Below are positions 1-64,000 of a DNA stretch of 64,000 bases, piece after piece. The stretch covers positions 930,001 to 994,000 of the forward strand of contig NZ_WAHS01000001.1 of assembly GCF_015714715.1 (NCBI RefSeq), given 5' to 3'. Both the position numbers and the translations under genes were made by a program. The stretch comes from Aestuariivirga litoralis (GTDB lineage: Bacteria; Pseudomonadota; Alphaproteobacteria; Rhizobiales; Aestuariivirgaceae). Positions within the stretch are counted from its first letter, which is position 1. The number at the start of each line of letters is the position of its first letter. A model generated the notes under the pieces. That model did not search any database, was not told where the DNA came from, and was given only the letters and a program-made list of their open reading frames with translations.

Positions 1-507
1 GTGGATGCGATAGTCGGTCGAGCCGATGTAAAGTGCCCGTGCACCCAGTGGATTTGCCTCGCCGCCTTTGACGAAAACCGGGATCACATGGCCGGCTTTT
101 GCCTCGCGCGAAATCATTTCGGCTGGCGGGCGCCAATCGGGCCATTCGGCTTTGCGGGTAATGGTGTTGGTGCCTGACCAGGCAAAACCTTCGCGGCCCA
201 CGGCCACTTGATAGACCATGGCCTTTCCGCCCGGCAGAACGAAATAGAGTTTGCGCTCACTGGTGCGCACCAGGATCGAACCCGGCGGCAGTATGGTGTT
301 GAATTCAATTTCCTTGCGCACCGGACCGGCCACCGCAGGCCCTGCCAAAGCGGCGGATGAGATGGGTGGTCTGAATGCCACGTCCTGCGGCGCCGACATT
401 TCCTCTGCACCGAGAATAGAGAAGGATTTGGCTTCCGCCTGCAGCACCTGTGCCAAAAGGCAGGCCGCCATGACAGCATTCAATCTAAGGAAGGACACAA
501 CGCACAC
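1..507 (-). CDS. L,D-transpeptidase (YkuD family), 5' part, runs off left edge
   Basis: This is the N-terminal part of an exported peptidoglycan L,D-transpeptidase, the enzyme class that makes 3-3 crosslinks or anchors proteins to the wall. The reading frame stays open from a GTG at 507 to base 1 and ends mid-protein at ...STDYRIH, which is where the YkuD fold reaches its conserved histidine. The catalytic cysteine motif lies outside the window. The N-terminus has an arginine followed by a hydrophobic run and an Ala-x-Ala-like cleavage site, consistent with a signal peptide. The stretch GREGFAWSG, AEWPDWRPPAEMI and NPLGARALYIG is typical of the family in alphaproteobacteria. The start is uncertain: ATG at 471 is the alternative but leaves a poor signal peptide, and neither has a strong ribosome binding site. 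Confidence 0.85.
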   Translation of the reverse strand, partial: MCVVSFLRLNAVMAACLLAQVLQAEAKSFSILGAEEMSAPQDVAFRPPISSAALAGPAVAGPVRKEIEFNTILPPGSILVRTSERKLYFVLPGGKAMVYQVAVGREGFAWSGTNTITRKAEWPDWRPPAEMISREAKAGHVIPVFVKGGEANPLGARALYIGSTDYRIH

Positions 508-556
508 TCACACACTTAATCAGCAAGCATGTTGAGCGGGTGAGCTTAAAACGCGC

Positions 557-1036
557 TTAATGCGGCAAGTGCGCCAGAAGCTGTGCGGGTGAGAGGTGGC
601 GCTGCGGATGTTTCCAGCGTGGTGCAATTTCAGCCACCGGCTCTAAAACAAAACGCCGTGCCGCGAGACCTGGATGTGGCAGGATCAGAGCTTTTGGCAT
701 GTCGCTGGGCTTGCGTTTGATCTGGCCATTGTAGTCCAGCAAATCGAGATCCAGCGTGCGCGGGCCCCAGCGCCTGCGGCGTTTTCTACCGGCGCGTTTT
801 TCAATCTCGTGCAATTTGCGCAGCAATGTTTCCGGCGGCAACGCGGTTTCAATCCATGCTGCGGCGTTGACGAAATCCGGCTGGTTGAGCACACCAAAAG
901 GCTTGGTGACCAGCAAGGTTGAAGCCGCCTTCAGGCGTAGCGGGAAAGTATTGAGTTCAGCGAGCGCGCGCGTCACTGTTTGGTGCGGCGTGCCCCAAGG
1001 CCCGGTCATGTTGCTGCCCAGGGCGACCAGGATCAT
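557..1036 (-). CDS. folK: 2-amino-4-hydroxy-6-hydroxymethyldihydropteridine pyrophosphokinase
   Basis: HPPK transfers pyrophosphate from ATP to 6-hydroxymethyl-7,8-dihydropterin, the step before dihydropteroate synthesis in folate biosynthesis; it is cytosolic. The 159-residue length is normal. It opens with the family start MILVALGSN, carries the RWGPRTLDLDLLDYNG segment holding the metal-binding aspartates, and has the LPHPGLAARRFVLEPV segment that closes over the substrate. Its ATG overlaps the smpB stop by four bases (ATGA), so it is the last gene of a dapA-smpB-folK run and probably translationally coupled. It sits apart from folP and folB, which are not in the window. Confidence 0.95.
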   Translation of the reverse strand: MILVALGSNMTGPWGTPHQTVTRALAELNTFPLRLKAASTLLVTKPFGVLNQPDFVNAAAWIETALPPETLLRKLHEIEKRAGRKRRRRWGPRTLDLDLLDYNGQIKRKPSDMPKALILPHPGLAARRFVLEPVAEIAPRWKHPQRHLSPAQLLAHLPH

Positions 1037-1530
1037 GAATGGTCGCGGAGCGCCCTGCTCTTTTCGCGGTTCCAGTCACGCTCTTTAATGGTGTCGCGCT
1101 TGTCGGCCGCTTTCTTGCCGCGCGCCAGTGCGATATCCACCTTCACCTTGCCGCGCGGATTGAAGAACATCTTCACGGCCACGATGGTCAGGCCCTCGCG
1201 CAGCACGCCCGATGCCAGGCGCTTGATTTCCTTGGCATGCAGAAGCAATTTGCGCGGGCGCTTGGGCTCATGGTTGAAGCGGTTGGCCTCGCGGTATTCT
1301 GGCACATTGGAGTTGAACAGGAAAAGTTCAGAGCCCTTCATGCCGGCATAGGCTTCACCCAGATTGATGGTGCCGACGCGCAAGGATTTCACTTCGGAGC
1401 CCTGCAGCATGATGCCGGCCTCGAATTTCTCCAACAGCTCATAATCAAAGCGGGCGCGGCGGTTGTCCGATACGACCTTGATACCGTCCTGCTTGCGTGC
1501 GGATTTTGCTCCGCCTGCTTTTGAAGACAT
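1033..1530 (-). CDS. smpB: SsrA-binding protein SmpB
   Basis: SmpB binds tmRNA and delivers it to ribosomes stalled on broken messages (trans-translation). The 165-residue protein has the expected OB-fold core with VVSDNRRARFDYELLEKFEAG..., the GSEVKSLR segment and a basic C-terminal tail (KKAADKRDTIKERDWNREK) that enters the decoding centre in place of mRNA. Its ATG overlaps the dapA stop by one base (TGATG) and its stop overlaps the folK start by four, so the three genes look like one transcript. The dapA-smpB order is common in Rhizobiales. I did not find the tmRNA gene itself in the window. Confidence 0.97.
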   Translation of the reverse strand: MSSKAGGAKSARKQDGIKVVSDNRRARFDYELLEKFEAGIMLQGSEVKSLRVGTINLGEAYAGMKGSELFLFNSNVPEYREANRFNHEPKRPRKLLLHAKEIKRLASGVLREGLTIVAVKMFFNPRGKVKVDIALARGKKAADKRDTIKERDWNREKSRALRDHS

Positions 1531-2411
1531 CAGTTCAAGAGCCCTGCGTGAACCAGGGCCTCTTTCACGATCACCTTTGTGGATTCAACCACCGGCACCA
1601 GCGGCAAGCGTGCCTCGGGTTCGCACAGGCCCAGAAGGCTGGCTGCATATTTAACGGGGCCGGGGCTGGCTTCCACGAACATCGCATGGTGCAGCGGCAT
1701 CAGCTTGTCTTGCACTTTAAGTGCTGCAGCATAATCGCCACGCAAGGTTGCTTCCTGCAATTCAGCACAGAGGCGCGGCGCGACGTTGGCGGTGACCGAA
1801 ATGCAGCCGGTGCCACCATGGGCGTTGAAGCCCAAGGCCGTGCCATCTTCACCCGAAAGCTGGATGAACTTGGTGCCTGTCATCAGACGCTGGCGTGAGG
1901 GGCGCGTGAGGTCTGCCGTTGCGTCCTTCACACCGACTATGTTCTTGAAGTCCTTGGCCAGACGGTCAAGCGTTTCAACCGAAATGCTGGCCACGGTGCG
2001 GCCGGGCACGTTGTAAACAAAAATCGGAATGTCCACTGCCTTGGCGATCGCTGCGTAATGGGCATAGATGCCGTCCTGGGTGGGCTTGTTATAATACGGC
2101 ACCACCACAAGGGCCGCATCAGCGCCGGCATTTTTGGCATGCTGGGTATATTCAATGGCTTCGGCCGTGTTGTTGGAGCCGGCACCGGCGATCACCGGCA
2201 CCTTGCCATTGGCTTCTTCCACGCAGATGCGCACGATGGCCTTGTGCTCCTCCGGCGTCACCGTCGGGCTTTCGCCGGTCGTGCCCACGGGCACCAGGCC
2301 ATGGCTGCCCTCTTTGATTTGCCAGCCCACAAATTTGCGGAATGCCTGCTCGTCAACCGAGCCAGACTTCAGTGGGGTCAGCAATGCGGGGATGGAACCA
2401 TGGAACTTCAC
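1530..2411 (-). CDS. dapA: 4-hydroxy-tetrahydrodipicolinate synthase
   Basis: DapA condenses pyruvate with L-aspartate semialdehyde, the committing step of the diaminopimelate/lysine pathway and so a supplier of peptidoglycan precursor. The 293-residue protein is full length. The TIM-barrel signatures are visible: [14 protein letters not shown], the YNVPGRT loop with the proton-relay tyrosine near residue 133, and the Schiff-base lysine near residue 162 in [10 protein letters not shown]. It is the first gene of the leftward dapA-smpB-folK run and diverges from the lytic transglycosylase gene across about 155 bases. The pairing of a diaminopimelate gene with a peptidoglycan lyase in a divergent arrangement recurs in alphaproteobacteria. 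Confidence 0.97.
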
Positions 2412-2566
2412 GACAACTCTCCTGAAAGTAAGATTCTGGCAACCATCCCTGAATAAAAGGGCAGAAGCGGCCAGAACGAGGCAACCTATCTAGTCCGCCG
2501 CTGCCGGAACGGCAAGCCAAGGCTTCCACAACCTTGACGCAATTGCTGTCTAACCGGTCCACCACT

Positions 2567-4636
2567 ATGAAAGCGAGCAAGACGTTGAATTCGATGATTC
2601 AGACCACTTCGAGGCGCCAGTTTCTCCGCGGGATTTCGGTCCTTTCAATTGCCATGCTGGCACCCCGGCTGGCGATGGAACCGGCGCATGCCGCGTCTGG
2701 TACCGCTGTGGAAGCCGCAAAGCGTGCTCTGGCTGGTGATTTCGGATCGGCTGGGCCCCTGGCGCAGCAATCCGGCGATTCTGCTGCGATCAAGCTTGTT
2801 GAGCTGTTCTATCTGAAGGATCACGGATCTGAGGCCGGTTATGACCGCGTCATGGCCTTTGTGAATGGCGCGCCGGATTGGCCGCTCAACGAAACGCTGC
2901 TGCGCCGCGCTGAAAAGGCGCTTTATGACAATTCGGAATCTCCGGCGGTTGTTTCCCAGCATTTTGCCGCGCGCAAACCCGCCACGGCTTATGGCGCATT
3001 GGTAATGGCACGCCTGGCCTATGCATCGGGTGATGGTGCCTCGGGCAAGGCGTGGCTAAGCAAGGCCTGGGCCGATCCTGATGTGGATGTTGCCCTGGAA
3101 AAAAAGATCACCAGCGAATTCGGTTCGCGGCTTTCGGTGGACGATCACAAGAAGCGCTTGTGGCAGCTGATTTTCGACCAGAAGGGCGAGAGCGCTGTTC
3201 GTGTGGCGAAGACTTATCTGGGTGGCGAATATGTGAATGCCGCCAATGTGGGCCGCGCGCTAATCAACAGCGAAGGTGGTGCTGACAAGAAATTTGGATC
3301 GCTTTCGGGTGCCATGCGCAATCAGATGGCGCTGCTCTATGTGCTGACGCGCTATTATCGCAAGAAGGAAAACTTCAGCGGCGCGCGCAGTGTTCTGGCT
3401 TCCATTCCGGGTGATCCGGTTGCGATGGGCAATGCAGATGCATGGTCTGACGAGCGCCGGACCTCTGTGCGCCGATCGGTTGGCCCGATGCAGCGGGCCA
3501 ATTGGAAGACCGCTTATCTGATCGCCAAGAATCATGGCATGGTCAAAGGCGAGGGTGCGATTGACAGTGAGTTCCTCGCCGGCTGGGTGGCGCTGCGCTA
3601 TTTGAACCAGCCGCAAGTGGCGATGGGCCATTTCCTGAAATTGCAGAAGCTGGCCACCAATGGCACCGAGGGCGCGCGGGCGGCTTACTGGATCGGCCGC
3701 AGTCAGTTGGCGCTCGGTAATCAGGCGCAGGCCAAGGCTGCTTTCAAGAACGCAGCTTCGCATACCACAGTTTATTACGGCCAGCTGGCACGTGAAGAAA
3801 TCGGGCTTGGGAAAAAGCCGGAAGAAATCACGCCGGCAGCTTCCAGCGATGCCGCCAAGGCCAGCGTGGCCAGGGATGAATTGGTGCGTGGCGCTTCCTT
3901 GCTGGCGCAAGCCGGCGGGCAGAACAAGATGGGCATCTTCCTGATGCCACTGGCCAAGCGCTTTGAAAATACTGATCAGCTCAATGCGGTGGCCAATATG
4001 CTGCAGAGCCAGGTTGGCGTGGCTTGCGCGCTGCGCTTTGCCAAGGCTTCGGCCATGCAGGGCAAGGACATCGATGCCTGGGGCTATCCGATTTATGGCC
4101 TGCCCAATTGGGCGCAGGTTGGCAAGCCGATTGAGAAATCGATGGTGTTTGCGCTGTCGCGCCAGGAAAGCGAATTTGATCCGAATGCCGGCAGCAGTGT
4201 TGGTGCGCAGGGCCTGATGCAGTTGATGCCGGGCACGGCCAAGATGGTGGCCAAGCAATATGGCATTGGTTACAACGCCGGCAAGCTGAAGGATGCACAA
4301 TACAATGTGAAGCTGGGTGCAGCGCATCTGGCCGACCTCGTTGATAATCTAAATGGCTCCTACGTTCTCACTCTCGTTGCCTATAATGCTGGCCCGCGCC
4401 GTGCGACCGATTGGGTTTCCTATTTCGGTGATCCGCGCGGCGGCAAGGTGGATGCGGTGGATTGGGTGGAATGCATTCCATTCAATGAAACGCGCCAGTA
4501 TGTACAGAAGGTGATGCAGAACTTGCATGTGTATCGCTCGCGGTTGGCACCTGAAACGGTGCGCCCGATGACGGCGGATTTGCGGCGCGGTAACGCCGAT
4601 GATGTTAATGTGGCCAGTACAGGCGCAGTTCAATAA
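2567..4636 (+). CDS. slt: Soluble lytic murein transglycosylase (SLT family)
   Basis: This is a periplasmic lytic transglycosylase that cleaves the MurNAc-GlcNAc bond to form 1,6-anhydro ends. It has an alpha-helical superhelical N-terminal region of roughly 450 residues followed by a C-terminal lysozyme-like SLT domain. The catalytic glutamate is in ALSRQESEFDPNAG (Glu534 counted from the ATG chosen), followed by GAQGLMQLMPGTAKMVA and the VAYNAGPRRA segment, all SLT signatures. The N-terminus carries SRRQFLRG before a hydrophobic stretch ending in AHA, which suggests Tat export, unusual for this family. ATG at 2594 and TTG at 2534 are other possible starts; no ribosome binding site decides between them. 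A strong bidirectional hairpin follows the stop. Confidence 0.93.
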   Translation: MKASKTLNSMIQTTSRRQFLRGISVLSIAMLAPRLAMEPAHAASGTAVEAAKRALAGDFGSAGPLAQQSGDSAAIKLVELFYLKDHGSEAGYDRVMAFVNGAPDWPLNETLLRRAEKALYDNSESPAVVSQHFAARKPATAYGALVMARLAYASGDGASGKAWLSKAWADPDVDVALEKKITSEFGSRLSVDDHKKRLWQLIFDQKGESAVRVAKTYLGGEYVNAANVGRALINSEGGADKKFGSLSGAMRNQMALLYVLTRYYRKKENFSGARSVLASIPGDPVAMGNADAWSDERRTSVRRSVGPMQRANWKTAYLIAKNHGMVKGEGAIDSEFLAGWVALRYLNQPQVAMGHFLKLQKLATNGTEGARAAYWIGRSQLALGNQAQAKAAFKNAASHTTVYYGQLAREEIGLGKKPEEITPAASSDAAKASVARDELVRGASLLAQAGGQNKMGIFLMPLAKRFENTDQLNAVANMLQSQVGVACALRFAKASAMQGKDIDAWGYPIYGLPNWAQVGKPIEKSMVFALSRQESEFDPNAGSSVGAQGLMQLMPGTAKMVAKQYGIGYNAGKLKDAQYNVKLGAAHLADLVDNLNGSYVLTLVAYNAGPRRATDWVSYFGDPRGGKVDAVDWVECIPFNETRQYVQKVMQNLHVYRSRLAPETVRPMTADLRRGNADDVNVASTGAVQ

Positions 4637-4640
4637 ATAA

Positions 4641-4668
4641 AAAAAGCCCGGAAAACTCCGGGCTTTTT
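4641..4668. terminator. Bidirectional intrinsic terminator between slt and the HHH-domain gene
   Basis: A 7-bp GC stem (4646-4652 with 4657-4663) encloses the loop AAAC and is flanked by five A on the left and five T on the right. Read on either strand it is a stem followed by a T run, so it can end both the rightward slt transcript and the leftward envelope operon. Confidence 0.9.
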
Positions 4669-4687
4669 CATTTCATCAATAGGCTGA

Positions 4688-5176
4688 TTATTTCCGCGTA
4701 TGTGAGCCTGAATGGCTTTGGCCATCCTTGCCCTTCATACCGCCCGTGCCAAATTCGCTGGCGAATTGTTCTTCCTTGCCTTGGGCCAGAAGGCTGGCCT
4801 GGCGCACCCATTCTTCATTCTTGATGCGTCCACCGAATTTCAGATGGTCATCAATCCAGTCGATCTCGGCAGCCGTCCAGGCGGCGATCTGGTCGAAGTG
4901 GAAAAAGCCCAACTGATTGAGGATGGTTTCATTCTTCGGGCCCACGCCGGAGAGGCGCTGCAATTCATCTGCCTTGCCACCGCGTGCGGATTTGATGCCT
5001 TGCGGCTTGGTCAATGTGCCGGCGGCGGAGGCAACAGCAGGCGCTGCCGATGCGACGACAGCGGCCGTTTCAGCTGCGCCACCACTGAACAGGCCGCGGG
5101 CCAGCCAGCCCAGAATGCAGCCGATGATGTAGGCGATGGCGACCCAGATCAGAAGTTCAATGAGGTAATGAGACAT
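4688..5176 (-). CDS. Membrane-anchored helix-hairpin-helix protein
   Basis: A 162-residue protein with one N-terminal membrane helix (about residues 4-30, IELLIWVAIAYIIGCILGWLA), an Ala-rich linker, and a C-terminal helix-hairpin-helix-like domain with LSGVGPKNETILNQLGFFHFDQIAAWT. This domain resembles the C-terminal piece attached to some alphaproteobacterial proteins annotated as NADH dehydrogenase subunit E-like or predicted 5' nuclease; I know of no demonstrated function. The orientation implied by the sequence would leave the HHH domain in the cytoplasm. It is the last gene of a tight minus-strand run behind a 40-residue membrane peptide (12-bp gap) and the OmpA-like gene, so it may link the envelope protein to something inside the cell. 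That role is inference only. Confidence 0.75.
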   Translation of the reverse strand: MSHYLIELLIWVAIAYIIGCILGWLARGLFSGGAAETAAVVASAAPAVASAAGTLTKPQGIKSARGGKADELQRLSGVGPKNETILNQLGFFHFDQIAAWTAAEIDWIDDHLKFGGRIKNEEWVRQASLLAQGKEEQFASEFGTGGMKGKDGQSHSGSHTRK

Positions 5177-5188
5177 GATGCTCTATCC

Positions 5189-5311
5189 TCACGCGCGCGG
5201 CTTGGCTGTGCGGAAGCCGACGATGCAGCCCACGGCCAAGGCCAGCAGCAACCAGTACCAATTGTGCTGGATAAGTATCTGCGAGTTATTCCAGTTGAAA
5301 AATTCATTCAT
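5189..5311 (-). CDS. 40-residue single-pass membrane peptide
   Basis: A short open frame reads MNEFFNWNNSQILIQHNWYW, then a hydrophobic helix (LLLALAVGCIVGF) and a basic tail (RTAKPRA). It has an AGAGGG ribosome binding site 5 to 10 bases before its ATG. It sits 11 bp after the OmpA-like gene and 12 bp before the HHH gene, all on the minus strand, leaving no room for separate promoters. The composition (aromatic N-terminus, one membrane helix, positive C-terminus) and the packing make it a convincing real gene despite its size. I do not recognise a family. It could be a small partner of the HHH protein, since both have a Gly-Cys-Ile helix segment. Confidence 0.7.
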   Translation of the reverse strand: MNEFFNWNNSQILIQHNWYWLLLALAVGCIVGFRTAKPRA

Positions 5312-5322
5312 GCGTCGCCCTC

Positions 5323-7200
5323 TTATTTCTGCACCGTGAATTCAACACGGCGGTTCTTTGCCCGTGCACCATCGGAATGGGCGGGATCCAGCGGCTTGGT
5401 TTTGCCGTAGCCCACCGAGCTGAGCCTTGAGGCATCGATGCCGGCTTTTTCCAGCGCGTCGATCACCATCTTGGCGCGGCGCTCGCTGAGGCCCTGATTG
5501 TAGGATTCCGAGCCGATATAATCGGCATGGCCCGCCACCTGGATTTTCAGCTCGCCGCAGCGCGGATCCTTCATCAAGGCGGCATATTGATTCACGGCTT
5601 CGGGATAAGCGCCGCCTAAATCATCCTTGTTGAATTCGAAACGCACCGGGAAAACCGCAGCGATGCGGCCCAACACTTCATCACAATTGATCACGGCTGG
5701 TGGTGGCGGCGGGGTTGGCGCTTCAACCGCAACCGTTATGGCCTGCTTGCCAGCGGTGACGTTGGACTGGCCATCCGGCGTGACCACTTTGGCAATCACA
5801 TCATAAGCGCCATTCACCACAGGCTTGTCCGGGGTCAGCGTCCAGTGGCCAGCGCCATCGGAGGTGAGATCAGCATCCTTGCCCAGTTCATGGGTGACAC
5901 CATCAAGCTCAACCTGCAGCTTGTTGCCATTGCCTTCAGGCCATGTGCCCTTGACCACTGGTTTGTCGGAGGTGGAAGACGCGGTTTCTACGGTCGGGGC
6001 GGCAGGTACCGGCGCCGGCACAGGTTGCGCCACTGCAGGCGGAGCAATGTCGAATCCACCCTTGGTTTCAAGCGGCGTGCCGCCATCGTTCGGCGTTACA
6101 GTCACTGTTACGTCATAATGGCCGGGGGGCAGATCATCGCCAGCCTTTAATCTCCATTTACCGGAGGTGTCAGTCAGCAGGCTCAAGTCTTTGCCGAGTT
6201 CCGCCGTCTTGCCATTCACCGTCACCGACAATTGGGCACCGCTCATGGCGGGCCATTTGCCGGTCAAAGTGACAGGTTGTGTTTCAACAGGATCAAGGGT
6301 TGCGGCCGTTACCGGCTTGGGCGGCGATGGCGGAGGCGGAGGCGGAGGGGCTGCAATTTCAAAGCTGCCCTTGATTTCCTGGGCTTGGCCCTTGGCATCG
6401 GTATTGGTGACCGTCACATCATAATGGCCGGGTGCCAAATCTTCAGCAGGCTTGAGTGTCCATTTGCCATCGGTGCTGGAGAGGAGCGAGAAATCCCGGC
6501 CGAGCTGCGCGGTTTTGCCATTTACAGTGACAGAAAGCGTGCTGCCGGTGCCGACGGCCCATGTGCCGCTGAGCATGACCGGCTTGCCGGGTTCTGGTGT
6601 GATGGGGTTGAGCGTGGGGGCAGCGACTGGCTTTGGCGGCTCATTGACCACCAATTGCACCGGCTTTTCGGCAGCTGCAGTGCGCGAGCCATCACCCACG
6701 CTTGAGGCCACATCATAAGAGCCGGGCGGCAGCGGGCTTCCCAGTTTCAGCACCCAGTTGCCACCCGATGAGGTCAATTCCGGGTCTTTGCCCAGACTGT
6801 AGGTCTTGCCATTGACGGTGACATCCAGCGTCTTGGCGATTCCTTCCGGCCAAGTGCCCTTGATTTCGGGAGCAGCATCCGATTCGACTTTGGCTGGCTC
6901 TTCGGTCGGTGCAGCCAGCGGCGCAATCTGTACTTGTGCCATGTCAACAGTGCGTACACCATAAGTGGTGGCAATGGCTTCGGCGGCGGCTTTTGCGGCG
7001 TCCGGGCTGGGGGCGGTGCCGGCGATCGTTACGTCCCGGCCTTCAACTTTCACCTTGGCCCAATCACCCGCCACGAGGGCCGCGCGGTGCGAAATATCGC
7101 CTACAAGAGAATCTGTGGATAACCAGGCGGCCGCCACATAAGGCAGGCCCACGCCAACCACCGCATATTGAACCCATTTCACTGGCTGCCAAGAGAACAT
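5323..7200 (-). CDS. BON / Ig-like repeat / OmpA-family envelope protein
   Basis: A 625-residue protein anchored by one N-terminal hydrophobic helix (VQYAVVGVGLPYVAAAWL), followed by a BON-like domain (about residues 45-95), four Ig-like repeats separated by Pro/Ala linkers, and a C-terminal OmpA peptidoglycan-binding domain (about 510-625). Each repeat contains a variant of GTWP-VTVNGKT-LGKD-WTL-LPPG-YDV. The OmpA domain shows FEFNKDDL, VAGHADYIGSESYN, LSERRA and RVEFTV. The BON plus OmpA combination resembles the ArfA/OmpATb type. The ATG at 7200 is preferred over one 51 bases upstream because AAGGAAAAGG precedes it. It heads an operon with the small membrane peptide and HHH protein. A role in wall-to-membrane tethering is inferred from domains. 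Confidence 0.85.
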   Translation of the reverse strand: MFSWQPVKWVQYAVVGVGLPYVAAAWLSTDSLVGDISHRAALVAGDWAKVKVEGRDVTIAGTAPSPDAAKAAAEAIATTYGVRTVDMAQVQIAPLAAPTEEPAKVESDAAPEIKGTWPEGIAKTLDVTVNGKTYSLGKDPELTSSGGNWVLKLGSPLPPGSYDVASSVGDGSRTAAAEKPVQLVVNEPPKPVAAPTLNPITPEPGKPVMLSGTWAVGTGSTLSVTVNGKTAQLGRDFSLLSSTDGKWTLKPAEDLAPGHYDVTVTNTDAKGQAQEIKGSFEIAAPPPPPPPSPPKPVTAATLDPVETQPVTLTGKWPAMSGAQLSVTVNGKTAELGKDLSLLTDTSGKWRLKAGDDLPPGHYDVTVTVTPNDGGTPLETKGGFDIAPPAVAQPVPAPVPAAPTVETASSTSDKPVVKGTWPEGNGNKLQVELDGVTHELGKDADLTSDGAGHWTLTPDKPVVNGAYDVIAKVVTPDGQSNVTAGKQAITVAVEAPTPPPPPAVINCDEVLGRIAAVFPVRFEFNKDDLGGAYPEAVNQYAALMKDPRCGELKIQVAGHADYIGSESYNQGLSERRAKMVIDALEKAGIDASRLSSVGYGKTKPLDPAHSDGARAKNRRVEFTVQK

Positions 7201-7585
7201 CTTGCCTTTTCCTTGTGTTACGGGCTTGCCCCCGTTTCGATAAAAACCCAATATTAATAGATTCTTAACATGTGATTCTCGGGTTTTCCAGCGAAATCGC
7301 GGATGGCTGGGGCAAGCGCTTCAATTCAGCCGCATTTTTGCTTTGTATGACAGCAGAGATTCTGCCCGGGATATGAGTCTCTATATGCGCCGGTGCAGTG
7401 CACTGTGTCTCCCGTGCCACAGGCACCGGAATTATCCCCCGGCCCGGCCCTTTGCCGTTGACCCCCACGCCCTGATGACCCAAAACGACACCATTGCACG
7501 GGTGACTCGTGCATTGTCCGCCCACTCATTGCAGGGGACCGGGGGGGCATCATTCAAACTCCAATCTCTTTGGGAGAATAATCTA
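7201..7585. other. Divergent intergenic region between OmpA-like gene and porin gene
   Basis: This 385-base stretch contains no credible gene on either strand. It must hold the promoters for the leftward OmpA operon and the rightward porin gene. The only clear structure is an inverted repeat, TGCACG (7495-7500) and CGTGCA (7508-7513) separated by seven bases, lying about 75 bases before the porin ATG, which could be an operator or a leader hairpin. A GC-rich tract (7437-7470) precedes it. I cannot assign -35/-10 boxes with confidence. Confidence 0.5.
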
Positions 7586-8812
7586 ATGAAAGCTATGAAA
7601 CTTGCTCTCATCGGTACCGCTGCTCTGGCAGCCGTGTCGGTCAGCGCTCGCGCTGATGATCTGAACGCCCTCAAGGCCCAGATCGAAACGTTGAACGCTC
7701 GCGTTGCCTCGCTCGAAGCCACTCCTTCGGTTCCGGCTGGCTACCAGGCTGTGTCGTTCACCCGCAACGAAGCTGGTGAACATGTTATCTCGATCATGCC
7801 GACCGCTGATGCTCCTGCCGCTGCCACCATCGTGTGGTCGGGCTGGGTGCGCGCTGGTATCGTGGCCGGCCGTAACGTTGGCGACTATATGTCTGCCAGC
7901 AGCTGGCATCCGGTTGGTAGCTCCACCAACGCCAACTACTATGCTGGTAACGAATATGCTGCCGACATCCGCGCAGCTGCCGGCCTGAAGGTTGTTGCCA
8001 CCACCGACACCGCTGTGGGTGAAGTTGGCGTGTCGGTTGCCATGAAGGCAACTGGTTCGTCTGACATTTTCGCCAACGGCTCCAACTCGTCCTGGACCAA
8101 TAACGGCGGCAACCCGGCGTTCGTTTCTGACGGCTTCTACGGCTGGTGGAAAATGACCCCGAACCTGACCCTCAAGGGCGGCGTGTTCGGTTCGCTGTCG
8201 AAGAACGGCTATTCGTTCGACGCACAGTGCACCTGCGCCTATAACGACTATATCGGTGCTGTTTCGAAGGGCTCGCGCAGTTCGGATCCGGCTCAGGTCC
8301 AGATTGCTTATGCCGACGGCCCTCTGGGCATCGCCATCGCAGTTGAAGACGGCGACAATGACAGCGTCAACGCCAGCGCGTTCGGCGTAACCGGCAAGGC
8401 CACCTACAAGGGCGACACCTTCGGTGCCGACCTGTCGGGCGGCTATTGGGGCACGACGGACACCACGTCTGCTGAAGCTTCTTGGGTGATCGATGGTGGC
8501 ATCGGCGCCAAGCTGGGCATGTTCTCGGTTGGTGCTGCTCTCGGCATGGGCTCGGGCTTCAAAACGACCGACGACTTCACCAAGGTCAGCGCTTATGCAA
8601 TGGCTGCTCTGTCTGACAGCGCCGGCATTGAATTGGGCGTAGGCCACGTGTGGAACACGCAGCAGACCAACACGGATCGTACCGTGTTTGACGCTGCTCT
8701 GTACTACACTCCGGTCAAGCAGCTCACGGTTGGCCTGGAAGGCAGCTACGTTTCGGGTGGCCAGTTCGACGGCACCTACGTTGCTGCTCTCTACACGACC
8801 TTCAAGTTCTAA
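7586..8812 (+). CDS. Outer-membrane porin with N-terminal coiled coil
   Basis: A 408-residue exported beta-barrel protein. It starts at an ATG with GGGAGA nine bases upstream, has a clear signal peptide (MKAMKLALIGTAALAAVSVS, cut after ARA), then a short heptad segment (LNALKAQIETLNARVASLEA) that could trimerise, and then a Gly/Ser/Thr/aromatic-rich barrel of amphipathic strands ending in the C-terminal phenylalanine (TTFKF) that the BAM machinery recognises. It lacks the usual Rhizobiales Porin_2 opening motif, so I call it porin-like by architecture rather than by a specific family. The codon choice is restricted (GCT, GGT, GTT, AAC favoured), as in abundant proteins. A strong UUCG-loop terminator ends the transcript. 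Confidence 0.85.
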   Translation: MKAMKLALIGTAALAAVSVSARADDLNALKAQIETLNARVASLEATPSVPAGYQAVSFTRNEAGEHVISIMPTADAPAAATIVWSGWVRAGIVAGRNVGDYMSASSWHPVGSSTNANYYAGNEYAADIRAAAGLKVVATTDTAVGEVGVSVAMKATGSSDIFANGSNSSWTNNGGNPAFVSDGFYGWWKMTPNLTLKGGVFGSLSKNGYSFDAQCTCAYNDYIGAVSKGSRSSDPAQVQIAYADGPLGIAIAVEDGDNDSVNASAFGVTGKATYKGDTFGADLSGGYWGTTDTTSAEASWVIDGGIGAKLGMFSVGAALGMGSGFKTTDDFTKVSAYAMAALSDSAGIELGVGHVWNTQQTNTDRTVFDAALYYTPVKQLTVGLEGSYVSGGQFDGTYVAALYTTFKF

Positions 8813-8836
8813 TCTGACTTAAAGTCTGATTGACGG

Positions 8837-8867
8837 ACGGCCCGCTTCGGCGGGCCGTTTTGTTTTT
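8837..8867 (+). terminator. Intrinsic terminator of the porin gene
   Basis: A perfect 9-bp stem (8837-8845 with 8850-8858) closes a TTCG tetraloop and is followed by TTTTGTTTTT. This is a textbook strong terminator 24 bases after the porin stop, so the sulfotransferase genes downstream probably have their own promoter. Confidence 0.95.
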
Positions 8868-8921
8868 ATCCGTGCCAGTTCAGCGGCTTTACCTTTGGAT
8901 TCTGGTCTTCTAAATGGGTGT

Positions 8922-10553
8922 ATGCTGATCGCTGAAAACGCCCTTTCCAACAACTCCTATGACCAAGACCTCGCTCGGTTGGTGCATTCCCTCATGGGTG
9001 CGACCTCTGTCACTCAGCTTTCTCAAATAAAGGTATTTCACGCCAAATATCCGAATGAAGCTCACGCAAATTACCTGCTTGCGGACGCCATGGCCGCAAA
9101 CGGCCAGGAATTGATGGCAATTCCCTTCGCCCAGAAGGCTGTACATACGGGCAAGTTTCATCCTGACTATGCTGCGTTACTCATCACCATCTACACCCAG
9201 TTCTTTTTCCTGGAACAAATTGATCAATTGCTGCCGCTCGTTCTTGCCACAGGAAAAAGCTCTGCTGCACAGGATCAGGCGATAGGCAATTACTTCAGCA
9301 AGCTCGGTCGCCCAGAGAGTGCTGTGCCATATCTCAAACGTGCTTACGCAACACATGTAGAACCGATCGCAAAAAGGGGCGCTATCGGATTGGTCGTCAC
9401 CTGTTTGCGCGACTCAGGTCAGAATGATGAAGCCAGGGCGCTGCTTCAAGAGCTGCTGGCGGGGGAGGATACACGAGCGGAAGCGCTATCCGACCTCGCT
9501 CAGATAGCCCGTTCGGATGACGTTCCTGCGATTGAAGAGCAGATTGAATCACTTCTCGAAGAAAAAGATGCAGATGTATCTTTGACACCTCAAAGACTCG
9601 AAATTCTTCATCTCCAGCTTGGGAATCTCAAAGAAAAAAAAGGGCAGCATGATGCTGCCTTTGAAAACTGGCGCACGTCCCGGAGTTTTGTGAACAGAAC
9701 TTATAACGCCATAGCTACAGAACGCGGGATCAAGGACACGAAAGCTTTCTACAAACCAGATTTGTTCGATAGAACAGCACCTTATGCGAGTTTGGATGCT
9801 TCGCTGGTGTTCGTCATGGGCATGCCGCGTTCCGGTACAACGTTAACTGCGCAAATTCTATCGGCTCATCCGGATGGGGCGAGCGCTGGCGAACTGGCTC
9901 GGTTGGCGGCAGAAGCCAATGTATTCATGAGCAGGTATCACGTGGCAGGGGGGGTAAAGCAACTCTTGCTCGACGCCGAAAGTGGGGAGATTGCCGCTCG
10001 CACAGATGAATTCATCAAACTCGCCAAGCTGGTGGCAGGCAAGCCCGCCGCGAAGATAGTCGACAAAACGCCAACGCAGTTTCTTTCCGCCGGCTACATT
10101 CATCTCATTTTTCCCAATGCGAAGTTTATAAACGTAGAACGTCATCCGGCTGACGTGTTCATTTCAACTTATCAAAACAACTTCCAGCGCAGCTTCGAAT
10201 TTGCGTTCGATCAGAAAGACTTTGCCCACTTTTTTTTGCAACGCCATGAAATCCTGAAACATTGGAGAAGACTTTTCCCCGATAACATACTTGACGTTTC
10301 ATACGAGGCGTTGACCCGCAACCCGGAAGAGCAAGTGCGGCGCATTCTGGATTTCCTTGAGCTTGACTGGGATCCAGCCTGCCTAAAATTCTTTGAGCGT
10401 TCTTCCACCGTGCGCACCTTCAGCCGCGACCAGGTCCGCTCTGCGATCAACACCAAGTCCGTCGCCCGGTGGCGCAATTACGAAAAGCACCTCTCACCGT
10501 TGTTTGAATCGCTCGAAAAGGCCGGTTATTCTTACACTGAAACAGTGGTTTAA
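8922..10553 (+). CDS. TPR-sulfotransferase, first of three tandem paralogues
   Basis: A 543-residue two-part protein: about 250 residues of helical TPR-like repeats, then a PAPS-dependent sulfotransferase domain. The 5'-phosphosulfate loop is VFVMGMPRSGTTLTAQIL near residue 300; the 3'-phosphate binding segment is NVERHPADVFISTYQNN; DKTPTQFLSAGYIHL lies between. The protein ends with a tail (VRTFSRDQVR, RWRNYEKHL, AGYSY) shared with its neighbours. The family transfers sulfate from PAPS to an acceptor; TPR-fused members resemble protein-modifying sulfotransferases, but the acceptor here is unknown. The ATG at 8922 is chosen because it aligns with the start of the second copy; a TTG 27 bases upstream is also in frame. 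This copy is visibly AT-richer than the other two. Confidence 0.9.
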   Translation: MLIAENALSNNSYDQDLARLVHSLMGATSVTQLSQIKVFHAKYPNEAHANYLLADAMAANGQELMAIPFAQKAVHTGKFHPDYAALLITIYTQFFFLEQIDQLLPLVLATGKSSAAQDQAIGNYFSKLGRPESAVPYLKRAYATHVEPIAKRGAIGLVVTCLRDSGQNDEARALLQELLAGEDTRAEALSDLAQIARSDDVPAIEEQIESLLEEKDADVSLTPQRLEILHLQLGNLKEKKGQHDAAFENWRTSRSFVNRTYNAIATERGIKDTKAFYKPDLFDRTAPYASLDASLVFVMGMPRSGTTLTAQILSAHPDGASAGELARLAAEANVFMSRYHVAGGVKQLLLDAESGEIAARTDEFIKLAKLVAGKPAAKIVDKTPTQFLSAGYIHLIFPNAKFINVERHPADVFISTYQNNFQRSFEFAFDQKDFAHFFLQRHEILKHWRRLFPDNILDVSYEALTRNPEEQVRRILDFLELDWDPACLKFFERSSTVRTFSRDQVRSAINTKSVARWRNYEKHLSPLFESLEKAGYSYTETVV

Positions 10554-10639
10554 TCGGCATAACCCTTGACTTGCGATTGGCTGGGTTGAAAATCCGGCTT
10601 CGATCTTTACCTTCGAACCCAAGGCCACTAAATGGCCTT

Positions 10640-12289
10640 ATGCCATTGCTTCCAGCTTCCAAATTCACAGGTCCTTCTGACCGCGACCGGCAGCAGCTTC
10701 TTTTCTCGCTCATGGGCAAAGAGCCGGGTGCCCAACTGACATTGATCAAAGCCTTCCTGGGACGCTTTCCCAACGATATCCATGCGAACTATCTCATGGC
10801 CGACACCATGATGGCCGTGGGCCACGAATTGAACGCCATTCCATTCGCCCAGAGAGCAGTACAGCTCGGCCGCTTTGAACCCGACCATGTGGCGCTGCTG
10901 CTCAACCTCTATTGCAAGTTTCACTTTCTTGAGCAGGTGGATCGCCTGTTGCCCCAGGTCTTGGCCAGCGGCAAAAGTTCCGCCGAACAGGACCGAGCGA
11001 TCGGTAACTATTACAGCCGGATTGCCAAAGCAGAACTGGCTCTGCCCTATCTCAAAAGGGCTTGCGACACATTTGTTGACGTGCGCTCCAGGCATCGAAC
11101 CCTCGGCCTCCTTCTGGAATGCTTGCGAGATGCAAACCACAATGATGAGGCCAGAGCACTGATTGAGAAACAGGCTTCATCGGCAGATACACGCTCCTGG
11201 GCGCTGGGTGAGCTTGCTCAAATTGCCAGGCCGGATGAAACCGTTTCGCTGATCGAGCAGATCGAAACCCAACTTTTGGTGCCTGATGACAAAGACGATC
11301 CCCGGACGGCCAGCAGCAGAGAAGCGCTTTACCTCCAACTGGGCAACCTGAAAGCCCGGCAAGGCCGGCATGATGAGGCTTTTGAAGATTGGAAAGCGTC
11401 TCGTGCTCTCGTAAACCTGACATACAGTGCAGCTGCGAACGAGTACACCGTCAAGGAAACCAAATCTTTCTACCAGAAGAGCCTGTTTGAACGCACCCTG
11501 CCCTATGCAAATGCCGATGCATCGCTGGTGTTTGTGGTGGGCATGCCACGATCAGGAACCACGCTTGCGGCACAGATTCTCGCGGCACATCCACAAGCGG
11601 CCAGCGCCGGAGAATTGGTGCGGCTATCCGTCGAGGCGAAGTTTTTTACCGGCAGATATCATGTGGCGGGCGGGCTGAAACAGCTCCTTGCAGACGCGCA
11701 GGCCGGAGCCATCGCCAGCCGCACCGAAGATTTTCTGAAACTTGCCCGGCTTGTTGCCGGAAAGCCTGCCGCACGCCTCGTTGACAAAACGCCACTGCAA
11801 TTCCAGTCGGCGGGATATATCCATATGTGCTTCCCGCATGCGCGGTTCATCAACATGGAGCGCCATCCGGCCGATATTTTCATTTCCACCTACCAAAATG
11901 GATTTTCACAGGAATTCGGTTTTGCCTTTGATCAGGAGGCCTTTGCGCATTTCTTCCTCAAACGCCACGAAATCCTGAAATACTGGAGAAGCCTGTTTCC
12001 GGAAAAGATTTTGGACGTAGGGTATGAATCCCTCACCGCATCGCCGGACCTGCAGGTGCGGCGTATTCTGGACTTCCTCGCGCTTGACTGGGACCCCGCC
12101 TGCCTCAAATTCTTCGAGCATTCTTCGACCGTGCGCACGTTCAGCCGCGATCAGGTGCGTTCCGCGATCAACACAAAGTCAGTCGGCCGTTGGCGCAATT
12201 ATGAAAAACATCTCGGGCCGTTGTTTGAAGCTCTCGACAAAGCCGGCTATTCCTATCCTGAAAATTCTGCCGCGAACGGGGCCAATTAG
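10640..12289 (+). CDS. TPR-sulfotransferase, second of three tandem paralogues
   Basis: A 549-residue protein with the same layout as its left neighbour: TPR-like helices to about residue 260, then a PAPS sulfotransferase domain with GMPRSGTTLAAQILAAHPQ near residue 300, DKTPLQFQSAGYIHM and ERHPADIFISTYQNG. It is the closest relative of the first copy: long blocks match throughout, including YHVAGGLKQLL and EILKYWRSLFPEKILDVGYE. DNA differences fall mostly at third codon positions, which points to selection on the protein rather than recent duplication or gene conversion. It lies 86 bases after copy one and its TAG directly abuts the ATG of copy three. An in-frame TTG at 10571 would add 23 residues with no match in copy one. 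Confidence 0.9.
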   Translation: MPLLPASKFTGPSDRDRQQLLFSLMGKEPGAQLTLIKAFLGRFPNDIHANYLMADTMMAVGHELNAIPFAQRAVQLGRFEPDHVALLLNLYCKFHFLEQVDRLLPQVLASGKSSAEQDRAIGNYYSRIAKAELALPYLKRACDTFVDVRSRHRTLGLLLECLRDANHNDEARALIEKQASSADTRSWALGELAQIARPDETVSLIEQIETQLLVPDDKDDPRTASSREALYLQLGNLKARQGRHDEAFEDWKASRALVNLTYSAAANEYTVKETKSFYQKSLFERTLPYANADASLVFVVGMPRSGTTLAAQILAAHPQAASAGELVRLSVEAKFFTGRYHVAGGLKQLLADAQAGAIASRTEDFLKLARLVAGKPAARLVDKTPLQFQSAGYIHMCFPHARFINMERHPADIFISTYQNGFSQEFGFAFDQEAFAHFFLKRHEILKYWRSLFPEKILDVGYESLTASPDLQVRRILDFLALDWDPACLKFFEHSSTVRTFSRDQVRSAINTKSVGRWRNYEKHLGPLFEALDKAGYSYPENSAANGAN

Positions 12290-13909
12290 ATGAACAAGAA
12301 GGCTGCCCCCCTGCTCCAAGGAAATTACAGCGAAGATCGCGACAAGGTCCTCTCCTACCAGAAGCGCGGGCGGCTTGAACCGGCGCTGGCCCAGGCATTT
12401 TTGAGCAAGTATCCCGAGGATGTGCAGGCCAACGTTATTGTTGGTGAAATGTTGCTGACAGCCGGTGAAAACTTCCAGGCCATTGCATTCTATGAAAGAG
12501 CCGTGACGGGCAGCGGTTTTGAACCAGGCTATGTGGATATCCTGACGCGGCTCTATCTGGATCACCAGTTCTATGAAAACGCTGACAAGATGTTGCGCGA
12601 AGCCATTCGGCGCCATCCTCAATCCGCCACGGTTTTCGGAAATCTCGGAGAATTCTATTCAGTTCTGGGACGATCAGACCTCGCCATCAGCCACTACCGG
12701 GACGCACTCCGATTGTCACACGACAACGGGTATCGCCAGATCGTGAAGCGAGGCCTGGTTGAGGTGCTCCGGGCCTCCAACAGGAAAGATGAGGCTTTAA
12801 GCGTGCTCGCCGAGCTACAATCAGCACCTGGCCACAAGGCCTACAATGCTTTTACCACAGCGGATTTGACGCGGGCCAATCTGGAAAGCCCCGTGGTGCA
12901 AGACATCTTGAATTTGATTGATACATCGGCAGGTACGATCCCCCCGGGAGATCGTACGGCGCTTCTGCTTGGATATGGCCGCGCCGCCGAAAAGTCCAAA
13001 AATCATGACCTGGCCATGGAAAGCTGGCAGAAGGCCCGTGCCCTTAATCCGGCGCCATACGATGCCGGCGAAATCGAGAGCATCGTGGCAAAAAGTGTGG
13101 AGCTTTACACCAAACCCTTGTTTGACAAGACACGCGGCTTTGCCAACCGGTCGCATGCTCCCGTTTTTGTATTTGGCATGCCCCGCTCCGGCACCACACT
13201 TTGCGAGCAGATCCTTGATGCCCATCCCGATTGTGTTGGTGTTGGCGAGTTGGGCCGCATGGTGGTGCGTGGTGTTCCCTTCATCAAAAAATATGGTGTG
13301 CCAAGCGGGCCCGGAGAAATCTTCGCGAACGCCTTGAAGGGCAAACTTGTGGCGCGCGGGCAGGAATTCCTGACGGTTTCAAGTCTGGTCGCCAAACGTC
13401 CTGCAAAACTGGTTGTCGACAAGACTCCGACACAATTTCTGGCGGCTGGCTATATCCATCTGTGTTTGCCGTATGCGAAATTTATCAACCTAATGCGCCA
13501 TCCCGCCGATGTGTTCATTTCAACTTATCAAAATCACTTCACCGATACGTTCAGCTATGCGTTCAACCAGGTTAGCTTTGCGCATTTCTACCTGCACCGT
13601 GCGAAAATTCTGAAACATTGGCGTGCTGTTTTCGGCGAGCTTATTCTGGATCTTTCTTATGAAGAACTTGTCTCAGACCCCGAACCCCAGGTTCGGCGGA
13701 TGCTGGGCTTCCTCGGCTTGGACTGGGATCCGGCTTGCCTGCGTTTCCACGAATCCGGAAATGCCGTGCGCACCTTCAGCCGTGACCAGGTGCGGTCGGG
13801 CATCAACAACAAGTCCGTCGGCCGCTGGCGGAACTATGAAAAGCATCTTGGGCCGCTGTTTGAGGCATTAGGGAAAGCGGGTTATTCCTATCCTGAATCA
13901 GAGATTTAG
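12290..13909 (+). CDS. TPR-sulfotransferase, third of three tandem paralogues
   Basis: A 539-residue member of the same family, more diverged in the TPR half. The repeat region (YEDVQANVIVGEMLLTAGE-like helices, then VFGNLGEFYSVLGRSDLAISHY, a canonical TPR helix pair) is followed by GMPRSGTTLCEQILDAHPD near residue 295, DKTPTQFLAAGYIHL and MRHPADVFISTYQNH. The C-terminal tail VRTFSRDQVRSGINNKSVGR is almost unchanged from the other copies. The ATG follows the stop of copy two with no spacer (TAGATG), implying coupled translation. The three copies keep every recognisable PAPS contact, so all are probably active, perhaps on different acceptors chosen by the TPR part; that division is inferred. 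Confidence 0.9.
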   Translation: MNKKAAPLLQGNYSEDRDKVLSYQKRGRLEPALAQAFLSKYPEDVQANVIVGEMLLTAGENFQAIAFYERAVTGSGFEPGYVDILTRLYLDHQFYENADKMLREAIRRHPQSATVFGNLGEFYSVLGRSDLAISHYRDALRLSHDNGYRQIVKRGLVEVLRASNRKDEALSVLAELQSAPGHKAYNAFTTADLTRANLESPVVQDILNLIDTSAGTIPPGDRTALLLGYGRAAEKSKNHDLAMESWQKARALNPAPYDAGEIESIVAKSVELYTKPLFDKTRGFANRSHAPVFVFGMPRSGTTLCEQILDAHPDCVGVGELGRMVVRGVPFIKKYGVPSGPGEIFANALKGKLVARGQEFLTVSSLVAKRPAKLVVDKTPTQFLAAGYIHLCLPYAKFINLMRHPADVFISTYQNHFTDTFSYAFNQVSFAHFYLHRAKILKHWRAVFGELILDLSYEELVSDPEPQVRRMLGFLGLDWDPACLRFHESGNAVRTFSRDQVRSGINNKSVGRWRNYEKHLGPLFEALGKAGYSYPESEI

Positions 13910-14031
13910 GCGTAAGCTTCGATTTTCCGGTGCAGGAAAGCCACAACGCTTGCATCTTTTGTTGCCTTGCAGCGTGCAGCCTTGTTCGTGACTCAAATAT
14001 CGCCTAGAGCGGAGCCTCACCGGGTGCTACC

Positions 14032-14865
14032 TTGAATCGCTTTTTTCCCCTTACACTTATGCTCTCTGCTCTGCTGCTTTCGGCCTGCGTGGCTGACCAG
14101 GCGGTGGATATGGAAAGCCGTCCGATCGCACTTGACCAGAATGCTGAGCCTGCGGGTGCGGCCGGCGTCCAGAGTGCTGCTTCCGTGGCCAGCATGCTTC
14201 CTGCCACCGGCCCGACCTATGTGACCTTGACCGTGGCGCGGCAAAACGGCGGTTCGATGCCTTCGCCCAAGGATGGCACGACGGCAATCACCTCAGGCTC
14301 TGGCTTTGTGGTTTCGCCAGATGGCTTTGTGGTCACTGCGGCGCATGTGGCGGTCAACAAGGGCAATGAAATTTCAGCACGCGCTGCCAATGGGCGCATC
14401 TATAGCGGCACGGTGGTGGGCATCTATCCCGGCAATGATATGGCGCTGGTGAAGCTGCGTTCGTTCAATGGGCGCGATGTTGTACCGGCCTCGCCGGCCT
14501 GCGTGGCCGTAGGCTCGCCCATCTACACGCTGGGTAAGCCGCATGGCGCGGGTGATACCGCGCGCATCGGGACACTGCAGGCGATGCATTTCGGCCGTGC
14601 GGTGGCTTATGGCAATTTCGGCTATCCCGATGCCATGGTGCTGCATATGGGGACCCAGCGCGGCGAAAGCGGCGGTCCTGTGTTCAACGCCCAAGGCCAA
14701 TTGATCGGCATGGTGGTTTCAACCCTGTCGGATGAATCAGGGAATTCGATCACCATGGCGCATGCCATTCCGGCCAATACGATTGGCAAGTTCATCTGCA
14801 GCCAAGGCTCCTGCAGTTCGAACTGGCAAGCCATCGCCGCCAAGCCGGTTGACAGCTGCGGTTGA
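14032..14865 (+). CDS. Trypsin-like serine protease lipoprotein
   Basis: A 277-residue exported protease. The N-terminus (NRFFPLTLMLSALLLSAC) has a lipobox whose cysteine would be lipidated, placing the protein on the inner or outer membrane facing the periplasm. A chymotrypsin fold follows with a full catalytic triad: His105 in VTAAHVA, Asp136 in GNDMALVKL and Ser213 in RGESGGPVF. There is no PDZ domain, unlike DegP. The start is a TTG; the first ATG, 27 bases later, would remove the positive charges needed by the signal peptide. It lies 122 bases after the third sulfotransferase on the same strand, so it may belong to that cluster, but no shared promoter is proved. Confidence 0.87.
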   Translation: MNRFFPLTLMLSALLLSACVADQAVDMESRPIALDQNAEPAGAAGVQSAASVASMLPATGPTYVTLTVARQNGGSMPSPKDGTTAITSGSGFVVSPDGFVVTAAHVAVNKGNEISARAANGRIYSGTVVGIYPGNDMALVKLRSFNGRDVVPASPACVAVGSPIYTLGKPHGAGDTARIGTLQAMHFGRAVAYGNFGYPDAMVLHMGTQRGESGGPVFNAQGQLIGMVVSTLSDESGNSITMAHAIPANTIGKFICSQGSCSSNWQAIAAKPVDSCG

Positions 14866-14879
14866 CGCCGCGCTGAACC

Positions 14880-15851
14880 CTAAGGGATCAGAACTGTAGC
14901 GCCCGTGGTGCGCCGCGCCGCCAGGTCTTCATGCGCTTTGGCCGCATCAGCAAGCTTGTAGCGCTGGTTGATCTGGATCTTCACCTTGCCGGATTTGACG
15001 ACATTGACCAGATCACGCGCCGTGGCCTGGAAATCGGCATCGCTGGCCACATAGGTGCCCAAAGTGGGCCGAGTGACATAGAGCGAACCTTTGCCCGCCA
15101 ATATGCCGAGATTGAAAGCAGATACAGCACCTGAAGCGTTGCCGAAGGACACCAGCAGGCCCAGCGGGCTCAAGCAGTCGAGCGAGACATTGAATGTGGC
15201 CTGCCCCACGCCGTCATAGACAACCGGCACGCCCTTGCCCTTGGTGATTTCCTTCACACGGGCCACGACATCTTCGGTGCTGGAATTGATCACATGGGCA
15301 TAGCCATGCTTCCTGGCGATGGCGACTTTCTCGTCGGAGCCTACCGTACCGATGGCCTTCACGCCCAGCGCCTTGGCCCATTGGCCAAAGATCAAGCCCA
15401 CGCCGCCCGCAGCCGCGTGGAACAGCACGGTTTGGCCCTTCTTGACCTTGTAAGTGGCGCGCAGCAGGTAACGTGTGGTCATGCCCTTCAGCATCATGCC
15501 GGCGGCCACTTCGTCGCTGATCGCTTTTGGCAGTTTGACGAGCCGGTTGGCGGGAAAATTGCGCGCCTCCTGATAGGCGCCCAGAGCGCCGGTACCATAA
15601 GCCACCCTGTCACCCACCTTCAAGGCCTTTACACCCTTGCCAAGCTTGGTGACCACGCCTGCAGCCTCGTTGCCAAGGCCGGAGGGCAATGGGCTGGGAT
15701 AGAGGCCACTGCGGTAATAGGTATCGACGAAATTGAGGCCAATGGCCGTGTGGCGGAGTTGTACTTCGCCTGTGCCAGGCTCTTCCAAATTCACATCCTG
15801 CAGCTGTAAAACTTCTGGACCGCCTGTCCGTTCAAACCGAATTGCCTTCAT
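14880..15851 (-). CDS. NADPH:quinone oxidoreductase (zeta-crystallin type MDR)
   Basis: A 323-residue zinc-free medium-chain dehydrogenase/reductase that reduces quinones with NADPH. It has the QOR opening (MKAIRFERTGGPEVLQLQDV), the GNEAAGVV motif, NFVDTYYRSGLYP, and the nucleotide-binding loop HAAAGGVGLIFGQWAKALG. Cysteine ligands for structural zinc are absent, as expected. The ATG at 15851 is preferred over an in-frame GTG six bases upstream because AAGAGG lies seven bases before it. It is convergent with the protease lipoprotein gene (14-base gap) and divergent from an aminotransferase gene. E. coli QorA is the best-known relative; the physiological substrate here is not evident. Confidence 0.92.
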   Translation of the reverse strand: MKAIRFERTGGPEVLQLQDVNLEEPGTGEVQLRHTAIGLNFVDTYYRSGLYPSPLPSGLGNEAAGVVTKLGKGVKALKVGDRVAYGTGALGAYQEARNFPANRLVKLPKAISDEVAAGMMLKGMTTRYLLRATYKVKKGQTVLFHAAAGGVGLIFGQWAKALGVKAIGTVGSDEKVAIARKHGYAHVINSSTEDVVARVKEITKGKGVPVVYDGVGQATFNVSLDCLSPLGLLVSFGNASGAVSAFNLGILAGKGSLYVTRPTLGTYVASDADFQATARDLVNVVKSGKVKIQINQRYKLADAAKAHEDLAARRTTGATVLIP

Positions 15852-15997
15852 GCCCACACCTCTTGTTGTGCCAGATCATCGGATGCCGCAGCGCCGTGGT
15901 CAAGCGATGGGCCTTACAGGCTTCCATGTCATTTTGGAACTATGCAGAGTGGTCTGTTCTGTCTTAAGCAGTTCCATCATCTTCAAGGACTTCATCC

Positions 15998-17170
15998 ATG
16001 GTCGTTACCGTTTCGCCGCGTCTCTCCAGTGTCGAGTTTCCACCGATCGCGGAGGCGTTGAGCTGGGTCAACGGCCGGCAAAGCAACCGGGAACTTCTCA
16101 ATCTCTGCCAGGCCGTGCCCAGCTATCCGCCAGCGGAGACGCTGCAAGATGAATTCGCGAGGCTGGTACATTTGCCGGGCATGGGTGGATATACCGAAAT
16201 CCTTGGCATTACAGAGCTCCGCGAGGCTTTCGCCAGCCATCTCGCATCGAGTTATGCTGCACGCGTGGCCAGCAAGGACGTGGGCATCACCACCGGGTGC
16301 AATCAGGCCTTTGCGGCGGCCGTGATGGCGATTGCCGAGCCTGGCGACAATATCATCATGCCAGCGCCCTATTACTTCAATCATCAAATGTGGCTGGGCA
16401 TGCTGGGTGTGGCCATCACCCCGATTTCTGCTTTTTCACCGGGGGGCGCATGGCCGTCGGCTGCCGATGCAAAGGCGGCAATCACGCCGAAGACCCGCGC
16501 CATCATGCTGTGCACCCCCAACAACCCTTCAGGTGCGATCTATCCGGCATCGGTGCTAAAGGAATTTTACGACGTGGCGCGCGAGGCCGACATCGCGCTT
16601 ATCATCGATGAGACCTACAAGGATTTCCGCCCTGACGCTACACCTGCCCATGCGTTATTGAATGAGCCTGACTGGCGGGACCGTCTGATCCAGCTGTTTT
16701 CCTTCTCGAAGATCTATGCACTGGCTGGATATCGCTTGGGGGCCATGGTTGCTGGGGCGGAAGTCATGCATCAGGCCACCAAGGTTCTCGACACAATGAC
16801 CATTTGCCCTCCGCAGGTTTCGCAGCGCGGCGTATTGTTTGCGCTAAAGGAACTGGACGAGTGGAAGCAAGGCAAGAAGGCTCTGATGGCGGAGCGCCTT
16901 GCGGCAATGCGTGCAGCCTTCACCAAACCCGGATTGAAATATGAACTGATCTCCAGCGGGGCCTATTTCGCCTATGTCAAACATCCGTTTGAGGGCGAAG
17001 GTTCTCGTGTGGTGGCCAAGCGGCTGGCGCAGGAACATGACGTTCTGTGCCTGCCGGGTGCGATGTTTGGAGAAGGACAGGAAGATTATTTGCGTTTTGC
17101 CTTTGCCAATGTGGATAAAGACAAAATGTCCTTGCTGGCCGAACGCCTGATCGAGAGCCAGGGTGCCTAA
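15998..17170 (+). CDS. PLP-dependent class I/II aminotransferase
   Basis: A 390-residue fold-type I aminotransferase. Visible motifs are GYTEILGITELREAFA, TTGCNQAFAAAVMAI (phosphate cup), TPNNPSGAIY with the substrate-carboxylate asparagine, IIDETYKDF with the pyridine-nitrogen aspartate, and the Schiff-base lysine in FSFSKIYALAGYRLGA. An arginine near the C-terminus (YLRFAFANVD) would bind the substrate carboxylate. These mark an aspartate/alanine/aromatic-type enzyme, but sequence alone does not decide the amino donor. AAGGA is well placed before the ATG. It stands alone: the next gene is convergent with only three bases between stops, and the quinone oxidoreductase gene upstream is divergent. 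Confidence 0.92.
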   Translation: MVVTVSPRLSSVEFPPIAEALSWVNGRQSNRELLNLCQAVPSYPPAETLQDEFARLVHLPGMGGYTEILGITELREAFASHLASSYAARVASKDVGITTGCNQAFAAAVMAIAEPGDNIIMPAPYYFNHQMWLGMLGVAITPISAFSPGGAWPSAADAKAAITPKTRAIMLCTPNNPSGAIYPASVLKEFYDVAREADIALIIDETYKDFRPDATPAHALLNEPDWRDRLIQLFSFSKIYALAGYRLGAMVAGAEVMHQATKVLDTMTICPPQVSQRGVLFALKELDEWKQGKKALMAERLAAMRAAFTKPGLKYELISSGAYFAYVKHPFEGEGSRVVAKRLAQEHDVLCLPGAMFGEGQEDYLRFAFANVDKDKMSLLAERLIESQGA

Positions 17171-17173
17171 GGA

Positions 17174-17590
17174 CTACTTTGCTACATAGGCCGCATATAG
17201 CGCCGACCGCTGCACGGAATAGAGATTTTTGAGATATACACCTTGCTGCTCAGGGACAATGCCTGCCGCTTTCATCGTGGGCCCGATGCGCTGCGCGTAA
17301 GGCAGGCCAAAGAAATAGGGGTTCCGGGGCGCATTCATCACACCGGCCATGTAGTTGTTGATCTGTGAGGCCCCGGCATCGAGATAGAGGCAGTGCAGGT
17401 TCTGGCCCTGCTGGGCGTAGCAATTCTGCACATAGGCCTGCATGCCGGGCGCGCCTTGGGTTTTGAGCACTCGGATAATTTCAGTGGCCGCCTGCTTGAT
17501 GGCTGCATCCTCCGGGGAAGCAGCATGCACGACAGGGGCAGATGCGAAAATTGCCCCAAAAGCAACGGCGATAGTGAATCGGTTGGTCAA
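17174..17590 (-). CDS. Exported protein of unknown function
   Basis: A 138-residue protein with a clean Sec signal peptide (NRFTIAVAFGAIFASAPVVHA) and a mature part of about 115 residues. The mature region has two cysteines (QNCYAQQGQNLHCLYLD) spaced 11 apart that could form a disulphide, followed by a Tyr/Asn-rich helix-prone segment. I do not recognise the family. It lies convergent to the aminotransferase and downstream of the DUF2852 gene on the same strand, 61 bases away, so co-transcription is possible. Nothing in the sequence indicates an enzymatic motif. Confidence 0.7.
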   Translation of the reverse strand: MTNRFTIAVAFGAIFASAPVVHAASPEDAAIKQAATEIIRVLKTQGAPGMQAYVQNCYAQQGQNLHCLYLDAGASQINNYMAGVMNAPRNPYFFGLPYAQRIGPTMKAAGIVPEQQGVYLKNLYSVQRSALYAAYVAK

Positions 17591-17651
17591 GATGCGATGT
17601 CCTCCACGAGCGGATAAAAGCCGCCCGTGGAGATTATATCAAGCGGGAAGA

Positions 17652-18140
17652 TCAGTCTTCGCGCGTGCTGGGCACGTTGCGTTCAGCGACGAAGCGTTCG
17701 AAATCTTCGCGGTCCTTGGCCTTGCGCAGCTTGGTCAGGTATTCATCGAAAGCCTGGCGCTCTTCGTCGAGCTTGCGCTTCATGGCTTCCAGCTCTTCGA
17801 GCTTGGCGCGGCGATACTCGTCAAAGGCTTCATTCCCGGTGGAGCTGTAGGCCGACCATGTGCGGTTCTTCCAGCCGCTGGTGGCTTTGGCGAAATGATC
17901 CGCGGCGTCCTTCGGGCTTTTCCATTGCGACCATGGGGCTTGCATTTCACTGGCTCCTTTCCAGACTTCACCATTCTTGTATCTCAGAAACAGGGCGCCG
18001 AGCCCGATTGGCCAAAACACGGCAAAACCGCCGACGACTGCCGCAATTTCATAGACCGACCAAGGCTTCTTTCCGGAGCGTGCGCCCCAGGATGAACCAC
18101 GGCCGCCATCTTCCGCACTGGCATAAGCACTGTTATTCAT
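17652..18140 (-). CDS. DUF2852 membrane protein
   Basis: A 162-residue protein with one central membrane helix (YEIAAVVGGFAVFWPIGLGALFL) preceded by W-S/V and followed by a charged cytoplasmic helix. The C-terminal half (FDEYRRAKLEELEAMKRKLDEERQ..FDEYLTKLRKAKDREDFERF) is a strong coiled coil and is the hallmark of DUF2852, a family confined largely to alphaproteobacteria and without a known function. The ATG at 18140 is preceded by GAAGGAGGGGG, an unusually strong ribosome binding site; a possible earlier start at 18185 lacks one. It is divergent from ilvD across about 134 bases. Confidence 0.85.
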   Translation of the reverse strand: MNNSAYASAEDGGRGSSWGARSGKKPWSVYEIAAVVGGFAVFWPIGLGALFLRYKNGEVWKGASEMQAPWSQWKSPKDAADHFAKATSGWKNRTWSAYSSTGNEAFDEYRRAKLEELEAMKRKLDEERQAFDEYLTKLRKAKDREDFERFVAERNVPSTRED

Positions 18141-18274
18141 GATGCCCCCTCCTTCTTTAGGGTGAGGAGCAAGTGGTGCGGCCATGACCCCACTTCAAGG
18201 GCGGCCTGCAATTGTAATCTTTCCCCTGCCCCTCACATTGGGTTAGAAGCCTATTTGAACCAAGGAATTGAAAC

Positions 18275-20122
18275 ATGCCCGCTTACCGTTCCCGCACTTC
18301 CACCCATGGCCGCAACATGGCCGGCGCCCGTGGCCTCTGGCGCGCCACCGGCATGAAGGATGGTGATTTCGGCAAGCCGATCATTGCGGTGGTCAACAGC
18401 TTCACCCAGTTCGTACCCGGCCATGTGCATCTGAAGGATCTCGGCCAGATGGTCGCACGAGAGATCGAAGCGGCAGGCGGCGTAGCCAAGGAATTCAACA
18501 CCATCGCTGTCGATGACGGCATCGCCATGGGCCATGACGGCATGCTCTATTCGCTGCCGTCGCGCGAGATCATCGCGGACAGCGTCGAATACATGGTCAA
18601 TGCGCATTGCGCCGATGCGATGGTGTGTATTTCGAATTGCGACAAGATCACGCCGGGCATGTTGATGGCTTCGATGCGGCTGAACATCCCCGTTGTGTTC
18701 GTCTCCGGTGGCCCGATGGAAGCCGGCAAATACATCGCGCCGAAGACCGGCAAGACCGTGGCACTCGACTTGGTGGACGCCATGGTGGCGGCGGCGGATG
18801 ACAAATATTCCGACGAGGAAGTAGCTGTCATCGAACGCTCTGCCTGCCCCACTTGCGGCTCATGCTCCGGCATGTTTACTGCCAATTCGATGAACTGTCT
18901 GACGGAAGCGCTGGGCCTTTCACTGCCGGGCAACGGCTCTACCTTGGCCACGCATTCGGATCGCCGCCGCCTATTCCTCGAAGCTGGCCATCTGGTGGTG
19001 GATTTGGCGCGCCGTTACTACGAGCAGAATGACGAAAGCGTGCTGCCGCGCAACGTTGCAAGCTTCAAGGCGTTCGAAAATGCCATGACGCTGGACATCG
19101 CCATGGGCGGTTCCACCAACACCGTACTGCACATCCTTGCAGCCGCGCATGAAGGTGGCATCCCCTTCACCATGGATGACATTGACCGGCTGTCGCGCCG
19201 CGTGCCTTGCGTGTGCAAGGTGGCACCCGCCAAGAGCGATGTTCACATGGAAGATGTGCACCGTGCCGGCGGGATCATGTCGATCCTGGGCGAACTTGAA
19301 AAGGCCAAGCTGATCCACACGGATGTGCCCACGGTTCACGCCGCCACGTTGGGCGATGCGATCAACCGCTGGGATATCGGCCGCACCAATTCTGAATCAG
19401 TGCGTGACTTCTTTATGGCCGCACCGGGTGGCGTGGTTACCACCGAAGCGTTCTCGCAATCACGCCGCTGGGACAGCCTTGATACCGACCGTGAAAAAGG
19501 CGCGATCCGCTCAGTTGAACACGCCTTCTCCAAGGATGGCGGCCTCGCCGTGCTGAAGGGCAACCTTGCGGTTGATGGCTGTATCGTGAAGACAGCGGGC
19601 GTGGATGAGTCTATCCTGAAATTCACGGGTCCGGCGGTCGTGTTCGAGAGCCAGGACAGTGCTGTCGCCGGCATTCTCAATGGAGATGTGAAGGCGGGCG
19701 ATGTGGTGGTGATCCGCTATGAAGGCCCGCGCGGCGGCCCCGGCATGCAGGAAATGCTGTATCCGACGAGCTACATCAAGTCGAAGGGCCTGGGCAAAGC
19801 CTGCGCGCTGATCACCGATGGCCGCTTCTCTGGCGGCACGTCCGGTCTGTCGATCGGCCACGTTTCTCCGGAAGCGGAAGAAGGCGGGCTGATCGCGCTG
19901 GTACACAGTGGCGACCGGATCGAGATCGACATTCCAAACCGCACCATCAAGCTGGCCGTGCCGGATGAGGAACTGGCCAAGCGCAAGGCGATGCAGGAAG
20001 CGCGCGGAAAGGCCGCCTGGACGCCGATGAAGTCACGCCCCCGCAAGGTGACAACGGCGCTCAGGGCTTATGCGGCGTTTGCGACTTCGGCGGCCAAGGG
20101 GGCTGTGCGCAACGTACCTTAG
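18275..20122 (+). CDS. ilvD: Dihydroxy-acid dehydratase
   Basis: IlvD dehydrates 2,3-dihydroxy-isovalerate and 2,3-dihydroxy-3-methylvalerate, the third step of valine and isoleucine synthesis, using an Fe-S cluster and Mg2+. The 615-residue protein is full length. Typical segments include [20 protein letters not shown] at the start, the [14 protein letters not shown] and [16 protein letters not shown] cysteine motifs, and [19 protein letters not shown] near the end. It is a lone biosynthetic gene here, without ilvBN or ilvC. Its TAG stop shares four bases (TTAG) with the TAA stop of the convergent FTR1 gene, so no intrinsic terminator fits between them. Confidence 0.97.
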
Positions 20123-20940
20123 GCGGCTTGGACGCGCGGCTTCGGGCTCGACAGCCGTGAGATCAAGGTGAAAGCAATGAGGGTAGCGACAAAGGCCAGC
20201 ACCATCAGTGCTGTCGGCCTGTCGCTGTAGCCCATCAGCGCCTTCAGGAAGGTGCCGAGCAAGTTGCTGTCTGGGAGGAATGCGGACCAATCCCACATTT
20301 CTGTGGTCAGAGATTCCACGGCACCGCCTGCCTGCAGGAAGCGGGCGGCCTGAGCTGCCATGCCTGCGGCGAGAAGCGTGATGAGCCCTGTGGTCGCTGC
20401 AAATATCCAGCGCATCGGGATCTGCACGATGCCGTAATAGGTGATCAGCGAAACACAAGCCCCCAACGCCAGGCCCAAAAGCCCGCCCGTCAGCGACTGG
20501 ATTGCAGTTGCGCCGCTTTCGGCGGACGCGCCGTAAAGGAACAGCACCACTTCCGAACCTTCACGCAGAACGGCGGTGGCCACGACAATGGCAATCGCCA
20601 TCATCGGCCTTGATCCGCTGGCTGCCATCTGGCCGAGCTCGCGCAATTCAGCCGCGAGGTTGCGGCCCTGCCGCGCCATCCACCAGGTATGCCAGGCCAG
20701 CATGAAGACCGCCAGGATGAGGATGGTTGCATTCAGCATTTCCTGGCCATAACCGCCAAAGAGGTTGGCGATTTGCCCGGCAAAGACGGCCACGATCAGG
20801 CTGCCCACCACGCCTGCCGCAATGCCAAGCCAGATGTAGCGGCCCGCACGTTGCGCGCCACCTACAGCCGCAGCGACAATGCCGATGGCCAGTCCGGCCT
20901 CGAAGACTTCGCGGAAGACGATGATGAGTGCGCCGAGCAT
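20119..20940 (-). CDS. FTR1-family iron permease
   Basis: A 273-residue polytopic membrane protein with seven or so hydrophobic segments and both iron-binding REXXE motifs of FTR1/EfeU permeases: REVFE at residues 10-14 and REGSE in the fourth helix region ([14 protein letters not shown]). FTR1 proteins move ferric iron inward after a partner oxidises or binds it. It begins one base after the cupredoxin gene stop, so the two form an operon. No EfeO, EfeB or multicopper oxidase gene lies nearby, so this looks like a minimal two-gene version. The C-terminus overlaps the convergent ilvD stop by four bases. Confidence 0.92.
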
Positions 20941-20941
20941 C

Positions 20942-21274
20942 TTATTCTACAATGATCTGGGCTTTGGCCTTGTCTTCATGAGGCTCATCCACGCAATCGT
21001 AAGTGCCCGGCTTGGCATTGAGAACCTTGACCATGATGGTGCCGCCAGCGGTGACCGGCTTTTCGATCTTCAGACCCTTGCATTCCAGCTCACCGGCAAC
21101 ATCGTTTTCGTTGATGAACTTGATGGTGAGCGCAGGGCCGGCCTTCACCTTCAAAACGGGCGGATCGAAATTCGTGCCCTTGAGCTTCCATTCGACAGGC
21201 TGGTCGTCCGCGCGCGCAACGCTAGCGGCAGTCAAAGCTGCTACTGACAGTGCAGCCACAAACAACATTCTCAT
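20942..21274 (-). CDS. Periplasmic cupredoxin-like protein of the FTR1 iron operon
   Basis: A 110-residue protein with a signal peptide (LFVAALSVAALTAASVARA) and a cupredoxin-type beta domain: WKLKGTNFDPPVLKVKAG, then FINENDVAGELECKGLKIEK and a C-terminal GTYDCVDEPH segment. It resembles the cupredoxin domain of EfeO and the P19-associated partners of FTR1 permeases. A classical type-1 copper site (His-Cys-His-Met) is incomplete: there is a cysteine and a histidine near the end and a cysteine where the first histidine would be expected, so metal binding is uncertain. A GGGAGAG ribosome binding site precedes the ATG. It probably delivers or oxidises iron for the permease encoded one base downstream. 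Confidence 0.8.
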   Translation of the reverse strand: MRMLFVAALSVAALTAASVARADDQPVEWKLKGTNFDPPVLKVKAGPALTIKFINENDVAGELECKGLKIEKPVTAGGTIMVKVLNAKPGTYDCVDEPHEDKAKAQIIVE

Positions 21275-21289
21275 AATCTAGCTCTCCCA

Positions 21290-21352
21290 AATATCCGATC
21301 AATATAGTCGGTTTATAACCCGAATTGTCAAGTCGGATATTTTGTCGGTTGC
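21290..21352. promoter_or_regulatory. Candidate iron-responsive operator upstream of the cupredoxin-FTR1 operon
   Basis: Just upstream of the cupredoxin gene is a 9-bp inverted repeat, AATATCCGA (21290-21298) and TCGGATATT (21333-21341), with a further TAGTCGG at 21305-21311 and TGTCGG at 21342-21347. The left arm and the inner TCGG form a smaller dyad (CCGA-N9-TCGG) that resembles Rrf2/IscR-type sites of alphaproteobacteria. The AT-rich setting (ATATAGTCGGTTTATAA) is promoter-like. An iron regulator of the IscR or RirA type is a reasonable guess given the genes controlled; the assignment is inference. Confidence 0.5.
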
Positions 21353-21461
21353 GGGAATGAAAGGGCTGTTCAAGCCGTAAGGCAGCCTTGACGCGTCATG
21401 GCAGTTTCGCAATTCTCGTTCAAACTGGTGGCAGAAGCCGCCTTACGGGGAGCAAACAATC

Positions 21462-22430
21462 ATGACATTCAAAAGCCAATTGATGGCCGCCTCAGTGGTG
21501 CTTTTTGCATTTGCCACCGCCCCCGCAATGGCGGGCGAGATCAAGCTGCTCTCCATGAACATGTGGGGTGCGGGCGCCAATGCGAACAAGCCGATCGATG
21601 AAACGGTCGCTGTCATGAAGGCATCCGGCGCTGACATTATCGGTGCGTTGGAGACCGTCCCTGAGCCTGACCCTTGTGAAGCCGGCACCGCCAATTGCAT
21701 TCCCGGCGACCAGAGCCGCGCTGCGGATATTGCCAAAGCGCTTGGCTATCATGTGCATGAATTCAAGCACGGCACCGAAAACCACTGGGCGGATGCCGTG
21801 ATCACCAAATATGAGATCGGCAAGGAAACACCCAATGGCGTTGGTGTTGAGCTGAAAGTCGATGGCAAGAAGGTGGTGGTTTACGCCATGAACCTGAATG
21901 ACGCGCCCTATGTGCCCTATCAGCTGCTCGGCATTGAATATGGCAAATTCCCTTTTATCAAAACCGCAGACGAAGCGGTGACCTTTGCCAAGCAGGCGCA
22001 TGGCAAGGCGCTGGAGCTGCTATTGGCCGATGTGGCTTCCGAGCAGGATGCGGCGGCACAATTCATCATGGGTGATTTCAACGAGCCGAGCGTGCGCGAT
22101 TGGACTGACGCGACAGTGGCCGCCAAGCTGCAACCCATCGCTGTCAAATGGCCCTTCACCTCAGGCCTGGAAGCCCAAGGCTTCACCGACACATTCCGGG
22201 CGATCTATCCGGACCCGGTGGCCAAGCCCGGCATTACCTGGACGCCGACGACAGAGGCCAGCGATACGACTGACCATCATGACCGCATAGATTTCATCTT
22301 TGCCAAAGGCAAGGATTTGCAAATCAAGTCGGCGGGGATTGTGGGCGAGAAAGCTCCAGAAGCTGATCTGGTTGTGAGCCCGTGGCCTTCAGATCACCGC
22401 TCGACGATGGCGGTGATCGAAATCAAGTAA
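21462..22430 (+). CDS. Secreted endonuclease/exonuclease/phosphatase-family hydrolase
   Basis: A 322-residue exported protein with signal peptide (SQLMAASVVLFAFATAPAMA) and an EEP (DNase I-like) fold. Metal and phosphate-site motifs are visible: LLSMNMWG, ADIIGALETV, FIMGDFNEPS and the C-terminal SDHRSTMAVIEI, with HHDRIDFIF just before. The family hydrolyses phosphodiesters in nucleic acids or lipids (sphingomyelinase, DNase, inositol phosphatases); substrate cannot be told here. Two cysteines (PDPCEAGTANC) form a short insert likely to be disulphide-bonded in the periplasm. A GGGGAG site precedes the ATG by 10 bases. It is divergent from the iron operon and convergent with the CbpM gene (six-base gap). 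Confidence 0.87.
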   Translation: MTFKSQLMAASVVLFAFATAPAMAGEIKLLSMNMWGAGANANKPIDETVAVMKASGADIIGALETVPEPDPCEAGTANCIPGDQSRAADIAKALGYHVHEFKHGTENHWADAVITKYEIGKETPNGVGVELKVDGKKVVVYAMNLNDAPYVPYQLLGIEYGKFPFIKTADEAVTFAKQAHGKALELLLADVASEQDAAAQFIMGDFNEPSVRDWTDATVAAKLQPIAVKWPFTSGLEAQGFTDTFRAIYPDPVAKPGITWTPTTEASDTTDHHDRIDFIFAKGKDLQIKSAGIVGEKAPEADLVVSPWPSDHRSTMAVIEIK

Positions 22431-22436
22431 CAGATT

Positions 22437-22694
22437 TCAGTGCCTGGTCTTCACGGCATTCCGCAAGCCGTGGAGCTGATCGAGCAGATGCAACGCCACG
22501 CTGATGCCGGCGCTGTTCACGCCGAGATCTTCTTCAAGATCGTGGATCAAATGCGCGCGGGCCACATCGGCTTCGGTGAAGGCTTCGCCTTGGGCGGCTT
22601 CTGACGGGATCAGCCATTCTTCTGACAGCCAGACATCCAGTGTCTGATCATCGATGCTGGCTTTGGCCAGGAATTCCCTGCGTTTGAGAATCAT
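22437..22694 (-). CDS. cbpM: Chaperone modulator CbpM
   Basis: An 85-residue MerR-like helical protein of the CbpM type, which binds the J domain of CbpA and blocks its stimulation of DnaK. It reads MILKRREFLAKASIDDQTLDVWLSEEWLIPS..., with the expected short helix-turn-helix opening and a C-terminal helical bundle (ARAHLIHDLEEDLGVNSAG-SVALHLLDQLHGLR). The ATG at 22694 overlaps the stop of the DnaJ-type gene by four bases (ATGA), the standard cbpA-cbpM coupling. A GTG or ATG further upstream would overlap that gene more deeply and has no support. Confidence 0.88.
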   Translation of the reverse strand: MILKRREFLAKASIDDQTLDVWLSEEWLIPSEAAQGEAFTEADVARAHLIHDLEEDLGVNSAGISVALHLLDQLHGLRNAVKTRH

Positions 22695-23584
22695 GATTTC
22701 ACCTCTGCGCGCGGATCGCCTTCCGGCTCCCACGTCTTCAGGAATTCATTGAGCTTTGCATCCGGCACTTTGGGCATCACGATCTTCAGCCGCACGATCT
22801 GATCGCCCTTGCCGGCTACGCCCTTGCCCTTCAGGCGCATCTGGGTGCCGGTGGAGCTGCCGGGCGGAATGTTTAGCATCACAGCACCGGAGGCTGTGGG
22901 CGTGCGCACCGGGCCGCCCAAGGCCGCCTCTTTGATCGAGACAGGCAAGTCGAGCAGAATGTCGTTGCCCTCACGGGTGAAATCCGGATGGCGGGCCACT
23001 GTCACTTCGATCAGTGCATCGCCTGATCCGCCGGTGCCATGGCTGGGTTGGCCTTTGCCCTTGAGGCGGATCGATTTGCCGGTTTCGATTCCTGCTGGAA
23101 TCTTCACATCGAGATTTGAACCATCGGGCAGCGTGATACGCTGGCTGGCGCCATTGATGGCATCGAGGAACGAAACAGTCAGGCGGTAATTCACATCGGC
23201 TCCCCGCGCATTGCGGCGCGCTTGCGTTTGCCGCGCGAACATATCCGCCAGCACATCGTCAAAACCATCAAAATCAGAAAATCCTCCCGACGACTGGTAA
23301 CGGGGATTAGCTGCGCCAGCGCCCGCATAGTCGCGGTAATATTGGCGTGGCTGCGGTTTTTCATTGCCGGCGGCGTCGATGACGCCCGCATCATACTTGG
23401 CGCGCTTCTCATTGTCAGACAGCAGATCATTGGCCGCATTCAGTTCCTTGAAACGTTCCTCGGCTTTCTTGTCGCCAGGGTTCAAGTCTGGGTGACTTTT
23501 TTTCGCCAACTTGCGATAGGCCGTGCGGATGTCATCGGTTGAAGCCGACTTGCCAACACCCAGAATTTCATAGGGATCGCGCAC
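22691..23584 (-). CDS. cbpA: DnaJ-type co-chaperone CbpA (curved DNA-binding protein)
   Basis: A 297-residue class II J-protein. The J domain (MRDPYEILGVGKSASTDDIR, then HPDLNPGDKKAEERF with the essential HPD) is followed by a Gly/Phe-poor linker with FSDFDGFDDVLADMF and two beta-rich substrate-binding domains (VSFLDAINGASQRITLPDG, then LPVSIKEAALGG). No zinc-finger cysteines are present, so it is not DnaJ itself. It stimulates DnaK and in E. coli binds curved DNA. It is coupled to cbpM by a four-base overlap. The tRNA-Lys gene lies 66 bases upstream on the same strand. Confidence 0.93.
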   Translation of the reverse strand: MRDPYEILGVGKSASTDDIRTAYRKLAKKSHPDLNPGDKKAEERFKELNAANDLLSDNEKRAKYDAGVIDAAGNEKPQPRQYYRDYAGAGAANPRYQSSGGFSDFDGFDDVLADMFARQTQARRNARGADVNYRLTVSFLDAINGASQRITLPDGSNLDVKIPAGIETGKSIRLKGKGQPSHGTGGSGDALIEVTVARHPDFTREGNDILLDLPVSIKEAALGGPVRTPTASGAVMLNIPPGSSTGTQMRLKGKGVAGKGDQIVRLKIVMPKVPDAKLNEFLKTWEPEGDPRAEVKS

Positions 23585-23650
23585 GCGAAATTTCCTTTCG
23601 CGCCTAATGTAAGCGCAAGACCTGATAAATCAAGTTTTCGAGGGTAAGGA

Positions 23651-23726
<76 letters not shown>

Positions 23727-23855
23727 ATCCTTCATTCCTGTGTGCCAAGGCCCACCAGAACTCGGCGGGTCTTAGGCGAGAGAACGTAGCTTGTCCACCC
23801 CTGTTTCGGGGAAATTCAGGGTTGGGAAAAACAGCTTAACCGGAAGGCTTTTAGA

Positions 23856-24170
23856 TCACCAACCGCAATTGGCGCGTACCCATTTGACAGAGGCCCAGCC
23901 ATCAATCGACGAATCCGATTCAGAGGCCAAACGGTACCAGCCGCCCTTGCGGTCGAAGATTTCGACACGGTCGCCGTTGAAAAGTTCGCCGATCTGACTG
24001 GCGGATGCCTTCGGCCCGGCACGCACGGCAAGGAAGCCTGCACCCGTGGCGGGGTTGTAGTGGCGCGAGAGGCCGTGGACGGTTCCTTCGCACATGCCGG
24101 CGAAGGCCGACGGTGCGGAAATGCCGATGAGCAAGGCAGTGGTGAGTGAAAGACGGATCAAGTTTGACAT
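23856..24170 (-). CDS. Exported SH3-domain protein
   Basis: A 104-residue protein with signal peptide (IRLSLTTALLIGISAPSAFA) followed by a single bacterial SH3 (SH3b) domain. The domain starts FLAVRAGPKASASQIGELFNGDRVEIFDRKGGWYRL and ends with DGWASVKWVRANCGW, the usual N-x-R-x-G-P and GW-V pattern. Such domains bind peptidoglycan peptides or act as wall-targeting modules. Two cysteines, one at the start of the mature protein and one near the end, probably form a disulphide. The ATG at 24170 has a perfect AGGAGG five bases upstream. It follows tsf on the same strand but is separated by a terminator. Confidence 0.88.
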   Translation of the reverse strand: MSNLIRLSLTTALLIGISAPSAFAGMCEGTVHGLSRHYNPATGAGFLAVRAGPKASASQIGELFNGDRVEIFDRKGGWYRLASESDSSIDGWASVKWVRANCGW

Positions 24171-24223
24171 GGTTTCCTCCTGTTGATGGAGCAGAACTAT
24201 GATCTTCGTCCTGAACCCCTCAT

Positions 24224-24255
24224 GAACAAAAAAGCCGGGCACATGGCCCGGCTTT
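24224..24255 (-). terminator. Intrinsic terminator of the rpsB-tsf operon
   Basis: A perfect 10-bp stem (24231-24240 with 24246-24255) with a 5-base loop is followed on the minus strand by TTTTTTGTTC. It lies 20 bases after the tsf stop and separates that operon from the SH3 gene. Confidence 0.93.
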
Positions 24256-24274
24256 GAAAATTCTGTTTGGTCGT

Positions 24275-25204
24275 TCAGGCCTTTTCGGTGCCTGACATCT
24301 TGGCGACTTCGGCAGCGAAATCGTCCTCGGCCTTTTCGATGCCTTCACCCAGCTGGAAGCGCACATAGCCAGTGATGGTGATGTCGCCACCCGCAGCCTT
24401 GCCGGCTTCGCCTGCGGCCTGCGTCACCGTCTTGGCGCCGTCATGCACGTAAGCTTGCTCGAGCAGGCAGTTTTCCTTGGCATAAGTCTTGAGGCCCGAA
24501 GCCACGATCTTTTCCATCACATTTGCGGGCTTGCCAGCGTTCTTTTCTTCGAGAACAGCAGCTTCGCGCGCCAGCACATCCTTGGGGATCGATTCAAGGT
24601 TCATGGCGATGGGGTTGGTGGCAGCGATGTGCATCGAGAGCAGACGGCCAAATTCAGCCACCTGTTCGGCCTTGCCTGCTGATTCCAGCGCAACCAGCAC
24701 ACCGATCTTGCCCATGCCGGGTGCCACCTGGTTGTGGACGTAGGAGCCGATGACGCCCTGCTTCACCGAGAGAGCTGCCGTGCGGCGCACCGTCATGTTC
24801 TCGCCGATGGTGGCGACCATTTCAGCAACGAAGGTTTCAACCGAATGCGCCGTGCCCGGATACGGCATGACCTTCAGCTTTTCAGTGGAGCTGTCAGCGG
24901 CCAAAGCCAGCTTCGAAATCTCGGCCACCATGGCCTGGAATTTCTCGTTACGCGCCACGAAGTCGGTTTCGGAATTCACTTCAACGACAGCAGCCGTGGT
25001 GCCCTTGACGCAGATGCCAACGAGGCCTTCAGCGGCCACGCGGGTGGATTTCTTGGCGGCCTTGGCCAGGCCCTTGGCGCGCAGCCAATCAATTGCTTCT
25101 TCGATGTTGCCGCCGGTCGCGGTGAGCGCGGCCTTGCAATCCATCATGCCGACGCCAGTTTTTTCGCGCAGGTCTTTCACCAGTGCAGCGGTGATCTCAG
25201 CCAT
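24275..25204 (-). CDS. tsf: Elongation factor Ts
   Basis: EF-Ts is the nucleotide exchange factor that regenerates EF-Tu-GTP. The 309-residue protein has the N-terminal UBA-like domain (ITAALVKDLREKTGVGMMDCKAAL, EEAIDWLRAKGLAKAAKK), the core with the essential SETDFVARNEKFQ motif (Thr-Asp-Phe-Val), and the dimerisation region ending in VRFQLGEGIEKAEDDFAAEV. It is downstream of rpsB across 65 bases in the conserved order rpsB-tsf and followed by an intrinsic terminator. Its partner tuf is also in this window, about 33 kb away. Confidence 0.98.
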   Translation of the reverse strand: MAEITAALVKDLREKTGVGMMDCKAALTATGGNIEEAIDWLRAKGLAKAAKKSTRVAAEGLVGICVKGTTAAVVEVNSETDFVARNEKFQAMVAEISKLALAADSSTEKLKVMPYPGTAHSVETFVAEMVATIGENMTVRRTAALSVKQGVIGSYVHNQVAPGMGKIGVLVALESAGKAEQVAEFGRLLSMHIAATNPIAMNLESIPKDVLAREAAVLEEKNAGKPANVMEKIVASGLKTYAKENCLLEQAYVHDGAKTVTQAAGEAGKAAGGDITITGYVRFQLGEGIEKAEDDFAAEVAKMSGTEKA

Positions 25205-25269
25205 GTTTGAACCTCTTCAAAAAAGGAAAAGCCGGGCGCGCTTATGCACGCCCAGCATGATTAGTGAAA

Positions 25270-26019
25270 TTAAGCTGGCAGAGCTTCGGCGACGGGCTGT
25301 TCAGCAGCGCCTGCATCCACGGGCGAGCCGTGCTGCGACTTTTCGATGCCTTCGAGAACAGCCTTCGAAACCAGTTCGCAATAGAGCGCCACGGCACGGG
25401 CCGCGTCGTCATTGCCAGGGATCGGGAAGGTCACACCGGCCGGATCCGAATTGGTGTCGATGATGGCCACAACCGGAATGCCCAAACGATTGGCTTCCTT
25501 GATGGCGATCTGTTCCTTGTTGGTGTCGATCACGAACAGCAGGTCGGGCGTGCCGCCCATGTCCTTGATGCCGCCCAGCGACTTTTCGAACTTGTTCTTG
25601 TCGCGGGTCATGTTGAGGACTTCGCGCTTCTTGAAACCAGCGCCCTGCTTTTCCAGCACTTCGTCAATGCGGCGCAGCGCCTTGATCGAACCCGAAATGG
25701 TCTTCCAGTTGGTGAGCGTGCCGCCGAGCCAGCGGGCATTCACGTAATACTGGGCGCAACGCTTGGCGCTTTCAGCAATCTGCTCAGCAGCAGAACGCTT
25801 GGTTCCGACGAACAGCACGCGGCCTCCCTTGGCCACGGTGTCAGAGATTGCTTCGAGTGCCTGATGGAGCAACGGAACTGTCTGCGACAGGTCCATGATA
25901 TGGATGCCATTGCGCACGCCATAAATGTAGGAGCCCATCTTGGGGTTCCAGCGATGCGTTTGGTGTCCGAAGTGAACGCCGGCTTCCAAGAGCTGGCGCA
26001 TTGTGAAATTCACAGCCAT
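25270..26019 (-). CDS. rpsB: Small ribosomal subunit protein uS2
   Basis: S2 sits between the head and body of the 30S subunit and is needed for S1 binding. The protein, 249 residues, starts [28 protein letters not shown], with [14 protein letters not shown]-like sequence, the [18 protein letters not shown] segment, [12 protein letters not shown], and [18 protein letters not shown]. It is the first gene of the rpsB-tsf operon. An AAGGA site (GGAAAAGGAAC) precedes the ATG. The 170 bases upstream are non-coding and must contain the promoter, although no clear box could be fixed. Confidence 0.98.
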
Positions 26020-26191
26020 TTTAGTTCCTTTTCCGGTTAATCCTCTGCGGATGGTGTGATTGGCGGAATGCCAACACCGGAAGGACGGCCTCTATGAGGG
26101 GCTTGCGCCCGTGAGACAATCCAAACACCCGCATGTGGTTTTGAACGGCCCGCCTCTAGCATCGCAGTGCAATGAAGGCAAGGCCGCTGTT

Positions 26192-26392
26192 TCAGGCGAT
26201 AAATTTCGCTTTGGCGATTTCGGCAGCCGTTTCGGCCTTGGACCAGGTGCCGGTTTCCACGCCATTAGCCAGACGTGCACCGCCTGGGCCTTTAACCCAG
26301 ACATTCCAATGCCATACGGCTGATTTGCCAGAGCCGCCGCGCGAGGTGATCTTTACTTCCAAATCATCAGAATTGTATTTCATCAGCGGCAT
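26192..26392 (-). CDS. Small protein of unknown function (66 residues)
   Basis: A short open frame with a sensible composition: acidic-basic alternation at the N-terminus (MKYNSDDLEVKITSRGG), a Trp-rich centre (VWHWNVWVKGPGG), and a helical C-terminus (WSKAETAAEIAKAKFIA). It lies between the O-methyltransferase gene and rpsB on the same strand, with 27 bases before the former. There are two nearby ATGs, at 26392 and 26383; neither has a good ribosome binding site. The residue pattern of beta strand then amphipathic helix resembles small single-domain proteins, so I consider it probable but unconfirmed. No family recognised. Confidence 0.5.
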   Translation of the reverse strand: MPLMKYNSDDLEVKITSRGGSGKSAVWHWNVWVKGPGGARLANGVETGTWSKAETAAEIAKAKFIA

Positions 26393-26419
26393 ATGGCACG
26401 GGACTCGAGAGAATCCTAG

Positions 26420-27076
26420 TCAGTGTTTCCGGGCCAGTGTCACGCCATCGCCGATCGGAACCATTGAAAGCTGAACTCTTTCATCAGCTTGGATCTTGGC
26501 ATTCAGGCTGCGCAAGGCGTTGGTATCGGCGTCTTTCTTGATGGGATCAGCGACATCGCCACCCCAGAGCACATTGTCGATCATCATCAGGCCGCCCGCG
26601 CGCAAAAGTTTCAGGCCGCCTTCGTAATAGGAATCATAGGAGGATTTATCGGCGTCGATGAACATCAGGTCGAATGTGTCGGCTTTGCCCGCGGCCAGCA
26701 GCTCGTTGATCACGGCGGTGCCACCGGTCAGGCGCAGGTCCATCCGCGCGGCCACACCTGCTTTAGCCCAGTAACGCTTGGCGACGGAGGTGTAGTCTTC
26801 GCTCACATCGGCGCAGACGAATTTCGCGTTACAAGCGAGCGCCATGGCAAGACTGGAATAACCGGTGAAGGTTCCGATCTCCAGGACGTGCTTGGGTGCC
26901 ACTAGAGATGCCAGCATGGCCATGAAGGCACCCTGCTCCGCTGCGATCTGCATGCCGGAGTTGGAGAGCTTGGAAGTTTCCTCCCGCAACTCGGCCAGCA
27001 CTGCTGGTTCGCGATAGGCTACGCCCCGGTAATAGGCGAAGACCTCTGGTGTGAGGTTCAGGGTTTCAGTGGCCAT
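26420..27076 (-). CDS. SAM-dependent O-methyltransferase (caffeoyl-CoA/catechol type)
   Basis: A 218-residue class I methyltransferase of the small-molecule O-methyltransferase family. The SAM site is HVLEIGTFTGYSSLAMALA, followed by CADVSEDYTSVAKRYWAKAG, then FDLMFIDADKSSYDSYYEGG with the metal-binding aspartates, and MIDNVLWGGDVAD. These enzymes methylate catechol-like hydroxyls with a divalent cation. The ATG at 27076 lies 11 bases inside the DUF2339 gene, so translation is coupled; a possible upstream start would lengthen the overlap to over 100 bases. The physiological acceptor is not evident from context. Confidence 0.9.
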   Translation of the reverse strand: MATETLNLTPEVFAYYRGVAYREPAVLAELREETSKLSNSGMQIAAEQGAFMAMLASLVAPKHVLEIGTFTGYSSLAMALACNAKFVCADVSEDYTSVAKRYWAKAGVAARMDLRLTGGTAVINELLAAGKADTFDLMFIDADKSSYDSYYEGGLKLLRAGGLMMIDNVLWGGDVADPIKKDADTNALRSLNAKIQADERVQLSMVPIGDGVTLARKH

Positions 27077-30000
27077 CAGTTTCAACCTTGCGCGACAGAC
27101 GTGTGTAGAGCCAGCCGGTGCCCACCAGCGTGAGGCCCATGCCCATGACAGAAGCGATCTGCCAGAGGCCACCCAATTGCCAGAGGTCGTAGATAAAGGT
27201 CTTGGCCAAGGCGAGCACCATCACGGCGAGGCCGCCATAGCGCAAGGCCGCGTCGTTGCGTTTGAAGCCCGCAACCAGAAGACCAATGGCAAAGACCAGC
27301 CACAGCGCCGACATGGCATAGGATTCGGCGTCCGAGATGAAGGGGATGCCCAACACCGGGCCTTCGAAGATGCGCTTCAGTTCGAGACTGAGGAACACCA
27401 GGACGAAGAGCAGCGCGAAGGCCGGCAATTCCTTGCCCACCTTTGGCCAATTTGCCAGCTGGCGGGCGCGCGCCGCAGCGACCATTGCCACAGCGGGTGC
27501 GAGGTAACCCAGCCAGAGACCGTTGAAGATGGTGCCGCCAGCGATGGCTTGCGGGTCGATCGCAGGATTGTAGCGCGCGAGATTGCCGAGCAGCCAGGAG
27601 AGCCCCAAAAGGCCCGCCAAGGCGAGCACGCCGATACGCAGGCCATCGGATGGCCACTTCCAGCAGGCAGCGGCCCAAAGCCCCGCCAGAGCCGTCCAGG
27701 CCAGCGTCAGCACGTAGAATTCCAGCGCGGATGGATTGTGCGAGAGGACCGGGCCTTCAAACAGGCGCATCACGGCAAGCGAGACATAGATAAAGATCAT
27801 GAACAGGCCTGCCCCGCGCAAGACTTCGCGCAGGTCCGGCAATTCCAAGGCTTCGAAGCGCCGTGCGATCAGCAGGATCAATCCGGCAGGCAGCAGATAG
27901 GCCAGGATCAGGCTGTTGAAGACAGGGCCGCCCTCAATGGCCGTAGCATTGAACAACGGACTGTAGATCCACAGACAGCCAAACAACAGCGCGAGGCCGG
28001 ACATGGCGAGCAGCACGCGTGCACCCCATTTGGCGATCAGGCTGGAATAGAAGCCCTGGCGGTAGCACAGGCCCACCGCAGCGCCGAGCCAGGCCGACAC
28101 ATGGCAACCCAATTCCAGCAGATTGAATTCCCCATTGGGCTCGTAGCCGGAAATGAGGGCGCGCAATTCGACTGAGACGAGTGAAATCGCCAGGCCCAGG
28201 CTCAAGCCTTCGAAGCTCACGCGGGCTTTGAAATTCTTTGGGTCGGCGCGCAGCAGATGCGAAGCGGCATAGAACAGCAGCACGGGCACCCCATAACCAT
28301 AGAGGCCCCAATGCTTGCCCCAGGGCAGCGCATCCAGAGTCTCCGGCGCAAAGGTGTGGCGGGCGAAGAGCAGGATTGAAGCGACAGCACCGAGTGCGGC
28401 GGCAATGCGTGCCACAGCGGGCGACGCGAACAGGCGTTGCAGCAGTACATAGGCCATGCTGAGGCCCGCGATGACCAGCACAAGCCAGACATTCTGGGTC
28501 AGGCGGTCAGCGGCGAAAACGAGCAGGATCGCCGAGGCGCCGATGAGCAGCGCGGTGGGCGTGCCGCCTTCCCGTCGCAACCAAGCAAGGCCGAGCAAGG
28601 CCGCTGCGGCAGCGATGCTGATCCAGGCCCAGCTTTGAGCCGACAGATAGGCATCAGAGCAAAGCCAGCCGTGCAAAATGTAAAGCACAGGAGAGGCAGC
28701 CGCCAACAGAGCCCACGAAAAGGTTTCCGACTTGCGCAGGAAACCTGCTGCACCCAAGGCTGAAAAGCCTACGAGGGCCACAAACACGGCGGTCAGATAA
28801 CGCGGCATCTGGCCGGTGACGAAGCCCATCGCATCAATGGAAGACAGTTGCTGGCCCCACACAGTTGCGGCCATTTCCTGCATGACTTCGGGAGCGACCC
28901 AAAGCCGCAAGACGAGCAACGTATAGCCGGCGGCAAACAAAGCAGCATGGCTTTTGCCCTGTTTGAACCAGCCGAAGGCAGAGACTCCCGCCATGCCGAT
29001 GCCGAACAGGATCACGGCCTTCAGTGCGAATAGCGATATGGGCAGCATGGAGCCGAGGATGAGCGCGCCCGCTGCCATGCCGGCCAAAGCCAGCACAAGC
29101 TCAGGTGCCGCCTTGTCCAGCGACTCGATAGTGCCGGAAGCTGCCGAGAAAACCTTGCGAGGATTCACGGCAAAGACGCTGATGGTGCCCAGCGCCAGTG
29201 CGAACAGGCCAATGACCCAGGTTGAAGTTTCATCCATGCCTTGCGAGGTGAGCCACAGCATGGACCACAGGAAGGACATGAGCACCGACACGAAGCCCAG
29301 CCAAAGCCATGGCCTTTGCCGCAGGATGGCGAAGCAGGCCGCGAGGATCACAAAGAGGTAGATGAAAAAGCCAAGTGCCTGAGGGTGCGGTGACACCACC
29401 ATGGCTGGCGCGCCATAGGCACCCAGCAGTCCTACGGCGGCGATCAGCGGCCCTTGCCGCAGCGATAGCAGCAGTCCGCCGAAGGCGACCAGCGCAAGCC
29501 CAATGAAGGCCGCTGTTGGCCCCAACAGATCATAAAGCGCATAGGCAGCATAGACTGAGCCAAAGGCGGTGACGAGACCACCGGCAGACAGGCCAGCCGG
29601 GACATAGGATTTATCATCCTTGATGGAGCGGCGCGCATATTCGCCAACCGCGACCAGGACGCCGCCCAGCAGCAAGCCGACAAGAATGCGAACGATGGGT
29701 GGCACCAGATTATGCTGCGCAGCGTAGCGCACAAAGAGCAGACCGGCCAACGCCACAGCCGCGGCACCCAGCCAGACGAACAGGCGGGTGGTCAGCAGGT
29801 TTTCAATATTGAACGATTTCGAAGGCGGCGGCAGCGCTGGCTTCAGAGGTTCAGGCCGCGCGCTGGCAATTGAGGCCGCTGCAGCCGCCTTGGCAGCAAG
29901 CGCTGGCGCGGGCGCCTTTACCTCGGCCGGCTTCGGCTCGGCAGGCGCCTTGACGGAAGTCGGTGCTGCAACGGGTTCGGCTTTAGCAGGTGAAGCGGCA

Positions 30001-30146
30001 TTCTTTGGAGTTTCAAGTTTCTCGCGCAAGGCCAGCAATTCTTCCAGCTTGGTTTCAATCTGGCTGAGCCGGAATTTCAGGTCTCCCACCTGGCGCAGGG
30101 CGATGACGGCAACGACCAGTGCGGCCAGAACAAGCAGGTATGTCAT
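27066..30146 (-). CDS. DUF2339 large polytopic membrane protein
   Basis: A 1026-residue protein. The first 20 residues form a membrane helix ([20 protein letters not shown]), followed by a coiled-coil stretch (LSQIETKLEELLALREKLE), an Ala/Pro/Lys-rich linker to about residue 105, and then about 25 closely spaced hydrophobic helices to the end. This layout is that of DUF2339, a widespread family with no established role; some members are annotated as membrane components of surface or stress functions without proof. It overlaps the cupin gene by four bases upstream and the O-methyltransferase by 11 downstream. Motifs such as GRWAALAVGGLLLVRYAAQ-like segments are hydrophobic and give no clue to catalysis. 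Confidence 0.85.
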   Translation of the reverse strand: MTYLLVLAALVVAVIALRQVGDLKFRLSQIETKLEELLALREKLETPKNAASPAKAEPVAAPTSVKAPAEPKPAEVKAPAPALAAKAAAAASIASARPEPLKPALPPPSKSFNIENLLTTRLFVWLGAAAVALAGLLFVRYAAQHNLVPPIVRILVGLLLGGVLVAVGEYARRSIKDDKSYVPAGLSAGGLVTAFGSVYAAYALYDLLGPTAAFIGLALVAFGGLLLSLRQGPLIAAVGLLGAYGAPAMVVSPHPQALGFFIYLFVILAACFAILRQRPWLWLGFVSVLMSFLWSMLWLTSQGMDETSTWVIGLFALALGTISVFAVNPRKVFSAASGTIESLDKAAPELVLALAGMAAGALILGSMLPISLFALKAVILFGIGMAGVSAFGWFKQGKSHAALFAAGYTLLVLRLWVAPEVMQEMAATVWGQQLSSIDAMGFVTGQMPRYLTAVFVALVGFSALGAAGFLRKSETFSWALLAAASPVLYILHGWLCSDAYLSAQSWAWISIAAAAALLGLAWLRREGGTPTALLIGASAILLVFAADRLTQNVWLVLVIAGLSMAYVLLQRLFASPAVARIAAALGAVASILLFARHTFAPETLDALPWGKHWGLYGYGVPVLLFYAASHLLRADPKNFKARVSFEGLSLGLAISLVSVELRALISGYEPNGEFNLLELGCHVSAWLGAAVGLCYRQGFYSSLIAKWGARVLLAMSGLALLFGCLWIYSPLFNATAIEGGPVFNSLILAYLLPAGLILLIARRFEALELPDLREVLRGAGLFMIFIYVSLAVMRLFEGPVLSHNPSALEFYVLTLAWTALAGLWAAACWKWPSDGLRIGVLALAGLLGLSWLLGNLARYNPAIDPQAIAGGTIFNGLWLGYLAPAVAMVAAARARQLANWPKVGKELPAFALLFVLVFLSLELKRIFEGPVLGIPFISDAESYAMSALWLVFAIGLLVAGFKRNDAALRYGGLAVMVLALAKTFIYDLWQLGGLWQIASVMGMGLTLVGTGWLYTRLSRKVETDGH

Positions 30147-30526
30147 GAGGCAGCTCCGATCAACACCACACTCTCCTGCTCATTGGGATCGGTGCGGGCA
30201 ATCAGCGCTTTGGCCGGCTTGTCACCGGGATTGTAGGGCTGGTGCGGCACGCCGGCAGGGATATAGACATAATCGCCCGCCTCCACCCGCGAGGTAAATT
30301 CCAGATTGGGGCCGTGGTGAAACTCGGTCACGCCCTCCATCTGGTAGATCGCGGTTTCATGGTTCTCGTGATAATGCGGCTTGGCCTTGGCGCCGGGTGG
30401 GATCACCAGCATGTGCATGCAGATGCCGGTTGAATTTGAACTCTCGGCGGAGACGCCGCTGAAATAGTCGAGGCCCTGCTTGCCGTGAAAACCTTCACCG
30501 CCGCGGATCACCTTGCATTCCTTCAT
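30143..30526 (-). CDS. Cupin-domain protein
   Basis: A 127-residue single-domain cupin. The two metal-binding motifs are visible: [16 protein letters not shown] with three histidines and a glutamate, and later [12 protein letters not shown] with the fourth histidine. Small cupins of this kind are isomerases, dioxygenases or sugar-binding proteins; nothing here decides which. The ATG at 30526 has GGGGAG upstream. Its stop overlaps the DUF2339 start by four bases (ATGA), so the two are co-translated. It is divergent from lipB, with about 50 bases between the starts, which share the promoter region. Confidence 0.88.
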
Positions 30527-30575
30527 CGCCGTCTCCCCATTTCGCGTATCATTGCAAAAAAGCAATGGCTTGCCT

Positions 30576-31268
30576 ATGTCTCTCGTGATGCTTGCCCGCA
30601 ACGAAATTGAAGTCAAAATTTCCCATGCCGACCCGGTGGCATGGGAGGCGAGCGCGGGGTTGACGGCCTATCCCGATGCCCTGGCGCGGATGGAATCGGT
30701 TGCTGCGGGGATTGCCGCCGGGTCCGAACCTGAACGCGTCTGGCTGCTGGAGCACCCTGCCCTTTATACCGCTGGCACCAGCGCCAAAATTGAGGACCTG
30801 GTGGAGCCCAACCGTTTCCCGGTTTTCGATGCCGGGCGTGGCGGGCAATATACCTATCATGGCCCGGGCCAGCGCGTGGCCTATGTGATGCTGAATCTGG
30901 CCAAGCGCGGCGGCGATGTGCGCGCCTTCGTGGCAGCGCTGGAAAACTGGATCATGGCCACCCTCGCGGAGTTTGGCGTGCAGGGCGAGCGGCGCGAAGA
31001 TCGCGTCGGCATCTGGGTGCGCCATGATGGTGGGGAAGACAAGATCGCAGCTTTGGGCATTCGCGTGCGGCGCGGTGTGACCTTTCATGGCATCAGCCTG
31101 AATGTGTCTCCCGATCTCAACCACTTTTCCGGCATCGTGCCCTGTGGTGTTTCCGAACATGGGGTGACCAGCCTTGCCGCGCTGGGCGTCAACGTCACGC
31201 TGGCCGATGTGGATGCCGCATTGCGCCGGACATTTGTGCCGATTTTCGGGCCGATTTCCCAACAGTAA
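30576..31268 (+). CDS. lipB: Octanoyl-[acyl carrier protein]-protein N-octanoyltransferase
   Basis: LipB moves octanoate from acyl carrier protein to lipoyl domains of E2 and GcvH subunits, the first step of lipoate synthesis. The 230-residue protein has [17 protein letters not shown], the [18 protein letters not shown] signature, the catalytic lysine in [18 protein letters not shown] and the catalytic cysteine in [18 protein letters not shown] at 30576 is taken; ATG at 30588 is possible, and neither has a good Shine-Dalgarno. LipA is not in the window. It stands alone and is divergent from the cupin gene. Confidence 0.95.
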
Positions 31269-31321
31269 CTTGCACCCAGAAACCCCGCTGGTAGGTTGCG
31301 CGCCCTAACCAGGAGGATTCG

Positions 31322-31930
31322 ATGAAGCTTTATTTCTCACCCGGTGCCTGCTCGATGGCGCCGCATATTCTGCTCAATGAACTGGGCAAGAAGTTCGAGA
31401 TCGAAAAGGTCGATCTGCGCGAGAAAAAGACCGCCAGCGGGAAGGACTACCGCAAGATCAATGCCAAGGGCTATGTGCCCGCCATCGAAATGAAGAAGGG
31501 CGAAGTGCTGACCGAAGTCGGCACCATCCTGCAATATCTGGCCGACAAGGCAAAGGCCACGAAGCTGCTGCCGAAGGCCGGCACCAAGGCGCGCTACCAC
31601 GCCATGGAAATGCTGAACTTCGTGTCGTCAGAACTGCACAAGGGCTATAGCCCACTGTTCAATCCCGGCGTTCCGGCCGAGGGCAAGGATGCGCTGCGCC
31701 AGCGCGTCGCTTTGCGCCTCACTTGGCTCAATGATCTACTTGCCAAGCAAAAATTCGTCTCCGGCAAGAGTTTCGGTGTGGCTGATGCCTATGCCTTCAC
31801 CGTGCTGAACTGGAGCCCCGGCTTGGGCGTTGATCTCACACCCTTTGCCAATATCCAGCGCTTCATGGCCGACATGGCCAAGCGCCCTTCGGTGAAGAAG
31901 ACACTCGCGGCGGAAGCTGCAGCGAAGTAA
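31322..31930 (+). CDS. gst: Glutathione S-transferase, beta-class-like
   Basis: A 202-residue two-domain GST. It opens MKLYFSPGACSMAPHILLNE, with the beta-class catalytic cysteine at residue 10 (GACSMA), then a GYVPAIE loop holding the cis-proline, and TEVGTILQYLAD with the Glu-x-x-x-Ile-x-x-Tyr/Leu segment that binds the gamma-glutamyl group. The C-terminal all-helical domain includes SGKSFGVADAYAFTVLNW. Beta-class GSTs make mixed disulphides with glutathione or detoxify electrophiles. AGGAGG precedes the ATG by six bases. It follows lipB by about 50 bases and is convergent with an exported unknown protein. Confidence 0.93.
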   Translation: MKLYFSPGACSMAPHILLNELGKKFEIEKVDLREKKTASGKDYRKINAKGYVPAIEMKKGEVLTEVGTILQYLADKAKATKLLPKAGTKARYHAMEMLNFVSSELHKGYSPLFNPGVPAEGKDALRQRVALRLTWLNDLLAKQKFVSGKSFGVADAYAFTVLNWSPGLGVDLTPFANIQRFMADMAKRPSVKKTLAAEAAAK

Positions 31931-31941
31931 TCCCACGGCAG

Positions 31942-31966
31942 GGCACGGGGCTTGAGCTTCCGTGCC
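31942..31966. terminator. Possible hairpin between convergent gst and exported-protein genes
   Basis: GGCACGG (31942-31948) pairs with CCGTGCC (31960-31966) around an 11-base loop, with extra G-T pairs inside. There is no T run on either side, so it may stabilise mRNA ends or pause rather than act as an intrinsic terminator. Confidence 0.35.
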
Positions 31967-31969
31967 TTG

Positions 31970-33187
31970 CTATTGCAGTTCGGCCTCCGCGGCCTTGGGC
32001 AACGGCTCGTAGCCATTGTCCTTCAGGAATTGCGCCAGTGCCTTGGGGATGGGAATGGCCTGCAATTTATCCTCTGGGCAATCCTCAACCCTTGCACCCG
32101 TGGTGCAGGTTTGCGGACCGAAGGTACTTTCCGTGTCATAGTTTTTCAGGAACTTGCCCCACGCTTCATCGCCCTGCCCCAGCCTGATCTTGGCGGCAAC
32201 CCAGGCGGCGAGGAAGCCATTGCCTTTCCACAAATCAGCATTCAGCTTGGCCTGAAATTCCATCGCCGCCAGATCCTGAACAAGGCGCGGGCGCATGTCG
32301 GCATCGCCGCTCAAATCCTTCAGCGCGCCATCATAGACTTCGTAAATCTTCACCGGCGCATAGGAACAGGCATAACAATCGAAGGCATAGAGAAACGCGT
32401 TATCCACGCCAATCACTTCCAGTGAGTCGTCGTTGTTGACGTCTTCGTAGCTGAAGCCTTCACCGTCTTGGCCATCGGCACTCACCAGTGACCAGTTCTT
32501 GTCCTGGTCAATGCGGGTGGCGAAATAGGTCAAGGTGCAGCAATGCGCCCCGCCGGTAAAATTCTTGACGATGACGACCTGACCTTCGGGCCCGGCAAGA
32601 TTATCCACCAGGGCCGCCGTGAAGAAATCTGGATTATCGAACTCGTCCGGCCCCAGGCTCGCATCGTCGGATGCATCCTTGCCAATATCGACGCGGAAAT
32701 CGCCCTCGGCATCATGGCCCTCAATCACGGTATGCGCGCTGTCCTTGCTGTCCTTTGAGACATAGACCCGAGCCTTGACCGTATCCGAAGAGAGCGCGAG
32801 CGGCTTCTTGAGGGTGTAGGGCTTAAACTCGACCTTGCCGTCTGCCGGCCGCTGCCAGACGGTTTCAATATAGTTGGCTCCCTGCGAGAGCAACGCATCT
32901 GACGGAAGGCTGGTAAAGACCTGGTCCGGATCATTCTTCTTCAGATTGGAGATTGAGTTTACGTTATAAGGCCCAGAAATGACGCCATAATATCCACTAT
33001 TGGAGGATACGACGCGCACGCCCTTCTGGCCTGCTTGCACGCGGGCAATGCCAATGGCCACGTCCTTGTCCTGGCTGGAGGCAATGGCCAGCCATCGCTG
33101 TTTGCCACTGAGTTTGAGGTTTTCCGCCGAAGCGGCGCCGCAGATGACAAGTGCTGCCATTGCCAGAAGGATTTTAAACCATTTCAT
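31970..33187 (-). CDS. Exported protein of unknown function with Cys-rich motifs
   Basis: A 405-residue protein with signal peptide ([18 protein letters not shown]). The N-terminal segment ([33 protein letters not shown]) resembles an SPOR/SH3-like small domain. A central beta-rich region holds [21 protein letters not shown] and then [20 protein letters not shown], a D-x-N-x-D-x pattern like calcium-binding VCBS/FG-GAP repeats, followed by [19 protein letters not shown]. The C-terminus is helical with a pair of cysteines ([11 protein letters not shown]). Cysteine spacing suggests several disulphides. ATG 33187 is preferred because GAGG precedes it. I recognise no characterised family; binding of a wall or surface polymer is guesswork. 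Confidence 0.75.
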
Positions 33188-33294
33188 CAATCTGCCTCGC
33201 AATCCCCCAGCCTTTAACTTTGTCTAGAATTGTGCCGGGTGCAAGGCACACAGCGAATTTGCCCCCCAGAGACAAAGCGTCTAAACCCCGGCCC

Positions 33295-34632
33295 ATGAAC
33301 GCTCCTTTGAAAGCCCATAACCCCAAGGTGGGCCTGGTGCAGCTCGGCTGCCCGAAAAATCTGGTCGACAGCGAACGCATTCTCACCCAGCTGCGCGCCG
33401 AAGGCTATACGATTGCGCCCGGCTATGATGATGCCGATGTGGTGATCGTCAATACCTGCGGCTTTCTTGACAGCGCCAAGGCCGAAAGCCTCGCCGCCAT
33501 CGGCGAAGCGATGGAAGAAAATGGCCGCGTGATCGTGACCGGCTGCTATGGCGTCGAGAAGGATGTGATCAACGCCACGCATCCCGGCGTGCTCGCCGTC
33601 ACCGGCCCGCATCAGTATGAGCAAGTGGTGGAGGCGGTGCATGCCGCCTTGCCGCCGGTGCATGACCCGAAATTCGATCTGGTTCCACCGCAGGGCCTGC
33701 ATCTCACACCCCGTCACTATTCGTATCTGAAGATTTCCGAGGGCTGCAACAACCGCTGTTCCTTCTGCATCATTCCGGCAATCCGTGGTGATCTCGTGTC
33801 ACGCCCGATGGCGGCGGTGATGTACGAGGCGGAGCGTTTGGTGAAGGCCGGCGTGAAGGAGCTGCTGGTCATTTCGCAGGACACGTCCGCCTATGGCGTG
33901 GACATCAAATATGCCACGTCGAAGTTCAAGGGCCGCGAGCTGCGCGCCAAGTTCTACGACATGTGCAAGGAATTGGGCGATCTCGGCGCTTGGGTGCGCC
34001 TGCATTATGTTTACCCCTACCCACATGTGGATGATGTGATCCCGCTGATGGCGGAGGGCAAGATCCTTCCCTATCTCGACATCCCGTTCCAGCATGCCAG
34101 CCCGCAAGTTCTCAAGAACATGCGCCGCCCGGCGAACCAGGAAAAGGTGCTGGAGCGCCTGGCCAAGTGGCGCGGCATCTGTCCGGACCTCGCTGTGCGT
34201 TCCACTTTCATCGTGGGCTTTCCCGGCGAGACAGATGAGGATTTCGAATATCTGCTGCAATGGCAGAAGGAAGCGCGTCTGGAGCGCGTGGGCTGCTTCA
34301 AATATGAGCCCGTGTCTGGTGCAAAAGCCAATGACCTTGGCTTGCCGCAAGTGCCAGACGAAGTGAAGGCCGAGCGCTATGCGCGCTTCATGGAAAACCA
34401 GCAGCAGATTTCAGAAGAAATCCTGGCCTCGAAAGTGGGCCGCGAGATCGACGTGCTGGTCGACGGCATTGATACTGAGAATGATGAGGCGGTCGCACGC
34501 TCGCAATGGGATGCGCCGGAGATTGACGGCAATGTCTTCATCCCCGGCGCCACCGACCTGAAGCCCGGTGATATGGTCCGCGTACGGATTACCGAGGCCG
34601 AAGAATATGATCTGGTGGGTGAGCGGGTCTGA
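33295..34632 (+). CDS. rimO: Ribosomal protein uS12 methylthiotransferase
   Basis: RimO is a radical-SAM enzyme that adds a methylthio group to Asp88 of ribosomal protein S12. The 445-residue protein has the N-terminal UPF0004 domain with three cysteines ([29 protein letters not shown]), the radical-SAM motif [11 protein letters not shown], and a C-terminal TRAM domain ([20 protein letters not shown]...[13 protein letters not shown]). Each of the three N-terminal Cys binds the second 4Fe-4S cluster. The ATG at 33295 is the natural start; upstream in-frame sequence is not conserved. It is divergent from the exported-protein gene. Confidence 0.96.
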
Positions 34633-34642
34633 GCCCGCTCAC
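34619..34642. terminator. Possible hairpin at the convergent rimO / SPFH gene ends
   Basis: A perfect 9-bp stem GTGAGCGGG (34619-34627) and CCCGCTCAC (34634-34642) spans the rimO stop codon. It sits between two convergent genes but lacks a T run on both strands, so termination is possible only with Rho or as a pause. Confidence 0.35.
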
Positions 34643-34650
34643 TTACATTA

Positions 34651-35613
34651 TCAGGGTGCTTTTACGGTGGGCGTCACGTCGATGAACGGCGTGGCTGAGC
34701 CGGGCACCATGGTGGTGGGTAATTCGCCGTTCCAGCGTTCGGCCTTGGTCAAATCCACCAGCAGCGGATTGTTGGCCAAAGCCGCGGCACGCAAGCGGAT
34801 GGCATCGGCCGTGGCTTCGCCTTCGATCTTGGTCTTGTAAGCGGAGGCATCAGCCTCGGCCTTCACGCTGCTGGCGCGGCCCTGGGCCTGGGTGACGGCG
34901 ATATCGGCCTTGATCTTTTCCTGCTGCAGGTTCTGTTCCTGCTTCTGGACTTCAACCTGCGCGGTCATGCGCGCCTCGACGGCTTGTTCATAGGCGCTGG
35001 AGAAGTTGATGTTCTCGACCTGCACGCTGTCGATCATCACCGGGCCATCGGTCACCTTGGAAATGGCGTCAGACACATCCTTGTTGAATTTGGCGCGGTT
35101 CTGAATGACGGACACGGCATCATACTGGCCAAAGACGGTCTTGATTTCCTGGGGTGCCTTTCTGGCGATCACACGGTCGGCCAGAGCTTCAAGCGATCCA
35201 TAGTTCGCATAGACATTGGCGACTTCGCTCTCCGGCACATGGAAGTTCACGGTGACACGCATATCGGCCGGCTGCTGGTCACGGGAGTAACCCTGCATGA
35301 CCGGAAGGCCGCCACCATTTTCCTGGTCACTGCCCCAACGGACCACCTGCTGGCGCAGGCTGATCTTTTCGACGCGCTGCAGAAACGGCACCTTGAAATG
35401 CAGGCCGGGGCCGGTGACGGTGCTCAGCGCACCATTGGTCAGGAGAATGCCCCGGTCGCCCTGGTCCACCGTGTACCATGAGTTCATCAGCGCGAGAACG
35501 CCTGCAATCAGAATTACAATAACGGCCACGCCGGAGCGCATGATGCCGGGTGAAAACGGCAGCGGCGGTTGCGGCGTGCGGTTATTGTTATTCTTGGACC
35601 AAATGTCGGACAT
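34651..35613 (-). CDS. SPFH/Band-7 (prohibitin-like) membrane protein
   Basis: A 320-residue protein with a flexible N-terminus (KNNNNRTPQPPLPFSPG), a membrane helix (MRSGVAVIVILIAGVLAL) and an SPFH domain starting WYTVDQGDRGILLTNGALST and including GPGLHFKVPFLQRVEKISLR, followed by a long coiled coil (AVEARMTAQVEVQKQEQNLQQEKIKADIAVTQAQ region). These proteins form large ring scaffolds on the membrane and hold or regulate proteases such as FtsH; it resembles prohibitin more than HflK/HflC, and no partner gene is adjacent. A role in membrane-protein quality control is inferred from the family. Confidence 0.9.
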   Translation of the reverse strand: MSDIWSKNNNNRTPQPPLPFSPGIMRSGVAVIVILIAGVLALMNSWYTVDQGDRGILLTNGALSTVTGPGLHFKVPFLQRVEKISLRQQVVRWGSDQENGGGLPVMQGYSRDQQPADMRVTVNFHVPESEVANVYANYGSLEALADRVIARKAPQEIKTVFGQYDAVSVIQNRAKFNKDVSDAISKVTDGPVMIDSVQVENINFSSAYEQAVEARMTAQVEVQKQEQNLQQEKIKADIAVTQAQGRASSVKAEADASAYKTKIEGEATADAIRLRAAALANNPLLVDLTKAERWNGELPTTMVPGSATPFIDVTPTVKAP

Positions 35614-35661
35614 TCATTTCCCCTGGTTTGTAAACATTTTGTAATACATGGGTACGGGCTG

Positions 35662-36414
35662 TCAGTTTTTCAACAGGGACAGGAATTTTACTGTGCCCTC
35701 AAAATCCGCCTTGCGGTTGGCGCGGCGGCGGGCGGCTTCATGGTCTTCGCCCCAGGTGCTGATCTGGTAGTCCTCATCCACATGGGCTGCGGCCCAGCCG
35801 GAGGCAGAGTCGATGGCGCCTGAATGGATCATCAGAGCCAGCAAGGCCGAGCCTGTGAGCGTTGTGAGGTTGTGGACGGCGGTGAGTTTGAACGCATCGA
35901 GGCCCGCAATATGCGCTTCAACGGCCCGCAAGGCGGCTTCCGGCTGTTTCACATAGATGATGCCACTGGCACCCAGGAAGCGGGCATCCAGAGCCTGCTT
36001 GGCCCAATCCAGAATGGGGTCCCAGGCGGCGGCTTGCAGCGCCACCAGCTTTTCCGGCGCATCGGCGCGGTAGAAGACCAGATCTGAACCGGCGAAGCCT
36101 ACGACCTCTCCTGCCACATGAGCGCGCTCCGGCCCTGCCCGGTCGATGGCCGTGTTGGCCAGTTTGGTGAGTGGCATTAGAGCGGGGTTGATCAACTTCT
36201 CTTGCGCGCGCCATTCGTCGGCCACCGCTTCGGCAAGTGGATGAGTGGGCAGCGAGAAGGCGGCCTTCAAAGGTGTTTTGACGGCGCGGCCATCGAGCAG
36301 GATCTTGTTACCCTCGCCCACGGCCACGTCCTTGTAGAAACGGCGCGGCAAGGGCCGGTCCACCTTGTCCTGGCTCAGGCGTTCCCAGCGCTGATCTTCG
36401 GTCTCGTCAGTCAT
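35662..36414 (-). CDS. ATP12 F1-ATPase assembly chaperone
   Basis: A 250-residue ATP12-family protein, which in mitochondria and alphaproteobacteria binds the F1 alpha subunit before hexamer assembly. Characteristic segments are RRFYKDVAVGEGNKILLDGRAVKTP, the AEAVADEWRAQEKLINPALMPLTKLANTAID helix, and the C-terminal WGEDHEAARRRANRKADFEGTVKFLSL. The ATG has GGAG seven bases upstream and overlaps the RluC/D stop, so the two are one transcript. The pseudouridine synthase-ATP12 arrangement is usual in Rhizobiales. The F-ATPase genes themselves are not in the window. Confidence 0.93.
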   Translation of the reverse strand: MTDETEDQRWERLSQDKVDRPLPRRFYKDVAVGEGNKILLDGRAVKTPLKAAFSLPTHPLAEAVADEWRAQEKLINPALMPLTKLANTAIDRAGPERAHVAGEVVGFAGSDLVFYRADAPEKLVALQAAAWDPILDWAKQALDARFLGASGIIYVKQPEAALRAVEAHIAGLDAFKLTAVHNLTTLTGSALLALMIHSGAIDSASGWAAAHVDEDYQISTWGEDHEAARRRANRKADFEGTVKFLSLLKN

Positions 36415-37384
36415 CAAAACGCTCCGCGTTAAAGCCCAGGGCTTCGAAGGTGTGGAGCATATGGTCTGGCATCGGGGCGGTCACATCAATCTGGCCGCCG
36501 CGTGGATGCGGGAATTGCAGGCGGCGGGCGTGCAGATGCAAACGGTTGGCAATGCCTTCGGACAGGCCTTCATCGCCGCCATATTTATTGTCACCCAGAA
36601 TGGGTGTGCCGATGTGATGCATATGGGCGCGCAGCTGGTGCTGTCTCCCGGTTTGCGGCTTCAGCGAAACCCAGCTCGCGGCCTTGCCGGATTTTTCCAA
36701 CGTGTTGTAGAAAGTGATGGCGCGTTGCTCGTCATCTTCCTCGCCCTCGCGTGAGGCGCGCATGCGGTCGCCGTCTTCGCTGCGTGCCTTGATCAAGGCC
36801 ACGTCGATCTTACCCTGTGCGGGATCAGGAGTGCCTTTGACCACGGCCCAATAGGTCTTCTTCACATTGCGGCTGGCGAACAGCTTGCCCAGCGATGCCG
36901 CCACGGCGCGGCGCTTGGCAATGACGATCACGCCGGATGTGTCGCGGTCCAGCCGGTGCACGAGCAGAGGTCGCTCGCCCAGTTCGACGCCCAATCCCAT
37001 CAGCAAGCCATCGAGGTGGATACTCGTTTTGGTGCCGCCCTGCACAGCGAAGCCAGACGGCTTATTGAGGATGAAAATATCCTGGTCCTCATGCAGGACC
37101 ATCGAAGCAAACAGCGCCCGCTCTTTGGCAGTAAGCGGCGGCACGTCTTCCTTGGGCGCATCGGCGGGGCGACGGTCAAAGGCCAGCGGTGGCACGCGGA
37201 TTTCATCGCCCTTGGCGAGGCGGTGGTTGTTCTTGACCCTCCCCGTGCCGACGCGCACCTGGCCAGTGCGCGTAAGCTTATTGAGATAGGCAAAAGTGAC
37301 TTGCGGAAAATGAACCTTGAACCAGCGGTCAAGCCGCATGCCATCCTCGTCGGCAGAGACTTCGTGGCGTTTTACCTCACTCAT
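36407..37384 (-). CDS. 23S rRNA pseudouridine synthase, RluC/RluD family
   Basis: A 325-residue RluA-superfamily enzyme. It has an N-terminal S4 RNA-binding domain (GMRLDRWFKVHFPQVTFAYLNKLTRTGQVRV), then a catalytic core with the invariant aspartate in LLVHRLDRDTSGVIVIAK and SLKPQTGRQHQLRAHMHHIG. RluC and RluD modify U955/U2504/U2580 and U1911/U1915/U1917 respectively in E. coli 23S rRNA; sequence alone does not separate the two here. It overlaps crcB by four bases (ATGA) and the ATP12 gene by a few, in a tight minus-strand operon. Confidence 0.92.
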   Translation of the reverse strand: MSEVKRHEVSADEDGMRLDRWFKVHFPQVTFAYLNKLTRTGQVRVGTGRVKNNHRLAKGDEIRVPPLAFDRRPADAPKEDVPPLTAKERALFASMVLHEDQDIFILNKPSGFAVQGGTKTSIHLDGLLMGLGVELGERPLLVHRLDRDTSGVIVIAKRRAVAASLGKLFASRNVKKTYWAVVKGTPDPAQGKIDVALIKARSEDGDRMRASREGEEDDEQRAITFYNTLEKSGKAASWVSLKPQTGRQHQLRAHMHHIGTPILGDNKYGGDEGLSEGIANRLHLHARRLQFPHPRGGQIDVTAPMPDHMLHTFEALGFNAERFDD

Positions 37385-37758
37385 GCGGCGATGGCTCGGG
37401 CCAGCGCAAGACCGGCAAAGCAGGCCAGGATGGAAATGATGACGGAGGCCGCGGCGTAAAGCGCAGCGCCGGTGAAATCGCGGCGCTCAAACAGCACGGC
37501 AAAGTCCAATGCGAAAGCCGAGAAGGTGGTGAAGCCGCCGAGAATTCCGGTGGTGAGGAACAGCCGCATTTCGTTGGAGATGTTAAGCTTCAGCGCCATC
37601 AAGGCAGTGAGGAAGCCCATCACAAAGCAGCCGCTGATATTGATCAGCAGGGTGTGCAAAGGAAACTCCGTCGGATTGGCGCGGCCGATGCCAATGTTCA
37701 TGCCATAGCGCAGCGCGGCGCCCAGCCCGCCGCCCACAAAAACCAGCACCGCATTCAT
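37381..37758 (-). CDS. crcB: Fluoride ion channel CrcB/Fluc
   Basis: A 125-residue four-helix membrane protein that exports fluoride as a dual-topology dimer. The GGGLGAALRYGMNIGI opening, the HTLLINISGCFVMGFL helix with the central Asn, and GILGGFTTFSAFALDF with the phenylalanine box are the family signatures. Its ATG overlaps the corA stop by one base (TGATG) and its stop overlaps the pseudouridine synthase start, so it is in the middle of a corA-crcB-rluC/D-ATP12 run. There is no fluoride riboswitch upstream; the corA-crcB join leaves no room for one. Confidence 0.95.
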   Translation of the reverse strand: MNAVLVFVGGGLGAALRYGMNIGIGRANPTEFPLHTLLINISGCFVMGFLTALMALKLNISNEMRLFLTTGILGGFTTFSAFALDFAVLFERRDFTGAALYAAASVIISILACFAGLALARAIAA

Positions 37759-38765
37759 CAGAACCAGCCCTTGCGCTTGAAATAGGCGATGGGCAGCAAG
37801 GCTGAAGCGATCATGAACACCACGGCAAAGGGATAACCCCATTCCCAATCCAGCTCAGGCATCGCCTTGAAATTCATTCCGTACACGGATGCCACCAGCG
37901 TGGGCGGCAAGAAGGCCACCGACGCCACAGTGAAAATCTTGATGATGTTGTTTTGCTCAATCGAAATCATGCCGAGTACGGCGTCGAGCAGGAACGAAAT
38001 TTTGGCGGTCAGAAAGCCCGAATGGTCGGTCAGCGAAATGATATCGCGCTGGACAACCTTGATGCGAGCAAGCAGCTCGCGCTTGGGTTTGCTGGCCGGT
38101 TGATGATCCACCACGGCCTGCGCAAAGGCCATCATGCGCGAGATTGAAAGCAGACTTTCGCGCATCTTCGAGGTGAAGTCGCCCTCCTCGCCCACTTTGC
38201 CCAGCATCTCTTCCAGGTTCTTGGGGCGCGTGCGCCGCTTGCGCTTGGCATCGGGCCTGCGCAGGAACGATGTGGCGAAGACATGCTTTGAGGTTTCATC
38301 CACGATCAGGCCCACGCGCTCCAGATGGTCGGCGGCGCGGTCCACCACCGCTTCAATCAGGCTGATGAAGATGCCCCAGGCCTCGCTGCCATTGGCATGG
38401 CGCATCGCCTGTTTTACATACTGAGGAAAGGCCTGCGGATGGTGATAGCGGATGGTGACGATCTGCCGACCGGTGAGCACGAAAGTAACGGGGGAAGATT
38501 CGGGCCGGTCATCCTCGCCACGGCGGATCAGGTTGGCGGTCATGAAAGTGGCGCCGTCTTCTTGGTAAAGTCGGCTGGACGCTTCGATCTCGGCCAATTC
38601 ACCACGGGTTGGAATATCAAGGCTGAGCACGCTTTCAACCTTGGCTTCTTCAGCCGGGGTGGGTGAGACCAGGTCAATCCAGACGGATTTTTTCAGGACA
38701 AGATCGCTCACTTCGGCCGGGTGGCCGACGAGGCAATCATCTGTAATTCCGTAGGCGTTCAGCAT
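37758..38765 (-). CDS. corA: Magnesium/cobalt transporter CorA
   Basis: A 335-residue divalent-metal channel of the CorA type. The long cytoplasmic domain (residues 1-275) is mostly helical; two membrane helices at the C-terminus are joined by the selectivity motif YGMNF in VASVYGMNFKAMPEL, and the protein ends with IAYFKRKGWF, the basic tail of the family. The ATG at 38765 gives the usual opening MLNAYGITDD; an ATG at 38783 is also in frame and neither has a clear ribosome binding site. It is divergent from trmFO, the starts being about 75 bases apart. It heads the crcB-rluC/D-ATP12 operon. Confidence 0.93.
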   Translation of the reverse strand: MLNAYGITDDCLVGHPAEVSDLVLKKSVWIDLVSPTPAEEAKVESVLSLDIPTRGELAEIEASSRLYQEDGATFMTANLIRRGEDDRPESSPVTFVLTGRQIVTIRYHHPQAFPQYVKQAMRHANGSEAWGIFISLIEAVVDRAADHLERVGLIVDETSKHVFATSFLRRPDAKRKRRTRPKNLEEMLGKVGEEGDFTSKMRESLLSISRMMAFAQAVVDHQPASKPKRELLARIKVVQRDIISLTDHSGFLTAKISFLLDAVLGMISIEQNNIIKIFTVASVAFLPPTLVASVYGMNFKAMPELDWEWGYPFAVVFMIASALLPIAYFKRKGWF

Positions 38766-38840
38766 GATTTCATAAAGCCCCATCTGGGGTGAATCGCAAG
38801 GGCCTTGATCCATGGCCCTAGCTTGGGGCAAGGAGCTTCC

Positions 38841-40226
38841 ATGTTAAAATCTATCCATATCATCGGGGCCGGAATGGCCGGATCGGAAGCCGCATGGCAA
38901 GCAGCCGAGGCAGGCGCAAAAGTGGTGCTCCACGAAATGCGCGGACTGACCAAAACCGACGTTCACAAGACCGATGGCTTTGCCGAGCTGGTCTGCTCGA
39001 ACTCATTCCGCTCCGACGATAAGGACAATAATGCCGTAGGCCTGCTGCATGAGGAAATGCGAATGGCGGGCTCGCTGATCATGGCGATTGCCGAGCAGCA
39101 CAAGGTGCCGGCCGGTGGTGCTTTGGCGGTGGACCGGGATGGGTTCTCCGAAGCGGTGACTGCAAAGATTTCAGCCCACCCGAACATTACCGTGGAACGC
39201 GGCGAGGTGGAGACCATTCCACCTGCCGATTGGGACAATGTGATCATCGCCACTGGGCCGCTGACTTCCGAACGGTTGGCCAAAGCGATTGGCAATTTGA
39301 CGGGCGAAGAAGGCCTGGCGTTTTTCGATGCGATCGCGCCAATTGTGTATCGCGAGAGCATCGACATGGGCAAAGCCTGGTTCCAGTCGCGCTATGACAA
39401 GGTGGGCCCGGGCGGCAATGGCAAGGACTATATCAACTGCCCGATGGACAAGGCGCAGTATGAAGCCTTTGTCGCTGCGCTCATCGCGGGCGAGAAGACC
39501 GATTTCCGCGAATTCGAAAAGAACACGCCGTATTTCGATGGTTGCTTGCCGATTGAAGTGATGGCGGATCGCGGCCCGGAAACGCTGCGTCACGGGCCGA
39601 TGAAGCCGATGGGCCTGACCAATGCGCATCAGCCCGATGTGAAAGCCCATGCGGTGGTACAGCTACGGCAGGATAATGCTTTGGGCACGTTGTACAATAT
39701 TGTCGGCTTTCAGACGAAACTGAAATATGCCCAGCAGGTCGAGGTTTTCAAAACCATTCCAGGGTTGGAGAATGCGGAATTCGCCCGGTTGGGCGGTTTG
39801 CATCGGAACACTTTTCTTAATTCTCCCAAACTTTTAGATGATCAACTTCGCCTGAAGCTTGAACCACGTTTACGCTTTGCGGGGCAGATCACCGGCGTTG
39901 AAGGCTATGTGGAAAGTGCGGCGATGGGGCTGATGGCGGGGCGGATGGCTGCAGCGCAGGCGCAAGGCAAAGGCTTCACGCCGCCGCCGGCCACGACCGC
40001 GCATGGGGCGCTGATCAATCACATCACTGGCGGGCATATTGCCACCACTGAATCCCGCGCCAGCTTCCAGCCGATGAACATCAATTTCGGCCTGATGCCG
40101 CCGCCGGAGGTGAAGCGCGAGCCGGGCAAGAAGATGAGCTATGCCGACAAGGGCGTGGCGCGCAAGCACGCCTATACGAGCCGGGCGATGGGTGATTTCA
40201 GAAACTGGCTGGCTTCGAACGCTTAG
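38841..40226 (+). CDS. trmFO: Methylenetetrahydrofolate-tRNA-(uracil-5-)-methyltransferase
   Basis: TrmFO makes ribothymidine at position 54 of tRNA using methylenetetrahydrofolate and FADH2. The 461-residue protein opens with the FAD-binding loop [21 protein letters not shown], has [23 protein letters not shown], a catalytic cysteine within the [13 protein letters not shown] segment, and [20 protein letters not shown] near the C-terminus, the signature distinguishing it from GidA. AAGGAG lies seven bases before the ATG. It is divergent from corA. Its TAG shares four bases (TTAG) with the TAA of the convergent ABC exporter gene. Confidence 0.95.
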
Positions 40227-42055
40227 GCCGCCTCACCGAGGAAACCGCCGGACTGGCGGTTCCAGAGGGCGGCATAGTGGCCGCCTCGCTTCAGCAGTTC
40301 ATCATGCGTCCCCGACTCGACGATGCGGCCTTGGTCCAGCACGACCAGTCTGTCCATGGCAGCAATCGTGGACAGGCGGTGCGCAATGGCGATGACCGTG
40401 CGGCCTTCCATCAGGTCTTCGAGGCTGGTTTGGATCGCAGCTTCCACTTCGGAGTCGAGGGCGGATGTTGCCTCGTCCAGAATGAGGATCGGTGCGTTCT
40501 TCAGGATCACGCGGGCAATGGCGATGCGCTGGCGCTGGCCGCCTGACAGCTTCACGCCGCGCTCGCCGACATGGGCCTCAAAACCCTTGCGGCCTTTCCA
40601 GTCGGTCAGGTGGTCAATAAATTGCAGAGCGTGCGCCTGTTTGGCAGCGGCGGTCACTTCGGCACGGGTGGCGGAACGGCGGCCATAGGCGATGTTGTCA
40701 TGCAACGAGCGGTGCAACAGCGAGGTATCTTGCGTGACCACCGAAACATGCTGGCGGATACTGGCCTGGGTGAGCTGGGCCACGTCCTGCCCATCAATGG
40801 TGATGCGGCCCTGCTCCAGCTCGTAGAAGCGCAGCAGCAAGTTGACGAGGGTTGATTTGCCTGCGCCTGAGCGCCCGACAAGTCCGATGCGTTCGCCGGG
40901 GCGGATATGCAGCGACAGGTCTTCGATGATGCCGCCTTTGCGGCCATAGTGGAATGAGATGTGATCGAAATTGATGTCGCCCTTGGTGACCTTCAGCCGG
41001 TTGGCATCCGGCCTGTCGGTCAGCAGGATCGGCTTGGCGATGGTTTCCATGCTTTCATGCACGGTGCCCACCTGTTCGAAAATGGTGGTCACTTCCTGCG
41101 CCACGCGCGATGACGTGGCGGAGATCTGCAGCGTCATCGGCAGCACCATGGCAACCATATCAAGCCCGATGGTGCCTACTTGCCAGAGATGCAGCGCCAT
41201 CAATGTGGTGCCGGCGATCAGCGCGCCCGATAGGATCGAAAGCCCAATACTGAAGACCGAAAGCCAGCGGTGATGGCGGATCATGCGGCCAGTATGGACA
41301 TCAACCGATTGGCGCACGAAGTCATCTTCTTCTTCCGGGCGGGCGAAGAGTTTGACGGTGAGGATATTGGTATAACTGTCCACGATGCGGCCCACCATGT
41401 CGGAGCGGGCATAGGCAATGTGGCGCGAGCCCTGCCCGATCTTCGGCACGGTCAAGGCGAGAAAGCCGACATAAGCCACCGTCCAGATGGCCACCGGCAG
41501 CACCAGCAGGCCGCTGGCGGCGGCGAGGAAAAAGGATGTGGTGATGCCCAGCGCGGCCAGATACCAAACCACCGAGATCATCGAGACGACGGAGCCGCGG
41601 AGCGTGTGGCCGATTTCCAGCACGCGCGATCCAATGCGCCCGGCAAAGTCATTCTGGAAGAAGCTCAAGGTTTGGCGCACCACATGCCAATGGCTTTGCC
41701 AGCGCACCATATTGGTCATGCCGGGGGCGATAGCCTGGTTCAGGATCACGCTCTGGATCGACATCACGATGGGGCGAATGATCAGCACCAAGGCTAGGAG
41801 TCCGAAAATCAACGGGCGACCGGATTCAAAAAGCGTTTGAGGTGTGCTGGTTGTCACGGCTTTGACCAAGCGCCCCATGAAGACCGGCACCCCGGCATCG
41901 ACAATCGCCACCAGGCAGCTCGAAACGAATAGCGCGATAAAGGGCAATTTCGCCTGGCGCACGAAGAACCAGTAGAAGTTGAAGAGGCCCGCGGGCGGTT
42001 CGCCCGGCGTCCCACGCGCCGTGGGCCTGATGATGTTTTCGATGAAATGCAGCAT
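40223..42055 (-). CDS. ABC exporter, fused membrane and ATPase domains
   Basis: A 610-residue half-transporter. Six membrane helices in the N-terminal 330 residues (exporter-type fold, [14 protein letters not shown] to about [10 protein letters not shown]) are followed by a nucleotide-binding domain with Walker [17 protein letters not shown]-loop [16 protein letters not shown], signature [15 protein letters not shown], Walker [16 protein letters not shown] and an H-loop histidine in [12 protein letters not shown]. It works as a homodimer or with a partner; substrate is not predictable. It is MsbA-like in size. It is monocistronic and convergent with trmFO. Confidence 0.93.
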
Positions 42056-42213
42056 GACAGATTCTTGGTCTGGCTTGAGTGTGAGGCGGCGGCAAGCCGC
42101 TGACCAGTGACAATTGGTTAGGTCTGGAATGTGGCCAGCGAGGGGCAGATGGCCAACGGTTTTGGCTTGAACTGCACCTATGCCCGCCCGCAGGCGTGGC
42201 CTAGCTTGGTGCC

Positions 42214-42951
42214 ATGCTGCAACTCGCGATCGCCGTGCTCATCGTCTTCATCGCCTCCATCGTGCGCGGCTTTTCGGGCTTCGGCCTGTCGCTGCTCGCG
42301 ATCACCGGATTGTCGCTGATCTATGCACCGGCAGACATTGTGCCTTCGATCTTCATGCTGGAGCTGGTGGCGTCGATCAACCTCCTGCCCTCGATCTGGA
42401 AGGACATCCACTGGCGCTCGCTGGCACCGCTCACCTTGGGCTGCCTGATTGCCACGCCTTTGGGCGTGTGGTGCCTCGCCCATATTTCACCTGCCCCGAT
42501 GCAGCTGGCCTTGGCGATTTTCGTGCTGGTTTCCACGGCCATTCTGGGCTGGGGTTTTTCTCTCAAGAACATCCCCGGCATCGCGGGATCGACGGCGGTG
42601 GGTGCGGCTTGCGGGCTTTCCAACGGGGCCTTCGGCATTGCCGGGCCGCCGCTGATCCTGTTCTATTTTTCCTCGCCTGCGGGCGCTGCGGCGGGGCGCG
42701 CTTCGATTGTGGCCTTCTTCCTGGCCACCGATACGATCGGGTTGGCCAACCAGTATCACGAGGGCTTGCTGAATTGGGACGTGGTGATGCGCGCCGCGTT
42801 CTATTTGCCCGCAATGCTGTTCGGTGTGTGGACCGGGGCGCGCAGCTTCAAGGGCGTGAGCGAGGAGAAATTCCGCAAGGTGGTTCTCATCCTGCTGGCG
42901 ATCATGGCCGTGATCATCGGCGTGAAGGCTGTTCTGGCGCTTAACGTCTAG
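42214..42951 (+). CDS. TauE/SafE-family permease
   Basis: A 245-residue membrane protein with eight or so helices. The N-terminal repeat has VLIVFIASIVRGFSGFGLSLL and the second has GVSTAVGAACGLSNGAFGIAGPPLILFYFSSPAG, both glycine-rich features of the TauE/SafE (sulfite, taurine, sulfoacetate) exporter family. Substrates in the family include sulfonates, sulfite and organic anions, so a link to the sulfotransferase cluster is imaginable but 30 kb distant and unsupported. It is convergent with the ACT-domain gene, overlapping it by 11 bases, and divergent from the ABC exporter. Confidence 0.88.
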   Translation: MLQLAIAVLIVFIASIVRGFSGFGLSLLAITGLSLIYAPADIVPSIFMLELVASINLLPSIWKDIHWRSLAPLTLGCLIATPLGVWCLAHISPAPMQLALAIFVLVSTAILGWGFSLKNIPGIAGSTAVGAACGLSNGAFGIAGPPLILFYFSSPAGAAAGRASIVAFFLATDTIGLANQYHEGLLNWDVVMRAAFYLPAMLFGVWTGARSFKGVSEEKFRKVVLILLAIMAVIIGVKAVLALNV

Positions 42952-43351
42952 AGCGCTGCTGCAATTGCTGAATTGCCTGCATGGCGCGTTCTGCATCGTC
43001 CAGACCGACAAAGATGTGATCGTGATAGGCCCCGGCCATCACATTGGCGCTGATGCCCACATCGGTTAGCGCTTTGCTGAAGGCGGCTGTGAGGCCGACT
43101 GCCGCCAAATCGGAATGCACAGTGAGAGTGATCCAGGCGGCGCGCATCCAGATTTTCGCACCCAATTTTTCCGCTTCCGCCAAGTCGGCCACAACGGTCA
43201 ACCCCTCTGCTTCGGCGAAAGTTGAGATGGTATGCTCGGGCGCTATCGGATTCTTGCCGTCGGGAAAACTCAAGAAGGCGACGGGGCGCGGATTCAGCTC
43301 CGGCTTCATGGTGGCGAGAAGCTGAGACAGATCAGAAACAGGGTCGCTCAC
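42941..43351 (-). CDS. ACT-domain protein (DUF2241-like)
   Basis: A 136-residue protein consisting of two tandem ACT-like modules: one with VAFLSFPDGKNPIAPEHTISTFAEAEGLTVVAD, and one with TLTVHSDLAAVGLTAAFSKALTDVGISANVMAGAYHDHIFVGL. The second module is the typical ligand-binding ACT of small-molecule sensors. The start is GTG at 43351 because GGAGG lies five bases upstream; a TTG 12 bases earlier has none. The protein has no DNA-binding or catalytic domain, so regulation by amino-acid or effector binding is inferred from the fold. It lies downstream of the rpoC terminator. Confidence 0.85.
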   Translation of the reverse strand: MSDPVSDLSQLLATMKPELNPRPVAFLSFPDGKNPIAPEHTISTFAEAEGLTVVADLAEAEKLGAKIWMRAAWITLTVHSDLAAVGLTAAFSKALTDVGISANVMAGAYHDHIFVGLDDAERAMQAIQQLQQRSRR

Positions 43352-43361
43352 ATAGGCCTCC

Positions 43362-43391
43362 AAAGAAAAAGGCCCGGATTGCTCCGGGCCT
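43362..43391 (-). terminator. Intrinsic terminator of the rpoBC operon
   Basis: A perfect 9-bp stem (43370-43378 with 43383-43391) closes a 4-base loop and is followed on the minus strand by TTTTTCTTT. It lies 19 bases after the rpoC stop and also overlaps the first codon region of the ACT gene, so that gene must start its own transcript from nearby. Confidence 0.92.
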
Positions 43392-43409
43392 CTTGATTTA
43401 GTGTCTCGC

Positions 43410-47573
<4,164 letters not shown>

Positions 47574-47640
47574 GGGTGTCCTTGCTCCTTATGCGGGGGA
47601 TGAGAGCCCGCTGTGAATTGAAACTCAAACTTGGATAGGG

Positions 47641-47665
47641 AGGGCGCTCACTGTGCGAGCGCCCT
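47641..47665 (-). other. Intercistronic hairpin between rpoB and rpoC
   Basis: A perfect 9-bp stem AGGGCGCTC (47641-47649) and GAGCGCCCT (47657-47665) with a 7-base loop lies 11 bases after the rpoB stop. It has no T run, so it more likely shapes mRNA processing or stability than ends transcription. Confidence 0.5.
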
Positions 47666-47675
47666 GCCCTTAAAA

Positions 47676-51791
<4,116 letters not shown>

Positions 51792-51971
51792 GTGTTTTCC
51801 TGTCACTTTTTGAATTCTACGCGCACAGCGCCCCTTCAGGACGCCCAAAACAGTTCTGCAAATGCCTGCGACTACAGGCCTTTGAAGAACTGTTCCAACT
51901 CGATACTTATGATCCTGTCATGCGGAGAGAGCCTTTTGCCCGCCCCTCGTGGCAAGATTGTGGCTGGTTCC

Positions 51972-51999
51972 CCGCCCTGAGATAGGAACCCCAGGGCGG
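51972..51999 (-). other. Hairpin in the rplL-rpoB intercistronic region
   Basis: CCGCCCTG (51972-51979) pairs with CAGGGCGG (51992-51999) around a 12-base loop, 15 bases after the rplL stop. There is no T run, so it could be a partial attenuator or an RNase processing site; the rplJL-rpoBC gap in other bacteria has such a control point. The rest of the 222-base gap shows no gene. Confidence 0.45.
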
Positions 52000-52013
52000 A
52001 AAACCAAGTGGAG

Positions 52014-52388
52014 TTACTTCAGCTCGACCTTGGCGCCGACGCCTTCGAGCTTCTTCTTCATGTCTTCTGCGTCCTTCTTGGCAACGCCTTCCTTCAGGGG
52101 CTTCGGAGCGCCTTCGACAAGGTCCTTGGCTTCCTTCAGGCCGAGGCCGGTGATGGCGCGGACTTCCTTGATCACTTCGATCTTCTTGTCGCCAGCGGCG
52201 GCCAGAACAACGGTGAACTCGGTCTTTTCTTCAGCAGCCGGAGCAGCAGCGCCGCCGCCAGCAGCAGCAACTGCCACGGGAGCAGCAGCCGAAACGCCCC
52301 ACTTCTCTTCGAGAAGCTTGGAAAGCTCAGCAGCTTCCAGAACGGTCAAGGCGGACAGGTCGTCTACGATTTTGGCAAGATCAGCCAT
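52014..52388 (-). CDS. rplL: Large ribosomal subunit protein bL12
   Basis: L7/L12, 124 residues, the stalk protein present in several copies that recruits translation GTPases. It has the N-terminal dimerisation helices ([30 protein letters not shown]), an Ala-rich flexible hinge ([21 protein letters not shown]) and the C-terminal domain ([40 protein letters not shown]). It follows rplJ by 55 bases in the usual order. The Shine-Dalgarno is weak (AAAAAGTGAG), yet L7/L12 is normally made in excess; a leader control is expected upstream in rplJ. Confidence 0.99.
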
Positions 52389-52443
52389 TTTATTTTCTCA
52401 CTTTTTAAGTCGGTTAAAACAAAAGTTGGTTGGGTTCGCTTTA

Positions 52444-52956
52444 TCAAGCAGCCTTGGTGGCATAGGCGTTCATCACACGCGCCAGCTGACCTGCAGGTGC
52501 CGCAACCACGCCCGCAATGCGGGTGGCCGGGGTCTGGATCATGCCGACGAGCTTTGCACGCAGCTCATTGAGCGACGGCAGCGATGCGAGCGCCTTGACG
52601 GAGGCAGCATCCATTGGGGTTGCGCCCAGAGCACCGCCGAGGATCACGAACTTTTCGTGGGCCTTGGCGAAGTCAGAGGCAACCTTGGGTGCCGTCACAG
52701 GATCGTTAGCATAGGCCAGCATGGTAGGGCCGGTCAGGTAGCTTTCGATGCTTTTTGCGTCAGTGCCTTCCAGAGCGAGCTTGACGAGGCTGTTCTTCGC
52801 AACCTTTACGGTTGCGCCAGCAGCGGCCATCTTGTTACGCAGGTCGAGGACCTGGTTCGCAGTGAGGCCGTTGTTGTGGGCCACAACGACAACAGCGGAA
52901 TTCTTGAAAATCCCGTTGAGCGTTGAGACGAGCTGTGATTTTGCAGCTTTTTCCAC
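52444..52956 (-). CDS. rplJ: Large ribosomal subunit protein uL10
   Basis: L10, 170 residues, the base of the ribosomal stalk, binds 23S rRNA through its N-terminal domain and carries L7/L12 dimers on its C-terminal helix. Typical segments are [53 protein letters not shown] and [26 protein letters not shown]. The 310 bases before it form the L10 leader described separately, which in many bacteria is the target of feedback by the L10-L12 complex. Confidence 0.98.
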
Positions 52957-52965
52957 TTGCTCTCT

Positions 52966-53125
52966 CCTTTTTGGCGTGAAGCGGAATGCCTCACACCGGT
53001 TGGACCAACCGTCTTGCTCTCAAGCCTTATGGCTTCAAGCAAAACGGCGCTTAAAGCCTGCCCCCGGATTTTCATCCGGTTCGTGAGGTCTCAACCGACT
53101 TACTCCTCCTTGCGGAGGGAATTCG
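52966..53125 (-). ncRNA. Structured rplJ leader (L10-leader-like regulatory RNA)
   Basis: The 310-base gap upstream of rplJ carries no gene but has dense hairpins: CGGTT-GGACC-AACCG (52997-53011); a two-layer stem with TTGCT/AGCAA outside and AAGCC/GGCTT inside (53014-53042); CCGGAT with a GAAA loop on the RNA (53064-53079); and a CCTCC-GCAA-GGAGG stem near 53105-53118. GNRA loops and the distance to the start codon are what is expected of an L10-type autoregulatory leader. The rest, 53126-53266, includes a long imperfect stem at 53228-53258 just after rplA and nothing else I can identify. The assignment rests on position and structure. Confidence 0.55.
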
Positions 53126-53266
53126 TTTTGACTCCCATCTCATGCTGGCTGGACTTTTAAGTGAGGTTGCCCCCACGCCCGCAATCTTGGACAGGTTGAA
53201 CATCAGGCCCGAAAGCCAGACATTCATCCGTGCGCGGAAGATTTCCCTCCGCACACGGAATTTCGT

Positions 53267-53965
53267 TTAGGCCGCAGGGCCTACTGCTGCGAGATCGATC
53301 TTCAGGCCGGGGCCCATCGACGATGACAGCGAAATCTTCTTCAGGTAGGTGCCCTTGGCGCCTGCCGGCTTGGACTTGTTGACGGCGTCCACGAAAGCAC
53401 GAACGTTGCCGGCAATCTGCTCTTCCGAGAAGGATGCCTTGCCAACGCCAGCCTGTACGATGCCGGCCTTTTCGACGCGGAATTCAACAGCGCCACCCTT
53501 GGCTGCTTTCACAGCTGCGGTCACGTCCATGGTCACAGTCCCAACCTTGGGGTTCGGCATCATGTTACGCGGGCCGAGAACCTTGCCGAGACGACCGACG
53601 AGGCCCATCATGTCCGGCGTTGCAATGCAACGGTCGAAATCAATGGTGCCCTTGTTGACGATTTCAAAGAGGTCTTCAGCGCCGACGATATCTGCACCAG
53701 CCTTCTTGGCTTCATCAGCCTTCGGGCCCTTGGCGAACACGGCAACGCGGACTTTACGGCCCGAGCCATTCGGCAGGTTGCACACGCCGCGAACCATCTG
53801 GTCAGCATGGCGCGGGTCAACACCGAGATTCATTGCCACTTCGATGGTTTCGTCAAACTTGGCATTGGCGCGGGCCTTTACCAGCTTCACGGCTTCTTCG
53901 ATGGTGTAGAGCTTCGCACGGTCAAGGCCGTCGAGGTTCTTGGTAATACGCTTGGCTTTGCTCAT
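53267..53965 (-). CDS. rplA: Large ribosomal subunit protein uL1
   Basis: L1, 232 residues, forms the mobile L1 stalk that handles E-site tRNA and also represses its own operon in many bacteria. It reads [56 protein letters not shown], then GPLANTA-like interior ([19 protein letters not shown]) and the domain II region ([25 protein letters not shown]). It begins three bases after the rplK stop, so the two are translated together. It is followed by the L10 leader region. Confidence 0.99.
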
Positions 53966-53968
53966 GGC

Positions 53969-54400
53969 TTAGTTTCCCGTCACTTCCAGGCCCATCGAAC
54001 GGGCCGAACCGGCGATCTCGCGCGCACCTGCTTCGAGGTCGCGTGCATTCATGCCCTTGAGCTTCTGCTCAGCGATTTCACGGCACTGGGCCATGGTCAC
54101 CGTGCCAGCCTTGACCTTGCCTGGCTCCTTGGAACCGGCATTGATCTTGGCGGCCTTCTTGAGGAAATGCGACGCCGGCGGCGACTTCATTTCAAAGGTG
54201 AAGGACTTGTCCTGATAGGCCGTGATCACCACTGGAACGGGCGAACCCGGATCCATCTTCTGCGAGGCGGCATTGAAGGCCTTGCAGAATTCCATGATGT
54301 TCAGACCACGTTGGCCCAGAGCCGGGCCGATCGGGGGTGATGGGTTGGCCTGTCCAGCTGGCACTTGCAGCTTGATGTAGCCGACGATTTTCTTCGCCAT
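53969..54400 (-). CDS. rplK: Large ribosomal subunit protein uL11
   Basis: L11, 143 residues, part of the GTPase-associated centre and needed for RelA-dependent sensing of uncharged tRNA. The N-terminal domain ([36 protein letters not shown]) with the conserved prolines that contact thiopeptide antibiotics and the C-terminal rRNA-binding domain ([42 protein letters not shown]) are both complete. It begins after a 99-base gap from nusG that contains a GCAA-loop hairpin, and a GAGGGAAG ribosome binding site precedes the ATG. It is the first gene of the rplKA pair. Confidence 0.99.
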
Positions 54401-54473
54401 GTTGTCTTCCCTCTTACAAGGTTAGTGGTGCGGCTTTTTGAAAGGCCTTCCACGGGTTTCTAGTCACTAAAGC

Positions 54474-54498
54474 CCTCCTCCTTGCGGAGAAGGGAATT
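54474..54498 (-). promoter_or_regulatory. GCAA-loop hairpin in the nusG-rplK gap, matching one in the rplJ leader
   Basis: On the minus strand CTTCTCC-GCAA-GGAGGAG forms a 7-bp stem (one G-U pair) with a GNRA loop immediately after the nusG stop. The nearly identical CCTCC-GCAA-GGAGG element occurs in the rplJ leader at 53105-53118, both next to GAATTCC. It has no T run. The same short element in two ribosomal-protein leaders suggests a shared ligand or a shared origin. Confidence 0.45.
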
Positions 54499-54499
54499 C

Positions 54500-55033
54500 T
54501 TACTTCATCTTCTCAACCTGGCTGTATTCCAGCTCGACAGGCGTTGGGCGCCCGAAGATGGAAACAGCCACTTTGAGGCGGGCGCGTTCTTCGTCCACTT
54601 CTTCCACCTGGCCATTGAACGAGGCAAACGGGCCATCGGCCACGCGCACTTGTTCGCCCACTTCAAAGTGGATGGTGGCCTTGGGACGCTCAACGCCTTC
54701 AGCAACCTGATTCAGGATGCGGTTGGCTTCAGCGTCTGAAATCGGAACCGGCTTGGAGCCCGAACCGAGGAAACCAGTAACCTTCGGCGTGTTCTTGATC
54801 AGATGGAACACTTCGTCGGTCAAATCGATCTTGGCAAGCACGTAGCCCGGGAAGAATCGGCGTTCGCTCTTCACACGGCGGCCACGGCGAAGCTCCACCA
54901 CTTCTTCGGTTGGCACCATCACCTGCTCGAAAAGGTCCTGCAGGCCCTTCTGAACGGATTGCTCCTTCAGGCTTTCAGCGACCTTCTTTTCGAAGTTCGA
55001 ATAGGTGTGGACGATGTACCAGCGCTTTGCCAT
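54500..55033 (-). CDS. nusG: Transcription termination/antitermination protein NusG
   Basis: NusG, 177 residues, binds RNA polymerase clamp helices and couples transcription to Rho and to the ribosome. The NGN domain (RWYIVHTYSNFEKKVAESLKEQS, then KSERRFFPGYVLAKIDLTDEVFHLIKNTPKVTGFLG) and the C-terminal KOW domain (EVGEQVRVADGPFASFNGQVEEVDEERARLKVAVSIFGRPTPVELEYSQVEKM) are intact. ATG 55033 is chosen, since the sequence in front of it does not belong to the family. It follows secE by 28 bases. Confidence 0.99.
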   Translation of the reverse strand: MAKRWYIVHTYSNFEKKVAESLKEQSVQKGLQDLFEQVMVPTEEVVELRRGRRVKSERRFFPGYVLAKIDLTDEVFHLIKNTPKVTGFLGSGSKPVPISDAEANRILNQVAEGVERPKATIHFEVGEQVRVADGPFASFNGQVEEVDEERARLKVAVSIFGRPTPVELEYSQVEKMK

Positions 55034-55061
55034 ATCTTGCCGCAATACCTTGATTTAAAGC

Positions 55062-55256
55062 TCAAATTCCAAGAAGACGGTCAACGACCAGCTTCAGGAG
55101 CGCATCCGCACCCAGAAAGAAGGCACTCGCTGCAATCACCATGATGACGACCATCACGGTTGAAATGCCAAGTTCCCGGCGCGATGGCCACGTGACCTTT
55201 TCGGCCTCGTCGCGCACGTCCTGGAAAAAGGTAATCAGATTCTCTTTCTTGGCCAT
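55062..55256 (-). CDS. secE: Preprotein translocase subunit SecE
   Basis: SecE, 64 residues, the one-helix form of this Sec61gamma homologue that stabilises SecY. It starts with a short amphipathic region (KKENLITFFQDVRDEAEKVTWPSRRELGIST) with the family motif KVTWPSRREL, followed by one membrane helix (VMVVIMVIAASAFFLGADALLKLVVDRLL). It lies between tRNA-Trp and nusG in the conserved order. Confidence 0.98.
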   Translation of the reverse strand: MAKKENLITFFQDVRDEAEKVTWPSRRELGISTVMVVIMVIAASAFFLGADALLKLVVDRLLGI

Positions 55257-55316
55257 TTTCGCCTTGCGTTCTCTAATCTGTAAGCCTCTGATTTCATTTC
55301 TGAAACCAGAAGAAGT

Positions 55317-55392
55317 TGGCAGGGGCAGTAGGATTTGAACCCACGACCTATGGTTTTGGAGACCATCGCTCTACCAACTGAGCTATACCCCT
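55317..55392 (-). tRNA. tRNA-Trp (anticodon CCA)
   Basis: A 76-base cloverleaf including encoded CCA. The acceptor AGGGGTA pairs with TGCCCCT, the D arm has AGCTCAGTTGGTAGAGC, the anticodon loop is CTCCAAA (CCA at 55357-55359), and the T arm reads GGTTCAAATCC. It lies 61 bases before secE, the common alphaproteobacterial arrangement. Confidence 0.97.
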
Positions 55393-55537
55393 TCATCTCG
55401 CGGGCCCATAAACCCTTGAAATGACTACTCGTATTCCTTAGACGCAACAGAGCGGCCAAAGCTTCCATCGCCTTGCCGCTGATCACGCTAAATTGGATGC
55501 CCGGCATTTAGGGGGGATGCAGCCTTCCGTCAACTGG

Positions 55538-57580
55538 TTAAATGGCGCGAAAAGTCCTGAGCGTGTGCCTCGTGCCGGCTACCCCCATGCTAATCAACAA
55601 GGCGCCCCATCCGAGCAGGAATATGAACAATGCCGGGCGCCACCAAATTGGTTCATAGAAAAACCTAAGCTCTTTGATTGGGGACAGGCTTGTCACTGAC
55701 TGGAGCTCTTTGCGCATCACGATGGGAAGTGGAATGCCATCAGCAGAAGCATACCAGCCTGGATAGGCGGTTTGCCCAAAGACAAACGTTCCATGCTCGG
55801 GAGAAGTGAAGTTGAAAACGACTTCATTCTGACCAACATGCGGGGGCTGCATGGGTATAGCGTGGCCGCTCCCGTCCTGATCAGCCCGCCACAACACCGG
55901 AAAGGCGGTAGGCCGCTCATAGAGGTAAGTTGAATTCCATTGCGCGATTAACGGCAGGTCTTGAAGTTCCTTGTCAGACACCCACCACTTTACCCCAAGC
56001 TCGTCCATTTTTTCGGATTTGGGGTTGAAGTCAAAATAGGAATGATAGGCAACGGTCCTGGAAGAACGATGACCATGGGCCGAAAGTATCGGATAAAGAT
56101 CGCCAATATTAGGAGGCACCAACTCTTCGGGTGCATAAAATCGGTAGGGTTCGGGCGAGGCTTCTGACAGAGCCAAAAGCTTTTGGGCAACCGGGTTGTT
56201 CGATACACTCGGGATGACTGAGTCTGGGCCAATCGCAAACTGCGTTCGGGGTGGGAGGAAGTTTCCGATCTCGAATACCGCAATCAGAATGGCGATGCCC
56301 GAAATTAGCCCGCCAAGTGCAAAGTCTGGAATTTTGGGGGCAGCGGATCTAACCCACATCCGCGCACAATCGAGGCCAATGCCAGCCAAAATTGCTCCAG
56401 CAAAGCCAAACATGAAAAGCGCGCGCCCCGGCGACCTGACCAGGTTCAATAATGGGAGATGCATATAGATATAGGCAAGCGGGCTAATGAATGAAAAGGC
56501 GAAGCTCGTCGCGAATATTGCCAGAACAGCACAACATAAAACCAAAACTTTCTGTTCCGTTCGGTTCAGTGCTGCAGTCACAATTGCAACTGCTGCCAAG
56601 ATCAATCCCATGCGCGTGAAAAAGAATGTCGCACCGTCAGGGTCGCCACCGCTTCCGCCAGTGAAGAGCGAAACAAGTCCGCGAAAAGGAACCGTGGATG
56701 CAATGAAAAAGTCCAGTGGCACTATGTGTGGAAAGGACGTGTAACCTGGGCCGTACCATTTATAGGACAATACAAGATATTCAGAAGTTGCAATGAATTG
56801 CGGAAGCATAAGGATAAGAGCTACCAAGCCAACGAGACAGAATAATTTGGCAAGCTCTTTCAAACGTGGAAGATTTGTTTTCAGCCAATTCAACCTGAGC
56901 AGGCCCGGCATGGCATAGGGCAGGATGAAAAAAGCTGCCATCAGCGCCAAGACGGTTGAATGCGCATGGCCGGCCAAAAAACTAAGGGCAACGCCTGTGC
57001 CCGCTAGCACGGCGTAGGAAATTCGCTGTTTTATGCCTGCCGCTGCCGCAAGACCGTAAAACCCCAGAGACACAAGAGGCATCCATGCCAGACCTGCAAA
57101 AAGATTGGGCTGACCGGCGACGCGCAGCGAAAAGCCCGTTCCATAAGCATAAATGATCGATGCCAGGAGGGCGGCCGTGGTGGACAAGCCAATCCGCAGA
57201 CAAAAAACACTCATGCAGATAGCAGCAATGAAATAATGCAGCAGGAGAAACAGATCGACAGTCCTGAATGTGTCTCCCGGAAAAATGAGGCCCGCAATCC
57301 AAGCCACCGGATAAAGGGGCGAGGTCTGCAGCTCTCCGACAAAAGAGACGCCCGACATGACTCCGAAGTCCCACAATGCAAACTCACCTGAGCGAACGGC
57401 GTGGAAAACCTTGGTTAGCCACATATAGCTTTGATCTATAGAATCCCCGCCGGTCGCAAAACTATGCGTGCCGGCCCAAATGTGACGGAAGAAAACAAAG
57501 CAAAGCAATGCATGGATCAGGACAATCAGACCGAACTTGGGGAGTGATATGGGTCTGACTTTACTATTGCTGGCGATCAT
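55538..57580 (-). CDS. YfhO-like polytopic membrane protein
   Basis: A 680-residue membrane protein with about 12 hydrophobic helices in the first 460 residues and a hydrophilic C-terminal domain of about 180 residues before one last helix (PALFIFLLGWGALLISMGVAG). Features typical of YfhO/GT-C-like enzymes are visible: GGDSIDQSYMW in the first loop, the proposed catalytic region with acidic residues after helix one, FVGELQTSPLYPVAW, and a C-terminal region with WYASADGIPLPI. YfhO homologues are thought to transfer sugars to surface polymers from lipid carriers. The gene is clearly AT-richer than its neighbours. It sits between tuf and tRNA-Trp, interrupting a usually compact block, which suggests a later insertion. 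Confidence 0.8.
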   Translation of the reverse strand: MIASNSKVRPISLPKFGLIVLIHALLCFVFFRHIWAGTHSFATGGDSIDQSYMWLTKVFHAVRSGEFALWDFGVMSGVSFVGELQTSPLYPVAWIAGLIFPGDTFRTVDLFLLLHYFIAAICMSVFCLRIGLSTTAALLASIIYAYGTGFSLRVAGQPNLFAGLAWMPLVSLGFYGLAAAAGIKQRISYAVLAGTGVALSFLAGHAHSTVLALMAAFFILPYAMPGLLRLNWLKTNLPRLKELAKLFCLVGLVALILMLPQFIATSEYLVLSYKWYGPGYTSFPHIVPLDFFIASTVPFRGLVSLFTGGSGGDPDGATFFFTRMGLILAAVAIVTAALNRTEQKVLVLCCAVLAIFATSFAFSFISPLAYIYMHLPLLNLVRSPGRALFMFGFAGAILAGIGLDCARMWVRSAAPKIPDFALGGLISGIAILIAVFEIGNFLPPRTQFAIGPDSVIPSVSNNPVAQKLLALSEASPEPYRFYAPEELVPPNIGDLYPILSAHGHRSSRTVAYHSYFDFNPKSEKMDELGVKWWVSDKELQDLPLIAQWNSTYLYERPTAFPVLWRADQDGSGHAIPMQPPHVGQNEVVFNFTSPEHGTFVFGQTAYPGWYASADGIPLPIVMRKELQSVTSLSPIKELRFFYEPIWWRPALFIFLLGWGALLISMGVAGTRHTLRTFRAI

Positions 57581-57681
57581 GAAGAAGAATGCTCACTGGT
57601 GTCTGCATCTTGATATCATGAAATAACAAGTGACAGGAAAAGTTTGCATATCTCGGACATGTGCAAATGCGAGCCGCCAAA

Positions 57682-57719
57682 GAAAAACGGCCAGGATCAA
57701 TGTTGGTGATCCTGGCCGT
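57682..57719 (-). terminator. Intrinsic terminator of tuf
   Basis: A perfect 13-bp stem (57687-57699 with 57707-57719) with a 7-base loop is followed on the minus strand by TTTTTCTTT. It lies 38 bases after the tuf stop and isolates tuf from the membrane protein gene. Confidence 0.95.
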
Positions 57720-57757
57720 CATTTCTATACTCAACCCCTTGGGGGCTTGAAAGAAGC

Positions 57758-58948
57758 CTACTCGTTGATCTTGGCGACGACGCCGGCGCCGACGGTGCGG
57801 CCGCCTTCACGGATGGCGAAGCGCAGCTTCTCTTCCATGGCGATCGGGGTAATGAGATCAACGTCGAACGACACGTTGTCGCCCGGCATCACCATTTCAG
57901 TACCCGCTGGCAGAGTCACAACACCGGTCACGTCCGTGGTGCGGAAGTAGAACTGCGGACGGTAGTTGTTGAAGAACGGCGTATGACGGCCACCCTCTTC
58001 CTTGGTCAGAATGTAGACTTCGGCCATGAACTTCTTGTGCGGCTTAATGCTGCCCGGCTTGGCCAGAACCTGGCCACGCTCAACGCCTTCACGTTCCACA
58101 CCACGCAGCAGCGCGCCGATGTTGTCGCCAGCCTGGCCCTGGTCCAGAAGCTTGCGGAACATTTCAACGCCCGTGCAGGTGGTCTTGACGGTGTCGCGGA
58201 TACCGATGATTTCGATTTCCTCGCCCACCTTCACAATGCCACGCTCAACACGGCCGGTCACAACCGTGCCGCGGCCCGAGATCGAGAACACGTCTTCGAT
58301 CGGCATCAGGAACGGCTGGTCAATCGGACGCTCCGGCTGCGGAATGTATTCGTCAACCGTCTTCATCAGAGCGAGAATGGCGTCGCGGCCGATCTCAGGC
58401 TTGGTGCCTTCGAGTGCGCAGAGAGCCGAACCCTTGGTGATCGGAATGGTGTCGCCGGGGAACTGGTACGAGCTCAGGAGCTCGCGCACTTCCATTTCGA
58501 CGAGTTCCAGGAGTTCCGGATCGTCAACCATGTCGACCTTGTTCATGAACACAACAAGTGCAGGCACACCAACCTGGCGGGCCAGCAGGATGTGCTCGCG
58601 GGTCTGCGGCATCGGGCCGTCAGCAGCCGACACAACCAGAATGCCGCCATCCATCTGGGCTGCACCGGTGATCATGTTCTTCACATAGTCAGCATGGCCG
58701 GGGCAATCGACGTGGGCGTAATGACGTGCCTTGGTCTGGTACTCAACGTGGGCCGTGTTGATCGTGATGCCACGCGCCTTTTCTTCCGGCGCCTTGTCGA
58801 TCTGGTCATAAGCCATGAACGTAGCGCCACCGGTTTCAGCCAGGATCTTGGTGATCGCTGCCGTCAGCGAGGTCTTGCCGTGGTCAACATGGCCAATCGT
58901 GCCAATGTTGCAATGCGGCTTGTCGCGGTTGAATTTCTCTTTTCCCAT
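57758..58948 (-). CDS. tuf: Elongation factor Tu
   Basis: EF-Tu, 396 residues, delivers aminoacyl-tRNA to the ribosome as the GTP complex. The G1 loop ([14 protein letters not shown]), the effector segment ([14 protein letters not shown]), DCPGHADY (G3), NKVDMVDD (G4) and SALCALEG (G5 region) are all intact, and the C-terminal [24 protein letters not shown] domain III is normal. The gene is not in an rpsL-rpsG-fusA group here, so it is probably the second tuf copy, beside tRNA-Trp-secE as in many alphaproteobacteria. A good promoter lies 64-92 bases upstream of the start. Confidence 0.98.
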
Positions 58949-59011
58949 TTTATCTCACGTCCTTTTTCAAACAAATCACGCGCCGGTTGGCGAGGTACCA
59001 AATCGGGCGCG

Positions 59012-59040
59012 TCTATAGGAAAATCAAATGGTGGTTGCAA
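59012..59040 (-). promoter_or_regulatory. Sigma-70-type promoter of tuf
   Basis: On the minus strand, TTGCAA (59035-59040) and TATAGA (59012-59017) are separated by exactly 17 bases, matching the consensus -35 and -10 boxes closely. The -10 box is 64 bases upstream of the tuf ATG. It lies after the glycosyltransferase stop, so tuf is not dependent on that gene's transcript. Confidence 0.7.
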
Positions 59041-59070
59041 GGACTGTTTGCAAGGTCTGCAGGTGCAGGC

Positions 59071-60087
59071 TCAAGACCTGATCGAGCTGCCTGGACCTGG
59101 CCTGCCGCTTTGCAAGTAACGCCGCAACATGCGGAGCGGCCGCGTCAGGCGCCAGGCCAGCGAAGTCTGCAACGCCTCCAGTTGCGGATTGGCCGCCTGC
59201 AACTGGTCAAATTCGAATTTGGTCCAGAGGTGTTCTTTGCGCTCGTTCAGGATTTCGCTGCTCAATTCAGCGACCGTCCGGGCCGCATGCTGGGTCGCCG
59301 CACTGGAAGCCGCTGCCACGCCTATGCCTGCATCCAGGTCCATCACATGCGCCAGGTTGCGGGGGACATAGCCCTTCAATTTCAGGCGTGCAGATATCTG
59401 GTTCCAATTTTTTCGGCGCATGTCATCGGACTGGAGCAATGTTATCTCGCGCACCGCCATGCCCTTCTGATGCGGATGAGGGTTGAGAACAGCGATTTCA
59501 TCGATGATCGCGAATTTCCGGTGTTCGCGCGCTTGCAACACATGGCAATACCACCAATCCACGCCCCAGCCGACCAACTCACCATCATAGACATTCAAAA
59601 AGCTGACCAGCTTGTCCCGCCGAAAAACCGGGCAGGTCACTTCGACAAAATCAGTCAGACGGATATGCCTGCCGAGCTGCCTGGTGATGGCATGCGACAC
59701 GCGGCCCGCGGGATCGTAAGACGGCTGGCACACCCAGAAGTCATAAGTCTCCGCGATATCGAACAGGCGGTTGATCTCGGGCGGCTTGATGTGAATGTCA
59801 TCGTCGAGCAGGAAGATGAAATCGTAACGGTCAAAAAGTCCTGGTTGCTGCAGATAGAGCGCCTTGAGATTCTGGAACTTGCTGCCCTTGCGGCGCAGGA
59901 TCACATCGGCGCGCGCTGCGACACCTTCATAGACCAAATCATCATCACCAAAGAAAGCAACGACCAGATCCCAACTGCGCGGCCCATCGTCCCACATGGC
60001 GATCTGGTGATGGCTGCCTGCACTGGTGAAAATGCAGCGCTTCCTTGGGGTGGAAATGCGCCGGTCAAGAATCCCTGAATCTTCCAA
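59071..60087 (-). CDS. Glycosyltransferase-like protein (DUF707-type)
   Basis: A 338-residue protein with a GT-A-like nucleotide-sugar fold. The DDD motif (FIFLLDDDIHIKPPEINRLF), the SDLVVAFFGDDDLVYEG-like early strand, the WVCQPSYDPAGRVSH segment and the GVDWWYCHVLQAREHRKFAIID segment match the DUF707 family, whose members are presumed glycosyltransferases. The C-terminal tail (SLAWRLTRPLRMLRRYL) is the membrane-peripheral tail common in rhizobial polysaccharide transferases. The start is TTG at 60087, with GGAG eight bases upstream. It lies 11 bases after the small exported protein gene and so forms a two-gene operon with it. The acceptor is unknown. Confidence 0.75.
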   Translation of the reverse strand: MEDSGILDRRISTPRKRCIFTSAGSHHQIAMWDDGPRSWDLVVAFFGDDDLVYEGVAARADVILRRKGSKFQNLKALYLQQPGLFDRYDFIFLLDDDIHIKPPEINRLFDIAETYDFWVCQPSYDPAGRVSHAITRQLGRHIRLTDFVEVTCPVFRRDKLVSFLNVYDGELVGWGVDWWYCHVLQAREHRKFAIIDEIAVLNPHPHQKGMAVREITLLQSDDMRRKNWNQISARLKLKGYVPRNLAHVMDLDAGIGVAAASSAATQHAARTVAELSSEILNERKEHLWTKFEFDQLQAANPQLEALQTSLAWRLTRPLRMLRRYLQSGRPGPGSSIRS

Positions 60088-60098
60088 TTACCCTGCTC

Positions 60099-60428
60099 CT
60101 ACCAGGCGCAGACTTTCATGCCGAGTTCCGGGTTGTTCCAGCAGGCGGGATCACCGCCATCGCGCACGAAGGTGCCTGCCAGTGGCACATTGCGGGAGCC
60201 GAAGCGTTCGAAGCCCGAGGCAAAGCCACTGTCCATCATGATCATGCTGAAGCCCGCAACATCACCGCCCCGGATCAAGAAACTGCCATCAGCGCCGAGT
60301 GAACGGAAGCTGCAGCCGAAATATCCATGGGTATTGATGTAACAACGTGCCGATTTTGCCTCTGCTGCATGGGGCAATGCGATTGCGCCGAGTGCCAGAA
60401 CTGCAAACGCTATTTTAGTGAGCATCAT
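60099..60428 (-). CDS. Small exported protein of unknown function
   Basis: A 109-residue protein with signal peptide (LTKIAFAVLALGAIALPHAAEA) and a compact mature domain with three cysteines (ARCYINTHGYFGCSF and DPACWNNP, with a fourth in the terminal MKVCAW), so two disulphides are likely. Glycine-rich beta sequence (GSFLIRGGDVAGFSMIMM) suggests a small beta domain. The ATG at 60428 is followed directly by a second ATG; GGGGAG suits either. I do not recognise a family. Its 11-base spacing from the glycosyltransferase-like gene suggests a shared transcript. Confidence 0.7.
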   Translation of the reverse strand: MMLTKIAFAVLALGAIALPHAAEAKSARCYINTHGYFGCSFRSLGADGSFLIRGGDVAGFSMIMMDSGFASGFERFGSRNVPLAGTFVRDGGDPACWNNPELGMKVCAW

Positions 60429-60487
60429 GTTCTCCCCTGTCTGCGGAGACGTAATCAAAATTCATCGGCGCTGACAATGGGGGAAGT

Positions 60488-60561
60488 TGGAGCGGGTGAA
60501 GGGGATCGAACCCTCGTCTTGAGTTTGGAAAACTCTTGCTCTACCATTGAGCTACACCCGC
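60488..60561 (-). tRNA. tRNA-Gly (anticodon UCC)
   Basis: A 74-base cloverleaf including encoded CCA. The acceptor GCGGGTG pairs with CACCCGC, the D arm has AGCTCAATGGTAGAGC, the anticodon loop is TTTCCAA (UCC at 60527-60529), and the T arm reads GGTTCGATCCC. The outermost anticodon-stem pair is A-A, which is common in this tRNA. Confidence 0.96.
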
Positions 60562-60624
60562 ATCGCAGCACTGAGATAACAGAAGTCGGGATTCTGTAAA
60601 AGGGTTCTTGCGCCCTAAAACAGC

Positions 60625-60648
60625 GATGCCCGCTTTCGCGGGCACGAC
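60625..60648. repeat. REP-like palindromic element between tRNA-Gly and tRNA-Tyr
   Basis: TGCCCGC (60627-60633) and GCGGGCA (60638-60644) form a 7-bp stem with a 4-base loop, set in the sequence GATGCCCGCTTTCGCGGGCA. This is the core of a palindromic repeat widespread in alphaproteobacterial intergenic regions, which when read in frame gives the telltale VPAKAGI string. I see one copy in the window. Confidence 0.65.
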
Positions 60649-60673
60649 GATTCTGTGGCTTTGGAAAATGAAA

Positions 60674-60759
60674 TGGTGGGAGAGGTAGGACTCGAACCTA
60701 CGAAGCCGTAAAGCAGGGGATTTACAGTCCCCCCCCTTTGCCACTCGGGACACTCTCCC
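60674..60759 (-). tRNA. tRNA-Tyr (anticodon GUA)
   Basis: An 86-base class II tRNA with a long variable arm and encoded CCA. The acceptor GGGAGAG pairs with CTCTCCC, the anticodon loop is CTGTAAA (GUA at 60723-60725), and the T arm reads GGTTCGAGTCC. It lies 112 bases from tRNA-Gly, so they may share a transcript. Confidence 0.96.
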
Positions 60760-60844
60760 CCAAGTTCAAGCTTGTGAAACAATTGCAGTTGTTCGCGAAG
60801 CGTGGCGCTGTATGCCGCCCACCCTTCGCAGTGTCAAGCAGGCA

Positions 60845-61345
60845 TCAGTTTTTGTGGTTGAGGGCCGCTTTCAGCGCAGCTTGTGCCTCATCGGGCAGGA
60901 ACAGCGAAGTGTCGCCGCCCATCTTGCCGATCTGCTTGACCAGCGAGGATGAGATCATGCGGGTGGCAGGCGATGCGGCCAGGAACACGGTTTCGACTTC
61001 CGGCGTCAGGGCACCGTTCATCTGGGCCATTTGTACTTCGTAATCAAAATCGGAAGCATCGCGCAGGCCGCGGATGATGACATTGGCCTTTGCTGATTTG
61101 GCGGCCTCGACCGTGAGGCCGGAAAAAGTCACCACGTCGATTTTCAATCCGGCGTGTTCGGCCACCGGCTTTGCCACTGTGCGCACCAGTGCCAAGCGTT
61201 CTTCTGGCGAAAGCAAGCCCTGCTTTGAACCATGAGTGCCGATGCCGATCACCAGCTTGTCCACCAGCCTTGCGGCGCGGGCGATCACATCCAGATGCCC
61301 GAAGGTGATCGGATCAAACGAGCCGGGGTAAAAGCCGGTGCGCAA
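60845..61345 (-). CDS. coaD: Phosphopantetheine adenylyltransferase
   Basis: CoaD joins ATP and 4'-phosphopantetheine to dephospho-CoA, the penultimate step of coenzyme A synthesis. The 166-residue protein has GFYPGSFDPITFGHLDVI with the (H/T)xGH motif, FSGLTVEAAKSAKANVIIRGLRDASDFDYEVQMA, and the C-terminal MISSSLVKQIGKMGGD. The start is TTG at 61345, because the family begins RTGFYPGSFDP directly after it and the preceding in-frame sequence belongs to the LysE frame. The TTG lies one base after the LysE stop, implying coupled translation. Confidence 0.95.
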   Translation of the reverse strand: MRTGFYPGSFDPITFGHLDVIARAARLVDKLVIGIGTHGSKQGLLSPEERLALVRTVAKPVAEHAGLKIDVVTFSGLTVEAAKSAKANVIIRGLRDASDFDYEVQMAQMNGALTPEVETVFLAASPATRMISSSLVKQIGKMGGDTSLFLPDEAQAALKAALNHKN

Positions 61346-61346
61346 G

Positions 61347-61958
61347 TCAGGAGTTCCGCGAGACCATCCAGGCCGCGCCGCCAATGAGGCACGAGCCCGA
61401 GATGATTTCCAGAATACGGATGCGCTTCTGCGAGAGCCACTTGCCGGCGCGGCCCGCGAGGATCGCATAGAGACTGTCACTGAAGCAGGCGATCACCGCG
61501 AAGGTGAGGCCGAGCTGCAACGTTGACCAGGTCACATCAGCGCCTGAAGGAATAAAGGGTGGAATCAGCGCGCCGAACAACACCAACATCTTCGGATTGG
61601 ACATGATGACCACGAAGCCCTGCAACAAGAAGCTGCCATGCGGCCTGGCGCGATCGGTGGCCATGGCCAGATCACCTTTCGAGCGGAACAGCTTGATGCC
61701 GAGCCAGACCAGATAGGCTGCACCGACATAACGCAACACATCAAACCACACGCCCATCATGTGGATGGCGGCAGTGAGGCCCAAAGCTGCAATAGCGAGC
61801 CAGATGATCACGCCGATTTGCGTGCCCAGAACATTCAGCAGCCCGGCGCGGGTGCCATGCTTCAGGCTGTTGGCGATAACGATGGTGACCGTTGGGCCCG
61901 GTACGATAGCCAAGGCGGTGGCGGCGAGGATGAAGGCGAGATAGCTGTTCATTGTCAT
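61347..61958 (-). CDS. LysE-family amino-acid exporter
   Basis: A 203-residue membrane protein with six helices of the LysE/RhtB family, exporters of amino acids or derivatives. It opens with AFILAATALAIVPGPTVTIVIANSLKHGTRAGLLNVLG, where the VPGP segment is the family mark, and continues with GAAYLVWLGIKLF and the SNPKMLVLFGALIPPFIP helix. The substrate is unknown. ATG at 61958 and 61952 are both possible. It precedes coaD with one base between, and follows comEC on the same strand. Confidence 0.9.
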   Translation of the reverse strand: MTMNSYLAFILAATALAIVPGPTVTIVIANSLKHGTRAGLLNVLGTQIGVIIWLAIAALGLTAAIHMMGVWFDVLRYVGAAYLVWLGIKLFRSKGDLAMATDRARPHGSFLLQGFVVIMSNPKMLVLFGALIPPFIPSGADVTWSTLQLGLTFAVIACFSDSLYAILAGRAGKWLSQKRIRILEIISGSCLIGGAAWMVSRNS

Positions 61959-61989
61959 TGATGCATCCTAGCGGGTTTTGTGGTCGTCC

Positions 61990-64000
61990 TCAATTGCGGA
62001 TTGATTTGCGGCTGTCATGGGCCCAGGGCCGCTGCCCCTGCTCTTCCCGCGCCGTGCGGAGTGAATAGCGCCCATTCTTGAAACTGACGGCGTAGGCGCC
62101 GTTGCGCCAGACGTCAAACCGATCAATCACCAGCCGCGCCTTGCATTGGTGGCGCAGCGGAAAATCGGCGATGATGATCTGGGTGTTTGGGCAATAGAGG
62201 CCGTTGCCGGATTTCTCCTGCAGATAGGACACGCTCATGGGCGCGAGAGTGCTGAAGCAATCGCCGGTGTTGCAATCCCACCCTTGGCGCTGCGTGGCCT
62301 GATCGACGCTGGCCGTGTCGCCATTGCCTAGCAACCATTTGGTGGCGACGAATTTGTTGACGTTAGATGCGAGGACATAGTGGTCGTCCTGGTCGAGGAT
62401 GGCGACATTGGCGGTGCGGTCTTCTACCAGAATGACCGGGCGGTCGTGGATCGAGGCGATGCTGAAACCCAGCGCGGCCAAAAGGATTGCGGGCAAGCGC
62501 AAGCCCTTGCCGCCGATAGCGAGGATCGCTGCGGCGAACGCCAACAGCAGGATGCCTGCGACATGCGGCTTGGCCACGAGCACATTTGCGGAGGGCCAGG
62601 ACGCGATCCAATCGGAAACCTGCATGGTGAGCGTGAGGCCGAACTCCATCACTTTGAGCGGATAGTATTCAAAGCCGAATGGCATCAGGATCACCGCGAC
62701 AAGTGCGGGCGGCATGACGAGCAATTCAGTCACTGGCAAGGTCAAGCCGTTGGCGAGAATGCCGTAAGGCGACAGGCGGTCGAAATGATAGGCGGCGGCG
62801 ATGGTCGACGCCGAGCCTGCGATCAAAGTTGTGAGTGCGGCGGCCATTACGGCGCGGCCCGCTTTCGACACTAGACGCATACTGCGCGAGGCATCAGGCA
62901 AGCCCTCGCGGCGCGGGCGCGAGTGCCACCATTCGGCGAGCCCGGCCAGCCCCATGACCGCGAGGAACGACATCTGGAAACTGGCGCCTACGCTTTCCTC
63001 CGGCGTGACCAGCAGAATCAGGATCGCAGCGATGGCGAGGTTGCGCAGCGAGATGGCGCGCCTATCCACCAGAATGGCGCAGAACATCACGGCGATCATC
63101 AAATAGGAACGTTCGGTGGCCGAGCCAGAGTCAGCGAGCAGCGTGTAGATGAGGCCGACAATGAGTGCTGCAACGGCGGCGATTTTCTTGATGGGAAAGC
63201 GCAAGGCCAGGAAGGGAATGAGCGCCAGAAGTGCGCGCACCGCCCAGAAAACTCCGCCCGCCACCATCGACATGTGAAGGCCGGAAATCGAAATGATGTG
63301 GGCGAGGCCGGAGATTTGCAGGCTCTGGTTCATTTCCTGAGGGATGCCGGAGCGTTCACCGGAGACCATTGAATCTGCGAGGTGACCGACGGGCCCGGGG
63401 ATCACGCTGGTGATGCGATCTGAAATGGCGGTGCGTAAAGTGCGGAAGATGCGGCGGTATTCAAACTGCCAAGGCACCGGGCGCATTTCCAGCGATGGTG
63501 CGCCGATCATTCTGCCGCCTGCGCCGATGGATTCGAAATACAGCATGCGCCCATAGTCAAAGCCGCCGGGTTGCACCGGGCGCGGCAGTGGCGAGAGATA
63601 AGCTTCGAAGCTTATGTAATCGCCGATCTGCAGCGCCGCGGCATCCTGCGCATAGACCCGCACGCGCCTGGGCTGTTCGTCTTCGGGAATGCCGGTTTGC
63701 TCCTCTACCGTCACAGTGAGTTGCCGCGCACCCTTGGCCTTGTTTTCGTAGTCGGCCACATAACCACCGATGATCACGCCATTGGTGGAGCCCCGCAGCA
63801 TTGGCGTTGCCACCATGTCGGCACGGAATTTGGTGGCGCAAAACCCAACCAGAACGAGGCCCATCAGGAAGAACAACAGGCTCTTCCGGCGCAGCAAGAG
63901 CAGCAGCATGGCCGCAGTGGCGAAAACGGCATTCAGCGTGGCCGCAGGTTCGGTGGGCAGCGTGAAGTAGATCCAATTGCCTGTGATCAGGAACAGCGGC
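61990..64000 (-). CDS. comEC: ComEC/Rec2-family DNA internalisation protein, 5' end beyond right edge
   Basis: This frame is open from the right edge to 61990 and encodes at least 669 residues of a ComEC-type polytopic membrane protein, the channel that imports single-stranded DNA in competence. An internal Met at 63909 is not the start: the upstream codons continue the hydrophobic N-terminal domain. The OB-fold-like segment (GYVADYENKAKGARQLTVTVEEQTG) and the competence domain with GLAHIISISGLHMSMVAGG and SGERSGIPQEMN are present. The C-terminal soluble part is short (VILVEDRTANVAILDQDDHYVLASN) and lacks the full metallo-beta-lactamase HxHxDH motif in the stretch seen, so the nuclease domain may be degenerate. 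Confidence 0.9.
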   Translation of the reverse strand, partial: PLFLITGNWIYFTLPTEPAATLNAVFATAAMLLLLLRRKSLLFFLMGLVLVGFCATKFRADMVATPMLRGSTNGVIIGGYVADYENKAKGARQLTVTVEEQTGIPEDEQPRRVRVYAQDAAALQIGDYISFEAYLSPLPRPVQPGGFDYGRMLYFESIGAGGRMIGAPSLEMRPVPWQFEYRRIFRTLRTAISDRITSVIPGPVGHLADSMVSGERSGIPQEMNQSLQISGLAHIISISGLHMSMVAGGVFWAVRALLALIPFLALRFPIKKIAAVAALIVGLIYTLLADSGSATERSYLMIAVMFCAILVDRRAISLRNLAIAAILILLVTPEESVGASFQMSFLAVMGLAGLAEWWHSRPRREGLPDASRSMRLVSKAGRAVMAAALTTLIAGSASTIAAAYHFDRLSPYGILANGLTLPVTELLVMPPALVAVILMPFGFEYYPLKVMEFGLTLTMQVSDWIASWPSANVLVAKPHVAGILLLAFAAAILAIGGKGLRLPAILLAALGFSIASIHDRPVILVEDRTANVAILDQDDHYVLASNVNKFVATKWLLGNGDTASVDQATQRQGWDCNTGDCFSTLAPMSVSYLQEKSGNGLYCPNTQIIIADFPLRHQCKARLVIDRFDVWRNGAYAVSFKNGRYSLRTAREEQGQRPWAHDSRKSIRN

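Follow-up and report, generated by a model that had tools for sequence, protein, structure and literature searches.

Three adjacent TPR-sulfotransferase genes beside a porin gene in Aestuariivirga litoralis: a proposed system for protein sulfation before export

The window analysed here is a 64,000-nucleotide stretch of the Aestuariivirga litoralis genome. It contains three adjacent sulfotransferase (ST) genes on the forward strand, designated ST1 (8922..10553, 543 aa), ST2 (10640..12289, 549 aa) and ST3 (12290..13909, 539 aa), each encoding a TPR or TPR-type N-terminus followed by a Sulfotransfer_3 domain. The PF13469 (Sulfotransfer_3) scores of ST1, ST2 and ST3 were 142, 126 and 127 bits, respectively, against a cut-off of 27 (E-values 3e-41, 2e-36 and 1e-36). 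TPR models scored above their cut-offs in ST1 and ST3 (TPR_16 in ST3, 1e-14) and were sub-threshold in ST2. The start of ST2 was placed at the in-frame ATG at 10640, the longest ORF opening at a TTG at 10571. The stop codon of ST2 abuts the start codon of ST3 (TAG-ATG at 12287-12292), which agrees with the coupling of the second and third copies described in the original prediction; ST1 and ST2 are spaced 86 bp apart and are not coupled, and no ribosome site is obvious ahead of ST1.

The motifs GMPRSGTT, GEL, VDKTP, RHPAD, STYQN and TFSRDQVR were present in all three proteins, so that each copy retains both the 5' phosphosulfate loop (GMPRSGTT) and the Arg/Ser-containing 3' phosphate-binding segment (RHPADxFIS). 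Comparison of 48 homologues showed that R303, E324, K382, R407 and S415 were invariant or nearly so. An arrangement of three long multi-domain ORFs, each with its family motifs intact, cannot be put down to chance, and the predicted layout of three adjacent TPR-fused PAPS sulfotransferases with complete loops was borne out. Pairwise identity was 63% for ST1-ST2, 41% for ST1-ST3 and 43% for ST2-ST3. When calculated per 40-residue block, the identity of ST3 was 11-33% in the TPR half versus 28-85% in the ST half, which places its greatest divergence in the TPR half, as had been anticipated. Across the whole genome, ST1-ST3 were the only strong PF13469 matches, the fourth match being weak (41 bits). 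No signal peptide was seen on the ST enzymes, and no N-terminal membrane segment in ST1, whose model opens with TPR helices. The genome yielded one APS kinase match (231 bits, in a 669-aa frame), indicating that PAPS can be made in the cell. Since no signal peptide is apparent on the enzymes and PAPS is cytoplasmic, modification must precede export.

The AF2 model of ST1 (pLDDT 94.8, pTM 0.91) comprised TPR helices at residues ~10-290 and an alpha/beta ST domain at ~294-533. A Foldseek search against the PDB returned tyrosylprotein sulfotransferases (TPSTs) as all of the top 13 chains (including 8w5z and 3ap3; TM to target 0.60-0.72), followed by polyketide sulfotransferases and then by consensus TPR and OGT TPR structures; HS 3-O-ST was also among the matches. 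The sequence search agreed with the fold search, with TPSTs as the closest solved structures (E 1e-18 to 1e-13). The resemblance to TPST1/2 and the tick TPST extended to the conserved PAPS-binding Arg and Ser. A conserved Glu, E324, lies at, or one residue off, the position of the TPST catalytic Glu (Glu99 of human TPST2), shifting with gap placement in the sequence alignment. The eukaryotic TPSTs are Golgi (type II) membrane proteins without TPRs, whereas the bacterial enzymes carry a TPR superhelix and no anchor.

The same fold occurs in NodST/NoeE-type and heparan sulfotransferases, and ST1-ST3 share PAPS loops and a weak NoeE profile match with the nodulation enzymes NodH and NoeE. Together with the HS 3-O-ST fold matches, this would accord with a glycan or glycolipid of the cell surface, such as LPS or exopolysaccharide, as the acceptor, and with a scaffolding role for the TPRs. 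However, NodH and NoeE act on glycolipid substrates and have no TPR, and the NoeE profile (NF052394) gave only 37-47 bits against a 500-bit cut-off, so membership in the glycan-sulfating NodH/NoeE group was rejected. TPST matches also ranked above the glycan enzymes, the examined flanks held no glycan genes, and glycosyltransferase neighbourhoods were found to belong to TPR-less STs rather than to TPR-STs (see below). We therefore judge a glycan acceptor to be improbable. The TPST-like sequence and fold of ST1-ST3, and by contrast the placement of TPR-less STs among glycan genes, support the earlier view that these are protein-modifying enzymes.

The gene directly upstream of ST1 (7586..8812, forward strand) encodes a 408-aa protein with a signal peptide, an N-terminal helix/coiled-coil, a predicted beta-barrel and a C-terminal F within the ending FKF. 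Sequence searches of this gene gave no Pfam match and no PDB sequence relative, the latter making a fold search necessary. Its AF2 model (pLDDT 75.7) contained a run of long strands, and the best Foldseek matches were the Rh. blastica porin 7prn (E 1e-11) and OmpF, pointing to a general trimeric porin of the 16-strand type, which we propose as the acceptor. In the model, a low-confidence loop at ~100-121 contains Y101, Y118 and Y119, accompanied by Y124 beside E123, and a loop at ~205-225 contains Y209, Y219 and Y222; these Tyr residues are candidate sulfation sites only. Between the porin and ST1, a strong intrinsic-terminator-like hairpin (8835..8860, forward strand) with an 11-pair GC-rich stem, a loop of 4 and a T-rich tail was found by pattern match only, and suggests that the porin and the enzymes may be under separate control.

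Downstream of ST3 lies a gene for a trypsin-2/HtrA-like predicted lipoprotein protease (14032..14865, forward; PF13365 2e-23, lipobox LLLSAC), which always accompanies the porin in the genus. The left flank, also constant, is an OmpA/BON/Ig-like protein gene (5323..7251, reverse; PF00691, PF19077) divergent from the porin. On the right, synteny is continued by the NADPH:quinone reductase QOR (14880..15857, reverse; NF008024, 413 bits) and the aminotransferase AAT (15998..17170, forward; NF005732, 498 bits). No short acceptor-peptide gene of the kind envisaged in the original prediction was present in the gaps between the examined cluster ORFs.

Within the genus, the OmpA-like, porin, HtrA-like lipoprotein, QOR and AAT genes form a conserved framework in which STs occupy two slots, in the order OmpA-porin-(ST)-HtrA-(ST)-QOR-AAT. 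The first slot, between porin and HtrA, holds one to three copies in the direction of the porin in the window and in genomes G007, G008, G020 and G032; the second, between HtrA and QOR, holds one copy in the opposite direction. Both slots are occupied in G007 and G032, and in G025 an ST adjoins HtrA at the contig end. Ten genomes carry the framework, including the porin, with no ST at the locus. The STs are thus accessory genes, present in 0-3 copies at a conserved locus. A conserved three-copy cluster, for which the original prediction proposed to search relatives, was thereby ruled out, the same spot holding 0, 1 or 2 copies there. Although the same porin family adjoins TPR-STs in many genomes of the genus, this adjacency traces to a single inherited locus rather than to repeated independent events, and by itself does not show function.

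The ST tree contained two groups that match the two locus slots, and placed ST1, ST2, ST3 and the single G020 copy in one clade, so the trio represents a local expansion. This clade, together with the 0-2 copies in relatives, would also fit a selfish or neutral tandem expansion in which one general protein ST was duplicated and the copies have no distinct functions. However, the full catalytic motifs have been kept despite 37-59% amino-acid divergence, which argues for maintained use, and we regard neutral expansion as very improbable.

Beyond the genus, the neighbours of 79 TPR-ST loci were scanned in named genomes, with near genes defined as those within two genes of the ST and far genes as those four or more positions away. 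In the Pfam tally of near genes (n=190), Porin_2 occurred 13 times, Autotransporter 8, OMP_b-brl 7 and TonB receptor 5; none of these was among the top 25 families of the 127 far genes. An outer-membrane protein (OMP)-like signature was also applied from sequence only, requiring at least 250 aa and a C-terminal F or W, and thus missing TonB receptors that end in Tyr. At the non-Mesorhizobium loci, OMP-like genes were significantly more frequent near (24/168) than far (4/246, p=7e-7), and when a signal peptide was also required the counts were 16 near versus 0 far. The Mesorhizobium loci, which are close relatives, gave 27/106 near versus 3/253 far; here one or two TPR-STs face a Porin_2 gene, which lies on their other side compared with the window porin.

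Annotated plasmid records from different genera showed a similar association, with a nearby autotransporter, TonB receptor, porin or exported protein of the type I secretion (T1SS) type at 9 of 14 TPR-ST loci and, at two more, about three genes off. Autotransporters were neighbours in Pacificitalea, Thalassospira and Kluyvera (three genes away in Azospirillum), TonB receptors in Pseudoalteromonas and Novosphingobium (three genes away in Komagataeibacter), and a porin in Cereibacter. In Asticcacaulis, a TonB receptor gene is the first of a series that also includes a sulfotransferase-2, an Asp/Asn hydroxylase and the TPR-ST. The TPR-ST adjoins a giant cadherin adhesin and its type I exporter in Comamonas; in Sulfitobacter, its neighbours are type I exporter genes and a calcium-binding protein. 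The remaining three plasmid loci (Novosphingobium EMRT-2, Roseibium and Hirschia) had no neighbour of these kinds.

Sulfotransfer_3 was further searched in 143 genomes drawn evenly across the class, and the neighbours of 40 long members of the TPR type, most of them the sole representative of their genus, and of 19 short TPR-less members were compared. Beside the TPR-STs, OMP-like genes were again significantly enriched (near 14/158 versus far 6/254, p=0.004), also with a signal peptide required (9/158 versus 1/254, p=0.001). Beside the TPR-less STs, OMP-like genes numbered 3/73 near, and 0/73 with a signal peptide. The Pfam tallies near TPR-STs featured TonB receptors, autotransporters and porins, while those near TPR-less STs featured glycosyltransferases and other biosynthetic enzymes. 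The excess of outer-membrane proteins beside TPR-STs and its lack beside TPR-less STs indicate that the association is tied to the TPR fusion. By the signature, an OMP-like gene lay within two genes at 11 of the 40 TPR-ST loci, and two further TonB receptor neighbours missed by the signature (loci L182 and L189) were confirmed. Only about a quarter of TPR-STs show the link, and it is not universal. FlaF genes adjoin some TPR-STs in this sample.

These neighbourhoods do not support the original statement that the acceptor is not obviously encoded nearby: the upstream porin is conserved beside the STs, and outer-membrane proteins are recurrent neighbours of TPR-STs elsewhere. Nor are the enzymes scattered copies lacking conserved neighbours or stripped of their PAPS loops. 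That two genes are neighbours speaks for a functional link but does not prove that one encodes an enzyme and the other its acceptor, and the STs might instead sulfate another protein encoded elsewhere (another outer-membrane protein, an adhesin or a flagellin), the porin being merely syntenic. Such an acceptor would fit the conservation of the genus locus with or without STs, the FlaF genes beside some TPR-STs and the roughly three quarters of sampled TPR-STs without an OMP-like neighbour. It accords poorly with the recurrence of the outer-membrane enrichment across different porin families, ST clades and genera, and we consider it unlikely.

A tested precedent for TPR-guided targeting is FlmG, in which specificity comes from the TPR domain and its binding of flagellin in the cytoplasm (PMC7591256). 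FlmG resembles ST1-ST3 in its modular arrangement of an N-terminal TPR and a C-terminal transferase and in that its TPR binds the acceptor before export (PMC7591256); it differs in transferring pseudaminic acid, in its unrelated catalytic domain and in having flagellin as acceptor. This precedent makes capture of the porin precursor by the TPRs the likeliest working model. Accordingly modelled on FlmG, ST1-ST3 would be cytoplasmic PAPS-dependent protein STs that sulfate the adjacent porin before its export, a reading to which we give an even chance. The precursor of the neighbouring porin, still unfolded and not yet exported by Sec, would be captured by the TPR superhelix, and its hydroxyl side chains would be sulfated by the TPST-like C-terminal domain, those of Tyr most probably and those of Ser/Thr possibly. 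The sulfated residues would end up in the porin loops and add negative charge at the pore mouth, while the three diverged copies may divide their work by site or by porin conformer. That the neighbour is the acceptor, which residue is sulfated and where, in what order the steps run and how charge is affected are all inferences. Several observations weigh against this reading: the strong hairpin between porin and ST1 together with the lack of an obvious ribosome site on ST1, the ten genomes that retain the porin but have no ST at the locus, the single origin of the locus within the genus, the OMP-like neighbours at only 11 of 40 TPR-ST loci across the class, and the failure to find a recurrent acidic-Tyr motif.

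More generally, many TPR-STs may act on a surface protein, outer-membrane or secreted, whose gene lies beside their own, in the manner of FlmG with sulfate instead of sugar. It is conceivable, if somewhat short of an even chance, that TPR-STs constitute a widespread pathway sulfating porins, TonB receptors, autotransporters and T1SS adhesins in the cytoplasm ahead of export, in which the TPR half picks the neighbour-encoded acceptor and the window is an expanded case. RaxST of Xanthomonas is likewise a bacterial PAPS-dependent protein ST with its exported product, RaxX, encoded beside it. However, its substrate is a peptide of 60 residues that leaves the cell through a type I system, whereas the window STs have TPRs and a porin neighbour; no RaxX-like peptide or type I exporter genes were found beside them, the flanks being the OmpA, porin, HtrA-like, QOR and AAT genes.

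The domain architecture of TPR-STs is already known and is named by NCBI, whose annotation of many proteins reads 'tetratricopeptide repeat-containing sulfotransferase family protein' and gives no acceptor. Documented bacterial tyrosine sulfation rests on one case, RaxX, described as the only one in a 2019 paper (PMC6637879). In the open-access literature (most subscription journals lay outside the scope), no report linked TPR-STs to porins, TonB receptors or autotransporters, and on bacterial protein sulfation nothing relevant was found beyond the RaxST papers. Bacterial protein sulfation combining TPST-like chemistry with FlmG-like targeting, with a porin as the proposed acceptor, thus appears not to have been described before. 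If the acceptors of TPR-STs are outer-membrane proteins encoded next to them, a simple experiment would be enough to address what they modify, and porins and receptors with permanent sulfate charges would matter for permeability, for phage adsorption and for interactions at the surface.

With regard to the acceptor residue, no recurrent acidic-Tyr or Tyr-sulfation motif was found in the ST-linked porins, and Tyr can be scarce in the porins that adjoin TPR-STs in other orders, so that the acceptor may also be Ser/Thr. The Tyr content of the ST-linked porins in the genus was higher (5.09% versus 4.18%, p=0.0045 uncorrected), a weak enrichment that follows clades, which confounds it, and that coincides with differences in Thr and Ala.

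On the annotated Cereibacter plasmid pORIO5 (L174), the gene order was porin, TPR-sulfotransferase, YggS-like and L,D-transpeptidase, and the Pfam tally covering loci L208-L219 of the class-wide TPR-sulfotransferase sample contained Porin_4, Ala_racemase_N and YkuD as recurrent families. The arrangement in L174 and several of L208-L219 appears to be a second porin-linked locus that is conserved. Within the genus, the porin encoded in the window (7586-8812) was constantly accompanied by an HtrA/trypsin-like predicted lipoprotein (window 14032-14865, + strand), whether the sulfotransferases were present or absent. At a locus in another genome (L052, G002:C30, 103-2295), one 730-aa frame spanned the porin and the HtrA-like protease, and may represent a fusion or a sequencing artefact.

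Other surface proteins were encoded beside TPR-sulfotransferases on plasmids. A single same-strand run on a Comamonas endophytica plasmid (L169) comprised a giant cadherin adhesin, a TPR-sulfotransferase, TolC, an ABC exporter and HlyD, and looks like an operon for a sulfated type-I-secreted adhesin. On an Asticcacaulis plasmid (L172), a TonB receptor was followed by sulfotransferase-2, Asp/Asn beta-hydroxylase and a TPR-sulfotransferase; one receptor is possibly given two different modifications. In the class sample, the near neighbours of some TPR-sulfotransferases among L181-L199 included genes for FlaF (flagellin assembly), a hint that flagellins may be acceptors as well.

DNA comparison of the first two tandem sulfotransferase genes in the window revealed that identity was much higher in the final ~60 codons (10300-10553 versus 12030-12289), reaching 86% in one 40-codon block compared to about 62% elsewhere. 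This likeness of the 3' ends could reflect gene conversion or strong constraint. Outside the window, the same genome held a fourth, weak Sulfotransfer_3 match (L179, G000:C1:1281912-1282535; 41 bits, 625-aa frame).
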